Of a stretch of DNA of 64,000 bases, positions 1 to 64,000 are shown one piece after another. Under the pieces are notes generated by a model. The model saw only the letters and a list, made by a program, of their open reading frames with translations. It was not told the DNA's origin and made no database searches. This DNA comes from Erysipelotrichaceae bacterium. GTDB lineage: Bacteria > Bacillota_I > Bacilli_A > Erysipelotrichales > Erysipelotrichaceae. The DNA lies in the NCBI GenBank assembly GCA_022772735.1, contig JALEZD010000021.1, positions 1 through 64,000 of the forward strand, given 5' to 3'. Position 1 is the stretch's first letter; every line of letters starts with the position of its first letter. A program made the position numbers and the translations under genes.

Positions 1-1
1 A

Positions 2-541
2 ATAGATGAAATTATTGATCCTGAATTAACGATTGATAGAGCTTTAGAAACTTATCTAAAAAAGGGTTATACAAGAGAGTGGATTAATCAAAGACTACAA
101 GCTATTCAAGTAAGAAAAGAACTAACAGACTCTTGGCAAGACCATGGTGTTAAAGAAGGTAAAGAGTATGCCATACTAACAAATGAAATAACAAAAGCAT
201 GGTCAGGTATGACCACAAGACAATATAAAGACTATAAAGGTTTAAAGAAAGAAAATTTAAGAGATAATATGACAACTCTTGAATTAGTGTTAAATATGCT
301 TGCGGAAGCTACAACAACAGAACTTACTAATACAACTAACCCACAAGGCTTAGAGGAAAACAAAAAGATTGCAAAACGTGGTGGAAGTATAGCTGGTAAT
401 ACTAGAAAAGAAATTGAACATGAAACAGGACAACCTGTAATAACTTCTAAAAATGCGATTGATTTAGGTAAATTAATACTAAATATATCGAACTCAACAG
501 AAAATAATGAAAACAAACGTAAACTAAAAAAAGATAATTAG
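2..541 (+). CDS. dinD: DinD-like DNA damage-inducible protein, 3' part
   Basis: The reading frame is open from base 2, so the start lies upstream of the window; about 179 C-terminal residues are present and the stop is TAG at 539-541. The sequence contains the segment EYAILTNEITKAWSG followed by TRQYKDYKGLKKENLRDNMT and a C-terminal RGGSIAGNTRKEIE, which I recognise as characteristic of DinD proteins (BRO-N domain upstream, DinD tail here). DinD in Escherichia coli is SOS-regulated and inhibits RecA filament activity; in Firmicutes such genes are often accessory. The family call is from recognition of the sequence, the role from the family. It is followed by a terminator hairpin. Confidence 0.8.
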   Translation: MDEIIDPELTIDRALETYLKKGYTREWINQRLQAIQVRKELTDSWQDHGVKEGKEYAILTNEITKAWSGMTTRQYKDYKGLKKENLRDNMTTLELVLNMLAEATTTELTNTTNPQGLEENKKIAKRGGSIAGNTRKEIEHETGQPVITSKNAIDLGKLILNISNSTENNENKRKLKKDN

Positions 542-605
542 ATAAATTTAATAAAACTTTTTAAATACTTAATAATATGTATTAACAATCTAAAATAAAT
601 AAGAA

Positions 606-656
606 ATGAAGTAAACCTTAATTTGTTATTAATTAAAGTTTACTTTTTAATATTTT
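606..656 (+). terminator. Rho-independent terminator after dinD-like gene
   Basis: Imperfect inverted repeat with arms AAGTAAAC and GTTTACTT, extended inward by TTAAT/ATTAA, followed by a T-rich run. It sits about 65 bases after the dinD-like stop. The rest of 542-826 is AT-rich with a TATAAT at 770-775 that could be the -10 of the next gene; I see no good -35. Confidence 0.6.
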
Positions 657-826
657 AAAACTTCATGAGAACAGAAAATACAAAATAAACTTTTAAATCT
701 ATACCAAAACATACAAAATCATATACATTTCATTGTATTTTTAAGTAAATATTTTTATAAAACATTTTATATAATTTAGATATGATATACTTAAAATATA
801 TTGTAAGGGGTTTCAAAGGAGGTAAT

Positions 827-2443
827 ATGAGTAAGCCAATATATGTTGTAGGACATAAAAACCCAGATTGTGATTCTATTGTGTCAGCTATTGCATATGC
901 TAATTTAAAAAGAAAATTAGGCATTAATGCAATCGCATGCAGATTAGGGTCATGCAATAGTGAAACAAATTATTTACTTAAAACTTTTAAAACTAATCAA
1001 CCGGAATTGATTTATAGTGCAAAGTGTCAATTAAAAGAAATTGAGTTAGATGAAGCAATACTTGTAAAAAGTGATATGACAATGAAAGAAGCACTAGATG
1101 AAATATTGAAAAGAAAAAATAAAGGTGTTTTTGTTGTAGATGATGATTCTAAATTGTTAGGAATTGTTTCGATTTCAGATTTGACAAGTTTATGGACAAA
1201 CAAAAAAGAAGAATTAAAAAAGCTTATGAAAGCTGCTAGTTTAAAAAACATAACAAAAACAATTAAAGGTGAAATTTATAATAAGGGAATAAATTTTAAT
1301 TCTAGTGGAGATGTTTTTTTGTTGCCATCATTATCTGATAATGCATCAGATTATAAAAATGGAATTGTTATTGTAGGTAATACTCCTGATATTCAAAGAT
1401 ATTTAATTGATGCTGGAGCATCTTTAATAATTGTATGTGGAGAGGCATGGGTAGATACTGTTACACTTTCAAAAGCTAAAGAAAAAAATGTTAATATGAT
1501 TCATACTCCTTTAACCGCTCTGGAATGTAGTCAAGTTATATTTCAATCTCCAAATGTTGAAGAAGTAATGAGTAAGGACGCCATATGTTTTTATAACAAT
1601 GAGAGCGTTGAAGAAGTTAGTAAAAAGATGGCAAAAACAAGATATAGAACTTATCCTGTTTTGAATGAATTCAATCAAGTTATTAATGCAGTGAGTAGAT
1701 ATCATTTATTCAATTATGAAAAAAAGAGATTTATTTTAGTTGATCATAACGAAGTAACACAAGCTGTGAATGATTTAGAATTTGGTGAGATTGTAGAAGT
1801 GATTGATCATCATAGATTTGGTGGTATGGAAACAAGTAATCCTATTGGGGTTGTTGCTAAAACAGTTGGTGCATGTGCAAGTATAATTGCTGATTTATAT
1901 TATCAAAATGATATTAAAATTGATAAAAATATGGCAGGTTTGTTACTTGGAGCAATTATATCTGACACACTAACATTAAAGTCACCTACAACAACATCTT
2001 TTGACATCGAAATGGCAAATAAATTGAGTGAAATTGTTGGAATTTCAATAGAAAAGCTTTCATCAGAAATGATAAAAGCATCAGATTCTATTTTGAATAA
2101 AACACATTTAGAACTACTTTATGATGATTTTAAAGAATTTAGAATTTCTGATTCTAGAGTAGCTATAGGTCAAAGTCAATGTAAATCAAAAGATGATTAT
2201 TTGAAAGTGAAAGATAATTTCATTAAATATTTAGATGAAGTATCAATAACTCAAAATTATGATTTAATACTTATAATGTTTACTGATCCAATGGGGAAAG
2301 GCTCATATTTTTTATACACAGGGAAAAAATCTTGGGTTATTAAAGAAGGATTTAAAGAAGTTTTAAAAGATGATTTTGCAAGTAAAATTATTTCAAGAAA
2401 AAAACAAGTATTGCCAATAATCATACAAACATTAGGAAATTAG
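827..2443 (+). CDS. ppaC: Manganese-dependent family II inorganic pyrophosphatase with CBS/DRTGG insert
   Basis: Hydrolyses pyrophosphate to phosphate in the cytoplasm, pulling biosynthetic reactions forward. The 538-aa protein has a split DHH domain with metal-binding motifs GHKNPDCDS near the N-terminus, DHNE and DHHRFGG in the middle, and a DHHA2 domain at the C-terminus. Between them lie two CBS motifs flanking a DRTGG-like domain, the arrangement of the nucleotide-regulated (AMP/ADP-inhibited, diadenosine-polyphosphate-activated) family II enzymes. The start is the ATG at 827, 4 bases after AAAGGAGG (815-822); an in-frame ATG 45 bases upstream has no ribosome binding site. The gene is followed by the B3/B4 gene after 12 bases, so they are probably co-transcribed. 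Confidence 0.93.
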   Translation: MSKPIYVVGHKNPDCDSIVSAIAYANLKRKLGINAIACRLGSCNSETNYLLKTFKTNQPELIYSAKCQLKEIELDEAILVKSDMTMKEALDEILKRKNKGVFVVDDDSKLLGIVSISDLTSLWTNKKEELKKLMKAASLKNITKTIKGEIYNKGINFNSSGDVFLLPSLSDNASDYKNGIVIVGNTPDIQRYLIDAGASLIIVCGEAWVDTVTLSKAKEKNVNMIHTPLTALECSQVIFQSPNVEEVMSKDAICFYNNESVEEVSKKMAKTRYRTYPVLNEFNQVINAVSRYHLFNYEKKRFILVDHNEVTQAVNDLEFGEIVEVIDHHRFGGMETSNPIGVVAKTVGACASIIADLYYQNDIKIDKNMAGLLLGAIISDTLTLKSPTTTSFDIEMANKLSEIVGISIEKLSSEMIKASDSILNKTHLELLYDDFKEFRISDSRVAIGQSQCKSKDDYLKVKDNFIKYLDEVSITQNYDLILIMFTDPMGKGSYFLYTGKKSWVIKEGFKEVLKDDFASKIISRKKQVLPIIIQTLGN

Positions 2444-2455
2444 AAAGGGGCTAAT

Positions 2456-3160
2456 ATGAGTAAATTTATAATTGATGATAGTTTTTGGGAGTTATTTCCA
2501 GAATCAAAAATTGGAGTTGTTTTGATTAAAAATATGGATAATACAAAAAACATTGAAGAATTAAAAAGTATGTTGAGTGTTGCAAATGAAGAGGCTAAAA
2601 AATTTATAACAAATGAAACATTTAGCGAAAATCATGTTGTAAAAGTTTATAGGGAAGCGTACCAAAAGTTTAAAACAAAAAAGGGTGCTCGATGCAGTAT
2701 TGAAGCATTATTAAAAAGAGTTGAAAAAGAAAGCTATGTAACAAATATTAATCCAATGGTAGATATTTATAATATTGCATCTTTAAAGTATGGATTACCA
2801 GCTGGGGCTGAAGATGTTGATACATTTGTCGGTGATTTAAAGCTCACCATAACAAGTGGAAATGATGAATTTTATTTGATAAACGAAGATGAAAATAGTC
2901 CTACACTTGAGGGTGAATTGTGTTATAAGGATGAGTGTGGGGCAGTTTGTCGTTGTTTCAATTGGCGTGATGGGAAAAGAACAATGATAAAAGATGAAAC
3001 AAAAAACGTATTTTGTGTTATGGAATTAATAGATTTATCAATGGAAGATAATTTATATAATGCATTAAATCTTATAAAAGATTTAACGATAAAATATCTA
3101 GGAAGCAGTTCAGAAATTTTTGTTCTAGACATAAATAATAAAGAATTAAAAATTTCTTAA
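2456..3160 (+). CDS. B3/B4 domain-containing protein
   Basis: A 234-aa stand-alone relative of the B3/B4 editing region of the phenylalanyl-tRNA synthetase beta chain. The segment from about residue 60 (Y-R-x-A-Y-Q-K-F) through residue 115 (SLKYGLPAGAEDVD) is typical of this family, as is the acidic FNWRDGKRTMI stretch further on. Free-standing members are thought to act on mischarged tRNA or amino acids, but the activity is not established. AAAGGGG precedes the ATG. It lies directly behind ppaC with a short gap; the link to pyrophosphatase function is unclear. Confidence 0.8.
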   Translation: MSKFIIDDSFWELFPESKIGVVLIKNMDNTKNIEELKSMLSVANEEAKKFITNETFSENHVVKVYREAYQKFKTKKGARCSIEALLKRVEKESYVTNINPMVDIYNIASLKYGLPAGAEDVDTFVGDLKLTITSGNDEFYLINEDENSPTLEGELCYKDECGAVCRCFNWRDGKRTMIKDETKNVFCVMELIDLSMEDNLYNALNLIKDLTIKYLGSSSEIFVLDINNKELKIS

Positions 3161-3259
3161 CGCTTGATTATCAAGACAAAATAATATTCCACATTTTAGA
3201 GATATATAAGCCTTTAGCAGTGTTTTCCATATATATTTTATGTATGGAGGACGTTAAGC

Positions 3260-3646
3260 TTGATTTCATTTGGAGAAAATCTTAGAAGATTGAGAAATAA
3301 GAATAATTTAACCCAAGAGCAAGTTGGTGACTATTGTGGTGTAAGCGCAAAAGCAATTTCAAGATATGAAAATGATCAAGCTGAGCCAGATATTCAATTA
3401 ATGAAGAAATTTGCAAGACTTTTTAAAGTGGATTTTAATGTTCTTTTAGGCTATTCAGGTAAGGAAGTTGAACAAGAAGAGCTGATACTTAGAAAAGGTG
3501 AATCTTCCATTCTTGAGTTATATAGGTTATGTGATAAATCACATAAGACAATTATTAGAAAAATTTTAAAAGATTTTGTGGAAATAAGATATACAAAAGA
3601 TATGCAAGATACTGCACTAAGCTTCTTGCATGAAGATGAAATATAA
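3260..3646 (+). CDS. XRE-family transcriptional regulator
   Basis: 128-aa protein with an N-terminal Cro/C1-type helix-turn-helix (about residues 4-60: LRRLRNKNNLTQEQVGDYCG, then VSAKAISRYENDQAEPD) and a helical C-terminal region of unknown role. The start is a TTG at 3260, chosen because GGAGG lies at 3246-3250 with 9-base spacing and because the reading frame begins ISFGENLRRLR as in this family. It is alone between two housekeeping groups; target genes are unknown, self-regulation is likely. Confidence 0.8.
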   Translation: MISFGENLRRLRNKNNLTQEQVGDYCGVSAKAISRYENDQAEPDIQLMKKFARLFKVDFNVLLGYSGKEVEQEELILRKGESSILELYRLCDKSHKTIIRKILKDFVEIRYTKDMQDTALSFLHEDEI

Positions 3647-3704
3647 TAAATTATTAATAAATAAATTGCATTTTGTTGACAAAATAAATTTGTTAACCTA
3701 TTAT

Positions 3705-3930
3705 GTAACTGTCTATGAAAAAGAGTAGTAGTTAAAAATAGATTAAAGCGAGTCCTGGATGGTGTAAGGGGATAATTGATTTTTTGATGAAACGAGCTTT
3801 GGAGATTTCACCCCATGAAAGTAAGGTGAACGTATGTTCTGCGTTAAAGAAGAGTTGGTCAAAGTTTTTTTGGCAATATGAGTGGTACCGCGGAATTTTT
3901 CGTCTCTTAATTTATTTAAGAGGCTTTTTT
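3705..3930 (+). promoter_or_regulatory. T-box riboswitch (Arg specifier likely)
   Basis: Leader RNA that senses uncharged tRNA. Visible parts are the stem I segments AAGAGTAGTA, AGCGAG and TGGATGGTG, the CTTTGGAG element at 3797-3804, the T-box sequence TGGTACCGCGG at 3883-3893, and a terminator hairpin (3902-3910 pairing with 3916-3924, loop TTTAT) followed by six T. By position relative to CTTTGGAG the specifier is most likely CGA (3793-3795), an arginine codon, which fits the downstream argS and an inosine-modified ACG anticodon. The T-box call is firm; the specifier assignment is inference. Confidence 0.9.
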
Positions 3931-3937
3931 ATTTAAT

Positions 3938-4014
3938 GCGCCCGTAGCTCAACTGGATAGAGCGTTTGACTACGGATCAAAAGGTTGCGGATTCGATTTC
4001 TGCCGGGCGCGCCA
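3938..4014 (+). tRNA. tRNA-Arg(ACG), encoded CCA
   Basis: Acceptor arms GCGCCCG (3938-3944) and CGGGCGC (4004-4010), D arm GCTC/GAGC, anticodon loop CTACGGA giving anticodon ACG, T arm with loop TTCGATT, discriminator G and encoded CCA. It begins only 7 bases after the last T of the T-box terminator and ends 21 bases before argS, so no room is left for its own promoter outside the leader. Its transcription is therefore probably governed by the T-box. Confidence 0.95.
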
Positions 4015-4035
4015 TTTTTAATTATAGGAGGAGTT

Positions 4036-5673
4036 ATGAATAATATTGAAAAAATACTTGTAGGGAATATCGAAAAAGTTTTAGAAGAAAAATTTCAAAT
4101 TAAAGAAGAAGGATTAGTTATGGTTGAAATACCTAAATCCAATGCGAATGGTGACTATTCAAGTAATGTGGCTATGAGATTATCTAAAGCTCTAAAGAAA
4201 GCTCCTGTAATGATTGCGAGTGAAATCAAAGAAGAACTTGAAAAGGTTGAAACTATAGAAAAAATTGAGATTGCTGGACCAGGGTTTATGAACTTTTGGA
4301 TAAAAAAAGATGAATTAGCTTCAATAATCAATACTATTATTTCAAAGGGTAGTAACTATGGTGAAAATAATGTGGGTAATGGCACAAGGATACTTATGGA
4401 ATATGTTAGTGCGAATCCTACAGGTGATTTACATTTGGGACATGCAAGGGGTGCTGCTTGGGGAGATTCTATATGTAGAATTTTAAATAAAAGTGGCTAT
4501 GACTGTCTAAGAGAATATTATATTAATGACGCTGGTGTGCAAATGATTAACTTAGGCAAATCTGTTTATGCAAGATATGCTGAAAACTTTGGAGTAAAAG
4601 TAGAGTTACCTGAAGATGGATATCATGGACCAGATGTAATAGAAATTGGTAAAGAACTTGCAAATGAGCTTGGAGATTCTTGGTTAACAAAAGAAGATGG
4701 AAGAATAGAGTTTTTTAAAGAACAAGGTCGTAAAAAAGAACTTGAAAAGATAGAAAAAGATTTAGATTTATTCCGTGTTCATTTTGACTCATGGATTTCT
4801 GAACAAGGTTTATATGATAGTGGTCGTGTAGATGAAATTTTAACAAGGATGACTGAAATGGGCTTGACATATGAAAAAGATGGAGCTCTTTGGTTTAAAA
4901 CTACAAACTATGGAGATGATAAAGACCGTGTGTTAAAAAAAGCTGATGGTACATTAACATATTTAACACCAGATATTGCAAATCATATTTATAAATTTGA
5001 AAGAGGCTATACAAAACTTGTAAATCTTTGGGGTGCTGACCACCATGGTTATGTACCAAGAATGAAAGCTGCTATGCAAGCATTTGGTTATGCAAAAGAT
5101 GATTTAGAAGTTGATATAATCCAAATGGTTAGACTTGTAGAAGATGGCAAAGAAGTAAAAATGAGTAAAAGAAGTGGGAATGCTATAACTATTCGTGAAT
5201 TATGTGAAGAAACAAGTGTTGATGCAGTTAGATATTTCTTTGTAAGTAGAGCTGTAGATACACATTTGGATTTCGATATCGGATTAGCTAGAAAGAAAAC
5301 TAGTGAAAATCCAGTTTATTATGCACAATATGCTCATGCTAGAATTTGCTCTATTTTAAGACAAGCTCCTCAATTTGAAATGTGTGATAAATATGATTTG
5401 CTTGTAAGTGAAAAAGAAGTTGATTTGCTAAAATGTTTGAGTGATTTTACTGGAGTTGTTGGGGATGCAGCAATTACAAGAGCACCTAATAAAATTTGTA
5501 ATTATATACAAAAACTAGCAGGATACTTCCATGGATTTTATGCAGCACATAAAATTATTGATTCTACAAATGAAGCTTTAACTATTCAAAGATTAAATTT
5601 ATTGAATGCTACAAAAATAACTCTAGCAAATGCATTAGATTTAATAGGGGTAGTAGCACCAGAAAAAATGTAA
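4036..5673 (+). CDS. argS: Arginyl-tRNA synthetase
   Basis: Charges tRNA-Arg with arginine in the cytoplasm. The 545-aa protein has the N-terminal additional domain, the class I HIGH motif as HLGH at about residue 133 (PTGDLHLGHARG), a KMSK loop at about residue 375 (KMSKRSGNA), and a C-terminal helical anticodon-binding (DALR) domain. The ATG at 4036 is used because AGGAGGAG lies just before it; an in-frame ATG at 3985 would start inside the tRNA. The gene is downstream of a T-box leader and a tRNA-Arg gene in the same orientation, so arginine-charging status controls both. Confidence 0.96.
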   Translation: MNNIEKILVGNIEKVLEEKFQIKEEGLVMVEIPKSNANGDYSSNVAMRLSKALKKAPVMIASEIKEELEKVETIEKIEIAGPGFMNFWIKKDELASIINTIISKGSNYGENNVGNGTRILMEYVSANPTGDLHLGHARGAAWGDSICRILNKSGYDCLREYYINDAGVQMINLGKSVYARYAENFGVKVELPEDGYHGPDVIEIGKELANELGDSWLTKEDGRIEFFKEQGRKKELEKIEKDLDLFRVHFDSWISEQGLYDSGRVDEILTRMTEMGLTYEKDGALWFKTTNYGDDKDRVLKKADGTLTYLTPDIANHIYKFERGYTKLVNLWGADHHGYVPRMKAAMQAFGYAKDDLEVDIIQMVRLVEDGKEVKMSKRSGNAITIRELCEETSVDAVRYFFVSRAVDTHLDFDIGLARKKTSENPVYYAQYAHARICSILRQAPQFEMCDKYDLLVSEKEVDLLKCLSDFTGVVGDAAITRAPNKICNYIQKLAGYFHGFYAAHKIIDSTNEALTIQRLNLLNATKITLANALDLIGVVAPEKM

Positions 5674-5680
5674 TTACACT

Positions 5681-5720
5681 AAGACTTAAAAGTTTTAATG
5701 CTTTTAAGTCTTGCATTTTA
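5681..5720 (+). terminator. Terminator of argS
   Basis: Perfect 12-bp inverted repeat (arms 5681-5692 and 5701-5712, AAGACTTAAAAG and its complement) with an 8-base loop, followed by a T-rich stretch. Confidence 0.8.
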
Positions 5721-5740
5721 TTATATCTACTAGTGTTTTC

Positions 5741-5768
5741 TTGCAAAAAAACAAATGTGTGATATAAT
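5741..5768 (+). promoter_or_regulatory. Sigma-A type promoter of secG
   Basis: TTGCAA at 5741-5746, 16-base spacer, TATAAT at 5763-5768, about 30 bases before the secG start codon. Placed between the argS terminator and secG. Confidence 0.6.
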
Positions 5769-5797
5769 AAGCAAGCGTATAAAAAAGGAGAATAAAC

Positions 5798-6019
5798 ATG
5801 CTTGATATATTAATACTTATTGTATCTGCTGCATTGATTATACTTACCTTATTGCAAAGTGGAAAATCAGACGGTATTTCTTCAGCATTCACAGGATCAG
5901 GTGGGTTAAATCTTTTTGCAAATGTAAAAGAAAGAGGTTCTGAAAAGGTTATTTCAAATTTGACTTTAGGTTTAGGGATTGTCTTCTTTGTTTTGGTAAT
6001 AATAGTAAGAATAATATAA
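5798..6019 (+). CDS. secG: Preprotein translocase subunit SecG
   Basis: Small 73-aa subunit of the SecYEG membrane channel. Two hydrophobic segments (residues 1-18 and about 50-73) flank a glycine-rich loop containing LLQSGKSDGISSAFTGSGG, the usual SecG signature. AAAGGAG precedes the ATG. It heads a secG-rnr-smpB cluster, a gene order common in Bacillota. Confidence 0.92.
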   Translation: MLDILILIVSAALIILTLLQSGKSDGISSAFTGSGGLNLFANVKERGSEKVISNLTLGLGIVFFVLVIIVRII

Positions 6020-6022
6020 TAT

Positions 6023-6043
6023 AAAAGGCGTGATGCCTTTTTA
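6023..6043 (+). terminator. Weak terminator or attenuator between secG and rnr
   Basis: Hairpin AAAAGGC, loop GTGAT, GCCTTTTT immediately after the secG stop and before the rnr ribosome binding site. It is short, so partial read-through into rnr is likely. Confidence 0.5.
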
Positions 6044-6059
6044 TTTTTAGGAGAGTATT

Positions 6060-8177
6060 ATGAAAGATAAAATTTATGAACTAATATGCAAAGGGAAAGT
6101 TGCAGAATATGATATAAAGAAAATTGCAGCTGTTTTAAAATTAAATAGTACAGGAGATTTTGTATTATTAAATAAATTTTTAAATGAGCTTGAAGATGAA
6201 TTTTTGATTGTGAGAAATTCGAAAAACTTTTATTTACTTCCTAAACAAGAGAATATTTTTAAAGGAATTATATCTATAAATTCCAAAGGGATTGGATATT
6301 TGGACTTAGAAGAATATTCTATAATTATTAAAAATAAAGATTTAAATGGTGCACTTGATAAGGATGAGGTCATAGTTAAAATAAGTAAAAAATCTCTTAA
6401 TAGTGGAAAAGTTATTCAAATTGTTAAAAGAAATACTACAAATATTGTTGGTACATTATTTTTTAATAAAAAAAAGATTAAAGTTAATTTGGATAATGAA
6501 AAATTTAAATATTTAAAAGTTGATGTATTAAATTCAAGAAAATTTAAAATTGTAGATGGTCTTAAAGCTGTTTTTAAAATTGTTAAATTTAATACGGAAC
6601 ACAATATTATCAAAGTTAATATTGAACAGATTATAGGTCATAAAGATGATCCTGGAGTAGATATTTTATCAATATTATTACAAAAAGATATAGAACCAGT
6701 GTTTTCTAAGGAAGTAATGGATGAGGCAAATTCTATAAGTCAAAAAGTACTTCCAAATATGAAAAAAGGAAGAATTGACTTATGTAAAGATACTATTATT
6801 ACAATTGATGGAGATGATAGTAAAGATTTTGATGATGCAATTAGTATTAAGAAAGAAAATTCTTATTATTTACTTGGGGTTCATATTGCAGATGTATCTT
6901 ATTATGTAAATGAAAATTCTTGGCTAGATAAAGAGGCAAGACATAGAGGTACATCAGTTTATGTTGTAGATAGAGTTGTACCAATGTTGCCACATATTTT
7001 AAGTAATGGGATATGTAGTTTAAATCCTGAAGTTGAAAGACTTACAATAAGTGTAAATATGAAAGTTGATTTTGAAGGGAAAGTATTTGATTATGATATA
7101 TTTCCTTCTGTAATAAAATCCAAATATAGAATGACATATAAAAATGTAAATAAAATGTTAAATAGTGATAAAGCAACATGTGAAAAATACAGTAGTATAT
7201 ATAGTATGATTTTGGACATGAAAGAATGTGCTGATTTAATAAGAAATAAAAGGGAAGAAAATGGCTCAATAAATTTTGATAGAGATGAAATTTTAATTAA
7301 AGTTGATTCTTCAGGAAAACCTACAGACATATTAAAAAGAGAAAGAGGTGAATCCGAGAGAATAATTGAAGATTTTATGATTTGTGCAAACGAAATTGTC
7401 GCAAGACATTTGCGTTATCAAAATATTCCTACATTATATAGAGTTCATGAACCAATTTTAAGTAAAAAACTTTTGGATTTTAAACGAATTTCTTCATTAA
7501 TGGGAAAACCATTTAAAATGAATAATAAAACTGTTACACCTAAAGATGTTCAAAAATATTTAAATGGTATAAAAGATTGTGATGAATATCCAATAATATC
7601 TACACTTATGCTTAGAAGTATGCAAAAAGCAAGGTATGATTTTAAACCAATTGGACATTTTGGTTTAGCACTAGATGATTATTTACACTTTACATCACCA
7701 ATAAGAAGATATCCAGATTTAATAGTTCATAGAATGCTTAGAAAATATTGCTTTAATAATGATTTTACAAAAACATCTCAATATGAAAAATTAATGGGTG
7801 ATTTGGCAATTGAAACTTCTAATAGAGAAAGGCTATCTATTGAAGCAGAAAGGGAAGTTAATGATTTAAAAACAGCTGAATATATGTCATATCATATTGG
7901 TGAAGTTTTTGATGGTATAATAAGTTCAATTACAAAGTTTGGTTTTTTTGTTGAGTTAGATAACTTAATAGAGGGACTTGTTCATATTGAAACATTGCAG
8001 GATGACTATTATAATTTTGATGAAAGTACCTTAAGTTTAAGAGGAGAAAAAACTGGTAAAAGATTTATTCTTGGTCAAAAAGTAAAGGTTAGATTAGTCA
8101 AAGCAAGTAAGGTTTTAAAGACAATAGATTTTGTGATTTATAAAGATAAAAAACAAAAGTTATCACGTTGGAGGTAG
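6060..8177 (+). CDS. rnr: Ribonuclease R
   Basis: 3'-to-5' exoribonuclease that degrades structured RNA and works with the tmRNA/SmpB quality-control system. The 705-aa protein has an N-terminal helix-turn-helix-like region, cold-shock/OB domains, an RNB catalytic domain with the metal-binding acidic cluster DGDDSKDFDDAIS at about residues 249-262, the conserved HFTSPIRRYPDL segment, and a C-terminal S1 domain (GEVFDGIISSITKFGFFVEL) ending in a short basic tail. Length matches the family. smpB starts 1 base after its stop. Confidence 0.95.
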   Translation: MKDKIYELICKGKVAEYDIKKIAAVLKLNSTGDFVLLNKFLNELEDEFLIVRNSKNFYLLPKQENIFKGIISINSKGIGYLDLEEYSIIIKNKDLNGALDKDEVIVKISKKSLNSGKVIQIVKRNTTNIVGTLFFNKKKIKVNLDNEKFKYLKVDVLNSRKFKIVDGLKAVFKIVKFNTEHNIIKVNIEQIIGHKDDPGVDILSILLQKDIEPVFSKEVMDEANSISQKVLPNMKKGRIDLCKDTIITIDGDDSKDFDDAISIKKENSYYLLGVHIADVSYYVNENSWLDKEARHRGTSVYVVDRVVPMLPHILSNGICSLNPEVERLTISVNMKVDFEGKVFDYDIFPSVIKSKYRMTYKNVNKMLNSDKATCEKYSSIYSMILDMKECADLIRNKREENGSINFDRDEILIKVDSSGKPTDILKRERGESERIIEDFMICANEIVARHLRYQNIPTLYRVHEPILSKKLLDFKRISSLMGKPFKMNNKTVTPKDVQKYLNGIKDCDEYPIISTLMLRSMQKARYDFKPIGHFGLALDDYLHFTSPIRRYPDLIVHRMLRKYCFNNDFTKTSQYEKLMGDLAIETSNRERLSIEAEREVNDLKTAEYMSYHIGEVFDGIISSITKFGFFVELDNLIEGLVHIETLQDDYYNFDESTLSLRGEKTGKRFILGQKVKVRLVKASKVLKTIDFVIYKDKKQKLSRWR

Positions 8178-8178
8178 T

Positions 8179-8631
8179 ATGTCAGAAAAAATTATTTCTT
8201 ATAATAGAAAGGCATCATTTGAATATTTTTTAGAAGAAAAATATGAAGCTGGTATAGTACTTTTAGGGACAGAAATAAAGTCAATTAGACAAGGTAAAGT
8301 TCAGTTTAAAGATGCATACATTTCAATAGTTAATAATGAAGCATTTATAAAGGAAATGCATATTAGCCAATACAATCATGGAAATAGATTTAATCATGAT
8401 GAAACAAGAATTAGAAAACTTCTTTTAAATAAACATGAAATAAGAAAATTAAAACAAAAGGTTTTGCTTAAAGGGTATACAATTGTACCTGTCAAATTAT
8501 ATTTGAAAAACGGTTTAGCAAAATTAGAAATTGCACTTGCAAAAGGTAAAGATCTTTATGATAAAAGACAAGTTGATAAAGAAAAAACTGCAAAAAGGGA
8601 AATAGAAAAAGCAATAAAGGCGAGGTATTAA
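8179..8631 (+). CDS. smpB: SsrA-binding protein SmpB
   Basis: Binds tmRNA and delivers it to stalled ribosomes for trans-translation. The 150-aa sequence has family hallmarks: the N-terminal NRKASFEYFLEEKYEAGI, the GTEIKSIRQGKVQFKDAY segment, and the basic C-terminal tail with KGKDLYDKRQ. GGAGG precedes the ATG. The last bases of the gene overlap by 4 nt the last bases of the convergent dehydrogenase gene. Confidence 0.96.
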   Translation: MSEKIISYNRKASFEYFLEEKYEAGIVLLGTEIKSIRQGKVQFKDAYISIVNNEAFIKEMHISQYNHGNRFNHDETRIRKLLLNKHEIRKLKQKVLLKGYTIVPVKLYLKNGLAKLEIALAKGKDLYDKRQVDKEKTAKREIEKAIKARY

Positions 8632-8645
8632 TAACCTTCGCCTTT
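8616..8645. terminator. Bidirectional terminator holding both stop codons (smpB / dehydrogenase)
   Basis: AAAGGCGAGGT (8616-8626) and ACCTTCGCCTTT (8634-8645) form an imperfect hairpin. The loop, ATTAATA, carries the smpB stop TAA (8629-8631) and, on the other strand, the stop of the convergent gene (8628-8630). The A-run on one side and T-run on the other allow use on both strands. Confidence 0.7.
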
Positions 8646-9566
8646 ATTTACTATATTTATAAGTTGTTTTGAGTCAGAAAAATTGTTTATATTTTCTATT
8701 GCTATATCAATAACCTTATTATATGAATACTCCATACTATAGTTTCCAGAAATATGTGGAGTGATTAAGACATTATCAAATTGCCATAATTTAGAATTTA
8801 TTGGCAATGGTTCAGGGTTACAAACATCTAAAACTACACCACCAAAATGTTTTTCCTCTAGTAGTTTTATTAAATCTTCTGTTACAACTGTGTCTCCTCT
8901 TCCAACATTAATTAAAAGTGAGTCTTTTTTTATTTTACTTAATAGCTTATAATCAAACAAATTTCTAGTATCTTTAGTTGATGGCAATATTAAAACAACA
9001 ATATCACTTTTTCCTAAGATTTCTTCTAAATTATCTGTGGTATATATTTTTTGTATATATTCTGGTTTATTAGATATAGTCTTTTTGACACCGAAAACAT
9101 TTGCGCCTAAAAGGTGTGCTTTTAATGCGAAAGTATTGCCAATATCTCCTAAACCAACAACACATATGTTTGAATTTTTTAATTGTTTGATTTCGCCAAG
9201 ATATTTCCAAGAATGATATTTTTGATTTTTAATATATTGATCAAATCTTTTATACATAATTAATATTGATCCTAAAATATATTCTGCAATTGCTTCACTG
9301 TAAGCGCCTTTTGAATTTGTTAGTTGTATTTTATCGGGAATTTTTGTGTATTTATCTATTCCTGCTGTTTCTAAATGTAACCATTCAATATTACTATTTT
9401 CTAATAGTTCAGGATTAACATTTCCAATTATTGCATTATATTGTTTAATTATGTCTTTGTTTAAATCATTTTTATCAATGAAATGTATTTCTACATTGTT
9501 TGTTTCATTTATAATTTTATGTTTAATTTCATCGCTTGTTTTTATAGTAACTAATATTTTCTTCAT
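8628..9566 (-). CDS. D-2-hydroxyacid dehydrogenase (NAD-binding)
   Basis: 312-aa member of the D-isomer-specific 2-hydroxyacid dehydrogenase family, reducing a 2-oxoacid with NAD(P)H. The Rossmann segment NICVVGLGDIGNTFALKA is at about residues 135-152; NVGRGDTVVTEDL, DVCNPEPLP and NVLITPHISGN carry the usual Arg, Glu and His catalytic positions. The substrate is unknown. I chose the ATG at 9566 because GGAGG lies directly upstream; an in-frame codon 12 bases earlier falls on the ribosome binding site itself. Confidence 0.85.
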   Translation of the reverse strand: MKKILVTIKTSDEIKHKIINETNNVEIHFIDKNDLNKDIIKQYNAIIGNVNPELLENSNIEWLHLETAGIDKYTKIPDKIQLTNSKGAYSEAIAEYILGSILIMYKRFDQYIKNQKYHSWKYLGEIKQLKNSNICVVGLGDIGNTFALKAHLLGANVFGVKKTISNKPEYIQKIYTTDNLEEILGKSDIVVLILPSTKDTRNLFDYKLLSKIKKDSLLINVGRGDTVVTEDLIKLLEEKHFGGVVLDVCNPEPLPINSKLWQFDNVLITPHISGNYSMEYSYNKVIDIAIENINNFSDSKQLINIVNKGEGY

Positions 9567-9624
9567 AACTACCTCCATATAAATTATATATGATATAATA
9601 ACATTAGCCTAGGAGGTATTTGTT

Positions 9625-10170
9625 ATGTTATTTTTTGGTATTATTGTTGTTTTGTGTATTTTTTATGTTATATCATCATATAATTCTTTTGTTTCATATG
9701 GTAATAAGGTTGATGAAGCATTTTCAACTATGGATGTGTATTTGAAAAAAAGATATGATTTAATTCCAAATCTTGTTGAAATTGTTAAGGGATATGCAAA
9801 ACATGAAAGTGAAACATTTGAAAAAGTTGTTAGTGCAAGAAATAAAGCATTAACTAGTTCTTCTGTTGCAGAAAAGATTGAAGCTGAAAAGGAAGTTAAT
9901 TCTACACTAGGAAGATTATTAGCTATTACAGAAGCTTATCCAGATTTAAAAGCTAATACAAATTTTGTTGAGTTACAAAAAGAGCTTACTAATATGGAAG
10001 GTGAAATATTAAGCGCAAGAAAGTATTATAATGGTGTTGTAAGACAATTTAATACTTTAACTGAAAAGTTTCCAAGTAATTTAATTGCTAGTATATTTAA
10101 ATTTGAAAAACAACCAATGTTTTCAATAACTAATGAATCAGAAAGAGAAAATGTAAGTATTAAATTTTAA
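9625..10170 (+). CDS. lemA: LemA family protein
   Basis: 181-aa membrane-anchored protein: one N-terminal transmembrane segment (about residues 1-20) followed by a long helical domain starting YNSFVSYGNKVDEAFSTMDV and containing KKRYDLIPNLVEIVKGYAKHE, the LemA signature. Function of the family is not settled. AGGAGG precedes the ATG. It is followed after 35 bases by a DUF2207 protein, a pairing seen widely and suggesting a shared envelope role. Confidence 0.93.
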   Translation: MLFFGIIVVLCIFYVISSYNSFVSYGNKVDEAFSTMDVYLKKRYDLIPNLVEIVKGYAKHESETFEKVVSARNKALTSSSVAEKIEAEKEVNSTLGRLLAITEAYPDLKANTNFVELQKELTNMEGEILSARKYYNGVVRQFNTLTEKFPSNLIASIFKFEKQPMFSITNESERENVSIKF

Positions 10171-10205
10171 AATATCGTGCAAACGGTATTTTTTTGGAGG
10201 TTGAT

Positions 10206-12062
10206 ATGAATAAATTAAAAAAGTTTTTTATAAGTTTACTTTTGGTTTTTATTTTAGTTCCAATATTTAATATAAATGTACATGCAGAAAATAATTTTGT
10301 TATTAATAATTATGATGTTGTTATAGATGTAAATGAAAAAGGTGTTTATACAATTACAGAAACACTAGATGTTAAGTTTACTAGGGAATCACATGGTATA
10401 TATTTGAATATTCCAACAAGATATGAAAATTATAATTGGAATGTTGATGGGCAATATATTACTAAATCGTATAATTTTCCTATATCACATATAAAAGTAT
10501 TGTCTAATCATGAATATGATGTTGAAAGAGAATCTAATGGTGTTTCTATAAAGATAGGTAGCCCTGACTATTATGCAAATACAAATGAAAAATATGTAGT
10601 TACGTATAAAGTTCATTCTACAGATTTAGGATTAAATGGAGTACAAACATTTTACTATAATATCATTTCAACAACTTGGAATACAGACATATTAAATTCA
10701 ACTTTTACTATTAATATGCCTAAACCTTTTGATGTAAATAAAGTTAATTTTTATACAGATAATACTGAAAAAGATGAAAATTTAAAGTATACAGTTGAAG
10801 GTAATACAATAAAAGGTAGTTTAAATTCAATCATAAATTATGGAAGAGGAATAACAATTAAGTTAGATGTTGAAAAAAACTATTTTGATTATTCTTTAGA
10901 TTATATGTATTTATATATAGGGATTGGTATTTCTGCTTTAATTTTAATTTTAGTAATAATTTCATTTTGGAAATATGGTAGAGATGATAAAGTTATTCAA
11001 ACTGTTGAATTTGAAGCACCGAAAGAACTAAGTAGTGCAGGTTGTGGTTATGTTTATAAAGGATTTACTTCTAATAAAGATATAATTTCATTGTTGCTTT
11101 ATTGGGCAAATAAAGGTTTAATAACAATTGAAGATAATAAAAATTATTTAACTTTCACAAAAATAAATGAGTTAACTGATGGTCATTCTTATGAGATGAA
11201 ACTTTTTAGAGGATTATTTACAAATGATAAAATAACTACTAAAGAAATCACAAAGAAGTATAATCTTTTTCAAGATACAATTTATGATATTTACAGTTAT
11301 TTTCACAAAAAAGAAAATAGACTATTCTCATCAATTTCAGATGGTATACAAGCTCTATTTATGTTTGTTTTAGGTATACCTATAGGGTTATGTGTATCTT
11401 ATACAATGTATCTAAAAACTTATGATAGTTTTACGTCATTAGCATTAGGTGGAGCTGTGTATGTTGCGATGATTGCAAGTATGCTTTTGTTAAGTAATGT
11501 TGTTACATCTTTTAGTGATAATATATTTAAATCTATGGGTAAAGTATTAGGTATATTATTTTCAATACTTGTTGCAATTGTATGCAGCTTAATACTTCCA
11601 AGTTTTGCGATTATTGCATTTTGGTTAATAAATATCATATCTATTGTATTTGTTGGGTTTATGCGTAGAAGAAGTGAGATAGGTATTAAACTTTATGGAA
11701 AGGTTTTAGGACTTAGAGATTTTATCATTCATGCTGAAAAAGACAGAATTGAAATGTTATTTAATGATGATCCAAAAATATTTTATAAAATTTTGCCATA
11801 TGCATATGCTTTGGATTTAACAGAAGCATGGAGCGAACATTTTGAAAATTTTGAGATTGAAAAGCCTGATTGGTATTATGGTGATGATTTCAGCAACTAT
11901 TATTTTTATAATAGTATGGTTAGAAACTTAGCAGTTGCTTCAAAACCAATACCTCCTGTTTCTAGCAAATCAAATGGTGGAGGGGGATTCTCTGGAGGAG
12001 GATTCTCAGGTGGTGGTTTCTCTGGAGGAGGTTTTGGTGGTTCTTCTGGAGGAAGCTGGTAA
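10206..12062 (+). CDS. DUF2207 membrane protein with Gly-rich C-terminus (YciQ-like)
   Basis: 618-aa protein: signal peptide (about residues 1-28, KKFFISLLLVFILVPIF), an extracytoplasmic beta-rich DUF2207 domain to about residue 225, one transmembrane segment near 235-255, a cytoplasmic domain, a second pair of membrane segments near 390-470, and a tail of repeated GGGFSGGGFSGG units ending in SSGGSW. This is the usual DUF2207 layout, including the glycine-rich end. GGAGG (10196-10200) fixes the ATG at 10206. It follows lemA and is probably co-transcribed. Biochemical role unknown. Confidence 0.85.
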   Translation: MNKLKKFFISLLLVFILVPIFNINVHAENNFVINNYDVVIDVNEKGVYTITETLDVKFTRESHGIYLNIPTRYENYNWNVDGQYITKSYNFPISHIKVLSNHEYDVERESNGVSIKIGSPDYYANTNEKYVVTYKVHSTDLGLNGVQTFYYNIISTTWNTDILNSTFTINMPKPFDVNKVNFYTDNTEKDENLKYTVEGNTIKGSLNSIINYGRGITIKLDVEKNYFDYSLDYMYLYIGIGISALILILVIISFWKYGRDDKVIQTVEFEAPKELSSAGCGYVYKGFTSNKDIISLLLYWANKGLITIEDNKNYLTFTKINELTDGHSYEMKLFRGLFTNDKITTKEITKKYNLFQDTIYDIYSYFHKKENRLFSSISDGIQALFMFVLGIPIGLCVSYTMYLKTYDSFTSLALGGAVYVAMIASMLLLSNVVTSFSDNIFKSMGKVLGILFSILVAIVCSLILPSFAIIAFWLINIISIVFVGFMRRRSEIGIKLYGKVLGLRDFIIHAEKDRIEMLFNDDPKIFYKILPYAYALDLTEAWSEHFENFEIEKPDWYYGDDFSNYYFYNSMVRNLAVASKPIPPVSSKSNGGGGFSGGGFSGGGFSGGGFGGSSGGSW

Positions 12063-12104
12063 TTTGTGATATAATCATTTTCATCTTGAAAAGGAGAAAA
12101 AAAT

Positions 12105-12713
12105 ATGAAAAAAATATTAATGTTTTTTCTAGCGTTTGGAATTTTTGGTTGTACTAGTAAAACTGTTGATAAACCTGAAACAACTCAAAGCCCATCAACT
12201 GTAGGTTGTTCGATAAATGATGAGTGTAAAAGTGAGGAAGAGGAGATTGCGAATTATGAGGCTCAAATCTCTACTGATACATTTGTAAATACAACAATGA
12301 AAGAATCAATTGAATTAATCGAAAATGGTGGAACAGCTGTGTTTTATTATGGATTTAAAACTTGCCCATGGTGTCAAGATGTTATCAACTATTTAAAAGA
12401 GGCTGCAGACAATTCTGGGGTTAAAGTCAACTATGTTAACGTTAGAGTTGATGGTGATACTTCTGAGTTTGATCTTAGAAAAGAAGAAAATCCAGAATAT
12501 GTAAAACTTCAAGAAATATTTAAAGACACAGTAATTGATGATACTGGAAAAATATATGTTCCATTTGTAGTGGCAATTAAAGATGGTAAAATTGTTGATT
12601 ACCACTATTCAACAGTGGGTGATCATAATGCAAAAGAAAGAGAAATGACTAAAGAAGAAATTGCGACACTTCAAGATATATACAAATCATTATTTGAAAA
12701 ATATAAAAACTAA
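12105..12713 (+). CDS. Thioredoxin-fold lipoprotein
   Basis: 202-aa secreted protein anchored by lipid: signal peptide MKKILMFFLAFGIFGC with Cys16 as the lipobox cysteine. After a linker, a thioredoxin-like domain carries the redox motif CPWC at about residue 87 (FYYGFKTCPWCQDV) and a cis-Pro region around YVPFVVAIKDG. It is likely a thiol-disulfide oxidoreductase acting outside the membrane. AAGGAG precedes the start; a TATAAT lies at 12069-12074. Confidence 0.85.
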   Translation: MKKILMFFLAFGIFGCTSKTVDKPETTQSPSTVGCSINDECKSEEEEIANYEAQISTDTFVNTTMKESIELIENGGTAVFYYGFKTCPWCQDVINYLKEAADNSGVKVNYVNVRVDGDTSEFDLRKEENPEYVKLQEIFKDTVIDDTGKIYVPFVVAIKDGKIVDYHYSTVGDHNAKEREMTKEEIATLQDIYKSLFEKYKN

Positions 12714-12736
12714 TCTATATGGGATTAGTTTTTTCA
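12707..12736 (+). terminator. Terminator after thioredoxin-like lipoprotein gene
   Basis: AAAACTAATC and GATTAGTTTT form a 10-bp stem overlapping the stop codon, followed by a T-run. Confidence 0.8.
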
Positions 12737-12803
12737 TTATTTGGAAATTAATTGTTTTTTATTTTTAAATATATACAATTTATTTATTAAGTAGGAGGTA
12801 TTT

Positions 12804-13364
12804 ATGTATAAAGTTGCAGTTGTGGCTATGAATGGTTTTGAAGAAGCTGAAACACTTACTATTGTTGATATTTTAAGAAGAGCAAACATTAAGTGTGATA
12901 TTGTTGGTGAAACAGATTATGTAGTAGGTGGGCATAATATAAAAATAAAAATTGATAAAATTTTGAGTAATGATATTGAAAAATATGACATGATTGTACT
13001 ACCAGGTGGTTATGGTGGAGTTGAGAGTATGATTTCAAGTGATTTATTAAAGGAAATTGTTACTAATATGAATAAGGCTAATAAATACATATGTGCTATG
13101 TGTGCTGCACCACTTTTTTTGAGTACTTTAAATTTACTAGAAAATAAAAAATTTACTGCATATAAAGGTTATGATAAAAAAATAAATCAGGGTAATTATT
13201 TAGAAGATATTGTTGTGATTGATAGCAACATAATTACAAGCAGAGGACCTGCAACAGTTTATGAATTTTCATATAAACTAACTGAAATTTTAAAAGCAGA
13301 TGTGAATGCAATTAAAGATAGAATGTTATACTATAATGCGTTTGATAAAAAGGAGGTTAAATAA
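12804..13364 (+). CDS. DJ-1/PfpI family protein (copy 1)
   Basis: 186-aa class I glutamine amidotransferase-like protein. The N-terminal MNGFEEAETLTIVDILRRA segment carries the conserved Glu, and the nucleophile elbow is ICAMCAAP around residue 95-102. Members act as deglycases, chaperones or hydrolases; activity cannot be told here. AGGAGG precedes the ATG. Its stop overlaps the start of a paralogue by one base (TAATG at 13362-13366). Confidence 0.88.
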   Translation: MYKVAVVAMNGFEEAETLTIVDILRRANIKCDIVGETDYVVGGHNIKIKIDKILSNDIEKYDMIVLPGGYGGVESMISSDLLKEIVTNMNKANKYICAMCAAPLFLSTLNLLENKKFTAYKGYDKKINQGNYLEDIVVIDSNIITSRGPATVYEFSYKLTEILKADVNAIKDRMLYYNAFDKKEVK

Positions 13365-13918
13365 TGGTTAAAAAGGTTGCAGTTTTAATGGAAACTGGTT
13401 TTGAAGAAGGTGAAACAGTTACTATAGTTGATATAATAAGAAGGGCAAATATAGAGTGCAATACATTTTCGTTTAAAAACAAAATGGTTAAAGGAATGCA
13501 TGATATTTATGTTGAAGCAGATAAAATATTTAATGATGAAATCAAGGAGTATGATTTGATAGTTCTTCCAGGAGGTAGACCAGGGGGAGAAAATTTGAGA
13601 AGTAATCCATTAGTTATATCTATTGTTAAGTATTTTGAAAGTAATAATAAATTAATTGCGGCAATGTGTTCAGGAACAACTGTTTTAAAAGAAGCAGATG
13701 TAATTAACGATAAAAAATTAACTGGGTATAAGGGGTATGAAGAAAAGTTATCTGGAGGAATTTTTTTAAATGATGTTGTTGTTTATGATAAAAATTTAAT
13801 TACAAGTCAAGGACCAGCTACAGTTTATCCATTTGTATTTAAGATAATTGAAGTTTTAGGTTTTGATACAAAAGAGTTAAAAGGTAGATTAATGTATGAT
13901 TTTGCAGGTGGGAAATGA
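13364..13918 (+). CDS. DJ-1/PfpI family protein (copy 2)
   Basis: 184-aa paralogue of the preceding gene, with the same N-terminal METGFEEGETVTIVDIIRRA pattern and a nucleophile elbow AAMCSGTT in which Ser-Gly replaces the Ala-Ala of copy 1. Both proteins share a GPATVY motif near the C-terminus. GGAGG lies 12 bases upstream within the end of copy 1. The tandem pair is clearly a duplication that has diverged; the differing elbows suggest different substrates. Confidence 0.88.
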   Translation: MVKKVAVLMETGFEEGETVTIVDIIRRANIECNTFSFKNKMVKGMHDIYVEADKIFNDEIKEYDLIVLPGGRPGGENLRSNPLVISIVKYFESNNKLIAAMCSGTTVLKEADVINDKKLTGYKGYEEKLSGGIFLNDVVVYDKNLITSQGPATVYPFVFKIIEVLGFDTKELKGRLMYDFAGGK

Positions 13919-13927
13919 GGTGTTTAA

Positions 13928-14680
13928 ATGATTTATGATAAACTTCATGTAATATTTTTAAGTGTTTTAGCTAGTGAAAAAAATCATTCTACAAATTCAG
14001 TTATTGCAGAATATATACTGAAAAATTATGACAAAATTAAAAATATCGGTATTCAAGAACTTGCATTAAGATGTAATGTGGGCACAAGTTCTATATCAAG
14101 ATTTTGTAGAGATATTGGGCTAAGAGATTTTATTGAATTGAAGGAATTAATATCATCTGCAAGTTTAAATTTTCAAAAAATATCATCTATTGAAGAAATA
14201 AATGATACTTATTCTAACTATGTTTGTGAAAGTATAAAAAGTGTTTCAAATTCTATTGATATAAGTAAAATTACTAAATTATGTGAAGATATAAAAAAAT
14301 ATAATAATGTTGCTGTATTTGGACTTTTAAAAGCAGGTTGTGCAGCAATTAGTTTACAAACTGATTTGTTATTGCAGGGGAAAAACGTTTATACAAATAT
14401 TGTGTATAATCAACAAATGGAATATATTATGAACTCTAATGAAGAAAATTTAATAATAATTTTTTCATATACTGGATCATATTTTGAATATACGGATTTA
14501 AGAGTTTTATCAAAAAAACTTAAAAAGCCTAAAGTTTGGTTTATTGGTGGAAATATTATAAAAAACTATGATTTTATTAATGAATATATTACTTTTGAAT
14601 CGAAACAAACTCAACTTAGTCATCCATATCAATTACAATATATATCTGGTATGATTTCTCAATTATATGCTACAGTTTAA
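13928..14680 (+). CDS. MurR/RpiR family transcriptional regulator
   Basis: 250-aa protein: N-terminal HTH_6 DNA-binding domain (about residues 1-75, with IQELALRCNVGTSSISRFCR) and a C-terminal SIS sugar-phosphate-binding domain (VAVFGLLKAGCAAISLQ, then IIFSYTGSYFEYT). It follows the DJ-1 pair by 9 bases with GAGGTG as ribosome binding site, so it may be part of that operon and control it in response to a phosphosugar. Unlike the later MurR-like gene, it is not next to sugar catabolic genes. Confidence 0.85.
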   Translation: MIYDKLHVIFLSVLASEKNHSTNSVIAEYILKNYDKIKNIGIQELALRCNVGTSSISRFCRDIGLRDFIELKELISSASLNFQKISSIEEINDTYSNYVCESIKSVSNSIDISKITKLCEDIKKYNNVAVFGLLKAGCAAISLQTDLLLQGKNVYTNIVYNQQMEYIMNSNEENLIIIFSYTGSYFEYTDLRVLSKKLKKPKVWFIGGNIIKNYDFINEYITFESKQTQLSHPYQLQYISGMISQLYATV

Positions 14681-14735
14681 AATTTAATACTAATTTTTTG
14701 TAGATAGCTTTTTAGCTATCGCATCTTTATAGTTA

Positions 14736-14765
14736 GCATTTTATCATGCGCGCATAATAAAATGC
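14736..14765. terminator. 30-bp near-perfect palindrome, likely bidirectional terminator
   Basis: GCATTTTAT, then the 10-bp palindrome ATGCGCGCAT (14746-14755), then ATAAAATGC. The only break in symmetry is the C/A pair at 14745 and 14756. It lies between the RpiR gene and the convergent 61-aa gene, where a shared terminator is expected. The GCGC core is striking in this AT-rich DNA. Confidence 0.5.
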
Positions 14766-14785
14766 AATAGATTTTTAATGTTTTT

Positions 14786-14971
14786 TTATTTTGTCATATC
14801 TTTTTTTACTAAAGATACAAAATAATTCTTTTTGTCACTTTGCATTTCTATGAAATCTATTACATCTTTTTCAGTATCTTTATTAAGTCTAAAAGAGTAA
14901 TTTTTATAGTTCTTTTTATTATATGTTTTTGTGTAATTGTTTTTGTTAAACTTTTCTGTTTTTTCTGTCAT
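14786..14971 (-). CDS. Small ribbon-helix-helix-like protein
   Basis: 61-aa basic protein with a Lys/Asn-rich N-terminal tail and a C-terminal part (NYSFRLNKDTEKDVIDFIEM, then QSDKKNYFVSLVKKDM) that fits the beta-helix-helix pattern of Arc/MetJ-type DNA-binding proteins. Such proteins often serve as antitoxins or plasmid regulators. AAGGAG lies 8 bases upstream. The gene begins inside the 3' end of a 37-codon hydrophobic reading frame in another frame. The fold is inferred from pattern only. Confidence 0.6.
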   Translation of the reverse strand: MTEKTEKFNKNNYTKTYNKKNYKNYSFRLNKDTEKDVIDFIEMQSDKKNYFVSLVKKDMTK

Positions 14972-15060
14972 TTTTATACTCCTTTCTATACTCTAAAAAT
15001 GCAAGTATTAATTTTGATAGTGACATAGCTATAAATATAATTCCGATTGTTTTTAACATT
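14947..15060 (-). CDS. Possible 37-aa hydrophobic peptide
   Basis: Reading from an ATG at 15058 on the minus strand, the frame gives MLKTIGIIFIAMSLSKLILAF followed by a charged tail (LEYRKEYKNDRKNRKV) and a stop about 25 bases inside the next gene. One transmembrane helix plus charged tail is a small membrane-toxin-like layout. No convincing Shine-Dalgarno precedes it, so translation is doubtful; an internal ATG 11 codons in is an alternative start. Coordinates are approximate. Confidence 0.3.
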
Positions 15061-15086
15061 GCTTGTTATGAAGAAAATGCTATAAT
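15059..15086 (+). promoter_or_regulatory. Promoter of antisense RNA
   Basis: TTGCTT at 15059-15064, 16-base spacer, perfect TATAAT at 15081-15086. It points away from the small genes on the minus strand and has no protein gene downstream on its own strand. Confidence 0.65.
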
Positions 15087-15091
15087 GAATA

Positions 15092-15210
15092 CAAGGAGGG
15101 GGAACTCCTAATTCCCCCTAGATTATCTCAGCTATTTAAAGTAGTAAGATAATCCCAACAAGCAAGTCAATCAAGGTTTGGAGCAAAAGCAACTTGATTG
15201 GCTTTTTTAG
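15092..15210 (+). ncRNA. Antisense RNA, probable type I antitoxin
   Basis: A roughly 120-nt RNA is predicted from the promoter at 15059-15086 to a strong terminator (arms 15165-15175 and 15193-15203, then TTTTTT). It contains two further hairpins: GGGGGAA/TTCCCCC (15097-15117) and GATTATCT/AGATAATC (15121-15128 with 15147-15154). It has no plausible reading frame and is complementary to most of the coding region and the 3' end of the 31-codon Lys-rich hydrophobic peptide on the other strand. That geometry matches txpA/RatA and bsrG/SR4 type I toxin-antitoxin pairs. Confidence 0.6.
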
Positions 15211-15231
15211 TCGCCTTTTCTTTTTCTTCAC
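15136..15231 (-). CDS. 31-aa hydrophobic peptide, probable type I toxin
   Basis: Starts at GTG (15229-15231 read on the minus strand), 7 bases after AAAGGAGG, and ends at TAA (15136-15138). The peptide begins with a basic stretch, KKKKRRLKKPIK, followed by a hydrophobic helix LLLLQTLIDLLVGIILLL. A very short protein with basic head and single membrane helix, an excellent ribosome binding site and a convergent antisense RNA is typical of membrane-acting type I toxins. A TATAAT lies at 15257-15262 (minus strand), about 10 bases upstream of the likely RNA start. I cannot place it in a named toxin family. Confidence 0.55.
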   Translation of the reverse strand: MKKKKRRLKKPIKLLLLQTLIDLLVGIILLL

Positions 15232-15257
15232 TTACTCACCTCCTTTAACTGTCTTTA

Positions 15258-16145
15258 TTATATAATGTGTGCATGATGTTTTGCGATAGTTTTTGAAAAA
15301 AATATGCATGACTTTTGCACGAAAAAACATGATATATATACGAAAATAAAAATTACAAAAACATGCAAAAACGTTCTTTTTATAGGCGTTTTTGCATGTT
15401 TTATGTAAGTGTTATAAAAAACATACGAGGCTTTATCAAGCTCTTTTTTTATTGAAGTTCTAGTGTTACATACTGGAATAAGTTTATGATTTAATTTTTG
15501 TTTTTTATGTTCATTTGGATTTATATAATAAATGGTATTTCGAAATCCAATGCAGTGCTTTGTTTTTTTGGTTGATACTTTTAATAAATTTACATAATTA
15601 TTACTTGTTGAGTGTACATAAAACAGTTTATTGTTATCTAAATTTTTTAATATTAAGCCTTCATGAATATTTATTGAATAGTTTAATATAGGAAGTTTAC
15701 AGTTAGATAGAATGTCATTGGCATGCATAATATCTTTTGAAGATAGTTGATCTAAAATAGATAATATGTATCTTTTTGGTATTTTATATGTTTTATTAAA
15801 ATTAATATAACCATTTTTCCAAACATTGTAATATTCTTTATTTAGTTCAATATTGAAATTTTTTGCAATATTTTTATATTGTGATGAACCACAACATACA
15901 ATTAGATGTTCACGAGTTTTTTTGACAACAATACATGGTCTGTGCATATGTGTTTTTTTGCTTGTTTTAATAGGGATTATCGCATCAATTATATACCCTG
16001 TTTCAATTTCTTCAAATAAAGCATCACAGTCTACGTTTTCAAAATAATCTATGTAATTTTTATTAATATCGTCAATAATTTTTTTGGAAAAAAATTTTTT
16101 GATTTTTTCAAATATAGATATAATTTTATTCAGAATTTTAATCAT
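15258..16145 (-). CDS. Hypothetical protein, possible PemK/MazF-like fold with C-terminal membrane segment
   Basis: 295-aa protein. An amphipathic basic N-terminus is followed by a beta-rich part (GYIIDAIIPI, then MHRPCIVVKKTREHLIVCC) that resembles the strand-R-P-x-hydrophobic pattern of PemK/MazF RNases, then a region with PKRYILSILDQLSSKDI. Near the C-terminus, FLHVFVIFIFVYISCFFV is a clear transmembrane segment, unusual for a soluble toxin. AGAGGTG precedes the ATG. The stop codon falls in the -10 region of the type I toxin gene. Function is unproven; it could be an RNase-like toxin or something unrelated. Confidence 0.5.
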   Translation of the reverse strand: MIKILNKIISIFEKIKKFFSKKIIDDINKNYIDYFENVDCDALFEEIETGYIIDAIIPIKTSKKTHMHRPCIVVKKTREHLIVCCGSSQYKNIAKNFNIELNKEYYNVWKNGYINFNKTYKIPKRYILSILDQLSSKDIMHANDILSNCKLPILNYSINIHEGLILKNLDNNKLFYVHSTSNNYVNLLKVSTKKTKHCIGFRNTIYYINPNEHKKQKLNHKLIPVCNTRTSIKKELDKASYVFYNTYIKHAKTPIKRTFLHVFVIFIFVYISCFFVQKSCIFFSKTIAKHHAHII

Positions 16146-16202
16146 TGTTTTTCACCTCTTATTTATATAATAAGTAAAAGGATGTACATAAAAAATACCA
16201 AT

Positions 16203-16227
16203 AAAAAAACCCACATAAGTGAGTTTT
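16203..16227 (-). terminator. Terminator of the ArsB/NhaD-like gene
   Basis: On the minus strand AAAACTCAC (16219-16227) pairs with GTGGGTTTT (16206-16214), loop TTAT, then a T-run. Confidence 0.8.
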
Positions 16228-17521
16228 AAGCGTATATAATCCAAATTAGTAAATATCCTATCAATACAGCAACAAGTGTAAATGGTATTGAAATTTTCAT
16301 AAATTCAATATTTTTCACTTGATATCCTTCTTTTCTTAAAAGTCCTAATGCAGTTATATTTGCAGAAGCACCAATAGGTGTTAGATTTCCACCAAGAGTA
16401 GCACCAGAAAGAAGTCCAAACATTAATATTGTTTGATCTATTCCAAGTGATGAAGCAATTCCTGTTACAACTGGTAACATTGTTAATACATATGGAATAT
16501 TATCAATAAATGCACTTAAAATCACTGATACCCATACAATAACACTATACAGAATAAACACGTTACCACCACCAAAGTTTGATATTAAACTTGCAAGCCA
16601 ATCAATTACTTTAGCTTCTTTAATGCCAGATATAACAATAAACAGCCCTAATAATAATCCTATTGTATATAAATCAATTTCCTTTAATGTGTTTTTAAGT
16701 ATATTTATATCTTTTTTAATTATTGTTTCATGTACTATTCCTACAATCATAAGTATTATACATATAATTCCATTTATATTTATTTTGACAACTTCTGGTA
16801 GTATACCATTGGGAATGAATGAGGCACTAATTAAAAGTAATACTAAGCCTAATAGTAAAACAGTTGGTACATAATTTGTTACTTTTGTATGGCCTTGATA
16901 GCTTATTGGCTGATTATCATTTCTAAAAATAAAATATAGTATACCTAAAGAACCTAGCATTGCAATTTGAACAATCCAAAATAATCCGATTTTCCCATTA
17001 TAGAAAAAGAAATCTAAAAAGTTCATATTATTATAACCACCAAGAAGAATGGAAGTTGTATCTCCAACAAGAGTCGCAGCACCTTGTAAATTTGAAGAAA
17101 TAGCGATTGCAATAATTGATTTAACTGGGGATACATTAAGTTTTTTACATAGAGTTATAGCCACAGGAGCAACCATTAATACAGTCGCAACATTGTCAAT
17201 AAATGCAGAAATTATTCCTGCAAAAAGTGCAAGGGATAAAGTCATCCATTTTATGTTAGGCATTTTATCAATAATAAATTCTGCCATTAAATCTGGCATT
17301 TTTGATTCTATGAATAAAGCAACTAATCCCATTGTTCCTGCAATCATCATTAAAACATTGAAGTCTATAGATGGTATAACTTTTGAAAGTGGTAAAATTT
17401 TTAAAACTACAAATAATGCTGCACTTCCAATTGCGATAAATGGTCTATAATCTGAAAAAGTAATTAATAATACATATGTTAAAATAAATAATCCCAAAGC
17501 AAATATAGTAATTGTTTCCAT
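16226..17521 (-). CDS. ArsB/NhaD superfamily (SLC13-type) ion transporter
   Basis: 431-aa integral membrane protein with about 11 hydrophobic segments. Two repeated signatures, AFIDNVATVLMVAPVAI and AFIDNIPYVLTMLPVV, mark the ion transporter superfamily with an internal repeat; SNLQGAATLVGDTTSI and GGNLTPIGASANI are the matching re-entrant loops. Members carry arsenite, dicarboxylates or Na+/H+, and the substrate cannot be assigned. The ATG at 17521 follows AAAGGA; an upstream in-frame TTG lies on the ribosome binding site. No ars regulator is nearby, so arsenite is not favoured. Confidence 0.85.
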   Translation of the reverse strand: METITIFALGLFILTYVLLITFSDYRPFIAIGSAALFVVLKILPLSKVIPSIDFNVLMMIAGTMGLVALFIESKMPDLMAEFIIDKMPNIKWMTLSLALFAGIISAFIDNVATVLMVAPVAITLCKKLNVSPVKSIIAIAISSNLQGAATLVGDTTSILLGGYNNMNFLDFFFYNGKIGLFWIVQIAMLGSLGILYFIFRNDNQPISYQGHTKVTNYVPTVLLLGLVLLLISASFIPNGILPEVVKININGIICIILMIVGIVHETIIKKDINILKNTLKEIDLYTIGLLLGLFIVISGIKEAKVIDWLASLISNFGGGNVFILYSVIVWVSVILSAFIDNIPYVLTMLPVVTGIASSLGIDQTILMFGLLSGATLGGNLTPIGASANITALGLLRKEGYQVKNIEFMKISIPFTLVAVLIGYLLIWIIYA

Positions 17522-17583
17522 AATAATCCTTTCCAAATACCATATTACTTTATCATTAAATACGATAAAATTTAAGCTAAATA

Positions 17584-17868
17584 CTAATTTTTAAATAATA
17601 TTTCAGCAATTATTTTTCGTTGGGTAATAAATTTAACCTTACATTTGATTTTTTCATTGAATTTATTATATATATACCCTGCAGAATGTGTTCCCTTTGC
17701 TCTAGTATTTACGGAGTTAGCAACATATCCATAACTAATTCCATCTTCATTTATTACTTCAATTGCTTCATTGTCGTATAAGTTATGGTAATCTTTTTTT
17801 AGTGTTAAAATTTGGTTGACTCTAAACAGTTCTGAAAAATTAAGTGTACTAGTAATTGTTATATACAT
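17584..17868 (-). CDS. HIRAN-like domain protein
   Basis: 94-aa protein consisting of one domain. KDYHNLYDNEAIEV followed by YGYVANSVNTRAKGTHSAG matches the HIRAN pattern (N-x-YD-x-x-AI-x-V ... G-YV). HIRAN domains bind DNA ends in eukaryotic helicases; stand-alone bacterial copies are uncharacterised. The ATG at 17868 follows AGGAGG; a longer in-frame start would add a hydrophobic leader read from the promoter region and has no ribosome binding site. It is divergent from the WYL regulator and may be its target. Confidence 0.65.
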   Translation of the reverse strand: MYITITSTLNFSELFRVNQILTLKKDYHNLYDNEAIEVINEDGISYGYVANSVNTRAKGTHSAGYIYNKFNEKIKCKVKFITQRKIIAEILFKN

Positions 17869-17927
17869 AAAATAATTCCTCCTATATAAAATAAATATAT
17901 AAAAAAGTATGTACAAAAAAAATGACA

Positions 17928-17933
17928 TATAAT
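17928..17933 (+). promoter_or_regulatory. -10 box very close to the WYL gene start
   Basis: TATAAT ends 11 bases before the ATG at 17945, and no Shine-Dalgarno is visible between. If used, the transcript would have only a few untranslated bases. No good -35 is visible. Confidence 0.35.
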
Positions 17934-17944
17934 AGAATTTTTAT

Positions 17945-18913
17945 ATGGAAGAGAAAAAAGGCAGTTTATTGTGTGTTTTAGAAATACTTCGTGAGTATTC
18001 TGATGAAAATAATATTCTTACTTGTGAACAAATAATTCAATATTTAAGATTAAAATATCATTTGGAACTAGATAGGAGGACAATATATAGAAATATTGAA
18101 ATGTTAAATGGGTATGGGTATGATATTTCAATTCATAGAGAAAACGGAAAGGGTTATTATTTAGTAGATAGGTTGTTTGAAAAATCGGAGGTTTTTTTGT
18201 TATGTAATGCGATTTATTCTTCAAACTTTATACCTACAAATAATACTAAAGAATTAATTGAAAAAATACTTTCTACACAAAGTAAGTATCTTAGGAAAGA
18301 ATTTAATAATAATAGGTATATAGATAATCATTTAAAAATTGAAAATAAGCAATTTTTTCTTAACATCGAAATGATTAATGAAGCAATAAAATCAAAAAAA
18401 TCAATTAAATTTCATTATATGAAATACGATAAAAATAAAGAGATGGTTAAAAGAAGAAATGAATTATATGAAGTTTATCCATATTGTATGGTTTATATGA
18501 ATGAAAAAACTTATATGGTTTGTAAAAATGTTAATTATGATAATTTTTCACATTACAGACTAGATAGGATAAAAGATATAAAAATAACCGAAAAAAAATT
18601 CCAGTTACCAAAAAGTATTGAAGAACCATACGAGTATGCAAAAAACAAAATATATATGTATGGTGGAAATGAAGTTAAAATAACATTGAAATGTGATTAT
18701 AAAATTTTAGATGATATATTAGATTTTTTTGGGAAATCAATTAGTATACGTAATATTGATGAAAATTATTTTGAAACGGATGTTGAATCTAGTGAACAAG
18801 GAATGATTTATTTTGCTTTACAATATTTGAATTTTATTGAAGTTGTAAGCCCGTTTGAATTAAGAAATAAAATAAAAGAATATATTTATTCAGGTCTTGA
18901 AAAATATAAATGA
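17945..18913 (+). CDS. HTH and WYL domain transcriptional regulator
   Basis: 322-aa protein: N-terminal winged helix-turn-helix (about residues 5-65, LRLKYHLELDRRTIYRNIEMLN) and a central WYL domain (IKFHYMKYDKNKE, then EVYPYCMVYMNEKTYMVC and HYRLDRIKDI), with a C-terminal WCX-like extension. WYL regulators sense nucleic acid or nucleotide ligands and often control DNA repair or defence genes. It is divergent from the HIRAN-like gene with only 76 bases between, a common layout for regulator and target. The stop abuts the stop of the convergent DUF2200 gene. Confidence 0.85.
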   Translation: MEEKKGSLLCVLEILREYSDENNILTCEQIIQYLRLKYHLELDRRTIYRNIEMLNGYGYDISIHRENGKGYYLVDRLFEKSEVFLLCNAIYSSNFIPTNNTKELIEKILSTQSKYLRKEFNNNRYIDNHLKIENKQFFLNIEMINEAIKSKKSIKFHYMKYDKNKEMVKRRNELYEVYPYCMVYMNEKTYMVCKNVNYDNFSHYRLDRIKDIKITEKKFQLPKSIEEPYEYAKNKIYMYGGNEVKITLKCDYKILDDILDFFGKSISIRNIDENYFETDVESSEQGMIYFALQYLNFIEVVSPFELRNKIKEYIYSGLEKYK

Positions 18914-19261
18914 TTATTTTCTTAATATTTTTTCGATTGATTTATTTTTTGAGAGTTCATCAACTAATTTATCTAAGTATCTAACTCGCTTTTCAAATTC
19001 ATTGTTTATGTTTTCAATTTTAACTCCACAAATAGTTCCTTTTATTAAGTGTGCATTTTCATTTAATGTAGGAGCATTCATAATAAACTCTTTTAGTGAA
19101 ATTGATGAGTTTATATAGTTTTTTATGTTCGATTTGTCGTATCCTAAAAGCCAACTTATTATTGTAATAAGTTGATCTTCAGTTTTTTCTTTTCTAGTTA
19201 TTTTATTTAAATAAGCGTAATATATTTCTGAAAATGTATATTTTTCTAATTTATTAATCAT
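18914..19261 (-). CDS. DUF2200 domain-containing protein
   Basis: 115-aa protein with clear family features: YAYLNKITRKEKTEDQLITI, IISWLLGYD, FIMNAPTLNENAHLIKGTIC, GVKIENI and a C-terminal VRYLDKLVDELSKNKSIEKI. The function of DUF2200 is unknown. It is convergent with the WYL gene with zero bases between the two stop codons, and about 100 bases from the next gene upstream. Confidence 0.85.
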   Translation of the reverse strand: MINKLEKYTFSEIYYAYLNKITRKEKTEDQLITIISWLLGYDKSNIKNYINSSISLKEFIMNAPTLNENAHLIKGTICGVKIENINNEFEKRVRYLDKLVDELSKNKSIEKILRK

Positions 19262-19369
19262 AATTTTATCCTCAATTTTATTATAAGATAAGTTAAATAA
19301 ATATTAAAATTTAGTGCATTTTATTTGTTTATTTTATTAATTAAATTAATATTTATATGGGAGGAAACC

Positions 19370-19600
19370 ATGAACAAAAATCAAGAAATGTTTAAAAACT
19401 TTATTCTTACTCATGTTAAAGGTGAAAAAGTTGAAGAAATTAATGAAATATTGAAAGAAAGTTTTAAAAAACAAGATGAAGGAACTTTTAACTTAGAATA
19501 TTTAGAAGATGCTATGAAAAGAATATTAGATTGTATTAAGGATGATTCAAAAGATATAGTTTTAAATGCAATGAATCACTTTAAAAAAGATATAAAATAA
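19370..19600 (+). CDS. Small hypothetical protein
   Basis: 76-aa acidic/basic, predominantly helical protein starting MNKNQEMFKNFILTHVKG; not recognised. GGGAGG lies 4 bases before the ATG, and an in-frame upstream start has no ribosome binding site. It stands alone and is followed by a terminator. Confidence 0.7.
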   Translation: MNKNQEMFKNFILTHVKGEKVEEINEILKESFKKQDEGTFNLEYLEDAMKRILDCIKDDSKDIVLNAMNHFKKDIK

Positions 19601-19601
19601 A

Positions 19602-19629
19602 ATGAACCTTAATTATGGTTCTTTTTTTA
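19602..19629 (+). terminator. Terminator after small hypothetical gene
   Basis: GAACC, loop TTAATTAT, GGTTC followed by seven T. Confidence 0.7.
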
Positions 19630-19662
19630 TGGTATATTAATATGGTTAATAGGGAGATTTAT

Positions 19663-21216
19663 ATGAGTATATTATCTGTTGAAAATGTAACTATGTCTTT
19701 TGGTGGAAGAACAATATTTGAAGATGTTTCATTTAGACTTTTAAATGGTGAACATGTTGGACTTGTAGGTGCTAATGGAGAAGGTAAATCAACTTTTTTA
19801 GGAGTAATAACAGGACAATATACTCCAGATAATGGAAAAGTTGAATGGTGTAATAGAATAACAAGAGGTTATTTAGACCAATATGCAATTTTATCTAATG
19901 AAAAAACAATAAAAGATGTTTTAAGTGATGCATTTTTATATTTGTTTGAATATGAAAAAGAAATGATAGATGCGTATGAAAAAATGGCTGATTGTGATGA
20001 AAATACAATGAATAAATTGATGCAAGATGTAGGAGAAATACAAGAAATATTAGATAGTAGTGGTTTTTATACTATTGATGCAAAAATAAATCAAGTGGCT
20101 TCAGGACTGGGACTATTAGATTTAGGACTAGATAAGAAAGTTAGTGAATTGTCAGGTGGACAAAGAACAAAGGTTTTACTTGCGAAATTATTGTTAGAAA
20201 ATCCTATGATTTTAATATTGGATGAACCTACAAATTTTTTGGATGAAGAACACATTGCTTGGTTAAAACAGTTTTTGATTAATTATGAAAATGCATTTAT
20301 ATTGGTTTCTCATGATGAAAACTTTATGAATGATGTTGTAAATGTTATATATCATGTTGAACAAGGGCAATTTAATAGATACAGTGGAAATTATGAAAAT
20401 TATTTAAGAATGGCTGAGATAAAAAAACGACAACAGATTGCCGCATATGAAAAACAACAAAAGGAAATTGATGATTTACAAGATTTTATTGCTAGAAATA
20501 AAGCCCGAGTTGCGACTAGAAATATGGCAAATTCAAGACAAAAGAAATTAGATAAAATGGAGATTCTTGAAAAACCAAAAGACAAAATTAAACCCAAGTT
20601 TTCTTTTATTGAGGCTAGAACTCCAGGAAGAGTAATTGTTGAAGCCAAAGATTTAGTAATAGGATATGATACAGCTTTAACTAGACCATTAAATTTTGAA
20701 ATAGAAAGAAATGAAAAAATTGCGATTAAGGGAGTTAATGGACTTGGGAAAACAACGCTTTTAAAAACTATATTAGGGAAAATAAATTCCTACAGTGGCA
20801 AGGTTTTTGTGGATACATTTGTTGAAGTGGGATTTTTTGAGCAGGAAGATAACGGAAATAATAACACTGCATTAGAAGAATTGTGGAATGTTTATCCTTC
20901 TTCTACTAATCAAGAAATTAGAGGAATGCTTGCAAGGTGTGGCTTAACAAAAGACCATATTGAAACTTCAATGAAAGCGTTAAGTGGTGGTGAAAAAGCT
21001 AAGGTAAGACTTGCAAAAATAATGAATAAAGAGGCAAATGTACTTGTTTTAGACGAACCTACAAATCATTTAGATATAGATGCAAAAGAAGAATTAAAAA
21101 AAGCAATTAAAGAGTTTAAAGGCACAGTTATTTTGGTTTCTCATGATCCATCATTTTATGAAGATATTGTTACTAGAGTTATGAATATTGAAGATTACAC
21201 TACAAAAATTATTTAA
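19663..21216 (+). CDS. ABC-F family ATPase
   Basis: 517-aa soluble protein with two ATP-binding cassettes and no membrane segments. Walker A motifs are GANGEGKST (about residue 34) and GVNGLGKTT (about residue 360); signatures are LSGGQRTK and LSGGEKAK, each followed by DEPTN. The linker between cassettes is rich in Lys/Arg/Gln, as in ribosome-binding ABC-F factors of the YbiT/Uup type. These rescue or adjust ribosomes at the E site; antibiotic resistance cannot be inferred. GGGAG precedes the ATG at 19663. A terminator follows. Confidence 0.9.
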   Translation: MSILSVENVTMSFGGRTIFEDVSFRLLNGEHVGLVGANGEGKSTFLGVITGQYTPDNGKVEWCNRITRGYLDQYAILSNEKTIKDVLSDAFLYLFEYEKEMIDAYEKMADCDENTMNKLMQDVGEIQEILDSSGFYTIDAKINQVASGLGLLDLGLDKKVSELSGGQRTKVLLAKLLLENPMILILDEPTNFLDEEHIAWLKQFLINYENAFILVSHDENFMNDVVNVIYHVEQGQFNRYSGNYENYLRMAEIKKRQQIAAYEKQQKEIDDLQDFIARNKARVATRNMANSRQKKLDKMEILEKPKDKIKPKFSFIEARTPGRVIVEAKDLVIGYDTALTRPLNFEIERNEKIAIKGVNGLGKTTLLKTILGKINSYSGKVFVDTFVEVGFFEQEDNGNNNTALEELWNVYPSSTNQEIRGMLARCGLTKDHIETSMKALSGGEKAKVRLAKIMNKEANVLVLDEPTNHLDIDAKEELKKAIKEFKGTVILVSHDPSFYEDIVTRVMNIEDYTTKII

Positions 21217-21218
21217 AA

Positions 21219-21250
21219 TCATTGAGATATAATTCAATGGTTTTTTTATT
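21219..21250 (+). terminator. Terminator of the ABC-F gene
   Basis: AATCATTGA and TCAATGGTT pair with one wobble, followed by T7. Confidence 0.75.
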
Positions 21251-21317
21251 TAAGCAAATGTGTTGAAATATATATAAATTTATAATATCTTTATATCAAG
21301 ATATTTAAGGAGGTTTT

Positions 21318-21755
21318 ATGAATCTTAATATTAAATTGATGGTAACATTAAACAAGATGAGTTATTACTTATTAGACAGTTTATCAAAAGATTTGGAGAG
21401 AAGAGGAATTTGCAGCAGTGAGTATTCAATTCTTGCGCATTTAAATGTTGTAGAAAAAGAGAAAACTCAAAAACTTGGAGAAATTTCTTTTATTACAAGT
21501 GGAACAATCACACATATTGTTACAAAACTAATAAAACAAGGTTATGTAACAAAAGAGGTTGATAAAAATGATAAACGAATTTTTTGGGTAAAAATTACTG
21601 ATGAAGGTAAAAATTTCTTTAGCAAAATTCATTTTGAACATGTCAAATATTTAAATGAATTATTATTTGAATTTACAGATAAAGAAAAAAAAGAATTTAT
21701 TAATCAACTTAAATACTTTGGAAAAACAATTGAAAAAAAGATAAAAGGAGAATAA
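21318..21755 (+). CDS. MarR family transcriptional regulator
   Basis: 145-aa winged-helix protein: SSEYSILAHLNVVEKEKTQKL, then TSGTITHIVTKLIKQGYVTK and a wing with KNDKRIFWVKITDEGK. AAGGAGG precedes the ATG. It starts a two-gene unit with the LLM oxidoreductase, whose ATG follows after 2 bases, so it probably controls that enzyme and itself, perhaps in response to a small electrophile or flavin substrate. Confidence 0.9.
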   Translation: MNLNIKLMVTLNKMSYYLLDSLSKDLERRGICSSEYSILAHLNVVEKEKTQKLGEISFITSGTITHIVTKLIKQGYVTKEVDKNDKRIFWVKITDEGKNFFSKIHFEHVKYLNELLFEFTDKEKKEFINQLKYFGKTIEKKIKGE

Positions 21756-21757
21756 AT

Positions 21758-22801
21758 ATGATAGAAATAGGAATTTCAACATTTGGTGAAACAACACCAA
21801 TAGAAAATACAGGAGAAACAACATCACACGATAAAAGAATTAGAGAACTTGTAGAAGAAATACAACTTGCGGATAGTGTGGGGCTAGATGTTTATGCAAT
21901 TGGTGAGCACCATAGAAAAGATTTTGCAGTATCTGCACCTGAAATTGTATTAGCTGCTGGAGCTGTAAATACTAAAAATATAAAATTATCTAGTGCAACA
22001 ACAAATATTTCTACTAATGATCCAATAAGGGTTTATCAAAACTTTTCAACTCTTGATGCAATTTCTAATGGAAGAGCTGAAGTTATGGTGGGTAGATCAT
22101 CATTTACCGAGGGTTTTGAACTTTTTGGTTATAGTTTAAGTAATTATAGTGAATTGTTTGATGAAAAATTAGAAATGTTATTAAAAATTAGAGAAAATGA
22201 AATTTTAAATTGGGAAGGTAAGTACACTCATAATGTTAATGGAAAAGGTATATATCCTAGAACTGCAAATAAAAAGTTATCTGTATGGGTTGCGACTGGA
22301 GGAAATTTGGAGTCATCTGTAAAAATTGCAAGACTGGGTTTACCAATAACATATGCAATTATAGGGGGAGATCCATTAGCTTTTAAAGAGAGAATTGAAA
22401 TTTATAAAAAAGTAGGATATGCACAAGGATTTAGTGATGATGATTTAAAGGTTGCAATGCATTCATGGGGATATATAGCTCAAAGTGATGAAGAGGCAAT
22501 TAATGAATATTTTTATCCAACAAAGATGGTTGTTGATGCAATAAGCAAAGATAGACCACATTGGCATCCTCTTACAAAACAACAATATTTAAATGAAGTT
22601 AGACATGGTGCGATGTTTGTTGGTAGTCCTGAAACTGTTGCGAAAAAAATTATCAAAGTTATGGAAGAGTTAAATGTTGATAGATTTATGCTACATTTAC
22701 CAATAGGTTCAATGCCACATGAAAAAGTTCTAGAATCTATAAGATTATTAGGAGAAAAGGTTGCACCATTAGTAAGAAAACATTTTGATGATAAGAAATA
22801 A
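21758..22801 (+). CDS. LLM-class flavin-dependent oxidoreductase
   Basis: 347-aa TIM-barrel oxidoreductase of the luciferase-like superfamily. It has GLDVYAIGEHHRKDFAVSAP near residue 45, SSATTNISTNDPIRVYQNFSTL, and GRAEVMVGRSSFTEGFELFGY, which match the bacterial Atu2307/SP_0267-type LLM subfamily. The substrate is unknown. Located right after a MarR regulator with which it overlaps in transcription. Confidence 0.9.
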   Translation: MIEIGISTFGETTPIENTGETTSHDKRIRELVEEIQLADSVGLDVYAIGEHHRKDFAVSAPEIVLAAGAVNTKNIKLSSATTNISTNDPIRVYQNFSTLDAISNGRAEVMVGRSSFTEGFELFGYSLSNYSELFDEKLEMLLKIRENEILNWEGKYTHNVNGKGIYPRTANKKLSVWVATGGNLESSVKIARLGLPITYAIIGGDPLAFKERIEIYKKVGYAQGFSDDDLKVAMHSWGYIAQSDEEAINEYFYPTKMVVDAISKDRPHWHPLTKQQYLNEVRHGAMFVGSPETVAKKIIKVMEELNVDRFMLHLPIGSMPHEKVLESIRLLGEKVAPLVRKHFDDKK

Positions 22802-22838
22802 TTAAAAATTGGTATAATATCTTCTAAGGGGGGATTTT

Positions 22839-23879
22839 ATGTTGATTTATATTATTACATTAGTGTGTTTAATTCTTTTTTCCCTCATGTATTTAAAATC
22901 AAGAACAAGTTTAATAAATGGATTTTTATTTGTAGGGGTAATGGGATTTTTGTTATTTTCATTGATGATATTTTCTATGGAAAATAATATTGGATTACTT
23001 ACAGCACTTTTAATGATTATATTTGGTATTGCATCTATATTTATACTTACAAGTGTTTTTTGGGTTATAATCTTTTCATTTTATAGTGCATACATGTTAT
23101 TTAAAAAAGAATCAAGATCACTAGCGAATTTTTTAAGTCTTTTTCTAGGTTTATTTTTGATATTTTGGATTTTTGTTCCAAATTTAATAAACAATACAAT
23201 CATTAACTTTATTTTGAGTATAATAGGTATTATTTTTTCTTATGGAATACTTATGTTTATGGCTTTCTTCACTACTTCGTGTATTTATCCTTCCTATTTT
23301 ATTTTTGAAAAAGTAGATTATATTATCATTTTAGGAGCTGGTTTAATTAATGGGAATAAAGTTTCTAAACTACTTGCATCAAGGATTGATAAAGGAATAA
23401 ATTTGTTCAATAGTCAAATTAAAAAAGGATTTAGTCCCAAAATTATTATGTCAGGAGGACAAGGGAATGATGAAACACTTCCCGAATCAATTGCAATGAA
23501 AAAATATGCAATGGAACAAGGGATAAATGAAGATGACATAATTGTTGAAGACAAATCTAAAAATACATATGAAAACATGCTTTTTTCAAAAACAATTATT
23601 AATGATGAAAACGCTAAGGTTGTATTTTCAACAAATAATTTTCATGTTTATAGAGCAGGCATTTATGCAAAAAAAGCAAAATTAAACGCAAAAGGTATCG
23701 GCAGTAAAACTAAATTTTATTATTGGTACAATGCGATTATTAGAGAGTATATTGCGGTTATGGTTATTTATAAAAAATTTAACGTAATTTGTTTATCACT
23801 TCTGTTGTTTGCGTTTGGAATATTATATTTTTTTACTAGTGATATTATTCTTGAAATTATTAGGAGGTTTAATGGATAA
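22839..23879 (+). CDS. YdcF family (DUF218) membrane protein
   Basis: 346-aa protein with about six N-terminal hydrophobic segments (residues 1-160), a DUF218 domain (YIIILGAGLINGNKVSKLLA, then IIMSGGQGNDETLPES and ENMLFSKTII), and a C-terminal membrane segment. DUF218 proteins of the SanA/YdcF group are envelope-associated with unclear roles. A GGGG ribosome binding site precedes the ATG, and a TATAAT lies at 22813-22818. The last 8 bases overlap the cupin gene. Confidence 0.85.
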   Translation: MLIYIITLVCLILFSLMYLKSRTSLINGFLFVGVMGFLLFSLMIFSMENNIGLLTALLMIIFGIASIFILTSVFWVIIFSFYSAYMLFKKESRSLANFLSLFLGLFLIFWIFVPNLINNTIINFILSIIGIIFSYGILMFMAFFTTSCIYPSYFIFEKVDYIIILGAGLINGNKVSKLLASRIDKGINLFNSQIKKGFSPKIIMSGGQGNDETLPESIAMKKYAMEQGINEDDIIVEDKSKNTYENMLFSKTIINDENAKVVFSTNNFHVYRAGIYAKKAKLNAKGIGSKTKFYYWYNAIIREYIAVMVIYKKFNVICLSLLLFAFGILYFFTSDIILEIIRRFNG

Positions 23880-24153
23880 GTATTATTTAGATTCAAATAC
23901 CTTATTAGGTAGAATAGTTTATAAAAATGAAAATGATGAAGTTGTTCATCTTTCTTTAAAAAAAGGTAATGAAGTTCCAGAATATAGTAATAATTCTGTG
24001 ATAATCTTATTTTTGATTGATGGTAAAATTCAATTAAACACGGATGAAAAAACCATTTTGTACAAAAATGAAATGGTGAGACTTACCAAGAATGTTAAAC
24101 ATAGTATTATTGCTTTAGAAGATAGTCAAATTTTGGCAGTAAAGATTTACTAG
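23872..24153 (+). CDS. Small cupin-like protein
   Basis: 93-aa single-domain beta-barrel. VVHLSLKKGNEVPEYSNNS, VIILFLIDGKIQLNTDEK and MVRLTKNVKHSIIALEDSQ fit the two cupin motifs, although the metal-binding His residues are mostly missing. AGGAGG precedes the ATG inside the end of the YdcF gene. An in-frame start 63 bases upstream would give a hydrophobic leader and is disfavoured. Role unknown. Confidence 0.7.
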   Translation: MDKYYLDSNTLLGRIVYKNENDEVVHLSLKKGNEVPEYSNNSVIILFLIDGKIQLNTDEKTILYKNEMVRLTKNVKHSIIALEDSQILAVKIY

Positions 24154-24163
24154 TGAGGGTATT

Positions 24164-25243
24164 ATGGCAGAAAATTTAAAAGATATTTATACTGATGAGG
24201 TTATATTAGATATTGGTGAAACAATATATCAAGTTTATAAAAAATTTGATAGAAATAAATTTTTTAATTTGGTTAAACAAAATGATTTTGAAAGCTTAAA
24301 GCTTAAACAAAGGTTTGATAGACTTGCAGAAAGTTTATATATTACATTAGATTTACCATTTGAAGAAGTTTGTAAAATTCTTATAGAATTAAATGATTAT
24401 TGTAAAGGATTTAAATATATGTTTTTACCTGAAGTGGTTTCAAAGTATGGTTTAAATCATTTTGATTCTTCCATGAAAACTTTAGAAGTTTTAACAAGTG
24501 GTTCAAGTGCAGAATTTGCGATAAGAGATTTTTTAAATAATAATTTTGATGAAACATTTGAGGTTATTAAAAGATGGTCAAAGTCTTTAAATGAACATGT
24601 AAGAAGGTTATCTAGCGAAGGTATTAGAACAAAACTTCCTTGGGGTAAAAAAGTTAATGAGCTATATAATCATCCACTTGAAATTATTGAGGTTTTAGAG
24701 AATCTTAAAGAAGATAGTTCATTATATGTTAGAAAAAGTGTGGCGAATAACTTAAATGATTTATCAAAAGATTTTCCGTTTTTAACATTTAAAGTTTTTA
24801 GAAATTGGAAGGGTAAAAACGAAAAGACAGATTGGATAATAAAAACTGGTGCAAGAACTTCTATAAAAAATGGAAACAAATATGTCTTAGATTTATTTGA
24901 TTATTCATCAGATATAAGTATTTCTTCAATAAAATTTTTAGCTGATAAAAAAGAATATTATATTAATGATGTTGCACAATTTAATTATTCATTTGATGTA
25001 AAAAGCAATGTTAAATCAAAAATTAGAGTAAGTTTACTATTTGAGTTTAAAAATAAAACATCTTATACAAAGAAAGTATTTTTTCTAAAAGAAGATTATG
25101 TGGATGGAATAAAACATTTTAGTGGGTTAAAAAACTATGCTTTTAAAGATATGACAATAAGAAAACATTATAAAGGTATTCAATATATTACCTTACAAAT
25201 AAATAGTAAAGATTATAAAAAAATTAAAGTTAAAATTATATAA
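24164..25243 (+). CDS. DNA alkylation repair protein (AlkC/AlkD-type HEAT-like)
   Basis: 359-aa all-helical protein in its first two thirds, with SAEFAIRDFLNNNFDETFEV, HVRRLSSEGIRTKLPWGKKV and VRKSVANNLNDLSKDFP. The R-L-x-S-E-G-x-R-x-x-L-P-W pattern is typical of AlkC-like alkylpurine DNA glycosylases of the HEAT-repeat superfamily. The C-terminal 100 residues form a beta-rich extension (KKVFFLKEDYVDG) also known in AlkC. It excises alkylated bases. It follows the cupin gene after 10 bases and ends at a shared terminator. Confidence 0.85.
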   Translation: MAENLKDIYTDEVILDIGETIYQVYKKFDRNKFFNLVKQNDFESLKLKQRFDRLAESLYITLDLPFEEVCKILIELNDYCKGFKYMFLPEVVSKYGLNHFDSSMKTLEVLTSGSSAEFAIRDFLNNNFDETFEVIKRWSKSLNEHVRRLSSEGIRTKLPWGKKVNELYNHPLEIIEVLENLKEDSSLYVRKSVANNLNDLSKDFPFLTFKVFRNWKGKNEKTDWIIKTGARTSIKNGNKYVLDLFDYSSDISISSIKFLADKKEYYINDVAQFNYSFDVKSNVKSKIRVSLLFEFKNKTSYTKKVFFLKEDYVDGIKHFSGLKNYAFKDMTIRKHYKGIQYITLQINSKDYKKIKVKII

Positions 25244-25314
25244 AAAAGCACATATATGTTTGAATAAAAAGTTATTAAGTAACTTTTAAATTCAAATTCA
25301 ATGTGCTTTTTTAC
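25243..25314. terminator. Bidirectional terminator between AlkC-like gene and ahpF
   Basis: AAAAAAGCACAT at 25243-25254 region pairs with ATGTGCTTTTTT near 25301-25312, and an inner AAGTTA/TAACTT stem extends it. Flanked by A- and T-runs on both strands. Confidence 0.75.
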
Positions 25315-26921
25315 TATTTTGTTAATATGTCAATAATCTCGTCAACATCTTTTTGTCCAAATACTACATCTTTATCATTAATAATAGTACAAGGCACACT
25401 CATGATTTTGTATTCATCACGCAATTTTGTTGAGTATGCAATGTCATAAATATTCAATTCAATATTTTGGTTATAACTTAGTATATGTGCAAATGCCATA
25501 ACTAAATTCGGGCATTTAGTACAACTTAGTGAGATAACAACATCTAATTTGACTTTTGATTTTAAAGTATTTAACTTTTCAATGTTAACTTCTGAAAGTT
25601 CTTTCTTTTGTGCAAAAAGTCTATGTATTGTTACAACAAAAGATGTAAATTCATGTCCACCTGGAACACCAAAAAATTTATAGTTGGCATATTCTTTGGT
25701 ATTTTTTAATGTTATATATGGAATATCATTTGAGTTTAAATCTTTAATTTTTTCAACTTTTAAATTTGAAGAAATATTTTCTAGTTCACTCACAAATGTA
25801 TTTAATTCATCAGCTACTTGACTTGTATTCAAATGTGCTTCAACAGTTACAACATCTAATAATTGATCAAATAAACCTTTTAATTGTGGCAACATTTCAG
25901 CACTTATAAATTGACCATCTTTAGAGTTTTCAAATTTGTTTTCAACTTTTTTGTTTTCAACAAATAATGATGGAATGTTTAACTTTTTATGTAATTCACT
26001 TGCGATTTTTTCACAACTTGTTGCAGCGATTGCACCATCACTTGTTGCAGTTACAACTTGTCTTAAGTTTTTAACACATAAATCACCAGCAGCAAATACT
26101 CCACTAATATTTGTTTGTTTATTTTCATCTGTTATAACATAACCAAATTTATCTAATTCAACTTTTCCTTTTATTAAATTTGTATTTGGAACATATCCTG
26201 CAAAAACAAATGTTCCAAATGTATCTTCTTTATTTTCATAGCTCCAAGTTTCATTTGTTTGATTGTTAATGAACTCGATTTTTCTTGGAAAATCATCGCC
26301 GCTAATTTCTTTTACTTCTGTGAAATAATGTAAGTTGATTTTTGGTTCATGGTTTTTTACTTTGTCAATTATAGAAGAGGCACAAGTCATTTCTGGTTCT
26401 CTTATAATCATAGAAACGCTTTTACCAAATCTAGTTAAAAACATTGCTTCTTCAGCAGCAGCAAATCCACCACCTACGACAAATATGTCTTTGTTTGTAA
26501 AAAATTCACCATCGCATGTTGCACAATAAGCAACACCTCTTCCTTGATACTCACTTTCACCTTTAAAGCCTAACTTTCTTGGGTTTGCGCCAGTCGCAAT
26601 AATTATTGTTAGTGCTCTATATGTTTTTGTTTTTGTTATTACTTCTTTAATGTCATTTTCTAAATTTAAACTTACTACTTCATCTATTTTGATTTCTGCA
26701 CCAAACGCTTCAGCTTGTTTTGCCATTTGTTTTGTAAGTTCTTCACCACTTGTTTTTAATACACTTGGATAATTTACAACTTCTTCAGTAATTGTTATTT
26801 GCCCACCAATTTTTTCTTTTTCTAAAATTAATGTTTTATATTTAGCACGTGCCATATATATACCAGCACTCAACCCTGCAGGACCTGCACCGATTATTAT
26901 TAAATCATATAAATTTTCCAT
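25314..26921 (-). CDS. ahpF: AhpF-type peroxiredoxin reductase with permuted domain order
   Basis: 535-aa flavoprotein that should pass electrons from NAD(P)H to AhpC. Residues 1-305 are a thioredoxin reductase-like unit: FAD motif GAGPAG, redox pair in AYCATCDGEFF, NAD(P)H motif VVGGGFAAAEEA and C-terminal GVFAAGDL. Residues about 340-535 are a double thioredoxin fold like the N-terminal domain of E. coli AhpF, with redox motif CTKC (SLSCTKCPNLV). In classical AhpF this domain comes first; here it is at the C-terminus. AAAGGG precedes the ATG. It lies 35 bases downstream of ahpC. Confidence 0.85.
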   Translation of the reverse strand: MENLYDLIIIGAGPAGLSAGIYMARAKYKTLILEKEKIGGQITITEEVVNYPSVLKTSGEELTKQMAKQAEAFGAEIKIDEVVSLNLENDIKEVITKTKTYRALTIIIATGANPRKLGFKGESEYQGRGVAYCATCDGEFFTNKDIFVVGGGFAAAEEAMFLTRFGKSVSMIIREPEMTCASSIIDKVKNHEPKINLHYFTEVKEISGDDFPRKIEFINNQTNETWSYENKEDTFGTFVFAGYVPNTNLIKGKVELDKFGYVITDENKQTNISGVFAAGDLCVKNLRQVVTATSDGAIAATSCEKIASELHKKLNIPSLFVENKKVENKFENSKDGQFISAEMLPQLKGLFDQLLDVVTVEAHLNTSQVADELNTFVSELENISSNLKVEKIKDLNSNDIPYITLKNTKEYANYKFFGVPGGHEFTSFVVTIHRLFAQKKELSEVNIEKLNTLKSKVKLDVVISLSCTKCPNLVMAFAHILSYNQNIELNIYDIAYSTKLRDEYKIMSVPCTIINDKDVVFGQKDVDEIIDILTK

Positions 26922-26932
26922 TTTATTACCCT

Positions 26933-26958
26933 TTTAAAAAAGAAGGAGAATCCTTCTT
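26933..26958 (-). terminator. Attenuator-like terminator between ahpC and ahpF
   Basis: On the minus strand AAGAAGGA and TCCTTCTT form an 8-bp stem with a 3-base loop overlapping the ahpC stop codon, followed by T-rich sequence. It would lower ahpF expression relative to ahpC, as expected for reductase versus abundant peroxiredoxin. Confidence 0.65.
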
Positions 26959-27520
26959 AAATTTTTCCTACCAAATCAAGACTAGGTTTTAAAGTTTTTT
27001 CTCCTTCTTTCCATTTTGCAGGACAAACTTCATCACCATGAGAATGTACAAATTGGCATGCAGATAATTTTCTTAGTAATTCTTCAGCGTTTCTACCAAC
27101 ATTACCAGAACTTACTTCATAAGAAACAATTTGCCCTTCAGGATTTACAATAAATGTTCCTCTTTCTGCCATTCCGTCTTCTTCAATATATACTTCAAAA
27201 TCTTTTGCTAATTTAGCAGTTGGATCTGCAAGCATTACATATTCAATTTTTTTGATTGCAGCTGAAGCATCATGCCAAGCTTTATGTACAAATTCTGTAT
27301 CACAAGAAACACTGTATATTTCAGTATTTGATTTTTTAAACTCTTCATAATGATCAGCTAAATCTTCAAGTTCAGTTGGACATACAAATGTAAAATCTGC
27401 TGGATAAAAGAAGAATACAGACCATTTACCTTTAATATCATCAAGAGATACTGTTTTTATTTCTCCTTGATGAAATGCTTTAACATTAAATTCGCTTACA
27501 TATTTATTAATTTGTGACAT
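26957..27520 (-). CDS. ahpC: Alkyl hydroperoxide reductase subunit C (peroxiredoxin)
   Basis: 187-aa typical two-cysteine peroxiredoxin that reduces hydrogen peroxide and organic peroxides. The peroxidatic Cys is in FTFVCPTELEDL (about residue 46) and the resolving Cys in EVCPAKWKEG (about residue 166). GAGGAGG precedes the ATG. A Fur-family operator lies just upstream of the gene, so induction by peroxide through PerR is likely. Confidence 0.96.
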   Translation of the reverse strand: MSQINKYVSEFNVKAFHQGEIKTVSLDDIKGKWSVFFFYPADFTFVCPTELEDLADHYEEFKKSNTEIYSVSCDTEFVHKAWHDASAAIKKIEYVMLADPTAKLAKDFEVYIEEDGMAERGTFIVNPEGQIVSYEVSSGNVGRNAEELLRKLSACQFVHSHGDEVCPAKWKEGEKTLKPSLDLVGKI

Positions 27521-27533
27521 TTTTCCTCCTCTT

Positions 27534-27554
27534 AATAATGATAATCATTATCAT
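27534..27554. promoter_or_regulatory. Fur/PerR-family operator upstream of ahpC
   Basis: AATAATGATAATCATTATC matches the classical 19-bp Fur consensus at all but the first base and has strong dyad symmetry. It lies between the probable ahpC -10 (TATACT on the minus strand) and the ribosome binding site, so binding would block transcription. PerR is the more likely ligand because ahpC is the target. Confidence 0.8.
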
Positions 27555-27696
27555 ATATTATGTTTTTAGTATATCACATAATATTAAAAATAAAAGTTTT
27601 ATGATTAAAAAACAAAAAGTTTATATTTTAAATGTTCACTTTTTATTTTTTAGACAATATAATAGACTTAAAAGTTTTTAAAAGGAGAATTTTAAT

Positions 27697-28125
27697 ATGG
27701 GTGTTGTAATTAATAAAGTTGTTGAAGGAAATTTAATTGATGTAAGTAGTTTGCCAGATAAAGTTTTTGCCGAAAAAATGTTGGGTGATTCAATCGCTTA
27801 TAAACCAAAAAATGGTTTGATTTACTCACCAGTGGATGGTGAAATAACAATGATTTTTCCTACAGGTCATGCGGTTGGTATTAAGATGGATGATGGCATA
27901 GAAGTATTGATTCATGTTGGGATTAATAGTGTTAATTTAAAAGGTAAAGGTTTTATAACATTTGTTAAGGATGGAGATAAAGTTAAAAAAGGGGATAGGC
28001 TTTTAGGGTTTGACTTAAAAGTTTTAAGTGATAACAATATTAATGATAGTGTAATTGTTATTTTGACTAACGGTGGTGTGTTTAAAACAGACTTATTGAA
28101 AAGAGTGACGATTTGCCATGAATAA
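27697..28125 (+). CDS. PTS EIIA, glucose family
   Basis: 142-aa soluble phosphocarrier that passes phosphate from HPr to an EIIB. SPVDGEITMIFPTGHAVGIK and the active-site His in VLIHVGINSVNLKGKGF are diagnostic of EIIA-Glc. AAAGGAG precedes the ATG, and a TATAAT is at 27658-27663. It overlaps the antiterminator gene by 8 bases and lies upstream of an EIIBC that lacks its own IIA, so it is the likely partner. Confidence 0.92.
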   Translation: MGVVINKVVEGNLIDVSSLPDKVFAEKMLGDSIAYKPKNGLIYSPVDGEITMIFPTGHAVGIKMDDGIEVLIHVGINSVNLKGKGFITFVKDGDKVKKGDRLLGFDLKVLSDNNINDSVIVILTNGGVFKTDLLKRVTICHE

Positions 28126-28921
28126 TAAACTGAAAGTATCTAAAGTTTTAAATAATAGTTCAGTTATGGGGATTTTAGATGACTTTGAATGTGTTGTGGT
28201 TGGTAGAGGTATAGCATTTGGTAAAAAAATTGGAGATACCTTAATAATAGACAATAAAGTTGAAAAAATATTCAAATATCAAAGTGTAAATAATCTAAGA
28301 GAAAACAAATTGAAATTGCTTATAAGTGATACATTTAGTAGTCTAAAACTATTAAATGATTCTGAATGTTCAAGTAAAAAGTTAATTTCTTTTATTGACC
28401 ATGTCATTACTATGTATAAAAGAGTTTTAAATAATGAATGTTTGAATAATCCATTCGCAATAGAAACAAAAGTTTTATATGAAGAAAGTTATAATTATGC
28501 TTTAAAATTTGGAGATATGATTTTTGACAAAACAAGCATAAAAATTCCCGAAAGTGAACTTAGTTTTCTAGCACTGCATTTTCAAAATATGTTTATAGAT
28601 AAAGTTCAAACTGATATAGATGTACTTAATAAAATAGTTTTTTTGGTTAAGGATTTGTTAGAATGTAAGTATGATTACAAAGTTATGGATGAAGATATAG
28701 ATTATGTAAGATTTTTGACACATCTTAAATTTTTGATTCATAGAATTGAAAATGATAAAAAATTAGAAGAAATAAATTTTAGTTATAAATGCAGTGATTT
28801 AATAAAAAATGTTGCGGATGATATAGTAAATATTTTAGAAAATGAATTAAATAAAAAGGTTAGTGAGTTAGAAAAACAACTTTTAATACTGCATATTACA
28901 AGATTTCTTAAAATGTATTGA
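28118..28921 (+). CDS. BglG/LicT-family transcription antiterminator
   Basis: 267-aa protein: N-terminal RNA-binding (CAT) domain of about 55 residues (SSVMGILDDFECVVVGRGIAF) and two PTS regulation domains. His candidates for phosphorylation are in SFIDHVI and LSFLALHFQN (PRD1) and LTHLKFLIHRI (PRD2). When active it binds a RAT hairpin and prevents termination. A RAT-like element overlapping a strong terminator lies immediately downstream (28955-29020), so it governs the next PTS gene. Confidence 0.9.
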   Translation: MNNKLKVSKVLNNSSVMGILDDFECVVVGRGIAFGKKIGDTLIIDNKVEKIFKYQSVNNLRENKLKLLISDTFSSLKLLNDSECSSKKLISFIDHVITMYKRVLNNECLNNPFAIETKVLYEESYNYALKFGDMIFDKTSIKIPESELSFLALHFQNMFIDKVQTDIDVLNKIVFLVKDLLECKYDYKVMDEDIDYVRFLTHLKFLIHRIENDKKLEEINFSYKCSDLIKNVADDIVNILENELNKKVSELEKQLLILHITRFLKMY

Positions 28922-28954
28922 CAACAAAAAATAGTTTTGCTAGATTATAGTTAT

Positions 28955-28983
28955 AAGCGTGCAATCATGATGAGCAAGAGCTT
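28955..28983 (+). promoter_or_regulatory. Ribonucleic antiterminator (RAT)
   Basis: AAGC at 28955-28958 pairs with GCTT at 28980-28983, enclosing an asymmetric interior with a GCAAGAG motif like that of known RAT RNAs. Its last 7 bases are the first bases of the following terminator stem, so the two structures exclude each other. Confidence 0.7.
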
Positions 28984-29020
28984 AAAATTCAGTTTTTACT
29001 GAGTTTTAGGCTCTTTTTTT
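28977..29020 (+). terminator. Regulated terminator ahead of EIIBC gene
   Basis: A 16-bp stem (28977-28992 with 28999-29014, two G-U pairs) followed by T8. It overlaps the RAT and stops 20 bases before the EIIBC start codon. Confidence 0.85.
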
Positions 29021-29039
29021 ACGCTAGAAAGGGATAGAT

Positions 29040-30458
29040 ATGAATTATAGTGAGATTGCAAAAGAATTATTAGACAAAGTTGGTGGAAAAGATAATGTGC
29101 TATCTAACGCAACTTGTATGACAAGACTAAGAGTTACTTTAAAGGATAACTCAATTTTAGATGAAGAAAGTCTTAAAAAAGTTGAAGGGGTAATGGGAGT
29201 TGTATTAAGTGATACGATTCAATTTGTTTTAGGTCCCGGTAAAGTTAATAAGGTTGGAGAAGAATTCTCTAAACTTACTGGTTTAAAATTGGGAAGTGTA
29301 AAAGAGGATGTTGAAGAAATTGCAAAAGACAATAAAAAAGCAAATAAATCAAAGCAAAATCATCCTGTACAAGTGTTTTTAAGACATATTGCCAACATAT
29401 TTGTGCCACTTTTACCAGGTATAATTGCTGCTGGTATGATAAATGGTATATGTAATGTAATAAACGTTTATACAAAAGGTGCACTTACAGGTACTTGGTG
29501 GTATGAATGTATAAGAACAATGGGTTGGGCATTATTTGCTTATTTACCAATATTTGTTGGCTTTAATGCTGCTAGAGAATTTGGTGGTTCTGGAATTTTA
29601 GGAGGTATTGCTGGTGCAATGTCTATAAATAACGCTGCAATGCCATTACTTATGAAAATAAATGATGCACCAATAGTTATTCCAATTGTAAATAAAGGAT
29701 TTAATCCTGCTGCAGGTGGATTATTAGCTGCATTATTTGCAGGTATTTGCTTCGCATTTTTAGAAAAGCAATTTAAAAAGATTGTTCCAGATGTTGTTAC
29801 TACATTCTTTACTCCATTATTAACAGTTATTGTTGGTGGATTATTGGCATTATTAATTTTACAACCTTTTGGTTCATTTGTTTCAGCAGGTATTTTCTCG
29901 ATTTTAACATTTGTTTATGAAAAAATGGGAGTATTAGGTGGATATATTTTATCAGCAGGTTTCTTACCATTAGTGTCTGTAGGGTTGCATCAAGCATTAA
30001 CACCAATTCATGTAATGTTGAATGATCCTACTGGACCAACTGCAGGTATTAACTATTTATTGCCTATATTGATGATGGCAGGTGGAGGACAAGTTGGAGC
30101 TGGACTTGCACTATATTTTAAAACTAAAAATAAAAAGGTTAAACAACTTACAAGAGATTCAATTCCTGTTGGAGTGCTTGGTATTGGTGAACCTATGATG
30201 TATGCAGTAACATTGCCTTTAGGTAAACCATTTATTACTGCATGTCTTGGAGCAGGATTTGGAGGTGTTTTAGCTAGTTTGTTTAAACTTGGAACAGTTT
30301 CACAAGGGGTTAGCGGATTATTTGGTTTATTAATTGTACAACCTGGAAATTGGATATTCTATGTAATTGCAATGCTTGGTGCTTATATTGGTGGATTTGT
30401 TATTACATGGTTCTTCGGGGTTGATGAAGAAAGAATTAATGAAGTTTACGGTGAATAA
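29040..30458 (+). CDS. murP: PTS EIIBC, probable N-acetylmuramic acid transporter
   Basis: 472-aa membrane protein. The N-terminal EIIB domain (residues 1-80) has its phosphocysteine in NATCMTRLRV; the EIIC domain has about ten hydrophobic segments and the GIGEPMMYAV motif near residue 385. It lacks IIA. The family (MurP/SacX-type, glucose superfamily) and the immediate downstream murQ make MurNAc the likely substrate, imported as MurNAc-6-phosphate. Controlled by the RAT/terminator upstream. Substrate is inferred from context. Confidence 0.85.
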   Translation: MNYSEIAKELLDKVGGKDNVLSNATCMTRLRVTLKDNSILDEESLKKVEGVMGVVLSDTIQFVLGPGKVNKVGEEFSKLTGLKLGSVKEDVEEIAKDNKKANKSKQNHPVQVFLRHIANIFVPLLPGIIAAGMINGICNVINVYTKGALTGTWWYECIRTMGWALFAYLPIFVGFNAAREFGGSGILGGIAGAMSINNAAMPLLMKINDAPIVIPIVNKGFNPAAGGLLAALFAGICFAFLEKQFKKIVPDVVTTFFTPLLTVIVGGLLALLILQPFGSFVSAGIFSILTFVYEKMGVLGGYILSAGFLPLVSVGLHQALTPIHVMLNDPTGPTAGINYLLPILMMAGGGQVGAGLALYFKTKNKKVKQLTRDSIPVGVLGIGEPMMYAVTLPLGKPFITACLGAGFGGVLASLFKLGTVSQGVSGLFGLLIVQPGNWIFYVIAMLGAYIGGFVITWFFGVDEERINEVYGE

Positions 30459-30597
30459 TTTATTAACACGTTAAACAAAAATATAGAAGAAGGTGTTAAC
30501 CTTCTTTTAAATTTAAGAAATTTTATTTCATATTTTTATAAAATTATTTGAAAAGAACAATATAAAATGATAGACTATTTTTGAATGGGAGATACTT

Positions 30598-31503
30598 ATG
30601 GTTAATTTGGAAGTTTTAGAAACTGAGAAAAGAAATGAAAACTCATTAAAAATTGATGAGGGAGATTTTTTATCAATAATTGAAACTATTAATAATGAAG
30701 ATAAAAATGTTGCATTAGCGGTTGAAAAGGAAAAGTTAAATATTGCTAGACTAACTGAAGAAGCATTTAATCAATTAAAAAAAGGTGGAAGAATAATATA
30801 TATTGGTGCAGGTACAAGTGGAAGACTTGGTGTATTAGATGCGAGTGAGTGTCCACCTACTTATGGAGTTGATCCAACTCTTGTGATGGGTATAATTGCA
30901 GGAGGACAAAATGCAATGTTTAAAGCAAAAGAAGGTGCTGAAGATAGCGAAGAATTTGCATGTGAAGATTTAAAAAATGTAAATTTAAGTGAAAATGATA
31001 TGGTCATTGGAATTGCTGCGAGTGGAAGAACACCTTATGTAATTGGTGGATTGAAATATGCAAATAGTGTTGGAGCATCAACTGGTTCCATTGCATGTGT
31101 GTCAAATTCTAAAATTGGAGATGTTGCAAAGTTTAAAGTAGAAGTTATTACAGGTGGAGAAGTTGTTCAAGGCTCAACAAGAATGAAAGCAGGAACAGCA
31201 CAAAAAATGGTATTAAACATGATTAGTACAACTTGTATGATTAAACTTGGTAAAGTATATGGAAATTTAATGGTTGATGTTCAACCAACAAATGAAAAGT
31301 TAGTTGTTAGAGCAAAAAGAATTGTTAAACAGGCTCTAAATGTTGATGATGAAACAAGTGTAAAACTTTTTGAAGCGAGTGGAGGAAATGTAAAAGTTGC
31401 AATAATAATGGGGTTATTGAAGTTAAGTAAAGATGACGCATTTAAATTGCTTGAAAAAAATGATGGGATAATTTCAAAATCTGTTTCTGATTATAATAGG
31501 TGA
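30598..31503 (+). CDS. murQ: N-acetylmuramic acid 6-phosphate etherase
   Basis: Cleaves the lactyl ether of MurNAc-6-phosphate to give GlcNAc-6-phosphate and D-lactate. The 301-aa protein has the SIS fold with IIYIGAGTSGRLGVLDASEC (about residues 65-84), PPTYG, AASGRTPYVIGGL and the QGSTRMKAGTAQK motif. GGGAG precedes the ATG. It lies between the MurNAc PTS and an RpiR-type regulator, the classical order of MurNAc catabolic genes. Confidence 0.96.
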   Translation: MVNLEVLETEKRNENSLKIDEGDFLSIIETINNEDKNVALAVEKEKLNIARLTEEAFNQLKKGGRIIYIGAGTSGRLGVLDASECPPTYGVDPTLVMGIIAGGQNAMFKAKEGAEDSEEFACEDLKNVNLSENDMVIGIAASGRTPYVIGGLKYANSVGASTGSIACVSNSKIGDVAKFKVEVITGGEVVQGSTRMKAGTAQKMVLNMISTTCMIKLGKVYGNLMVDVQPTNEKLVVRAKRIVKQALNVDDETSVKLFEASGGNVKVAIIMGLLKLSKDDAFKLLEKNDGIISKSVSDYNR

Positions 31504-31507
31504 AATT

Positions 31508-32341
31508 ATGAGTTGTCTTTTAAAAATACAGGAAGTAATGTCGTCGCTTACAAGTTCAGAAGTTAAAATTGCAAAATTTGTTCTAGAACACAAAGATGAA
31601 GTTGTAGTTGAGTCAACACAAAGCCTTGCAAAAAAAATTGGCACTTCACCAGCAACATTAGTTAGATTTTCAAAAAGTTTAGGATATATTGGATTTCCAG
31701 AATTGAAAATTGATTTAGCAAAGGATTCTACACTAAATACAGTGGATTTAACACAAGATTTAAAACCGAATGATGATACAAGAACTTTGGTTAAAAAAAT
31801 GTTTAATCATAGAATTAAAAATTTAGAAAAATTAGTAGAACTTATTAGTTATGACCAAGTTGATCAATCAATTAATTATATTAAAGAAGCTAATAGTGTA
31901 TACTTAATTGGTGTTGGTGCAAGTGGGCTTGTATGTAGAGACTTGTATCATAAACTAACAAGGATTGGAAAAAATGTAGTTTATAACAGTGATATACATG
32001 TTGCAATTTCAACTTTAAACAGTATAAAAAAAGATGATATCCTTATTGCGATTAGCTACAGTGGCAATACAAAAGAAGTGATACTTGCGTGTAATATTGC
32101 AAAAGAAAGAAACAGCAAAATTATTGGAATAACTCAAATGGGTAAAAATAGTTTGTCCAAGCTTTCTGATGCAGTGTGCAATGTTCCAAACTGTGAAAAT
32201 TATTTGAGAGTTGGTGCTATTGATAGTCGTGATGCATCACTTTATATTGCGGATTTACTTTATTTAGGTGTTGCAATGCAGAAATTTGATGAGGTAAATA
32301 TTAAACTAAAACAATCCAGAGAGTTAGTAAGTAAAATATAG
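31508..32341 (+). CDS. murR: MurR/RpiR family transcriptional regulator
   Basis: 277-aa protein with an HTH_6 domain (SLAKKIGTSPATLVRFSKSL, about residues 38-57) and a SIS domain (VYLIGVGASGLVCRDLYHKL and IAISYSGNTKEVILA). In this family MurR responds to MurNAc-6-phosphate. It follows murQ after 4 bases with only a weak ribosome binding site, suggesting translational coupling. Gene symbol is given from context. Confidence 0.85.
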   Translation: MSCLLKIQEVMSSLTSSEVKIAKFVLEHKDEVVVESTQSLAKKIGTSPATLVRFSKSLGYIGFPELKIDLAKDSTLNTVDLTQDLKPNDDTRTLVKKMFNHRIKNLEKLVELISYDQVDQSINYIKEANSVYLIGVGASGLVCRDLYHKLTRIGKNVVYNSDIHVAISTLNSIKKDDILIAISYSGNTKEVILACNIAKERNSKIIGITQMGKNSLSKLSDAVCNVPNCENYLRVGAIDSRDASLYIADLLYLGVAMQKFDEVNIKLKQSRELVSKI

Positions 32342-32354
32342 AAAGAGGTATAAA

Positions 32355-32675
32355 ATGGGTGAATTAGAAACAATTATTTTTGAAATTATTTCAAATGGAG
32401 GAACTGCAAAAGGTTTGGTTTACGAAGCTATTAATGAAAGTTCTAAAGGTAATTATGAACAAGCTGAAAATCTTTTAAAAGAAGCTGATGAGTATTTATT
32501 AAAGGCGCATAAAATTCAAACAGAATTAATTCAAGAAGAAGCTAGAGGTAATCATACAAATGTAACAGTTCTTTTTGTTCATGCACAAGACCACTTAATG
32601 ACAGCTTTAGAAGTTAGAAGTTTAGCTGATAATTTAATTAAAATGAACAAAAAAATTAACGAACTTGGTAAATAA
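32355..32675 (+). CDS. PTS EIIA, lactose/cellobiose family
   Basis: 106-aa trimeric helical phosphocarrier. AKGLVYEAINESSKGNYEQA and LFVHAQDHLMTALEVRSLA, with the active His in VHAQDH, are family hallmarks. It belongs with the IIB and IIC genes 1.6-2 kb downstream and is separated from them by anmK and a small membrane protein gene. Confidence 0.93.
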   Translation: MGELETIIFEIISNGGTAKGLVYEAINESSKGNYEQAENLLKEADEYLLKAHKIQTELIQEEARGNHTNVTVLFVHAQDHLMTALEVRSLADNLIKMNKKINELGK

Positions 32676-32677
32676 TT

Positions 32678-33838
32678 ATGTATGCAATTGGATTAATGAC
32701 TGGCACAAGTCTGGATGGATTAGATGTTGCCCTTTGTGATATTAGTGGTAGTTATTTAGATACAAAGGTTAAGTTAATTGATTTTTTATGCTTAGAAATT
32801 AGTGATGAATTAAGAGAAAAAATTAAAATGGCTTGTAGTGAGGAATCATCTAATAATAAGCTAATTTGCTCACTTGATTTTGAACTTGGGTATTTTTATC
32901 TTGAAGGTGTTAAAAAAATTATAGAAAAGAATGGGTTGAGTTATAAAGATATCGGTTTTGTCGCAAGCCATGGACAAACAATTTATCATTTACCATATCC
33001 AGATAAAGGGTTTTATAGCTCAACTCTTCAAATAGGTCAACCATCAATAATTTCATATAACACTGGTATAAAAGTAGTTTTCAATTTTAGAGTTATGGAT
33101 GTTGCGGCTAGTGGTCAAGGTGCGCCATTAGTACCTTATACAGATTTTATACTTTATTCTGATAAGGAAAGAAATGTTGCACTTCAAAATATAGGTGGAA
33201 TATCGAATGTTACTTATTTGAAAAAGAATGGAACTTTGGAGGATGTTTTTGCGTTTGATAATGGACCAGGTAATATGATGATAAATGAAGCAATGAAGTC
33301 ATTATATAATCTTGAATATGATGATAATGGTAAAGTTGCAGCTAGTGGGAAAGTGATTGATGAATTAATCAATGAATTGTTAGGGCATCCATATTTAGAT
33401 AAAAAACCTCCTAAATCAACAGGTAGAGAAGAATTTGGAAAACAATTTGTTGATAATCTGTTAAAAAAATATAGTAATGAAAGATCTGAAGATATAGTAT
33501 ATACATTTACTTTATTTACAGCTTTATGCATAAAAAACAGTTATGAAAACTTTTTTGAGGTAATGCCTGATAGAATGGTTGTAGGTGGTGGAGGTGCTTT
33601 TAATGGCACTTTAATGAAACTGTTAAAAGAACATCTAAAAGGAGTAGAAGTTTGTACACAAGAAGATTTGGGTTATTTATCAGATGCCAAAGAAGCAGTT
33701 GCGTTTATTATTTTGGGTAATGAGACATTGAACAATAAGCCAAGTAATGTTCCTAGTGCTACAGGTTCAAATAAAAAAGTCATTTTAGGAATGATTTGTG
33801 ATAATCCATTTAAGTATATGGAGAATGAAAATGACTAA
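32678..33838 (+). CDS. anmK: Anhydro-N-acetylmuramic acid kinase
   Basis: 386-aa ASKHA-fold kinase that opens and phosphorylates 1,6-anhydroMurNAc to MurNAc-6-phosphate. MTGTSLDGLDVALCD at residues 7-21, SHGQTIYHLP, ALQNIGGISNVTYL, AFDNGPGNMMINEA and VVGGGGAFNGTLM are the expected motifs. It starts 2 bases after the IIA stop. Its presence implies uptake of anhydro-sugars made by lytic transglycosylases of other bacteria or of the host cell's own wall turnover. The product feeds MurQ. Confidence 0.94.
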   Translation: MYAIGLMTGTSLDGLDVALCDISGSYLDTKVKLIDFLCLEISDELREKIKMACSEESSNNKLICSLDFELGYFYLEGVKKIIEKNGLSYKDIGFVASHGQTIYHLPYPDKGFYSSTLQIGQPSIISYNTGIKVVFNFRVMDVAASGQGAPLVPYTDFILYSDKERNVALQNIGGISNVTYLKKNGTLEDVFAFDNGPGNMMINEAMKSLYNLEYDDNGKVAASGKVIDELINELLGHPYLDKKPPKSTGREEFGKQFVDNLLKKYSNERSEDIVYTFTLFTALCIKNSYENFFEVMPDRMVVGGGGAFNGTLMKLLKEHLKGVEVCTQEDLGYLSDAKEAVAFIILGNETLNNKPSNVPSATGSNKKVILGMICDNPFKYMENEND

Positions 33839-34181
33839 ATGGAAAGTAAAAAATGATGAGAAAAAGGAGTATAAAGTAACTTTTGGAGAGACTGATTATA
33901 ATATCCCGACTTTTGGATATAAAAGTTCTCTCTTTATTGTTTTTGTTTCTACACTAATTGTTATTTTTGTTCCTTCAATGCTTGAAATTGTTTTTAATGG
34001 TGTTAAATGGCCAGGGCTAATAGTAAGTAGTATTATGATTGGATTTGTATTTTCATATGCACAGTTTTTTATTCAATCAAAAAAAGGTTTTTCAAAGAGT
34101 TTTTGGATTGTTGGTTTTGTTTTAAGTATTTTAGTGTTTATAATACTTTTTATTGCATTTTATGGAAATATAATTTTGTAA
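33831..34181 (+). CDS. Small membrane protein of unknown function
   Basis: 116-aa protein: a charged N-terminal 28 residues (MTKWKVKNDEKKEYKVTFGE) and three hydrophobic segments (about residues 29-50, 58-78, 87-114). Not recognised. The ATG at 33831 lies inside the end of anmK, after GGAG, overlapping it by 8 bases. Its position inside the PTS cluster suggests a role in wall-sugar uptake, perhaps as an accessory to the transporter, but nothing in the sequence proves this. Confidence 0.6.
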   Translation: MTKWKVKNDEKKEYKVTFGETDYNIPTFGYKSSLFIVFVSTLIVIFVPSMLEIVFNGVKWPGLIVSSIMIGFVFSYAQFFIQSKKGFSKSFWIVGFVLSILVFIILFIAFYGNIIL

Positions 34182-34218
34182 TAAAATTTCATAATTTTAA
34201 ATAATTGTATAAAAAAAT

Positions 34219-34246
34219 ATTGCAAAAAATTACTTAATGATATAAT
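34219..34246 (+). promoter_or_regulatory. Probable promoter of the lactose/cellobiose-type IIB-IIC unit
   Basis: ATTGCA at 34219-34224, 16-base spacer, TATAAT at 34241-34246. It would give a second transcript start inside the salvage locus. Confidence 0.45.
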
Positions 34247-34271
34247 CTTTAATTAGAAAGGAAATAGTATA

Positions 34272-34577
34272 ATGAAAGTTTTATTTGTTTGTTCAGCGGG
34301 AATGTCAAGTACAATTGCTGTAAATGCTCTAAAAGCAGAAGCAGATAAAAAAGGAATTGAAATGGATGTTCTTGCTGTTGGAACTCAAGAGTTTGAAGAA
34401 GAAGTAAAAAAAGGCTACGATGTAGCTATGGTTGCTCCACAAATTCGTCATAGATACGATTATCTAGAAGAAGCAGCAAAAGAGGCTGGAATTCCATGTG
34501 CACTAATTCAGCCACAAGCTTATAGTCCATTAGGGGGACCAAAGCTATTAGCACAAGTTTTAGAACTAGTTAAATAG
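34272..34577 (+). CDS. PTS EIIB, lactose/cellobiose family
   Basis: 101-aa protein with the phosphorylated Cys in the N-terminal loop LFVCSAGMSSTIAVNALK, and VAMVAPQIRHRYDYLEEAA further on. Transfers phosphate from the IIA to the incoming sugar. AGAAAGG precedes the ATG. Next gene is the IIC. Confidence 0.93.
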   Translation: MKVLFVCSAGMSSTIAVNALKAEADKKGIEMDVLAVGTQEFEEEVKKGYDVAMVAPQIRHRYDYLEEAAKEAGIPCALIQPQAYSPLGGPKLLAQVLELVK

Positions 34578-34595
34578 AGGATAGAAGGGATTATT

Positions 34596-35942
34596 ATGTT
34601 CGATAAAATTTCAAAATTTATGGATGAAAAATTATCAACACCAATGGCTCGTCTTGCAGAGCAAAGACACTTAAGAGCTATTCGTGATGGTATCATCGCA
34701 ACTTTACCAATTATTATTGTTAGCTCAATGTTTTTGGTTATAGCATTTATGCCTAACCAATTACCAGCTGATTGGGCAATTACAGCTTTTATTAAAGCTA
34801 ATGTAGGTAAAATACTACTTCCTTACCGTATGGCAATGTTTATCATGACTCTTTATGCTGTATTTGGTATTGGATATTCACTTGCAAGATCATATAAACT
34901 AGATGGTTTATCTGGTGGCATTATTGCAGAACTTGCATATATGCTTACTTTGATTCCAAAAGTTGGACCATCAGCTAATGAAGCAGTAAAAGCTTTAGCA
35001 GCTGAATCACAAGATTTAACAGTATATATTTCAAGTGTTCCAACTGGTTGGTTATTACCAATGGGACAACTTGGTTCAGCAGGTTTATTCGTAGGTATTT
35101 TAGCAGCATTTTTTGCAGTAGAAGTTTACAGATTTACACAAACATCTAACTTTAAAATTTCAATGCCACCTGAAGTACCAGCTTCAGTTGCAAGATCATT
35201 TGAAGCGCTAACTCCAACAGCAATTGTACTTTTATCAGTAGCAACATTAACTATGTGGTTAGGTGTTGATGTACATGGATTTATTGGAAAATTAGTTGCT
35301 CCACTTGTATCTGGTACAGATTCACTTGCAGCAGTATTAGTTATTTGTTTGTTAGGTATGTTTTTCTGGTCATTTGGTATTCATGGATGGTCAATTGTTG
35401 GTTCACTAGCAAGACCTTTATGGATTACAATGCTAGATGCTAATACAGCAGCATATACAGCTAATCAAGCAATTCCACACGTTGCTGCAGAGCCTTTTTA
35501 TCAATGGTTTATCGTTATTGGTGGTTCAGGATGTACAATTGGTTTAGCTATATTATTCTTATTACGCTCAAAATCAGCATATGGAAAAGCTTTAGGAAAA
35601 ACAGCTTTCTTACCTGCAGTATTTAATATTAATGAACCAATGATATTTGGTGCACCAATCGTTTTAAATCCAATTTTAATTATTCCATTTATTATTACAC
35701 CGATGGTGTGTGCTACAATTGCATGGGTTGCAACACATTTAAATCTTGTTAATAGAGTTGTGGCAAGTGCTCCATGGACTCTTCCAGGGCCAATTGGTGC
35801 ATATCTTGCAACAGGTGGAGATATTAGAGCAGCTATATTAAATATTATATTAATTATTATTTCAGTTTTAATTTACTATCCATTCTTCAGAATGTATGAT
35901 AATAAATTATTAAGTGATGAAAAAAATAGCACTAATGAATAG
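34596..35942 (+). CDS. PTS EIIC, lactose/cellobiose family
   Basis: 448-aa membrane transporter with about ten segments. RHLRAIRDGIIATLPIIIVSS, FWSFGIHGWSIVGSLARPL and FNINEPMIFGAPIVLNP (the N-E-P substrate motif) identify the family. Located with a 6-phospho-glycosidase and the MupG-type gene, it probably imports a disaccharide, either a plain beta-glucoside or a GlcNAc/MurNAc disaccharide. AGAAGG precedes the ATG. Confidence 0.92.
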   Translation: MFDKISKFMDEKLSTPMARLAEQRHLRAIRDGIIATLPIIIVSSMFLVIAFMPNQLPADWAITAFIKANVGKILLPYRMAMFIMTLYAVFGIGYSLARSYKLDGLSGGIIAELAYMLTLIPKVGPSANEAVKALAAESQDLTVYISSVPTGWLLPMGQLGSAGLFVGILAAFFAVEVYRFTQTSNFKISMPPEVPASVARSFEALTPTAIVLLSVATLTMWLGVDVHGFIGKLVAPLVSGTDSLAAVLVICLLGMFFWSFGIHGWSIVGSLARPLWITMLDANTAAYTANQAIPHVAAEPFYQWFIVIGGSGCTIGLAILFLLRSKSAYGKALGKTAFLPAVFNINEPMIFGAPIVLNPILIIPFIITPMVCATIAWVATHLNLVNRVVASAPWTLPGPIGAYLATGGDIRAAILNIILIIISVLIYYPFFRMYDNKLLSDEKNSTNE

Positions 35943-37427
<1,485 letters not shown>

Positions 37428-37428
37428 T

Positions 37429-38517
37429 ATGAGAAAATTAGGTGTTTCAGTTTATCCTGAAAAAAGTAGTGTCGAAGAGATTAAAAGTTATATAGAGAAA
37501 GCTTCCAAAATTGGCGCAAGTAGAATTTTTTCTTGTTTGTTATCTGTTAATAAAGATACAGATTTAATAAAGAGAGATTTTTTAGAAATTCATAATTATG
37601 CGAAAAGTTTAGGTTATGAAATATTTTTAGATGTGAGTCCTAGAGTTTTTAAGGATTTGGGAATTAGTTATAATGATTTAAAATTTTTCAAAGAATTAAA
37701 TGCTGATGGAATTAGACTAGATATGGGATTTAGTGGTTTAGAAGAATCATTAATGACTTACAATCCATATGGTTTAAAAGTTGAGATAAACATGAGTATG
37801 GATACTCATACAATTGATACAATAATGGATTATAAACCTAATGCTTATAATCTTTATGGATGTCATAATTTCTACCCTCATAATTATAGTGGGTTAGGAT
37901 TAGAATTTTTTGAAAAATGTTCTTTGAATTTTAAAAAATATGGATTAAGAACTGCAAGTTTTATTGGTTCTAAAGCTGAGGGCAGTTTTGGACCATGGCC
38001 AACAACTGATGGTTTATGTTCATTAGAAATGCACAGAAACATTCCTATTGATGTTCAATTAAAACATACTATTGCACTTGAATATATTGATGATATCTTA
38101 ATTTCTAATTGCTTTCCAAGTGATGAAGAGTTAGAAGCATTATCAAAAGTTCGTTTAGATATGGTTAATTTTAAAGTTGAGCTTGTAGATAATATTCCTG
38201 ATGTTGAAAAATCAATAATTCTTGATGAATTACATTTTAATCGTGGTGATAAAAATGATTATATGATTCGTTCAACTCAAAGCAGAGTTAAGTATAAAGG
38301 TCATGAATTTAAATTATTTAATGCACCAGAAATAATTAAACGTGGTGATATTGTGATTGAAAGTAGTGATTATGGACATTATGCAGGTGAATTACAAATT
38401 GCATTAAAAGATATGGTTAATAGTGGAAGAAGTAATGTTGTGGGTAGAGTTGTAAGTGATGAGGTGTTTATTTTAGATTATATAAAACCATGGCAAAAAT
38501 TTAGATTTAGTAAATAA
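37429..38517 (+). CDS. mupG: DUF871 protein, MupG-type 6-phospho-N-acetylmuramidase
   Basis: 362-aa protein beginning GVSVYPEKSSVEEIKSYIEK, with a TIM-barrel N-terminal part (LRLDMGFSG-like GIRLDMGFSGLEE, NLYGCHNFYPHNYSGLGLEF) and a cyclophilin-like C-terminal domain. Staphylococcus aureus MupG of this family cleaves MurNAc-6P-GlcNAc. The gene starts 1 base after the GH1 stop. With murP/murQ nearby the same role is likely: releasing GlcNAc and MurNAc-6-phosphate. Confidence 0.85.
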   Translation: MRKLGVSVYPEKSSVEEIKSYIEKASKIGASRIFSCLLSVNKDTDLIKRDFLEIHNYAKSLGYEIFLDVSPRVFKDLGISYNDLKFFKELNADGIRLDMGFSGLEESLMTYNPYGLKVEINMSMDTHTIDTIMDYKPNAYNLYGCHNFYPHNYSGLGLEFFEKCSLNFKKYGLRTASFIGSKAEGSFGPWPTTDGLCSLEMHRNIPIDVQLKHTIALEYIDDILISNCFPSDEELEALSKVRLDMVNFKVELVDNIPDVEKSIILDELHFNRGDKNDYMIRSTQSRVKYKGHEFKLFNAPEIIKRGDIVIESSDYGHYAGELQIALKDMVNSGRSNVVGRVVSDEVFILDYIKPWQKFRFSK

Positions 38518-38519
38518 TT

Positions 38520-39404
38520 ATGAAATATTTAAGTTTAGATGTAGGTGGTAGTAAAACTTCTGCAGTTTTATATGATGAAAATGGAATTGCATTAAACAAA
38601 ATTATAACTAAAAGTGCACACGTTTTACAAAACGATAGAGAAGTAGTTATTGAAAGATTGAAGGAAACATTGCAAATAGTTGATGATAAAAATACTACAA
38701 TCGTACTTGGATATGCAGGATATGGTAAAGATGTAAGTGTTAGAAGAAAAATTGAAGATGTTTGTAATGAAGCATTTAATGAGTATAAGTTTTATATTGT
38801 TAGTGATGCAATGCTTGGTTTAAAATCTTCTTTAAATGGTCAAGATGGAATAATGGTTATTGTTGGTACAGGAAGTATTGGATTGGCAATAAAAGATAAT
38901 GAACAGTTTAGATGTGGTGGTTTTGGATTTAAACTTGAAGATGAAGGTAGTGGATATTGGATTGCGCATGAATCATTAAAAGTTTTTTGTAAAATGATTG
39001 ATGGTAGACTAGAAAAAACTATTTTATATGATGAGGTAATTAAATTTTTTAATCTTGAAAATGAATATGACATCATAGGTGTAATACACAATAAAGATAT
39101 AGATGTTAGAGGACTTGTTTCTTCATTTTGCAAAGTAGTATTTAAGCTAAGTAAAGAAGGAGAAATAAATTGTCAAAGAATAATTGAAGAGGCATCAATA
39201 CATATTTCTTTATTAATAAATACGTTGGCTTGTAGGTTTGAAAAACCTGTTTTAGCTACAGGAATAGGTAGTGTTATTGAACATGGTGAAGGATTCTTTA
39301 ATCTTGTTAAAAATAGATTGAATAATGGAATAACGTGGATAAAACCAATAAAAGAAATTGAATATGGTGGATATTTAATAGGTAAAAATAAAGACACGAA
39401 TTAA
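38520..39404 (+). CDS. BadF/BadG-type ATPase, probable GlcNAc/MurNAc kinase
   Basis: 294-aa ASKHA kinase: SLDVGGSKTSAVLYDENG (phosphate 1 motif) at the N-terminus, VSDAMLGLKS, IMVIVGTGSIGLAI and GFGFKLEDEGSGYWI in the middle. The family includes N-acetylglucosamine kinase and the MurNAc/GlcNAc kinase MurK. Here it would phosphorylate the free amino sugar released by MupG or GH1. Its ribosome binding site is weak, suggesting coupling to mupG. Its stop overlaps that of the convergent DUF438 gene by 4 bases. Confidence 0.8.
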   Translation: MKYLSLDVGGSKTSAVLYDENGIALNKIITKSAHVLQNDREVVIERLKETLQIVDDKNTTIVLGYAGYGKDVSVRRKIEDVCNEAFNEYKFYIVSDAMLGLKSSLNGQDGIMVIVGTGSIGLAIKDNEQFRCGGFGFKLEDEGSGYWIAHESLKVFCKMIDGRLEKTILYDEVIKFFNLENEYDIIGVIHNKDIDVRGLVSSFCKVVFKLSKEGEINCQRIIEEASIHISLLINTLACRFEKPVLATGIGSVIEHGEGFFNLVKNRLNNGITWIKPIKEIEYGGYLIGKNKDTN

Positions 39405-39418
39405 TTTTCGTGCCTTTT
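39390..39418. terminator. Bidirectional terminator holding both stop codons (kinase / DUF438)
   Basis: AAAGACACGAA and TTCGTGCCTTT form an 11-bp stem with one mismatch; the loop TTAATT contains the TAA stop of the kinase gene (39402-39404) and the stop of the convergent gene (39401-39403 on the other strand). Same design as at 8616-8645. Confidence 0.7.
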
Positions 39419-40915
39419 TATTATTTCTTTAATTGAAGATATTGCAGTATCTAAAGATATATTTAGTCTTTCTACCATAGATGATATTGTTGCTTTTGGA
39501 AGCATTACTCTTGCTAGTGGAGTTTTTAATATTTTCATATCAGGATAAATTTTGATTAATTCTTCTTTTAAATAAGGGTACTTTTCAAAAATATCTTTAA
39601 TTTTTGTATCTTTGTTTAATTCAAAAGTATTTTCTGAAGTATTATTTTCTATATTTTCTGTAGGTAATTGTTCATTTTCCCAAGTTAATAGTGTTCTAGA
39701 ACCTTCCATTTTTCTTATATGAGTCGCATCTTGCATCATTTCTAAAATGCCTTTGAATTTTCCGTTTTCATCTCTAACTGCAAAATATACAATATAAATG
39801 AATAAGTCTGGTTTGTTAATCCAAAATTCTGCTTTACTTTGTTCACCATTTCTAAATTTTTCAATAATTTCTTGTACAATATGAACACTTGCTCTAGGAT
39901 GGCAGTTTTTAACATCACGACCAATAACATTTTTACTTCTAGGGAATACTCTATGTTCTGTATCAGTGTAAAACTTTACAATTTCATTTTCATCAACATA
40001 TGAAAAATCAACAGGCATATGTTTATATATTAGATTTATTTGTTCAAGTGTTAGTTTGCCAGTCGCAACATCTAATTCTTTATTCATATCTGTTTGCATA
40101 CCATGCTTGTTTAAAAGTGCAATTAAATCATTTTGAAAATCTGAAGTAATATTCTCAGGTTTTTTGTTTTCTTTTTCGAGTCTATTAACATTAATCCATG
40201 CATAACCAATTTCATCATCGCCTGACTTCATTTCATCAAATTCTTCTTTTGTTATTAAATCTAAAGATGTAGGATATAATATTGTTTCTTCTTTTGAAAT
40301 TAAATCTCTTACATCATTTATAATAATGCTTTGTTGTTTAATGAATTCTTCTTCTTTATTTTCATCAAGTAATTTTATTGTTGATTTTATTTCATCTCTA
40401 ATAAAATCATCTAATGTCCACATTGTAGTAGTTGGTCTATCAAACCCTTTTTTCTCTAATATAGAATACAGTTGATTTTGTTTACGAGAGTAGTGAATTC
40501 TTATTTGAGATAGTTTTTCATAAAGTTCATACCATTGATTTTTAATTACTGGATATTGAACTAAATCTTCAATTTCTTTCATTATTTTTTCTAATTCGAT
40601 ATTTTCTTGTTTATATCTTGAAATTGGATGATCTTCATCTAAATCTAATTTATTTTCAATAAAAATACCATCAAAAAGTTTCAGCATTCCTTGAATATCC
40701 TCTTTTTTACATTCATCAATTTCAAATTCTTTAACACTTTGTTCTATATATGCAATTTCAGATGCTTTAAGGGTTTTAACTTTTTCTTTCAATAAATTTT
40801 GTGCTTCTAAAAGGTTCAATATTCCTTTTTCATATTTTTCTTTTATATCAAAAACATATTGTAATTTATCATTATCAATATCTTTTAAATAATCTTTCAT
40901 TTTTAAGTTTTCCAT
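39401..40915 (-). CDS. DUF438/hemerythrin/PAS domain protein
   Basis: 504-aa cytoplasmic protein: N-terminal DUF438 (residues about 5-85), a hemerythrin-like HHE region (about 95-225, with DEDHPISRYKQEN, IRIHYSRKQNQLYS and SKEETILYP), a PAS domain (about 315-410, including FPRSKNVIGRDVKNCHPRAS) and a C-terminal DUF1858-like part. Hemerythrin residues bind a di-iron centre that senses oxygen or NO; the PAS domain follows the same logic. The protein is probably a redox or gas sensor. AAAGGAG precedes the ATG. Confidence 0.85.
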   Translation of the reverse strand: MENLKMKDYLKDIDNDKLQYVFDIKEKYEKGILNLLEAQNLLKEKVKTLKASEIAYIEQSVKEFEIDECKKEDIQGMLKLFDGIFIENKLDLDEDHPISRYKQENIELEKIMKEIEDLVQYPVIKNQWYELYEKLSQIRIHYSRKQNQLYSILEKKGFDRPTTTMWTLDDFIRDEIKSTIKLLDENKEEEFIKQQSIIINDVRDLISKEETILYPTSLDLITKEEFDEMKSGDDEIGYAWINVNRLEKENKKPENITSDFQNDLIALLNKHGMQTDMNKELDVATGKLTLEQINLIYKHMPVDFSYVDENEIVKFYTDTEHRVFPRSKNVIGRDVKNCHPRASVHIVQEIIEKFRNGEQSKAEFWINKPDLFIYIVYFAVRDENGKFKGILEMMQDATHIRKMEGSRTLLTWENEQLPTENIENNTSENTFELNKDTKIKDIFEKYPYLKEELIKIYPDMKILKTPLARVMLPKATISSMVERLNISLDTAISSIKEIIKRHEN

Positions 40916-41041
40916 AATCTTCTCCTTTGCATAATTCTAAAACAATAGTTAGTTTAAAGCAACTAAAGTGTTTATTTTCTAAATGTTTCTTAAGTGTGTA
41001 AATTTGAATATATTGATAAAATATAATTGAGGTGATTATTT

Positions 41042-41980
41042 ATGAACAAAATTTATCTTGCGGGTGGTTGTTTTTGGGGGATTGAAAAATTCATGTCATT
41101 AATCGATGGTGTTGATGATGCAGTAAGTGGATATGCGAATGGAGATATTGAAAATCCAACTTACCAACAAGTTGTAAAAGGTGATACGAATTTTAGAGAA
41201 ACAGTTGAGGTTACATATTCCAAAATCAATCTTGAAACTATTTTATTTGCATTTTTTAGAGTCATTGATCCAACAGTTTCAAATAGACAGGGTAATGATG
41301 TGGGTAGTCAATATCAAACAGGTGTATATTATATTGATGATGAAAGTAGAAAAATTGTTGAAAAGGTAGTTGAAATTGAAAAGAAAAGATTTTCAAAATT
41401 TTGTGTTGAAATTAAACCTTTAAAAAACTTTTATAAAGCAGAAGAATATCATCAAAAATATCTTGTTAAAAATCCGACAGGATATTGTCATGTGAATAAG
41501 GCAATGTTTGAATATGCAAAAAATATAAAAGTTAATTCAAACTATAACTTGCCATCTGATGATGAAATTAAAAATAAATTAACTGATTTGCAATATAATG
41601 TTACACAACATGCTTATACGGAAAGACCATTTGAAAATGAATATTTTAATTTTAATAAAAAGGGTATATATGTTGATGTTGTAACAGGAGAACCATTATT
41701 TACATCTAAGGACAAATTTGATAGTTCTTGTGGCTGGCCGGCATTTTCAAATCCAATAGATGATAGTGTAGTTGTTTACAAAAATGATTATTCACATGGA
41801 ATGAATAGAGTTGAAGTTTTAAGCAGGAGTGGTAATTCACATTTAGGGCATGTTTTCACTAATGATTTTGAATCTAAAAATGGCATTAGATTTTGTATTA
41901 ATAGTGCATCATTAAAATTTATTCCATATGAACAAATGGATGATGAATATGCAGATTTAAAGTATTTACTAGATGAATAA
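41042..41980 (+). CDS. msrAB: Fused peptide methionine sulfoxide reductase MsrA/MsrB
   Basis: 312-aa bifunctional repair enzyme. The MsrA half starts with the catalytic motif GGCFWGIEKFM (Cys at residue 9-10); the MsrB half, from about residue 165, has SSCGWPAFSNPI and ends with NGIRFCINSASLKFIP containing the catalytic Cys. It reduces both S- and R-epimers of methionine sulfoxide. GAGGTG precedes the ATG. Its downstream terminator region has been entered by an IS3 element. Confidence 0.95.
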   Translation: MNKIYLAGGCFWGIEKFMSLIDGVDDAVSGYANGDIENPTYQQVVKGDTNFRETVEVTYSKINLETILFAFFRVIDPTVSNRQGNDVGSQYQTGVYYIDDESRKIVEKVVEIEKKRFSKFCVEIKPLKNFYKAEEYHQKYLVKNPTGYCHVNKAMFEYAKNIKVNSNYNLPSDDEIKNKLTDLQYNVTQHAYTERPFENEYFNFNKKGIYVDVVTGEPLFTSKDKFDSSCGWPAFSNPIDDSVVVYKNDYSHGMNRVEVLSRSGNSHLGHVFTNDFESKNGIRFCINSASLKFIPYEQMDDEYADLKYLLDE

Positions 41981-42079
41981 ATTTACATATAATGTACATA
42001 TATTAGCGATTAAAAGGGGTATCGCCTTTTGAAGTGAACCCCAAAAGTTGGACAACAACTTAGGAGGTTCGCTTTTATT

Positions 42080-43489
42080 ATGAAATTTACATTTGAAGAC
42101 AAAGTCCAGATCTATAAGGAACGTAAACGTGGATTCACACTTTCACAACTCCAGTTAAAATGGAAAATAACACGATCTAAAATTGAATATATTGTTAGAC
42201 TAGTTGATAGACATGGAATTGATATTTTACGCCATATTCATCATGAGTACTCTGCTGAATTTAAGGAAGCGGCTATCTATAGAGTATTAACACTTCATGA
42301 GTCAATAAGGAGCGTATCAATAGATTTAGGATTATCTACCGACAGTCTTCTGATTAGATGGATTAAAGAATACAAAGAAAATGGATATAATGTCGTTATA
42401 AGGAAGCGAGGACGACATGCCAAAGAAGAAAACAATCAAGGAATTGGAGAAAGAAATCAAGTTCCTACGCGAGCAGAACTTGAGGCTATTAATAGAGAAC
42501 GAATTCATAAAAAAATTAGACGCCTTAGTTACGGAAAGAGAAGCACGAGAAAAGAAGAAATAGTTAGAGCGATATCGGAGCTAAGGCAAGAACTACAAGT
42601 ACCTGTTAGATTTATCATTCAAACAATCAATGACAGCACACACTTGTCTTATCATATCAGCCGCTCTGACTACTATTATTGGAAGGACAAACAAGATAAT
42701 GATTTCAAATATGATGATGTAATGAATGATATCATCAGTATTTACTATACCCATAAGGGAAGATATGGATATCGACGCATTTATCTTGAAATCAGAAAGC
42801 TGTATCCAACAATCAATCATAAGACGATACAAAGGCTCATGCATAAGATGAGTCTGTTTGGAAATACACCTAAAGCTAAATACAAATCATACAAAGGTAA
42901 TATGAATGGTACAGTAAAGAACCACTTACTAGATGTCGTTATTGATGAAGAGAATCATAATACATATTACAAACGTAACTTCTCAACAAAAACAGTGAAT
43001 GAGAAATGGACAACAGATGTATCAGAGTTTCATATAGCTGCAGGTAAGTTGTATCTATCACCAATCCTCGACATGCATAATAGAGAAATTGTATCTTGGG
43101 ACATATCTAAACATCCAAACTACGAACAGATTTCCAATATGCTTACTATCGCATTTCAGAAACATCCACATACAGAAGGATTGATATTCCATTCTGATCA
43201 AGGATGGCAATATCAAATGAATCAATACCATAAGACTCTACGTGAATGTGGAATCATCCAATCGATGTCACGCAAAGGAAACTGCTTAGATAACTGTGTC
43301 ATGGAGAACTTCTTTGGAAAGATGAAGAATGAGATGTTCTATGGACATGAATACGAATTCAATACTTTAGATGAACTAGAACGTGCTATGGATGAATACA
43401 TACACTATTACAACGAAGAAAGAATACAGACAAAATTAAAAGGCCTAACTCCTTGCCAAGCAAGGAATCAAGCCTTATCATGTCTGTAA
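42080..43489 (+). CDS. IS3-family transposase, single reading frame with abnormal linker
   Basis: 469-aa product. Residues 1-110 are the OrfA helix-turn-helix part; from about residue 165 on it is OrfB with the DDE core: WTTDVSEFHIAAGKLY, HSDQGWQYQM and NCLDNCVMENFFGKMKNE. Normally OrfA and OrfB are joined by programmed -1 frameshifting; here they are in one frame because the intervening leucine-zipper stretch is read out of frame. The residues between about 112 and 165 are therefore unlike the family. Activity is uncertain. AGGAGG lies upstream of the ATG. Confidence 0.88.
   Translation: MKFTFEDKVQIYKERKRGFTLSQLQLKWKITRSKIEYIVRLVDRHGIDILRHIHHEYSAEFKEAAIYRVLTLHESIRSVSIDLGLSTDSLLIRWIKEYKENGYNVVIRKRGRHAKEENNQGIGERNQVPTRAELEAINRERIHKKIRRLSYGKRSTRKEEIVRAISELRQELQVPVRFIIQTINDSTHLSYHISRSDYYYWKDKQDNDFKYDDVMNDIISIYYTHKGRYGYRRIYLEIRKLYPTINHKTIQRLMHKMSLFGNTPKAKYKSYKGNMNGTVKNHLLDVVIDEENHNTYYKRNFSTKTVNEKWTTDVSEFHIAAGKLYLSPILDMHNREIVSWDISKHPNYEQISNMLTIAFQKHPHTEGLIFHSDQGWQYQMNQYHKTLRECGIIQSMSRKGNCLDNCVMENFFGKMKNEMFYGHEYEFNTLDELERAMDEYIHYYNEERIQTKLKGLTPCQARNQALSCL
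42417..42563 (+). other. Out-of-frame OrfA leucine-zipper segment
   Basis: In the frame one base later than the transposase frame, this stretch reads MPKKKTIKELEKEIKFLREQ, then NLRLLIENEFIKKLDALVTE, and stops at TAG 42561-42563 after REAREKKK. That is the normal coiled-coil end of an IS3 OrfA and shows that a net +1 or -2 base change lies just upstream, near 42400-42417. Confidence 0.8.
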
Positions 43490-43551
43490 ATTACAGTGTC
43501 CAAAAAATTGGGTTCACTTCATTTTGACGCTTTTTTGTTTTAGGAGGTTTT

Positions 43552-45723
43552 ATGAAAAAGTTTTTAACTTGTTTATTATGTATATTTATATGTGCTTCAT
43601 GTTTTAATAAAAAATCTGAAAGTGTTGTTGAGCCAACAATTACAGAAATTCCTGAAACAATAAAAACAAGAGAAAACCTTGTTCCTTTATATGTTGAAGA
43701 TATACCGTTTGAAAGTTCTTGGTCAATAATAGCTAGTGATGGTAATGGGGTTTCACACTTTGAATACAACGATGTTAAAACAGAAATTTTATATCCTGGT
43801 GCAAATATTGGTGCACTTGCAGTATATAGAGAAGGTATTCCATTTTCAAAAGATGCAAATTATGTATTGACTTTTGAAAGTGAATCTAGTGTTAATAGAA
43901 ATATACAAATAATTGCAAGTGATGATAAAGGTAATATTTTGTTTGATAATATAATTCAAGTGGGAGAAAAGCAAAATCATTCATTTGATTTAAAAATGAA
44001 TTTTGATACATCGTGGAATGGTAAAATACAATTTAATATAGGAAACGATGGAAGTGAAAACATGCAAACACAACATACAGTTTCTTTAAAAAACATTTTG
44101 CTTAAAACTAGTGATATTGATACAAGAAATGTAAAAGTTAACCAATTAGGATATTTGCCAAATGCTCAAAAAAAGTTTGTTGTTCCATATAATGTTGGAG
44201 ATTATTACAATGTAATTGACACAAAAACAAATCAAATTGTTTACACAGGCAAGATTGGAAGAGAGTTGGTAAATGAAGGTAGTAAGGAAACAAACTATTA
44301 TGGAAATTTTAGTGAGTTAACAACTCCTGGAACATATATAATTCAAACACAAATTGTTTTGACATCATTTGAATTTAATATCGAAAATTCTGTTTATGAT
44401 GGATTATTGGTTGATGCCTTAAAAATGCTTTCGTTACAGAGAAGTGGTAGTTATCTAGATGAAAGTTGGGCAAAAGGTTTTGCAAGAGAAAATTCCCATT
44501 TTGATTTAGCTTATATATACGACACAGATAAAACTATAGATGTTAGTGGTGGATGGTATGATGCTGGTGATTATGGAAGATATATAAAAACTGGCTTTAA
44601 GGCAGTAATGGATTTACTTCTAGCTTATTCATTTAATCCACAATATTTTGGTGATAACTTTAATATGGCTGATTCAAACAATAATAATAGTGATTTACTT
44701 GATGAAGTTAAGCATGAATTAAATTGGATGTTTAAAATGCAAGATTCAAGTGGTGGAGTTTATAATAAGGTTGTAAGTAAAGATTTTGCAGGATATGTTT
44801 CACCTGAAGATGATAAATCTAAGCTTTATGTTTTGCCTATTTCTACAAATGCAACTGCAGATTTTGCAGGAGCTATGGCATATGCTTCAATAATTTTTAA
44901 AGATTTGGATAAAGACTACGCTGATAAATGCTTGAATGCAAGTAAAAAAGCGTATGATTATTTACAAGCTAATCCAGAGATGAATGATCCATTAAATCCA
45001 GAAAAATTTGATGCTGGAGAGTATAGAGATGATAGTGATTTAGATGAACGCTTATTTGCGGCAAGTGCACTTTTTTATGCGACAAATGAAAGCCAATATT
45101 TGCAAAAAGCTAAAGAACTTGTAGAAAAAGATGAAAGATCTTTATTGGGATTAAATTGGCAAACTGTGGGTACTTATGGAGAATATTTATTATTAAAAAA
45201 TGAAAAAACTAAAGATGATATAGATTTTTATAATAGGTTATACAATCATTTTATGGCACAGGCTGATTCAATGCTTAATTTTGCAAGTACTGATGGATAT
45301 TTTTTAACATTACAGAATAATTACAACTGGGGAAGTAATATGGATGTTGCAAACAATGGAATGTTATTAATGCTTGCAGATGATATTTCTCCAAACGATA
45401 ATTATGTAGATAAAGCATTTGACCAACTACATTATTTACTTGGCAGAAATAGTTTAAATATTTCTTTTATTACAGGTTATGGAGATGTTTATCCTCAAAA
45501 TATACATAATAGAATGACTATCGCAAAAAATATAGAAATGGTTGGAGCACTTGTAGGTGGACCAAATAGAAATTTGGAAGACGCAATTGTTAAGGAATAT
45601 TTTAATGAAAATACACCATACGCTAAAGTTTATATTGATCATAATATGAGTTATTCTACCAATGAAGTTGCAATATATTGGAATTCAGTATTAGTATTTT
45701 TAATAAGTTCGCTAAAAAGGTAA
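43552..45723 (+). CDS. GH9 family glycoside hydrolase lipoprotein (cellulase-like)
   Basis: 723-aa extracellular lipoprotein. Signal peptide MKKFLTCLLCIFICASC with lipobox Cys17; a carbohydrate-binding beta-sandwich at about 50-180; an Ig-like CelD N-terminal domain beginning VKVNQLGYLPNAQKKFVVP; and a GH9 catalytic domain with SGGWYDAGDYGRYIKTGFKA (catalytic Asp pair), LLDEVKHELNWMFKMQD, HYLLGRNSLNISFITGYG and the acid Glu in STNEVAIYWNS. Substrates are beta-1,4-glucans or related glucosides. The IS3 insertion ends about 30 bases upstream, inside the former intergenic region. Confidence 0.9.
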   Translation: MKKFLTCLLCIFICASCFNKKSESVVEPTITEIPETIKTRENLVPLYVEDIPFESSWSIIASDGNGVSHFEYNDVKTEILYPGANIGALAVYREGIPFSKDANYVLTFESESSVNRNIQIIASDDKGNILFDNIIQVGEKQNHSFDLKMNFDTSWNGKIQFNIGNDGSENMQTQHTVSLKNILLKTSDIDTRNVKVNQLGYLPNAQKKFVVPYNVGDYYNVIDTKTNQIVYTGKIGRELVNEGSKETNYYGNFSELTTPGTYIIQTQIVLTSFEFNIENSVYDGLLVDALKMLSLQRSGSYLDESWAKGFARENSHFDLAYIYDTDKTIDVSGGWYDAGDYGRYIKTGFKAVMDLLLAYSFNPQYFGDNFNMADSNNNNSDLLDEVKHELNWMFKMQDSSGGVYNKVVSKDFAGYVSPEDDKSKLYVLPISTNATADFAGAMAYASIIFKDLDKDYADKCLNASKKAYDYLQANPEMNDPLNPEKFDAGEYRDDSDLDERLFAASALFYATNESQYLQKAKELVEKDERSLLGLNWQTVGTYGEYLLLKNEKTKDDIDFYNRLYNHFMAQADSMLNFASTDGYFLTLQNNYNWGSNMDVANNGMLLMLADDISPNDNYVDKAFDQLHYLLGRNSLNISFITGYGDVYPQNIHNRMTIAKNIEMVGALVGGPNRNLEDAIVKEYFNENTPYAKVYIDHNMSYSTNEVAIYWNSVLVFLISSLKR

Positions 45724-45742
45724 TTAAGCTAAGGGGATAATT

Positions 45743-46420
45743 ATGAATAATGTAGATAGATTTATTAATGCATTTGTAAAAATTGAAAAACAATTAAAAG
45801 ATATTATTGGTATTTCAAAACATTTAAAGTTTTATCAACTTCTTAATATTTGTAGAAGTAAAAATTTAATTGTTAAAATGAATTATCAAAAATTGTTAGA
45901 TTATGCGGATTTGAGGAATGCAATAATTCATCAAAGAGATGACAATAATGAAGTTTTAGCTATACCTACAGATAGTGTTGTTATTGATATTGAAAAAATA
46001 GCAGATTTAATATCTAATAAAAAAACTGTTTTGGAATTTGCTTCTAAGCCTGTAAAAGTTGTAAGTTTTGATGATGATATTTATGAAGCTTTTAAAGTTA
46101 TGAAAAAAATAGGAACTTCAAAAATTCCTGTGTATGATAAAAATACATTTAGAGGTTTACTAACTATGAATGATATTGCTAATACTTTAATAAACAATAT
46201 TTCAACAAAAATAAATGAAATATCATTCAAAGATAATAAAGTTATATTTTTTGAAAGGAATAGAAATGTTGATGACATAATTATTGAGTTTGAAAGGTAT
46301 ATCGAATCTGGAAATAGTCTAAATGCAATAATTATTACAGAAACAGGTAATATTAATGAAAATCCACTAGGAATAATAACTGTATATGATTTACCTAAAA
46401 TCATGGGATGTTATATATAA
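45743..46420 (+). CDS. CBS-pair protein with HEPN-like N-terminus
   Basis: 225-aa protein. Residues 1-90 are helical and contain LRNAIIHQRDD, an R-x4-H arrangement like that of HEPN domains; residues about 95-220 are two CBS motifs (VVSFDDDIYEAFKVMKKIGT, SKIPVYDKNTFRGLLTMNDI and NPLGIITVYDL) that usually bind adenine nucleotides. It lies 22 bases after the GH9 gene with AAGGGG as ribosome binding site. Function unknown. Confidence 0.7.
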   Translation: MNNVDRFINAFVKIEKQLKDIIGISKHLKFYQLLNICRSKNLIVKMNYQKLLDYADLRNAIIHQRDDNNEVLAIPTDSVVIDIEKIADLISNKKTVLEFASKPVKVVSFDDDIYEAFKVMKKIGTSKIPVYDKNTFRGLLTMNDIANTLINNISTKINEISFKDNKVIFFERNRNVDDIIIEFERYIESGNSLNAIIITETGNINENPLGIITVYDLPKIMGCYI

Positions 46421-46480
46421 AAAAAGCATATATTTTAACTATGCCTAATAGCTAGGTAAAGTTTATATATGCTTTTTTAA
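46421..46480. terminator. Bidirectional terminator between CBS gene and EIICB gene
   Basis: AAAAAAGCATATAT (from 46421) pairs with ATATATGCTTTTTT (to 46477), with a shorter inner TAGCTA hairpin. A- and T-runs on both sides. Confidence 0.75.
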
Positions 46481-48067
46481 TTAATCAATTCCTAAAACAT
46501 CTTTTACTGCAGTAGTTATATTTCCTACGTTTACACCGTATATTATTTGATAGCTATTTTCATTGTGAACACAACCTAACGCTTGTAGATTTTTTGTCCA
46601 TTCGCTATCATCAACAACTTTTTTGTAATCTTTAACTATTACTCTTAATCTAGTAGCACAACAAGATACAGATTCAATATTTTCTGCACCACCAAATGCT
46701 TCAACTATTAAGATTTCCAATTTTTCATTTTCAGATGATTTTTTAATATTTTGATATTCCTTTTTACTCATTAGTTTAATTTCTTCATTTTCATCTCTAC
46801 CTGGAGTTTTTATATTGAATTTTGTTATAAAGAATTTAAATGAGAAGTAATAAACGATAAATGTAAGTGGTAGAAGATATAATAAAGACCATATGTGAAC
46901 TTTATTTGGTTGAAATAAATTTGGAATCATAAAGAATAATGCATTTCCATTTATTGAAACCTTTGTTAATTCAGCAAATACATAACATAAACCACAAAGT
47001 GGTGCATATACTAACCAATATAATACTGGTGAAGCAAATAAGAATGTATACTCAATTGGTTCAGAAATTCCAACTAATGCTAGTGTTAATACTGCTGGTA
47101 TTAATAATGAAGCAACTTTTTTTCTGTTTTCAGGTTTTGCACATTTATACATAGCAAATGCTGCCCCAGGTAAACCAGCAAGTTGGAAAAGAATTCTTCC
47201 TGTAGTAAAGTTTCTTACTATATATCCTGTGGCATTTGGTGATGCTGCTTGTCCGACAATTATATTTCTTACACCTTCATAAACTACATTATCAATTGTC
47301 ATAGTTCCACCAACTGCTGAATATTCAATAGGGAATGCAATTAAATGATGTATACCAAAAGGTAATAAAGCTTTATCAATGAATCCGAATAACCATGTTC
47401 CAAAGTAGCCTGAAGTAGTTATAACATGTGTAATCATTTGTAATACATTAGCGATAGGTGGCCATAAATAGTATGATAAAACCGCTAGTGGAATTGAAAA
47501 TAATGTCACAACAATAATTACAAATTTTGTACCTTGAAAGAAAGCGAATGTAGAATTGAACTTTGTTTCATAAAATTTATTGTGTATAAACCCTGCACAT
47601 AAACCTGCGATTATGCCACTAAATATACCCATATTGAAGGTGAATTTACCTGCAACAGTATCCCACAAAGCATTAAAATTCATTGCAGCTTCACGAGTGT
47701 ATCCATTTTCTATTAATGCATCAATCGCAACTGTTTCAGCATTCCATCCTTGAGAATTTGCATAAGTTCCTATACAAGTTATATAACAGAAAAACAATAC
47801 TAATCCTGCAAATGCGGCCCATCCTTTTTCCTTTTTTGCAAGTGTAAATGAAATACCAACCGCAAACCATAATGGTAGATAGTTCATAAATGTGAATCCC
47901 ATAGAAGTAAACATTTTAAAGATTGTATTAATAATATTATTATCAGTAACGATATAGTTTGTTACTGCGGCACCAATCCCAACATAAAATCCAACTAAAA
48001 TCAAAAGGATAATTGGTACCATCATTGCCCCTGAAAATGATTGAAGTTTTTCTTGTAATTTTTTCAT
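46481..48067 (-). CDS. PTS EIICB, glucose superfamily
   Basis: 528-aa membrane transporter starting MKKLQEKLQSFSGAMMVPII. About ten membrane segments, the HHLIAFPIEYSAVGG and VGISEPIEYTFLFASP motifs, then a C-terminal EIIB domain with the phosphocysteine in VSCCATRLRVIVKDY. Members carry glucose, maltose or other glycosides; the substrate is not evident. GGGAGG fixes the ATG at 48067. A cre site lies 30 bases upstream, and the gene is divergent from a PRD-type activator. Confidence 0.88.
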   Translation of the reverse strand: MKKLQEKLQSFSGAMMVPIILLILVGFYVGIGAAVTNYIVTDNNIINTIFKMFTSMGFTFMNYLPLWFAVGISFTLAKKEKGWAAFAGLVLFFCYITCIGTYANSQGWNAETVAIDALIENGYTREAAMNFNALWDTVAGKFTFNMGIFSGIIAGLCAGFIHNKFYETKFNSTFAFFQGTKFVIIVVTLFSIPLAVLSYYLWPPIANVLQMITHVITTSGYFGTWLFGFIDKALLPFGIHHLIAFPIEYSAVGGTMTIDNVVYEGVRNIIVGQAASPNATGYIVRNFTTGRILFQLAGLPGAAFAMYKCAKPENRKKVASLLIPAVLTLALVGISEPIEYTFLFASPVLYWLVYAPLCGLCYVFAELTKVSINGNALFFMIPNLFQPNKVHIWSLLYLLPLTFIVYYFSFKFFITKFNIKTPGRDENEEIKLMSKKEYQNIKKSSENEKLEILIVEAFGGAENIESVSCCATRLRVIVKDYKKVVDDSEWTKNLQALGCVHNENSYQIIYGVNVGNITTAVKDVLGID

Positions 48068-48096
48068 AAATTCCTCCCTTGAATAAAGTCTACCAA

Positions 48097-48110
48097 AGAA
48101 ACCGTTTACA
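48097..48110. promoter_or_regulatory. CcpA catabolite-responsive element (cre)
   Basis: Read on the minus strand, TGTAAACGGTTTCT matches the cre consensus TGWAARCGNTWNCW at every position. It lies 30 bases before the EIICB start codon, so CcpA probably represses this transporter when preferred sugars are present. Confidence 0.8.
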
Positions 48111-48136
48111 CTATTTATCATGATATTACACTTTAT

Positions 48137-48158
48137 TGTGGTAAATATATACAAAGTA
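48137..48158 (+). promoter_or_regulatory. Shared operator-like motif, copy A
   Basis: TGTGGTAAATATATACAAAG followed by TA. It is identical in 19 of 22 positions with copy B at 50981-51002 ahead of the alcohol dehydrogenase operon. Located between the divergent EIICB and activator genes, 34 bases before the activator start. Likely bound by that activator. Confidence 0.6.
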
Positions 48159-48191
48159 ATGTTATTATTTATTAATATAAAGGATATGGTT

Positions 48192-49694
48192 ATGAAGTCA
48201 AATATATATTTATTTACTAAATTGATGTTAATTGAAGAAGATGTATTTACATATAATGATATTGCAAAAAAAGCTTCAATTTCTAATAAGACAATAAGGA
48301 ATAGTATAAAAGATATAATAGATTTAATGAGTAAATACAATATTAGTATTGAGAAAAGTCCAGGAATTGGAATAAAATTACATGGAGATAAAAAAGATAG
48401 ACTCAAATGTTTTAAAGAGTGTGAAACACAAATTGTTAATTCTAATGAAATTCCATCTAAAATAAGACAAATAGTTATCATATATTTACTTTTAAATGGT
48501 AAAAGAAGTTTAACAATTGGAAGATTAGAAAATATTTTATATATTACCAGACCAAGTATTTATAATGATTTGAAAATTGTTGATAATTTTCTAAATTATT
48601 ACGGAATAAAAATAAATAAAACAAGGAAAAATGGGATAAGTATAGTTGGTGGAGAAAAAAGAATAAGACATGCACTATTAGATCTTTCTTTTAAAATTTT
48701 AGAGTACAGCGATAATAGCTATACTTTTTCTAGTGAATTAAATTCATTTTATAGATCAATAAAAAGTAGAAATTCAAATGAATATAAACTTATAAAAGAA
48801 TTTATTTTAAAGTTAGTTAAATATACTAATTCAACTATAACAAATAGCGACTTGAATAGGGCAACTATTTTTATGATAATTGCATTTGAAAGAATTAAAG
48901 ATAATAGATATGTTTCATTAAATCTTGAAACTATTAATAAGGTGAAAAATAAAAAATTACCTGAATTTATAAATGATAATATTTTTAAATTAACAAATAC
49001 ATTCCATTTAGAAGTAACAAATGAAGAAATTGTTTATATTAGCGCACAATTATCTTCATATATTACATCAAGTTATGAAAATCTTTTTGAAGAATCAAGT
49101 AATCCAGAATTATTAGTTAAAGTTATTGAGGAATATTATAATTATTTATTGAATTATATACAAAAATTTGATTTAAAGTTTTTTAAAGATTGTTTATTTC
49201 CATTTTTAGAAAAAACAATGCAAAAATACAATTTTGAGTATGATTGTTACAATCCATACACAGATTTAATTAAAAATACATATATTGACTTATATCAGTT
49301 AGCAGAAAAAATAAATATGTTTACTGATAAGTATTTGTATACAAAATTACCAGAAGGTGCCATTGCGAGTATAACGCTTGTTCTAGTTAATTTAAGAGAA
49401 ATGTATATTTCTAAAACAGTTTGTGCACTTGTATCACAGGAACATGTTTTTAAAAACCAATTAATAATTTCAATATTAAAAAATAATATACCTAATATAG
49501 AAATAGACTGTTTTGAAAATGTGGATTATTTGAATACTGATTATGATTTAGTTTTCTCAACATTTGAGATTCATAATGATAAAATAGACATTATACAAAT
49601 TCCACCAGTAATTAATGATGAATTTTTAATTTTATTAAATAAGCAATTACATGAATTAAGAAATAATAAAAAGTCTGGTTTTTTTAAAAACTAG
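48192..49694 (+). CDS. BglG/Mga-type PRD transcriptional activator
   Basis: 500-aa DNA-binding regulator: two N-terminal helix-turn-helix units (NDIAKKASISNKTIRNSIKD and LENILYITRPSIYNDLKIVD), PRD-like helical domains in the middle, and an EIIB-like fold around residues 415-490. Such proteins are activated or inhibited by PTS phosphorylation and switch on the PTS genes beside them. The ATG at 48192 is 7 bases after AAAGGA; a nearer in-frame ATG at 48186 is too close. Divergent from EIICB. Confidence 0.85.
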   Translation: MKSNIYLFTKLMLIEEDVFTYNDIAKKASISNKTIRNSIKDIIDLMSKYNISIEKSPGIGIKLHGDKKDRLKCFKECETQIVNSNEIPSKIRQIVIIYLLLNGKRSLTIGRLENILYITRPSIYNDLKIVDNFLNYYGIKINKTRKNGISIVGGEKRIRHALLDLSFKILEYSDNSYTFSSELNSFYRSIKSRNSNEYKLIKEFILKLVKYTNSTITNSDLNRATIFMIIAFERIKDNRYVSLNLETINKVKNKKLPEFINDNIFKLTNTFHLEVTNEEIVYISAQLSSYITSSYENLFEESSNPELLVKVIEEYYNYLLNYIQKFDLKFFKDCLFPFLEKTMQKYNFEYDCYNPYTDLIKNTYIDLYQLAEKINMFTDKYLYTKLPEGAIASITLVLVNLREMYISKTVCALVSQEHVFKNQLIISILKNNIPNIEIDCFENVDYLNTDYDLVFSTFEIHNDKIDIIQIPPVINDEFLILLNKQLHELRNNKKSGFFKN

Positions 49695-49699
49695 ACTTT
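49670..49699. terminator. Bidirectional terminator over overlapping stop codons (activator / M29 peptidase)
   Basis: AAAGTCTGGTTTTT and AAAAACTAGACTTT pair along 15 bases with one G-T wobble. The two stop codons (49692-49694 plus strand, 49691-49693 minus strand) lie in the second arm, and the genes overlap by 4 bases. Confidence 0.7.
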
Positions 49700-50908
49700 C
49701 CATTTTCCATTTTCCAAAAGTTTATATTCTATTCCAGCTTTATCAAATGCAGTTACATTAATGTTTTTACTCCCAAACATCAAATCAACATGTATTTGTG
49801 AAAAATTCATATTGTGTTTTTCGTATGAATTTTCATCATAATTTATTTTTTTATTCAAACTACATTGATAAGCACAACCAAGTGCTAAATGACATGCTGC
49901 ATTTTCATCTAATAATGTATTCATAAATATAATATTTTTGTCAGATATTTCATTTGTACCTTCAACAATAGCAACTTCTCCAACATAATGACTATTTTTA
50001 TCATGACTTATAATTTCACTTAAAACTTTATGGTTCTTTTTTGCAAAGAAGTCAGTAACTATTCCATCTTTAAATTTTATATAAAAATCATTTATTTCAA
50101 TATTATTATAAATAAGTGGTTTTGAGTTTTTTATTATTCCTGAAACACCATTTTTTTTAGGTGCAGAAAATATTTCAAGAGTTGGGAAATTAGGCATATA
50201 TTGTATATTACTTTTTGTTGTTTCACATCCTCCTGTCCATTTATGATTTTCTATTAATTCAAAACTAATGTTGCTGAAACCATCTTCAAATTTTATTTTT
50301 TGAAATTGCATTTTATCTAAATATTTGATTCTGTTTTGTATATCTGATATTTTTTTACTCCATAAATTTAAAGGATTATCTTTATTTACAAGTGTAATAT
50401 CAAAATAAATATTCCATAATTTTTTTAGTGGATATTTTTCTTGATTAAATAATGTTTTTGCCCAGTATTTGTTTGGGAAAACTGTTTTGCATGACACAAC
50501 ATTTGTTTTTAGTCTTTTTTGTTTTCTGAAAAGTGTTTGTAATTTTGACAATTCAGCATGAACTTCTTTAACTTTAAAAGAATTATTGGGATCTATATAT
50601 TCTAATCCGTTTTTTATTTCTAAATATGAAGTGTTATTTTTTAAAGAATTAATTTTATTCGAATATATTTTATTCAACTTTTTTTTGTATTTATCAAATG
50701 AATAGTTTTCTTTATTAACAATTTCATTAATTGGAAATGTATATTCTATAAATATTTCTGAATTAAATTCTTGTTCAGTTTTTTCTTTTATTTTTAAAGC
50801 AATTTTTTTATGTTCAAAAGGAATTGTTAAGTATAAAAAACTATTTTTTTGAAGATTCACACATTTTTTAAGTAGTAAATCTATTAGCTTATTAATATTT
50901 TCTTTCAT
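49691..50908 (-). CDS. M29 family metallo-aminopeptidase
   Basis: 405-aa cytoplasmic peptidase of the AmpS/PepS type. Family motifs are in the C-terminal part: VGEVAIVEGTNEISDKNIIF, NTLLDENAACHLALGCAYQC and FSQIHVDLMFGSKNINVTAF (metal ligands Glu, His, Asp). It releases N-terminal residues from peptides. AAGGAG precedes the ATG. It sits between the PRD activator and the dehydrogenase operon in opposite orientation, and is probably not part of the sugar pathway. Confidence 0.88.
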   Translation of the reverse strand: MKENINKLIDLLLKKCVNLQKNSFLYLTIPFEHKKIALKIKEKTEQEFNSEIFIEYTFPINEIVNKENYSFDKYKKKLNKIYSNKINSLKNNTSYLEIKNGLEYIDPNNSFKVKEVHAELSKLQTLFRKQKRLKTNVVSCKTVFPNKYWAKTLFNQEKYPLKKLWNIYFDITLVNKDNPLNLWSKKISDIQNRIKYLDKMQFQKIKFEDGFSNISFELIENHKWTGGCETTKSNIQYMPNFPTLEIFSAPKKNGVSGIIKNSKPLIYNNIEINDFYIKFKDGIVTDFFAKKNHKVLSEIISHDKNSHYVGEVAIVEGTNEISDKNIIFMNTLLDENAACHLALGCAYQCSLNKKINYDENSYEKHNMNFSQIHVDLMFGSKNINVTAFDKAGIEYKLLENGKWKV

Positions 50909-50980
50909 TAAAATCTCCTTACTTTAATTAAATTATAGACTAAAAATAAAACTATAATTTAAATTGTTTTTCCGATAAAA

Positions 50981-51002
50981 TGTGGCAAATGTATACATAG
51001 TA
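50981..51002 (+). promoter_or_regulatory. Shared operator-like motif, copy B
   Basis: TGTGGCAAATGTATACATAG followed by TA, 19 of 22 positions identical to copy A (48137-48158). A matching inverted arm TTACCACA follows at 51008-51015, so the full site is a dyad TGTGGYAA ... TTACCACA. It ends 68-80 bases before the dehydrogenase start codon, where an activator would bind. Confidence 0.6.
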
Positions 51003-51083
51003 TAAAATTACCACATTTCATTGGAATAATTAAAAAGTAAATTTGTTTTATAAGTATATATAATTCATACGAAAGGAGTTAAT

Positions 51084-52238
51084 ATGGATTTTAAGTATTA
51101 TCAACCAACAAAAATAATATTTGGTCAAAAAAAGAGTGAAGAATTAAAAAATCTTTTAAAAGGTAGTGGAAAGAATGTTATTTTATTAGGACCGAAAATT
51201 AATAAAGATATTGAATTTTTATTTAAAAAAATCGAAAAATATTTAGATGAATCAGGGGTAAAATATATTAAATATTACGATATTGAGCCAAATCCATCTG
51301 TAAAAACTGCAGATAAAGTAATAAGTTTAATATTGGAAAATAATATTAATCAAATTGTAGCTGTAGGTGGCGGTTCTGTTTTAGATGTTGCTAAAATAGT
51401 GAGTGTAACATACAATAAAAAAATTAATGATTGGGATTTGTACTTTAATGAATTTTCAGATTTTAAAAAAGATTATCCAAGTATTGTAGAGAATAAAATT
51501 CCAGTAATAGCCATTCCTACTACATCGGGTACTGGTTCTCAATGTACTCATGCATGTGTTTTAACAAGTATTGATAATATGAAGTTGACTATTTTTCATA
51601 AAGATGTATTTATTGAACAGGCTATTTTAGATCCAGAGTTAACATTATCTTTACCAAATAGATTAACTGCTTCAACAGCATTTGATGCATTTTCGCATTT
51701 ATTAGAATCATATTTAAGGGAAGAAAATCCTATATGTAATATCTTGTCTAAAGAGGGTATTAAAAATATATTTGAATTTTTACCTAAGGTTTTAAAAGAT
51801 AATAGAATTGAATATAGAGAGAAGCTTATGATTTCTGATACATTAGGAGGTATTTCTTTAACTAATTGTGGAGCAATGTTACCACATCCTTTATCAGAAA
51901 TTATTGGTAGTTTTATAAATATAAGTCATGGGGAGGCTTTAGCTATTGTTTATAAAAAGTTTATTGAATGTACTTTAATAAAGTATGAAAAACAATATGC
52001 TAGTTTGGCAAGATTTATTGACTGTAACTTAAATGATAAAAGTGATAAGGAATGTGCATATTCGTTTTATTTAATGCTAAAAAATATGATGGATGAATGT
52101 GATTTAAATAAATGTATTAGAGATTATTGTGATGATGAGAATTTACTTTTAGAAATATATAACTTAATAGATAGTATAGATTTACCTATGGAAAGTTATG
52201 AAATAAAAAAATTGATTATTGATGATTTGTTTAAATAG
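51084..52238 (+). CDS. Iron-containing alcohol dehydrogenase
   Basis: 384-aa NAD-dependent dehydrogenase. NQIVAVGGGSVLDVAKI (about residues 91-107) is the nucleotide-binding motif, IPTTSGTGSQCTHACV follows, and the iron ligands are in TAFDAFSHLLESYL and LPHPLSEIIGSFINISHGEA. The substrate may be a sugar alcohol or phosphorylated polyol, given the neighbouring PTS and epimerase genes. AAAGGAG precedes the ATG. It heads a four-gene operon. Confidence 0.9.
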   Translation: MDFKYYQPTKIIFGQKKSEELKNLLKGSGKNVILLGPKINKDIEFLFKKIEKYLDESGVKYIKYYDIEPNPSVKTADKVISLILENNINQIVAVGGGSVLDVAKIVSVTYNKKINDWDLYFNEFSDFKKDYPSIVENKIPVIAIPTTSGTGSQCTHACVLTSIDNMKLTIFHKDVFIEQAILDPELTLSLPNRLTASTAFDAFSHLLESYLREENPICNILSKEGIKNIFEFLPKVLKDNRIEYREKLMISDTLGGISLTNCGAMLPHPLSEIIGSFINISHGEALAIVYKKFIECTLIKYEKQYASLARFIDCNLNDKSDKECAYSFYLMLKNMMDECDLNKCIRDYCDDENLLLEIYNLIDSIDLPMESYEIKKLIIDDLFK

Positions 52239-52249
52239 AGGAGGATATA

Positions 52250-52966
52250 ATGAAACATATTAAAATTGCGGCAGGATTAGCACACATAAATTATGGGAAA
52301 ATTGTACAGATCGTTAAAGAGGCAGAAGAGGCAGGAGTAGATTATATACATTCTGATGCAGCTGATATGCATGATTTACAAAATATGAAATTGATGGGAG
52401 GCTGGCAAATTATTCAGGGAATACGAAATGAAGTTAATTTACCTATTGAATGTCATATATATACTGTAAGTATGGATAAAATGTTTATAGAACAAATACA
52501 TAATGTAGGTACTAATATGTTAATTATTCCTGCAGAACATTTTATTGGAGCACAGCTTGCATACATTATTAACTGGTGTAGGGAAAGAAAAATAAAAATA
52601 GGTTTAACAATTGGTTGTTATACACCTTTATCATTTGTTGAGGAGTCAATATATGATATTGATAGATTACATATTGTGACTCATGGAGTAGATGAAACTG
52701 ATGGTGCTGATAACTGGGGTTGGAGAAGAAGTGTAGTTGATTTAGTGAAAAGAGCTAGAAAAATGATAGATGAAAAAAATCCAAGATGCGAGCTTGCGAT
52801 AGATGGTGGTTTAAGGTTTGATAATATGGACAAGCTAATAGAGTGTAACCCAGATGTTGTGGTTATGTCATCTGCAATATTTAAAGATCCTGATGGTATA
52901 GCTAATGCAGTTAAAAAGTGTAGAAAAGCGATTGATGATTCAGCCTTAAAATATAATTTGGAATAA
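52250..52966 (+). CDS. Ribulose-phosphate 3-epimerase-like protein
   Basis: 238-aa TIM-barrel protein. AGVDYIHSDAADMHDLQNM occupies the place of the metal-binding LHVDVMDG motif, IECHIYTVSMDKMFIEQIHN follows, and CELAIDGGLRFDNM is the phosphate/acid motif near residue 185. It is related to ribulose- or allulose-6-phosphate 3-epimerases but is divergent (Ser-Asp-Ala-Ala-Asp in place of the usual motif). It probably epimerises the ketose phosphate from the preceding dehydrogenase. GAGGAGG precedes the ATG. Confidence 0.8.
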   Translation: MKHIKIAAGLAHINYGKIVQIVKEAEEAGVDYIHSDAADMHDLQNMKLMGGWQIIQGIRNEVNLPIECHIYTVSMDKMFIEQIHNVGTNMLIIPAEHFIGAQLAYIINWCRERKIKIGLTIGCYTPLSFVEESIYDIDRLHIVTHGVDETDGADNWGWRRSVVDLVKRARKMIDEKNPRCELAIDGGLRFDNMDKLIECNPDVVVMSSAIFKDPDGIANAVKKCRKAIDDSALKYNLE

Positions 52967-52969
52967 TAA

Positions 52970-53578
52970 ATGAAAGGTTTTAATGTAAAAGAATTAGTTT
53001 TATTGACAATATCTTCTTTTTTAACAGCTATTGCAGTTCAATTCTTTTTTAAAGAGTATTCACTTACCCCTGGTGGTATTACAGGTTTATCAATTGTAAT
53101 TAGTTGGTGTACAAAAATACCTATTGATATTGTCTCATTAGGAATTTCTATTCCATTACTTATAATTAGTACAGTTGTTTTTGGTAAAAAGTTTGCATTC
53201 AAGACAGTATATGTTATTTTTACAATTCCATTATTTTTAAGAATTATTCCACAAATTAGTTTTGAAAGTAATGTATTTTATTCGATTGTTTTTGGTGGAT
53301 TTTTGGTAGGTTTTTCTATATCCATTGCTTTATATTTGAACTGTGCAACAGGTGGGAGTGATACATTGGCATTATTATTTAATAAAGCATTTAAAATGAT
53401 TGATGTTGATGTTTTTATAATAATTATTGATACACTAATAGTATTGTCTTCATTTGTTATTTCTAAAAAAATCATAACATCTTTATATTCGTTTTTAACA
53501 TTAATAGTAATAGTTGTGACTATTAGAATATTTAATAAAATTTTTAAGGGGGTTGATTATGGAAAAACTATTAAATGA
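52970..53578 (+). CDS. YitT family membrane protein (short form)
   Basis: 202-aa protein with six hydrophobic segments and the YitT signature FFKEYSLTPGGITGLSIVIS near the N-terminus and YLNCATGGSDTLALLFNKAF in the second repeat. It lacks the C-terminal DUF2179 domain present in most YitT proteins. Function of the family is unknown. It has almost no ribosome binding site and starts 3 bases after the epimerase stop, so it is translated by coupling. In this operon it may be an exporter or importer of a pathway metabolite. Confidence 0.82.
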   Translation: MKGFNVKELVLLTISSFLTAIAVQFFFKEYSLTPGGITGLSIVISWCTKIPIDIVSLGISIPLLIISTVVFGKKFAFKTVYVIFTIPLFLRIIPQISFESNVFYSIVFGGFLVGFSISIALYLNCATGGSDTLALLFNKAFKMIDVDVFIIIIDTLIVLSSFVISKKIITSLYSFLTLIVIVVTIRIFNKIFKGVDYGKTIK

Positions 53579-54023
53579 TTTGATTTTAGAAGAAAATAAT
53601 TTATCTTTTGAATTTTTTAATTCAAAAATAGCCTTAGAAATTGGTAACTATATTACAAGTAAAATTATTAATAATAAATTGGATATTTTAGTTGACATAT
53701 ACGCTTATGGTAAAGTTTTATATCATTTTTCAAATGATAATGTTAGTCCTGATAAAGAAAATTGGATAGTTAGAAAGAGAAATACAGTTCTTTATTTTCA
53801 ACATTCTTCTAAATATATGAATATTAAAATAGGCAATAATCAAAAATTATTGTATGAAAAATATGGGCTAGATTTAAAAAATTATTGTGCAGTTGCGGGA
53901 AGTTTTCCGATTTATTTAAAAAATAATGGTTTGATTGGCGCAATAACTATAAGTGGATTAAAACCGGATGAAGATCATAACTTAATAATTGAAGCAATAA
54001 AAGAATATATGAAAAAATGTTAA
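53559..54023 (+). CDS. UPF0303 / heme-degrading-domain-like protein
   Basis: 154-aa protein of the GlcG/HbpS-like UPF0303 family: YFQHSSKYMNIKIGN and GSFPIYLKNNGLIGAITIS are typical. No enzymatic role is established; members often sit beside sugar-alcohol or propanediol-type genes. AAGGGGG precedes the ATG at 53559, which lies within the end of the YitT gene (20-base overlap). It ends the operon. Confidence 0.8.
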   Translation: MEKLLNDLILEENNLSFEFFNSKIALEIGNYITSKIINNKLDILVDIYAYGKVLYHFSNDNVSPDKENWIVRKRNTVLYFQHSSKYMNIKIGNNQKLLYEKYGLDLKNYCAVAGSFPIYLKNNGLIGAITISGLKPDEDHNLIIEAIKEYMKKC

Positions 54024-54032
54024 TAATATTTT

Positions 54033-54080
54033 AAACAGACTAAATTATTTATTTAATAAATATATTAGTTTGTTTTTTTA
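54033..54080 (+). terminator. Terminator of the dehydrogenase operon
   Basis: AAACAGACTAA pairs with TTAGTTTGTTT, with an inner TTTAT/ATAAA stem; seven T follow. Confidence 0.75.
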
Positions 54081-54101
54081 ATAGTTAAATTTATATTACT
54101 C

Positions 54102-54134
54102 TTGATAATGAAGTTAATATTAGTTATCATTATC
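54102..54134 (+). promoter_or_regulatory. Promoter with dyad ahead of M18 aminopeptidase gene
   Basis: TTGATA at 54102-54107 and TATCAT at 54126-54131 are plausible -35 and -10 boxes (18-base spacer). GATAATGA (54104-54111) and its complement TCATTATC (54127-54134) form an inverted repeat 15 bases apart that overlaps both boxes, so a dimeric repressor could bind here. Confidence 0.45.
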
Positions 54135-54152
54135 TAATTAAAGGAGTATATT

Positions 54153-55529
54153 ATGAAAAAGATTTGGGAAAAATACAATAGTGAAAAAATAGAAAATGCA
54201 TTTTCATTTAATGATGGATATAAAAATTTTATTTCAATCGCAAAAACAGAGAGAGAATGTGTTTGGGAAAGTATAAGACTTGCGGAATTAAATGGTTTTA
54301 AAAATTTAGAAGATTATATCGAAAATAACATTCCTTTAAAAACAAATGATAAAGTTTATATTGTAAATAGAAATAAAAATATTTGCTTATTTGTTATAGG
54401 GAAAGAACCGATTACATCAGGTATAAATATTTTAGGTGCACATATTGACTCACCTAGAGTAGATTTAAAACAAAATCCGCTTTATGAAAGTGATAATTTA
54501 GCATTATTAAAAACTCACTACTATGGAGGAGTAAAGAAATATCAATGGGTTGCGATGCCTCTTGCAATTCATGGAGTTGTATGTAAAAAAGATGGTAGCG
54601 TAATAAATATAAATATTGGTGAAGATGAAAATGATCCAGTATTTGGATTTAGTGATTTATTACCTCATCTTGCTGCTGATCAAATGAGTAAGGTTGCTAG
54701 TAAAGTTATTGAAGGAGAGGACTTAAATTTATTAATTGGTAGTCTTCCAGAAACAACTGTTGAAAAAGAAATGATAAAATCAAATATTTTAAATCTTTTA
54801 AAAACAAAATATAATATTGAAGAAGAAGATTTTATTTCAAGTGAGTTAGAAATTGTTCCTTCTGGTAAGGCAAGGGATTATGGGTTAGATAAATCAATGG
54901 TTATGGGATATGGACATGACGATAGAGTTTGTGCATACACATCACTGATGGCTATTTTAAATGCCAATAATCTTGAAAAAACTGCATGTTGTATTTTGGT
55001 TGATAAAGAAGAAGTTGGTTCAAATGGTTCTACAGGTATGCATTCAGATTGGTTTAAAAATACTGTTGGTGAACTATTGAATTTAACAGTTGGATATTCT
55101 GAACTAACACTTTCAAGAGTATTTAAAAATTGTAAAGTTTTATCTAGTGATGTTTCTGCAGCATATGATCCAAATTTTTCAAGTGTTTATGAAGCAAAAA
55201 ATAGTGCATATTTAAATGGTGGAATTGTTTTTAACAAATATACTGGCGCAAGAGGAAAATCAGGTTGTAATGATGCTAATCCTGAGTATATTGCTCAACT
55301 TAGAAAAATTTTAGATGATGCAAATATAGTTTATCAAACTGCTGAACTTGGCAAAGTTGATCAAGGTGGTGGAGGAACAATTGCATATATTCTTGCCAAT
55401 ATGAATATGGAAGTTATTGATGCTGGTATTGCAGTTTTAAATATGCATGCTCCTTGGGAAATTGTGTCTAAGATTGATGTTTTTGAAGCATATAATGCTT
55501 ATGTTGAATTTTTGAAAAATTGTAAATAA
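54153..55529 (+). CDS. M18 family zinc aminopeptidase
   Basis: 458-aa peptidase of the ApeA/aspartyl-aminopeptidase type. GAHIDSPRVDLKQNPLYES (metal His/Asp), HYYGGVKKYQWV, LVDKEEVGSNGSTGMHS (catalytic Glu), SSDVSAAYDPNF and IAVLNMHAPWEI are the family motifs; length is normal. It is cytoplasmic and cuts acidic or neutral N-terminal residues. AAAGGAG precedes the ATG. Next gene begins 2 bases after its stop. Confidence 0.93.
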   Translation: MKKIWEKYNSEKIENAFSFNDGYKNFISIAKTERECVWESIRLAELNGFKNLEDYIENNIPLKTNDKVYIVNRNKNICLFVIGKEPITSGINILGAHIDSPRVDLKQNPLYESDNLALLKTHYYGGVKKYQWVAMPLAIHGVVCKKDGSVININIGEDENDPVFGFSDLLPHLAADQMSKVASKVIEGEDLNLLIGSLPETTVEKEMIKSNILNLLKTKYNIEEEDFISSELEIVPSGKARDYGLDKSMVMGYGHDDRVCAYTSLMAILNANNLEKTACCILVDKEEVGSNGSTGMHSDWFKNTVGELLNLTVGYSELTLSRVFKNCKVLSSDVSAAYDPNFSSVYEAKNSAYLNGGIVFNKYTGARGKSGCNDANPEYIAQLRKILDDANIVYQTAELGKVDQGGGGTIAYILANMNMEVIDAGIAVLNMHAPWEIVSKIDVFEAYNAYVEFLKNCK

Positions 55530-55531
55530 TT

Positions 55532-55990
55532 ATGGAAAAAGAATATATAGATTATGATGTGAAAATTGCCAAGAAATATTTTAATGAAACTTGGGATTTG
55601 ATGGATAAAGCTGAAATAAGTGATGATGATATTGCAGAAATGTTGCATAAAACTCACGCTTCTTGTGAAAGATGGAGAAGTTTTAATAATCCAATTAACA
55701 ATGCTAGGGGTGAGTGGCAAGTTTCTAGAGTATATAGTGTTTTAAAACATGGAGAACTTGCGCTTATATTTGCTAAAAAATGTTTAAAAATAACTTTAGA
55801 AAATGATTTGAAAGATTTTGATTTAGCTTTTGCTTATGAATCAGTCGCAAGAGCTTATGCAATCCTAAAAAATATTGATAAAGCAAATGAATACATAGAA
55901 CTTGCATTAAGTGCTTGTCAACACATAAAGAATGATAAAGAAAAAGATTATACTATAAAAGAAGTTTTAAATATTAAGTCTCTTTTATAA
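55532..55990 (+). CDS. Helical TPR-like hypothetical protein
   Basis: 152-aa acidic helical protein. ASCERWRSFNNPINNARGEW and the helix pairs around VYSVLKHGELALIFAKKC and YAILKNIDKANEYIELALSA look like tetratricopeptide repeats. No function known. It follows the M18 gene by 2 bases without a good ribosome binding site, so translation is likely coupled. Confidence 0.7.
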   Translation: MEKEYIDYDVKIAKKYFNETWDLMDKAEISDDDIAEMLHKTHASCERWRSFNNPINNARGEWQVSRVYSVLKHGELALIFAKKCLKITLENDLKDFDLAFAYESVARAYAILKNIDKANEYIELALSACQHIKNDKEKDYTIKEVLNIKSLL

Positions 55991-56000
55991 AACTTATCTA

Positions 56001-56026
56001 GAGTTGATATATTTCAACTCTTTTTT
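56001..56026 (+). terminator. Terminator ending the chromosomal block
   Basis: AGAGTTGA, loop TATATT, TCAACTCT followed by T6. After this the character of the genes changes to plasmid-like. Confidence 0.8.
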
Positions 56027-56053
56027 AAAATTTAGGTAAATTCTATAATAAGT

Positions 56054-56079
56054 GCAAGAGATAAAAATCTTATTGCACT
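56054..56079. repeat. Inverted repeat near element boundary
   Basis: GTGCAA and TTGCAC arms enclose an inner GAT/ATC pairing (AGATAAAAATCT). Lies between the chromosomal terminator and the first element gene; possible att-site or terminator remnant. Confidence 0.35.
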
Positions 56080-56095
56080 TAATAATAAATTAATA

Positions 56096-56140
56096 AGGTG
56101 TAGTAGAGATTTAAGCTATCTCTACTACACCTATTTTTAT
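56096..56140 (+). terminator. 15-bp perfect hairpin ahead of the HTH gene
   Basis: Arms 56096-56110 and 56118-56132 are perfectly complementary over 15 bases, loop TTAAGCT, followed by ATTTTTATTT. It resembles a strong terminator or attenuator and lies 9 bases before the ribosome binding site of the next gene. Confidence 0.65.
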
Positions 56141-56158
56141 TTGGAAAGGAGGAGTTTA

Positions 56159-56734
56159 GTGGGATTAACTAAGAAGGAAAGAATATTAATCGAAAGGATG
56201 ATAAAAAATAAAATTGACATCAAAAGTATTGCAAAGACATTTTCTATTACAGAAGAAGAAGCAAGTTATTATGCAGCCAATCCATTAAAACCTTCAGTCC
56301 TAACTGATGAATTAATTAAAAGAATACATGAATTGTATGAACAAGGAGAAAAACCAAAGGATATTGCAAAAGACATAGGTTTTTCAACAAGGACAGTATA
56401 TAACCATTTAATGACAAGAGATGATTATAAAGTAATACATAAAAAAAGACTTTCACCTCATGAAAGAGAATTAATCATTAAAATGTTTGATGAGAAGTGC
56501 GAAATTGAATTTATTGCAAAGATGTTTGAGATTAGCATTGCAGCAACCTATGCAATCATTAGAAGTGTTAAAGGTAAAAACAATAAATTAGGTAAAAGAT
56601 TAACTAATGAAGAAATCAATAAGATACAGGAATTAATGAATCAAGGCTATAAGAATAGCCAAATTGCTAGAATACTAGATGTCAATGAATCGACAATATC
56701 CAGACAGGTTAAGAAAATAAAAAAAGGAAGTTGA
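56159..56734 (+). CDS. Protein with several tandem helix-turn-helix units
   Basis: 191-aa protein read from GTG at 56159, 8 bases after AAAGGAGG. It appears to be built from four HTH-like blocks: KERILIERMIKNKIDIKSIA, ELIKRIHELYEQGEKPKDIA (then KDIGFSTRTVYNHL), ERELIIKMFDEKCEIEFIA (then KMFEISIAATYAII) and EEINKIQELMNQGYKNSQIA (then RILDVNESTISRQV). Each has the helix-turn-helix spacing of resolvase/Fis-type domains. No catalytic domain. It may be a DNA-organising or replication-control factor of the element that follows. Not recognised as a named family. Confidence 0.75.
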   Translation: MGLTKKERILIERMIKNKIDIKSIAKTFSITEEEASYYAANPLKPSVLTDELIKRIHELYEQGEKPKDIAKDIGFSTRTVYNHLMTRDDYKVIHKKRLSPHERELIIKMFDEKCEIEFIAKMFEISIAATYAIIRSVKGKNNKLGKRLTNEEINKIQELMNQGYKNSQIARILDVNESTISRQVKKIKKGS

Positions 56735-57013
56735 GAGCTTCCAAAATGAACCAGGCATGAACCTTAAATCTTACATAGATATAATTAACGCCAATTAATT
56801 ATATCAAATTAAACAATAGAGTGTACCACTCTAATTTTCAGCAAGCCCAACCACCAAACCAAAACATATGAAAGTTAAGTATTGGGGGGGAAGCCTAACA
56901 CGTATATTGTATAAAAAAACAGACAAAAATTCAATATTATCAAAAAAATAAAAATAAAAAAATAAAACAAGTACGATATGAAATACCGTAGTTGTGAATA
57001 TAATGGAGGACCA
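56735..57013. other. Noncoding region with inverted repeats and a G7 run
   Basis: No gene. It contains a half copy of the element's palindrome (GGCATGA, 56754-56760), a perfect 10-bp inverted repeat (56778-56787 and 56796-56805, GATATAATTA), a 6-bp repeat AGAGTG/CACTCT (56818-56832), a C-rich stretch near 56845-56865 and a run of seven G at 56884-56890. Such composition in AT-rich DNA is what an origin of replication or transfer could look like, but this is inference. Confidence 0.45.
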
Positions 57014-58075
57014 ATGAATATTTTAAAGTCAATGTATGGTAAGGAATGGCAACATTACTTACGAATAGAACCTATAAGGGATATTTCAGAATTAGAACTG
57101 AAGGTAAATAGTATGCAACTTTTATATTCAAATTTTAGTTTAAGATCTAAAACATTTTTTGACCAAATAAAAAAATATGAATCTAATTTTTCTAAAGAAT
57201 ATAAGGTTAAAAAAGCAAGATACGGATATAGTTTTACATTATTACTTCCTGAAGGAGAATGGAATAATAGTAGGCTAATTAAAATTACAAGTATGTTTGT
57301 AAAAATGGTTGTAGGTAAAGAAACAGGACTAAAGTACATTTCATATTCATACTCAATAAATAAAGCAAAATACATTTATATCTATATATACGATAGAGAA
57401 TACAGAGGTAAACATTTTGTAAAAAAGTATAAAAGGGATTTTGTGATAAACAAAAACACAGGGAGAGCGTGTAGTAAAACAGATAAAGATGCTGTGATAT
57501 TACACCATAAAGGGGATGTTATGAAAGATAAAAGTGGAAAAGAAATTACTGAAGAGTTTAAGTCTACAAAAACTAGGATATTTTGTTATAAAGATGAACA
57601 GTTTTTATCCTGGTTAAATATGTTTAGAGATTACTTTTTTCAAGCACTTTTAAAAGCAGAAGCAACCTTAAAAACAGGGTTTATTTTAAGGCGAAAAAAC
57701 TTAAATAAAGCATTAAATAGATTTAAGAAAAGGATAATCATTGCGAATAATAAGCTAATTCAGTACGTACAAAATGAAGTTAATTATTGGTATGAACAGT
57801 CCTTAAGAAGTCCTGAAGCAGCAGAAATATATAAAGATGCCTATGAAGTTACAGATAAAATCGAAACATCATTTTCAAAAGCAATAGAAAAACTATTAAA
57901 AAAATATAGAAATATATTTGCTGAAGATGAGTATGAACATGAAAATATCAAATATAAACTAGATGGATTTAGATGCGATGTTGTTGAAGAAAACTTAATT
58001 AAACTAAAAGATATATTTAATTTAGATTTACAAACAGTCCTTAAAGATAATGGGGTGGTTTATGAATGTAATTAA
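57014..58075 (+). CDS. Unrecognised 353-aa protein, candidate replication or mobilization protein
   Basis: Basic protein rich in Lys and Tyr. A beta-rich part near residues 60-140 (YGYSFTLLLPEGEWNNSRLI, then YSINKAKYIYIYIYDREYRG) resembles the strand pattern of rolling-circle Rep/relaxase cores, but the usual His-hydrophobic-His motif is not seen. The C-terminal half is helical. The ATG at 57014 is chosen because GGAGG lies just upstream, with short spacing. The next gene overlaps it by 14 bases. First gene of the ParA/ParB block; function unproven. Confidence 0.65.
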   Translation: MNILKSMYGKEWQHYLRIEPIRDISELELKVNSMQLLYSNFSLRSKTFFDQIKKYESNFSKEYKVKKARYGYSFTLLLPEGEWNNSRLIKITSMFVKMVVGKETGLKYISYSYSINKAKYIYIYIYDREYRGKHFVKKYKRDFVINKNTGRACSKTDKDAVILHHKGDVMKDKSGKEITEEFKSTKTRIFCYKDEQFLSWLNMFRDYFFQALLKAEATLKTGFILRRKNLNKALNRFKKRIIIANNKLIQYVQNEVNYWYEQSLRSPEAAEIYKDAYEVTDKIETSFSKAIEKLLKKYRNIFAEDEYEHENIKYKLDGFRCDVVEENLIKLKDIFNLDLQTVLKDNGVVYECN

Positions 58076-58418
58076 TGAGTATTTAAAGTTTGTAAGTAAA
58101 AAGATTGAAATTGTTCAGGAAAATATAAAAAAAGAGGATATTGATGAAATATTTAGTGAAGATTTAATGGAAATACAAGTGTATTTACAATGTTTGGTAC
58201 GGCTGTGTAAGCACAAAGATTACCTAGAGAATTCTTATAATGGAATTATAGTTAATAGCTTTTACATGATTTTAGAAAAGCTAAGTAAAGAGGAACTAAA
58301 AATGCTTTATGGATTTGAAAATTTAGGTATAACCTATCAGGAATTTTTAGATAAAGTTAAAAACAAAGATTTTACAGACTTAGAAATTAAAGTTTTATTT
58401 AAAGACTTAGTAAAATAG
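58062..58418 (+). CDS. Hypothetical protein upstream of parA
   Basis: 118-aa acidic helical protein starting MNVINEYLKFVSKKIEIVQE; not recognised. The ATG lies 14 bases inside the preceding gene behind GGGGTGG, indicating coupling. Its stop (TAG, 58416-58418) is directly followed by palindrome copy 1, whose first base it shares. Confidence 0.65.
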   Translation: MNVINEYLKFVSKKIEIVQENIKKEDIDEIFSEDLMEIQVYLQCLVRLCKHKDYLENSYNGIIVNSFYMILEKLSKEELKMLYGFENLGITYQEFLDKVKNKDFTDLEIKVLFKDLVK

Positions 58419-58432
58419 GCATGAGTCATGCC
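58418..58432. repeat. Palindrome copy 1
   Basis: GGCATGAGTCATGCC, perfect 7-1-7 dyad. Ends 18 bases before the parA start codon, just ahead of its AAGGAG. Confidence 0.85.
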
Positions 58433-58450
58433 AAGAAAGGAGAAATAATT

Positions 58451-59215
58451 ATGATTAGGACAATTCTGAATGTAAAAGGAGGAGTGGCTAAGACAACAAC
58501 AGCAGTTAATCTAGGTGCAGGTTTTGCGAAAAGAGGTAAAAAAACTTTATTGGTAGATTTAGATGGACAAGCGAACTTGACCAGAATACTTACTGGAAGG
58601 GTTTTTGAAAGAAGCGAAAATACAATAGTATCAGCACTTGCGAAAGAGTGTGAGATTAATGAGTGTATTTATCCAACAAAAATAGAAAATTTGTATGTTA
58701 TTCCTGCAAATATATACTTGTTTACGATAGAAAGATATATGTTGCTTAATGCAGGAGTTGGGGTGCAGCAATTTAAACTTAAAAACTTATTAAAAAAGAT
58801 TGAAAAAGAATACGATGAAATAATAATTGATAATAATCCGTCACTAAATTTATGCGCAACAAATAGTTTGTGTGCGTGTAATGAGTTAATAATTCCATTA
58901 AGTATAGATATTGGAGCGTTGGATGGAATAAACGCTACACTAACACATTGTAGAGATATTTTGGAAGGTATTGATGGAGTTAACTTTGATTTTAAAATTT
59001 TAGTAACAATGGTAAATCGTAATAATACAGACAAGAATATTATTGCAGAATTAGAAAAAATTTATGGAGATAAAATTTATAAAAACAAAATCAGATACCA
59101 GGCAACGCCTGTGAAAAAATCAGGGCTAGAATCTAAAGCATTGATTGAAGATTTAAAAAGTGGAGTTGCTCAAGATTACAGAGCTTTCATTGATGAGGTT
59201 ATAAGTGAAAATTAA
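58451..59215 (+). CDS. parA: ParA family partition ATPase
   Basis: 254-aa Walker-type ATPase for segregation of the element. The deviant Walker A is KGGVAKTTTAV at the N-terminus (residues 9-19), Walker A' is LLVDLDGQANLT, and Walker B is EIIIDNNPSLN, where the usual Pro-Pro is Asn-Pro. The ATG at 58451 follows AAGGAG; an in-frame ATG at 58421 lies within the palindrome and would add SHAKKGEII. ParB-like gene is 265 bases downstream. Confidence 0.9.
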   Translation: MIRTILNVKGGVAKTTTAVNLGAGFAKRGKKTLLVDLDGQANLTRILTGRVFERSENTIVSALAKECEINECIYPTKIENLYVIPANIYLFTIERYMLLNAGVGVQQFKLKNLLKKIEKEYDEIIIDNNPSLNLCATNSLCACNELIIPLSIDIGALDGINATLTHCRDILEGIDGVNFDFKILVTMVNRNNTDKNIIAELEKIYGDKIYKNKIRYQATPVKKSGLESKALIEDLKSGVAQDYRAFIDEVISEN

Positions 59216-59220
59216 GGTTT

Positions 59221-59235
59221 GGCATGAATCATGCC
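59221..59235. repeat. Palindrome copy 2
   Basis: GGCATGAATCATGCC, perfect dyad, extended to TTGGCATG/CATGCCAA. Ends 15 bases before the start codon of the next gene. Confidence 0.85.
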
Positions 59236-59250
59236 AAGAAAGGAAATTAT

Positions 59251-59478
59251 ATGAAAAATATTACTGATATTAAAAAAGAGGACAAAGTTATTTTATCTGC
59301 ATACCTAGGAATTTTAATGTGTGAAGCTGAAGAACTTATTAACTATTTGAGTAAAGTCTTTAATAGAAAAGTTGATGCAGGAGAATTTACAGAGCCTAAT
59401 TTCTTTAAAGAAGTTAGAGAAAAAGTAAAAAGTGATTTTGATAAATTACTTATAGATATGGAAAGTGAGGTTAGTTAA
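59251..59478 (+). CDS. Small hypothetical protein between parA and parB
   Basis: 75-aa helical protein starting MKNITDIKKEDKVILSAYLG; not recognised. AAAGGA precedes the ATG at 59251. An in-frame ATG lies in the palindrome just upstream but has no ribosome binding site. Located between parA and the parB-like gene, with 2 bases to the latter, so a partition accessory is possible. Confidence 0.65.
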   Translation: MKNITDIKKEDKVILSAYLGILMCEAEELINYLSKVFNRKVDAGEFTEPNFFKEVREKVKSDFDKLLIDMESEVS

Positions 59479-59480
59479 TA

Positions 59481-60239
59481 ATGAGTATACTTAATGATAT
59501 GGTTATGGAAACAGATTTAGAACTTGGAAAAAAAGGTAGAGTAATATATTTAGATATAGATGCAATTATTCCTAATGAATTAAATATGTTTACTACTGAA
59601 GATATTGAATTACTTGCAGAAAACATAAAAGAAGAAGGTTTATTGCAGCCACTTATTGTGTATAAGGAAAATGGTAAAAATAAGTTGCATACTGGACATA
59701 GAAGATTTATGGCACTAAATAATTTAGTTGAAAAAGGAATAAATTATTCTTATTTTGGCAAAGATATAACTGGTAAAGCACCTGTAATATATACATATAA
59801 TAATGATAAAGATGAAATTGAATTAAAAGTATCAATGATTAGATCAAATAGTTATAGACAACTTAATAATGAAGAAAAAAATAATCTTATTAACACTACC
59901 TTAGAATATGTGAATTATTTAGAAGAAAATGGTAAAAAACCAAAAGGAAGGACCAGGGAAATTGTTGCAGAAATTACTGGAATTTCATTGAATTACATAC
60001 AAACATATTTGACTGAAAAGAATAAAGTTAATAACTTAGTATTAGAAAAAGAAGAAAGCAAATCTTTAGAACAAGATAAAAGCACAGAAACTAAACTGAA
60101 AAAATTTGTAAAGAAATTAGACAAACTGAGTGAAGAAGCATTAAAAATAGAATTTGAAGAAGTGAGTTTTGAAGAACATGAATTATTAAAAGATGCAATA
60201 GAAGATTTAAAAAATAGTTTAGATAAAATCATTTATTAA
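59481..60239 (+). CDS. parB: ParB/Spo0J-like protein
   Basis: 252-aa protein. The N-terminal ParB domain has the segment LLAENIKEEGLLQPLIVYKE (about residues 35-55) and LHTGHRRFMAL (the G-x-x-R-R box) near residue 70. A central helix-turn-helix-like region (GRTREIVAEITGISLNYIQT) follows, then a charged helical C-terminus. It probably binds a centromere-like site and works with ParA; it may also act as regulator of the region. Overall shorter than chromosomal ParB. Confidence 0.85.
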   Translation: MSILNDMVMETDLELGKKGRVIYLDIDAIIPNELNMFTTEDIELLAENIKEEGLLQPLIVYKENGKNKLHTGHRRFMALNNLVEKGINYSYFGKDITGKAPVIYTYNNDKDEIELKVSMIRSNSYRQLNNEEKNNLINTTLEYVNYLEENGKKPKGRTREIVAEITGISLNYIQTYLTEKNKVNNLVLEKEESKSLEQDKSTETKLKKFVKKLDKLSEEALKIEFEEVSFEEHELLKDAIEDLKNSLDKIIY

Positions 60240-60244
60240 AAAAT

Positions 60245-60259
60245 GGCATGAATCATGCC
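60245..60259. repeat. Palindrome copy 3
   Basis: GGCATGAATCATGCC, identical to copy 2. Ends 26 bases before the start of the next small gene, ahead of AAGGAG. Confidence 0.85.
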
Positions 60260-60285
60260 AAAGTTTAGATACAAGGAGAATACTT

Positions 60286-60471
60286 ATGGAAGAAAATAAA
60301 AAAGTTGAAGCACTAGATTTTACCTATTCAATAGAAAATTATTTTGTTGATTGTAAAGAAAATAATTCCATCGTTGCAAAAACTATTTATTTAAAAGAAG
60401 TTGAATTTATTGAACTAGTTAGAAAAACAAAGGCTAAACCTTTAAGTAATATTATTGAATATGAAGTGTAG
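60286..60471 (+). CDS. Small hypothetical protein
   Basis: 61-aa protein (MEENKKVEALDFTYSIENYF) with no recognised motif. AAGGAGAA precedes the ATG. Followed after 12 bases by another small gene. Function unknown. Confidence 0.6.
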   Translation: MEENKKVEALDFTYSIENYFVDCKENNSIVAKTIYLKEVEFIELVRKTKAKPLSNIIEYEV

Positions 60472-60483
60472 AATGGAGTTTTT

Positions 60484-60783
60484 ATGGTTAAGATAATAAA
60501 ATTAAAAAATTTATTGGAAAGAGATAAACCAAAAGTAATATTTATAGAACCAGTGATTTTAAGTGAAAATATAGAAGAAAATTTTAAAGGTAAATTTAAT
60601 TATTATAATAAAGATAAAAATATAATTTTAACTAGTAAAATGATAGAAAAGTTAAATAGAGGATACGCTTTAAGAATAAAATTAGATGGAGATGATGAAG
60701 AATTTTATTTATATAAAGTAGATGAAAAAGATTTTGATGAAACTAATCTTGAATTATATGAAGCTTTTGAACAACAATTTTAA
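60484..60783 (+). CDS. Small hypothetical protein
   Basis: 99-aa acidic protein (MVKIIKLKNLLERDKPKVIF), beta-rich by appearance; not recognised. A GGAG lies 6 bases before the ATG. Its 3' end overlaps the convergent 210-aa gene by 41 bases. Confidence 0.6.
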   Translation: MVKIIKLKNLLERDKPKVIFIEPVILSENIEENFKGKFNYYNKDKNIILTSKMIEKLNRGYALRIKLDGDDEEFYLYKVDEKDFDETNLELYEAFEQQF

Positions 60784-61372
60784 ATTCTTTTTGATGAATT
60801 GGGTTATCAGTAAATATAGGGGTAAATCCTTGTTTTATAATTTCCCAAGTAGAAGATTTGCCTATAATAGAATAACTTAAATTAATTTGTTCTTTTGATA
60901 CATTATTTACTTTTCCATTTTTATTTTTTGCACGTCTTCTAATTCCTTTTAAATATTGCTTTTTAAATTTAAAATCAGGATATTTTTTAATAATAGTTTT
61001 TTCAGTGTCATTTTTAAAATTTAAAAAATTTTGCATAGTAGTTATTTTAAAATCATTGTTTTTCATTGTATTAAGAAATTTTTCCCATACACCTTTATAA
61101 CTATTTATATTTGAGTTATATAGGTTTGGTGTATATTTTGCCATATCACCTAAATAAGGATTGATATTAGGATTGTTATCTTTATCAAAGTATATAAAAA
61201 AATTTTTAAAACAAATGTTATTACTATCATCATAAAATAATGTAAGAAATTTATTATTTTTTGAATTTTTAAAATAAAATCTTATATTTGAGTTATTATA
61301 TTGAAATTCACATAGTAGTATATTGTTATTTGAATTTAATTCAAGAATATTAATTAATTCATTTATCTTCAA
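60743..61372 (-). CDS. Asn-rich hypothetical protein on the opposite strand
   Basis: 209-aa protein very rich in Asn, Lys and Ile; not recognised. No transmembrane segment. GAGGTGAT on the minus strand lies 5-8 bases before a TTG at 61372, which I take as the start; a GTG at 61381 would overlap the ribosome binding site. It is the only minus-strand gene in this element, convergent with the 99-aa gene (41-base overlap) and divergent from the XRE gene, so it may be an independent cargo gene. Confidence 0.6.
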   Translation of the reverse strand: MKINELINILELNSNNNILLCEFQYNNSNIRFYFKNSKNNKFLTLFYDDSNNICFKNFFIYFDKDNNPNINPYLGDMAKYTPNLYNSNINSYKGVWEKFLNTMKNNDFKITTMQNFLNFKNDTEKTIIKKYPDFKFKKQYLKGIRRRAKNKNGKVNNVSKEQINLSYSIIGKSSTWEIIKQGFTPIFTDNPIHQKEFKIVVQKLHIIQD

Positions 61373-61427
61373 AAGTATCACCTCAATTGAATTATAACTT
61401 ATTTTATAGAGTTATAGAAAGGAATGT

Positions 61428-61622
61428 ATGAAAATAAATATAGAAAAACATTTAAAAAAACAAAATAAAAGTAGATACTGGTTATCAAAAGAAACAGGTA
61501 TCAGTGACGGATTATTTACAAGTTTAGCTAAAGGGAGATTAAGTAATATAACACTTAAAACAGCATATAAAATAGCTAAAGCACTTAATGTTAAAATTGA
61601 TGATTTAATAGAGGAAGATTAG
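61428..61622 (+). CDS. Small XRE/Cro-type repressor
   Basis: 64-aa protein made of one Cro/C1 helix-turn-helix: NKSRYWLSKETGISDGLFTS, then KTAYKIAKALNVKIDDLIEE. AGAAAGGAAT precedes the ATG. It is divergent from the 209-aa gene with about 55 bases between. A plausible candidate for a regulator of the element; its stop is followed immediately by the degenerate palindrome. Confidence 0.8.
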   Translation: MKINIEKHLKKQNKSRYWLSKETGISDGLFTSLAKGRLSNITLKTAYKIAKALNVKIDDLIEED

Positions 61623-61625
61623 TTT

Positions 61626-61640
61626 GGTATGATTCATGCT
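61626..61640. repeat. Palindrome copy 4 (degenerate)
   Basis: GGTATGATTCATGCT differs from the consensus at positions 3 and 15 (both C to T). As RNA both changes keep pairing as G-U wobbles. Ends 38 bases before the next start codon. Confidence 0.75.
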
Positions 61641-61678
61641 AAATATTATAAAAAATATAAATTAAAAGGAGGATAAAA

Positions 61679-62083
61679 ATGTTTAAATACTCAATCGCGA
61701 TTTTAACATGGTTACTTTTTTTAACATTTAAAAATTACGGAGCTATATTATCAAGCAAAGTGAAAAATAATAAGATTGCAATAGGAATTAGAATTGCGTA
61801 CTCTTCATTAATTATTTTAGTAGGAATTTATATGATTAGGCTAAATGAGTTTAAGGAAGTTTTTATAAAATTTAAAAAATATAATGAAGATATTATGACA
61901 ATTATACTTTCAATATATTTTATGTTTGCATTGGTATTGTCTGTGCAGGCTGGAAATATAATGGATATAATAAAAAAACAATTTATAAAAAATAATATTT
62001 TTAGAGACTATGAAGATTTTGTGTTGTTTTTAATTGTAATATTTCTTGCAATATTTATTTGCTGGCTAGGAATTAGAATATAA
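61679..62083 (+). CDS. Small integral membrane protein
   Basis: 134-aa protein with four hydrophobic segments (about residues 3-20, 37-57, 74-93, 110-131) separated by short charged loops. Not recognised. AAGGAGG fixes the ATG at 61679. Could belong to a transfer, immunity or toxin-related function; nothing specific is visible. Confidence 0.65.
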   Translation: MFKYSIAILTWLLFLTFKNYGAILSSKVKNNKIAIGIRIAYSSLIILVGIYMIRLNEFKEVFIKFKKYNEDIMTIILSIYFMFALVLSVQAGNIMDIIKKQFIKNNIFRDYEDFVLFLIVIFLAIFICWLGIRI

Positions 62084-62110
62084 AATTAAAACAATATTTA
62101 ATAAAAGTTT

Positions 62111-62125
62111 GGCATGATTCATGCC
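62111..62125. repeat. Palindrome copy 5
   Basis: GGCATGATTCATGCC, extended to TTTGGCATG/CATGCCAAA. Ends 18 bases before the following start codon. Confidence 0.85.
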
Positions 62126-62143
62126 AAAGAGGAGGTAAAACAT

Positions 62144-62665
62144 ATGGATAGATGGGTAGATATTGCTTATAGTCCTATTCCAGCAGTAAAAAGAGTTAAA
62201 AAACTGTTAGATATTTTCATAGGATTACAATTTAAGTACAAAGATTTTTATATTTATAAAGGAAATAATATCTATGTAAATGAAAATGCAGAAATAAATA
62301 GTGTTACAAGAACATCATCAATAATAAAGCAGCCTGAAGGTAATGGAACATTGTCAGCAGTTGAACTTGAATTAAAATGCTTAAGAAAAGATTTAAGGAT
62401 TTCAAGGAAATACATTAAGATTCTTAATGAAGTTCTAAATGAAGAAGAAAAAGATTTAGCAATAAACTCATATTTTAAAAGAAATGACAAACATTCAAAG
62501 ATGTCAAAAGATAAGTATTATAGAATAGTTAATAATATTAATGATAAGTTGGTTTTAGCTTGGAGATTATTTTATTGTGATGAAAATGGAATAATACAAT
62601 CATATGATGACATTGAAGATATGGTTTTAAAATCAAGAGAAATGTTAGAAAAGATAACATTTTAG
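62144..62665 (+). CDS. Hypothetical protein, possible phage-type regulator
   Basis: 173-aa protein. The C-terminal half (ELELKCLRKDLRISRKYIKI, then KMSKDKYYRIVNNINDKLVL) is helical and resembles the sigma-like ArpU/RinA-type phage regulators only loosely. GGAGG precedes the ATG at 62144. Followed by palindrome copy 6 and a long noncoding region. Confidence 0.55.
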   Translation: MDRWVDIAYSPIPAVKRVKKLLDIFIGLQFKYKDFYIYKGNNIYVNENAEINSVTRTSSIIKQPEGNGTLSAVELELKCLRKDLRISRKYIKILNEVLNEEEKDLAINSYFKRNDKHSKMSKDKYYRIVNNINDKLVLAWRLFYCDENGIIQSYDDIEDMVLKSREMLEKITF

Positions 62666-62668
62666 TTT

Positions 62669-62683
62669 GGCATGAATCATGCC
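62669..62683. repeat. Palindrome copy 6
   Basis: GGCATGAATCATGCC, extended to TTTGGCATG/CATGCCAAA. Unlike the others it is not directly before a gene; a 362-base noncoding stretch follows. Confidence 0.85.
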
Positions 62684-63010
62684 AAAAGTATAAGAAGTTT
62701 TACTAAAACTATAAAAAAGTTAAAAAATATGCAAAAAAATCATTAAATTTTGTGGTCTGTCAAGAGGGGTAAAAATAGAGTTTTTCAAAAAAAAGGTATT
62801 CAAAAAAAGGCTTAAATAAAAGGTTTTTATCATTTTGTGAAAAACGCACAAAAACATTCACAACTTTTTCCTGAAAAAAACACAAAAAAAAGCCTTTTTT
62901 TTATCAAAAATGCCCTTGAAAAACCCGAAAAAATATGATAAAAAAGTATATGATAGATGAAGTGGCTAGGTAGAATATTAAGTGTTCTATCTTTTTTGTT
63001 TTATCATTTT
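62684..63010. other. Noncoding region with nested inverted repeats, candidate origin
   Basis: No gene. AAAAAAAGGCTT (62802-62813) and AAGCCTTTTTTT (62890-62901) are perfect 12-bp arms 76 bases apart. Inside are TTGTGAA/TTCACAA (62835-62841, 62857-62863) and the overlapping TTTTGTG/CACAAAA (62833-62839, 62847-62853), which cannot form together. A-rich tracts surround them. Near 62970-62997 a weak TAGAA/TTCTA hairpin is followed by T6. The layout is what a single-strand origin, oriT or oriV might have; not proven. Confidence 0.45.
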
Positions 63011-63025
63011 GGCATGAATCATGCC
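63011..63025. repeat. Palindrome copy 7
   Basis: GGCATGAATCATGCC. Ends 20 bases before the start of the probable antitoxin gene of the zeta-toxin pair, ahead of AAAGGAAG. Confidence 0.85.
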
Positions 63026-63045
63026 GAGAGAGAAAGGAAGATATT

Positions 63046-63360
63046 ATGGGAGAGTTTAAAATTACAAGAACTTATGAATTAGGAAGTCCATTTTATATTC
63101 AAGATATGGATATGCAAAAAGAAATATTCAGAGAAATTGGTGCAGAATGTTGTGCATTGATTGACAGGTATGAAGATAAATTTGGTAAGAGTGAATTATC
63201 TCAATACTTAAGAAAAGAAATATGGATTAAATATCATGATATGTTACAAGAAGATGAAGAAACTTTTTTAGTACATTCTTTTGAAATTCAATTTATTATG
63301 AAAACTATGAGGGATCTAATTTATGGAAAAGATAAGTGGGATATTAAAGACTATATTTGA
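63046..63360 (+). CDS. Probable antitoxin of the zeta-toxin pair
   Basis: 104-aa helical acidic protein (YELGSPFYIQDMDMQKEIFR, then EDKFGKSELSQYLRKEIWIK). It directly precedes a zeta-type toxin gene and overlaps it by 38 bases, as antitoxin genes usually do. Its size is close to that of epsilon antitoxins. I cannot confirm homology to epsilon or PezA by eye; PezA has an N-terminal HTH that is not seen here. AAAGGAAG precedes the ATG. Confidence 0.6.
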   Translation: MGEFKITRTYELGSPFYIQDMDMQKEIFREIGAECCALIDRYEDKFGKSELSQYLRKEIWIKYHDMLQEDEETFLVHSFEIQFIMKTMRDLIYGKDKWDIKDYI

Positions 63361-64000
63361 TGAAAAGTTAAAAAGTGAAATAGAAGGAATAATGTTGAAA
63401 CATAAACCAGTTGATAATCCTAAGCTAGTTTTAATTGGAGGACAACCTGGTTCAGGGAAAACATCATTAGAAAGATATATTAATTCAAAAAATAAATATG
63501 TAAGCATCAATGGAGATGAATATAGAAAGTACCATCCTCAATTTGAGGAGTTTAATAGACTATATGGACAAGATGCTTCAAAGTACACTCAACAATGGGC
63601 AGGAGAATTTACTGCTGAACTTGTTGAGTTTTTTAAATCCAATAAATACAATGTAATTATTGAAGGAACCTTTAGAACAAGTGAGCTACCTATTAGAGAA
63701 GCATTAAAATTTAAAAATGCTGGATATGAGGTAGAAGTAGATATAATGTGTGTAAATAAATATTTATCTTATATTAGCACGATTAAAAGATATGAAGATT
63801 TGATAAATAAAAAAGGTTCCCCAAGAATGACACCTAAAGAACATCATGATTTAGTAGTTAGTAAATTTGCTGAAAATGTTGATACAATATTTAATTGTGG
63901 AGTTGTTGATCGTATTAGAGTTTTTAATAGAGAGTTGGAAGAATTATATGATTCAGATAATTGTGTATATACACCAAGATTTTTGATAGAAAATATAGTT
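63323..64000 (+). CDS. Zeta-toxin family kinase, 5' part
   Basis: Open to the window edge: 226 residues are present. The P-loop is LVLIGGQPGSGKTSL at about residues 34-48; YVSINGDEYRKYHPQF follows (substrate Asp), and VIIEGTFRTSELPIREALK matches the zeta T-x-R region. Zeta toxins phosphorylate UDP-N-acetylglucosamine and stop wall synthesis unless neutralised. The ATG at 63323 lies 38 bases inside the upstream gene, with no strong ribosome binding site, so the toxin is translated by coupling to its antitoxin. C-terminus is outside the window. Confidence 0.85.
   Translation, partial: MEKISGILKTIFDEKLKSEIEGIMLKHKPVDNPKLVLIGGQPGSGKTSLERYINSKNKYVSINGDEYRKYHPQFEEFNRLYGQDASKYTQQWAGEFTAELVEFFKSNKYNVIIEGTFRTSELPIREALKFKNAGYEVEVDIMCVNKYLSYISTIKRYEDLINKKGSPRMTPKEHHDLVVSKFAENVDTIFNCGVVDRIRVFNRELEELYDSDNCVYTPRFLIENIV

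Follow-up and report, generated by a model that had tools for sequence, protein, structure and literature searches.

Can a T-box govern the gene of the very tRNA that it senses? The T-box targets listed in the surveys consulted (PMC2494555, PMC11477304) comprise synthetases, transporters, regulators and genes for biosynthesis, with no tRNA gene among them, and a T-box in this position is described nowhere in the open-licence literature that we searched, an absence that is weak evidence in itself. The question is raised by a 64,000-nucleotide stretch of DNA from an Erysipelotrichaceae bacterium (the window; assembly GCA_022772735.1, contig JALEZD010000021.1, positions 1 to 64,000), in which a sequence-only reading had placed a T-box terminator 7 bases before a tRNA-Arg(ACG) gene, with argS, encoding arginine--tRNA ligase, 21 bases further on. 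Here we suggest that the first gene controlled by this T-box is probably that of the tRNA serving as its ligand, so that a familiar switch would be wired in an unusual way.

The features of the locus, in window coordinates, are as follows.

3676-3704, + strand: predicted promoter of the leader, TTGACA-17-TATTAT, which agrees with the consensus at 11 of 12 positions, more than any other site in the region
3706-3910, + strand: T-box leader, full-length match to RF00230 (111.3 bits)
3793-3795, + strand: specifier codon CGA (Arg), in a register calibrated on the genome's other T-boxes; CGA also in the relatives G017, G037, G081 and G044
3883-3886, + strand: T-box bulge UGGU, partner of the tRNA 3′ end GCCA, from the sequence and the Rfam alignment
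3902-3930, + strand: intrinsic terminator, with a 9-bp stem at 3902-3924 and a U-run at 3925-3930; its 5′ arm overlaps the 3′ arm of the antiterminator
3938-4014, + strand: tRNA-Arg(ACG) gene with encoded CCA, discriminator G and anticodon at 3972-3974 (ARAGORN; RF00005, 63.9 bits)
4026-4033, + strand: good ribosome-binding site of argS, AGGAGGAG, from the sequence
4036-5673, + strand: argS, arginine--tRNA ligase (TIGR00456, 494.6 bits)
5680-5713, + strand: terminator of argS, a 14-bp stem with a U-rich tail, from the hairpin scan

The match to RF00230 spans the whole model (1-219 of 219) and, with an E value of 9e-24, lies above the gathering score of 93; together with the tRNA and TIGR00456 matches it confirms the proposed spacing, with 7 nt between the terminator U-run and the tRNA and a further 21 nt between the end of the tRNA and the argS start codon (ATG). 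The UGGU bulge can pair with the GCCA end of the tRNA through a U.G wobble at the discriminator; TBDB allows wobble. In its leader architecture, specifier, UGGN bulge, terminator/antiterminator and argS target, the element is like the argS class of the transcriptional T-box riboswitch RF00230; it differs in its CGA specifier and in that the first gene after the terminator is the tRNA gene that this specifier reads. Chance adjacency was rejected: by a rough estimate, about 0.002 tRNA units are expected within 30 nt of any of the genome's 17 T-boxes, the tRNA is cognate and the same order is present in three other genomes.

To read the specifier, we used a register observed by eye in the genome's other T-boxes, in which six bases, and then GAG or a close variant, come after the specifier. 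This register gives the expected codons for valS (GUA), tyrS (UAC), serS (UCU), metG (AUG), thrS (ACU), leuS (CUU), ileS (AUC), pheS (UUC) and alaS (GCU), and rules out ACG (Thr) in the argS leader. There it yields CGA, a codon for arginine, the amino acid of the target argS, as it does in the T-box-argS leaders of the four relatives listed above. CGA is rare, accounting for 1% of Arg T-box specifiers in TBDB (PMC7778990), and its reading by an ICG anticodon requires an I.A pair. The Arg tRNAs found in the genome have the anticodons ACG (two genes), UCU, CCU and CCG, with no UCG among them, and the genome encodes a TadA-like deaminase (PF14437, 152 bits, G000:C18:36176) that is a candidate for A34-to-inosine editing; the ICG tRNA would thus be the only reader of CGA here, and the T-box would therefore sense the isoacceptor that it precedes. 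The earlier suggestion of a CGA specifier read by an inosine anticodon is in this way supported both by the calibrated register and by the set of Arg tRNAs. This isoacceptor is a minor one, the codons that it reads (CGU, CGC and CGA) making up 58 of the 525 Arg codons, or about 11%, in the window's larger open reading frames. A second Arg T-box (L005, G000:C23:75989-76190), before an amino-acid ABC transporter binding protein, has the specifier CGC in the same register, which the same tRNA would read through an I.C pair.

The tRNA itself has an intact cloverleaf, which is also predicted to form within the readthrough RNA. It is not the only tRNA-Arg(ACG) of the genome: a second copy, 96% identical, lies at G000:C4:34988-35064, where it opens a cluster of seven tRNA genes (Arg-Pro-Met-Met-Ser-Met-Phe); the 466 bases ahead of it, up to the contig end, contain no T-box. 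The loop envisaged in the sequence-only reading, in which the tRNA raises its own synthesis when uncharged, accordingly stands in part: the T-box and its cognate tRNA are in place, but a closed loop with the T-box copy as sole source is ruled out by the ordinary cluster copy, such that the loop could tune the tRNA supply and the window copy is a supplement. A second, unregulated copy is what that reading had itself named as weakening the loop. Three bases, each within a stem, distinguish the two copies (A7-U67 to G7-C67; U51.G65 to C51-G65), and because all three changes preserve or strengthen pairing, decay of the window gene is unlikely; these changes, with the 63.9-bit score, rule out a pseudogene. 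Within each of the genomes G044, G081, G037, G015 and G018, the two ACG genes have the same sequence. Directly after the cluster of the window's genome lies a further T-box (L011, G000:C4:34141-34383), with a specifier that reads GCG or UGC, before a peptide-transporter-like binding protein.

Among named ArgS proteins, those closest to the window's come from Erysipelotrichaceae and Traorella. In the ArgS tree, the window's genome (G000), G047, G037, G081, G044 and G017 form one clade (support 100/98), within which the T-box argS genes fall. The order T-box, tRNA-Arg(ACG), argS was found in three of these genomes from two other genera (G037 and G081; G044), and an Erysipelotrichaceae metagenome-assembled genome (L055) matches the G037/G081 type. 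In these three genomes, unlike in the window, the tRNA is preceded by a promoter-like site (TTGATT-17-TATTAT; TTGAAA-17-TAAGAT), both forms with the TG of an extended −10, and a terminator-like hairpin separates it from argS; in G037, G081 and L055 this hairpin was read by eye and not listed by the hairpin scan. Neither the inner promoter-like site nor the hairpin is present in the window species, and the tRNA and argS would therefore be joined to the T-box. In L138 (1273-1477) and L055 (2290-2490), argS is preceded by two terminator-like hairpins in series, the first that of the T-box and the second downstream of the tRNA. In G017, which is assigned to the window's genus, the same CGA leader and argS occur with no tRNA between them; G018, G015 and G135 share with the window a tRNA-Arg(ACG) directly upstream of argS but differ by its own promoter-like site and the lack of a T-box; and in G047, the sister in the ArgS tree, both T-box and tRNA are missing.

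Most simply, the clade ancestor would have had a T-box and an autonomous tRNA unit, with later loss of the inner promoter and inner hairpin in the window lineage, of the tRNA in G017 and of both elements in G047. The junction alignment agrees with such deletions, but is gappy, and transfer of argS is possible because the ArgS tree departs from the genus assignment of G017. Since in the relatives the tRNA appears with its own promoter and terminator, its control by a T-box may be peculiar to the window species. A strict pattern (T-box core, 28-58 nt, tRNA D-arm), which misses divergent T-boxes and tRNAs, matched the compact form in the window alone among 1,065 distinct genomes outside Clostridia (316 of the order, 392 of a phylum draw and sets of 40 and 379 others), and a widespread compact arrangement was rejected on this basis; among the genomes of the order, at a wider spacing of 80-110 nt, it matched only G044, G037 and G081.

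On this anatomy we propose, as the likely reading, a T-box-controlled tRNA-Arg(ACG)-argS operon in which readthrough prompted by uncharged tRNA-Arg(ICG) yields both ArgRS and the same tRNA, with promoter use, antitermination, co-transcription, processing and physiological effect predicted as follows. A single transcript would start near 3711. With tRNA-Arg(ICG) charged, the leader would terminate at about 3930, giving neither tRNA nor argS; with it uncharged, the CGA specifier would be bound by its anticodon and the UGGU bulge by its GCCA end, the antiterminator would prevail and the polymerase would run through the tRNA gene into argS. RNase P would then cut at the 5′ end of the tRNA and its 3′ side would be processed, so that the argS mRNA would retain a short leader and a ribosome-binding site of its own. 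More ArgRS would lower the uncharged fraction, more of the sensed tRNA would provide more ligand when arginine is short, and the second, T-box-free copy would supply basal tRNA. Several observations weigh against this proposal: the second copy weakens the need for regulation; raising a tRNA that decodes so small a share of the window's Arg codons may matter little; the specifier is a rare one that demands the I.A pair; and the compact form occurs in one genome, with G047 lacking both elements and the same-genus G017 lacking the tRNA. A stronger version, in which the T-box is a self-amplifying sensor that makes more of exactly the isoacceptor that it reads, we regard as doubtful. Good pairing with CGA requires inosine-34; tRNA that has just been made and is still unedited would therefore be a weak ligand, so that the loop would respond to mature uncharged tRNA alone.

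The main rival to the operon proposal accepts the same transcription and differs only in the physiological value of the tRNA, so that our confidences in the two overlap. The tRNA would be a passenger, left in the T-box transcript by the chance deletion of its own promoter and terminator; the T-box would serve argS, the cluster copy would supply the cell, the extra tRNA would lack regulatory value and its body may at most provide an RNase P site for trimming the argS leader. The existence of that cluster copy, the minor codon class, the restriction of the compact form to one genome and the T-box-argS unit of G017 with no tRNA there are what one would expect of a passenger. Against it stand the base changes relative to the cluster copy, every one of which keeps or improves pairing, and the recurrence of tRNA-Arg next to argS across the family, and we hold it to be somewhat unlikely.

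Two further alternatives would remove the tRNA from effective T-box control. It had been argued that there is no space for a separate promoter, and on the + strand no sigma-70-like match of at least 9/12 was found from the T-box promoter to 4238, in a consensus scan that may miss atypical promoters. A looser scan gave only 8/12 matches, of which the nearest to the tRNA has a −10 ending at the first base of the tRNA and hence a start inside it, and the gap from the terminator stem to the tRNA is only 13 nt. With no promoter-like site found at the stricter threshold between the T-box promoter and the tRNA, it is most likely that a single T-box-controlled transcript carries both the tRNA and argS and that both depend on antitermination; the argument is thus supported for the window, but is tempered by the three same-order relatives, in which the tRNA seems to carry a promoter and terminator of its own. 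Their promoter-like sites just before the tRNA (G037, G081 and G044), and the capacity of consensus scans to overlook atypical promoters, lend some weight to transcription from an unrecognised promoter inside the leader or terminator, without T-box control, as seems so in those relatives; this we judge improbable here, given that the 13 nt contain no match at the stricter threshold and that the best loose match would begin transcription within the tRNA. A leaky terminator, with tRNA and argS constitutive and the T-box modulating them slightly, is similarly improbable, for although the stem is A/T-rich (3 of 9 pairs are G-C) and basal readthrough supply would fit the anatomy, the mutually exclusive folds, whose arms are common from 3902 to about 3907, are predicted at −10.6 kcal/mol for the terminator against −3.2 kcal/mol for the antiterminator, a run of six U follows the stem, and T-box and specifier are conserved in relatives.

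The surroundings of the locus, and other T-boxes in the data, provided additional observations. After argS (window 5800-8631) come a secG-like gene, then rnr and smpB. The product of rnr, RNase R, can process tRNAs with an encoded CCA to maturity in Gram-positives. On the other side, a B3/4-domain protein (PF03483, 89.7 bits) is encoded two genes upstream of argS, at 2456-3160, and relatives of it (48-51% identity) occur near argS in G093 (L149) and G023 (L158). As B3/4 proteins include the CtdA editors of mischarged tRNA-Arg (PMC11477304), the window protein may be a proofreading factor. Elsewhere in the genome, a T-box with the Trp specifier UGG (L013, G000:C26:7552-7793) precedes an ABC substrate-binding lipoprotein, probably of a tryptophan transporter, and in L009 two CRISPR-DR22 repeats (39-140) at a contig end adjoin a Met T-box before a metN-like gene.

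If the operon proposal is correct, a tRNA would be controlled by its own charging state, an uncommon example of tRNA supply regulated in an amino-acid-specific way, and one could ask whether the output of a T-box includes gain on its own ligand. The related genomes, with a T-box without the tRNA, a tRNA with its own promoter and the fused form, offer a natural comparison set.
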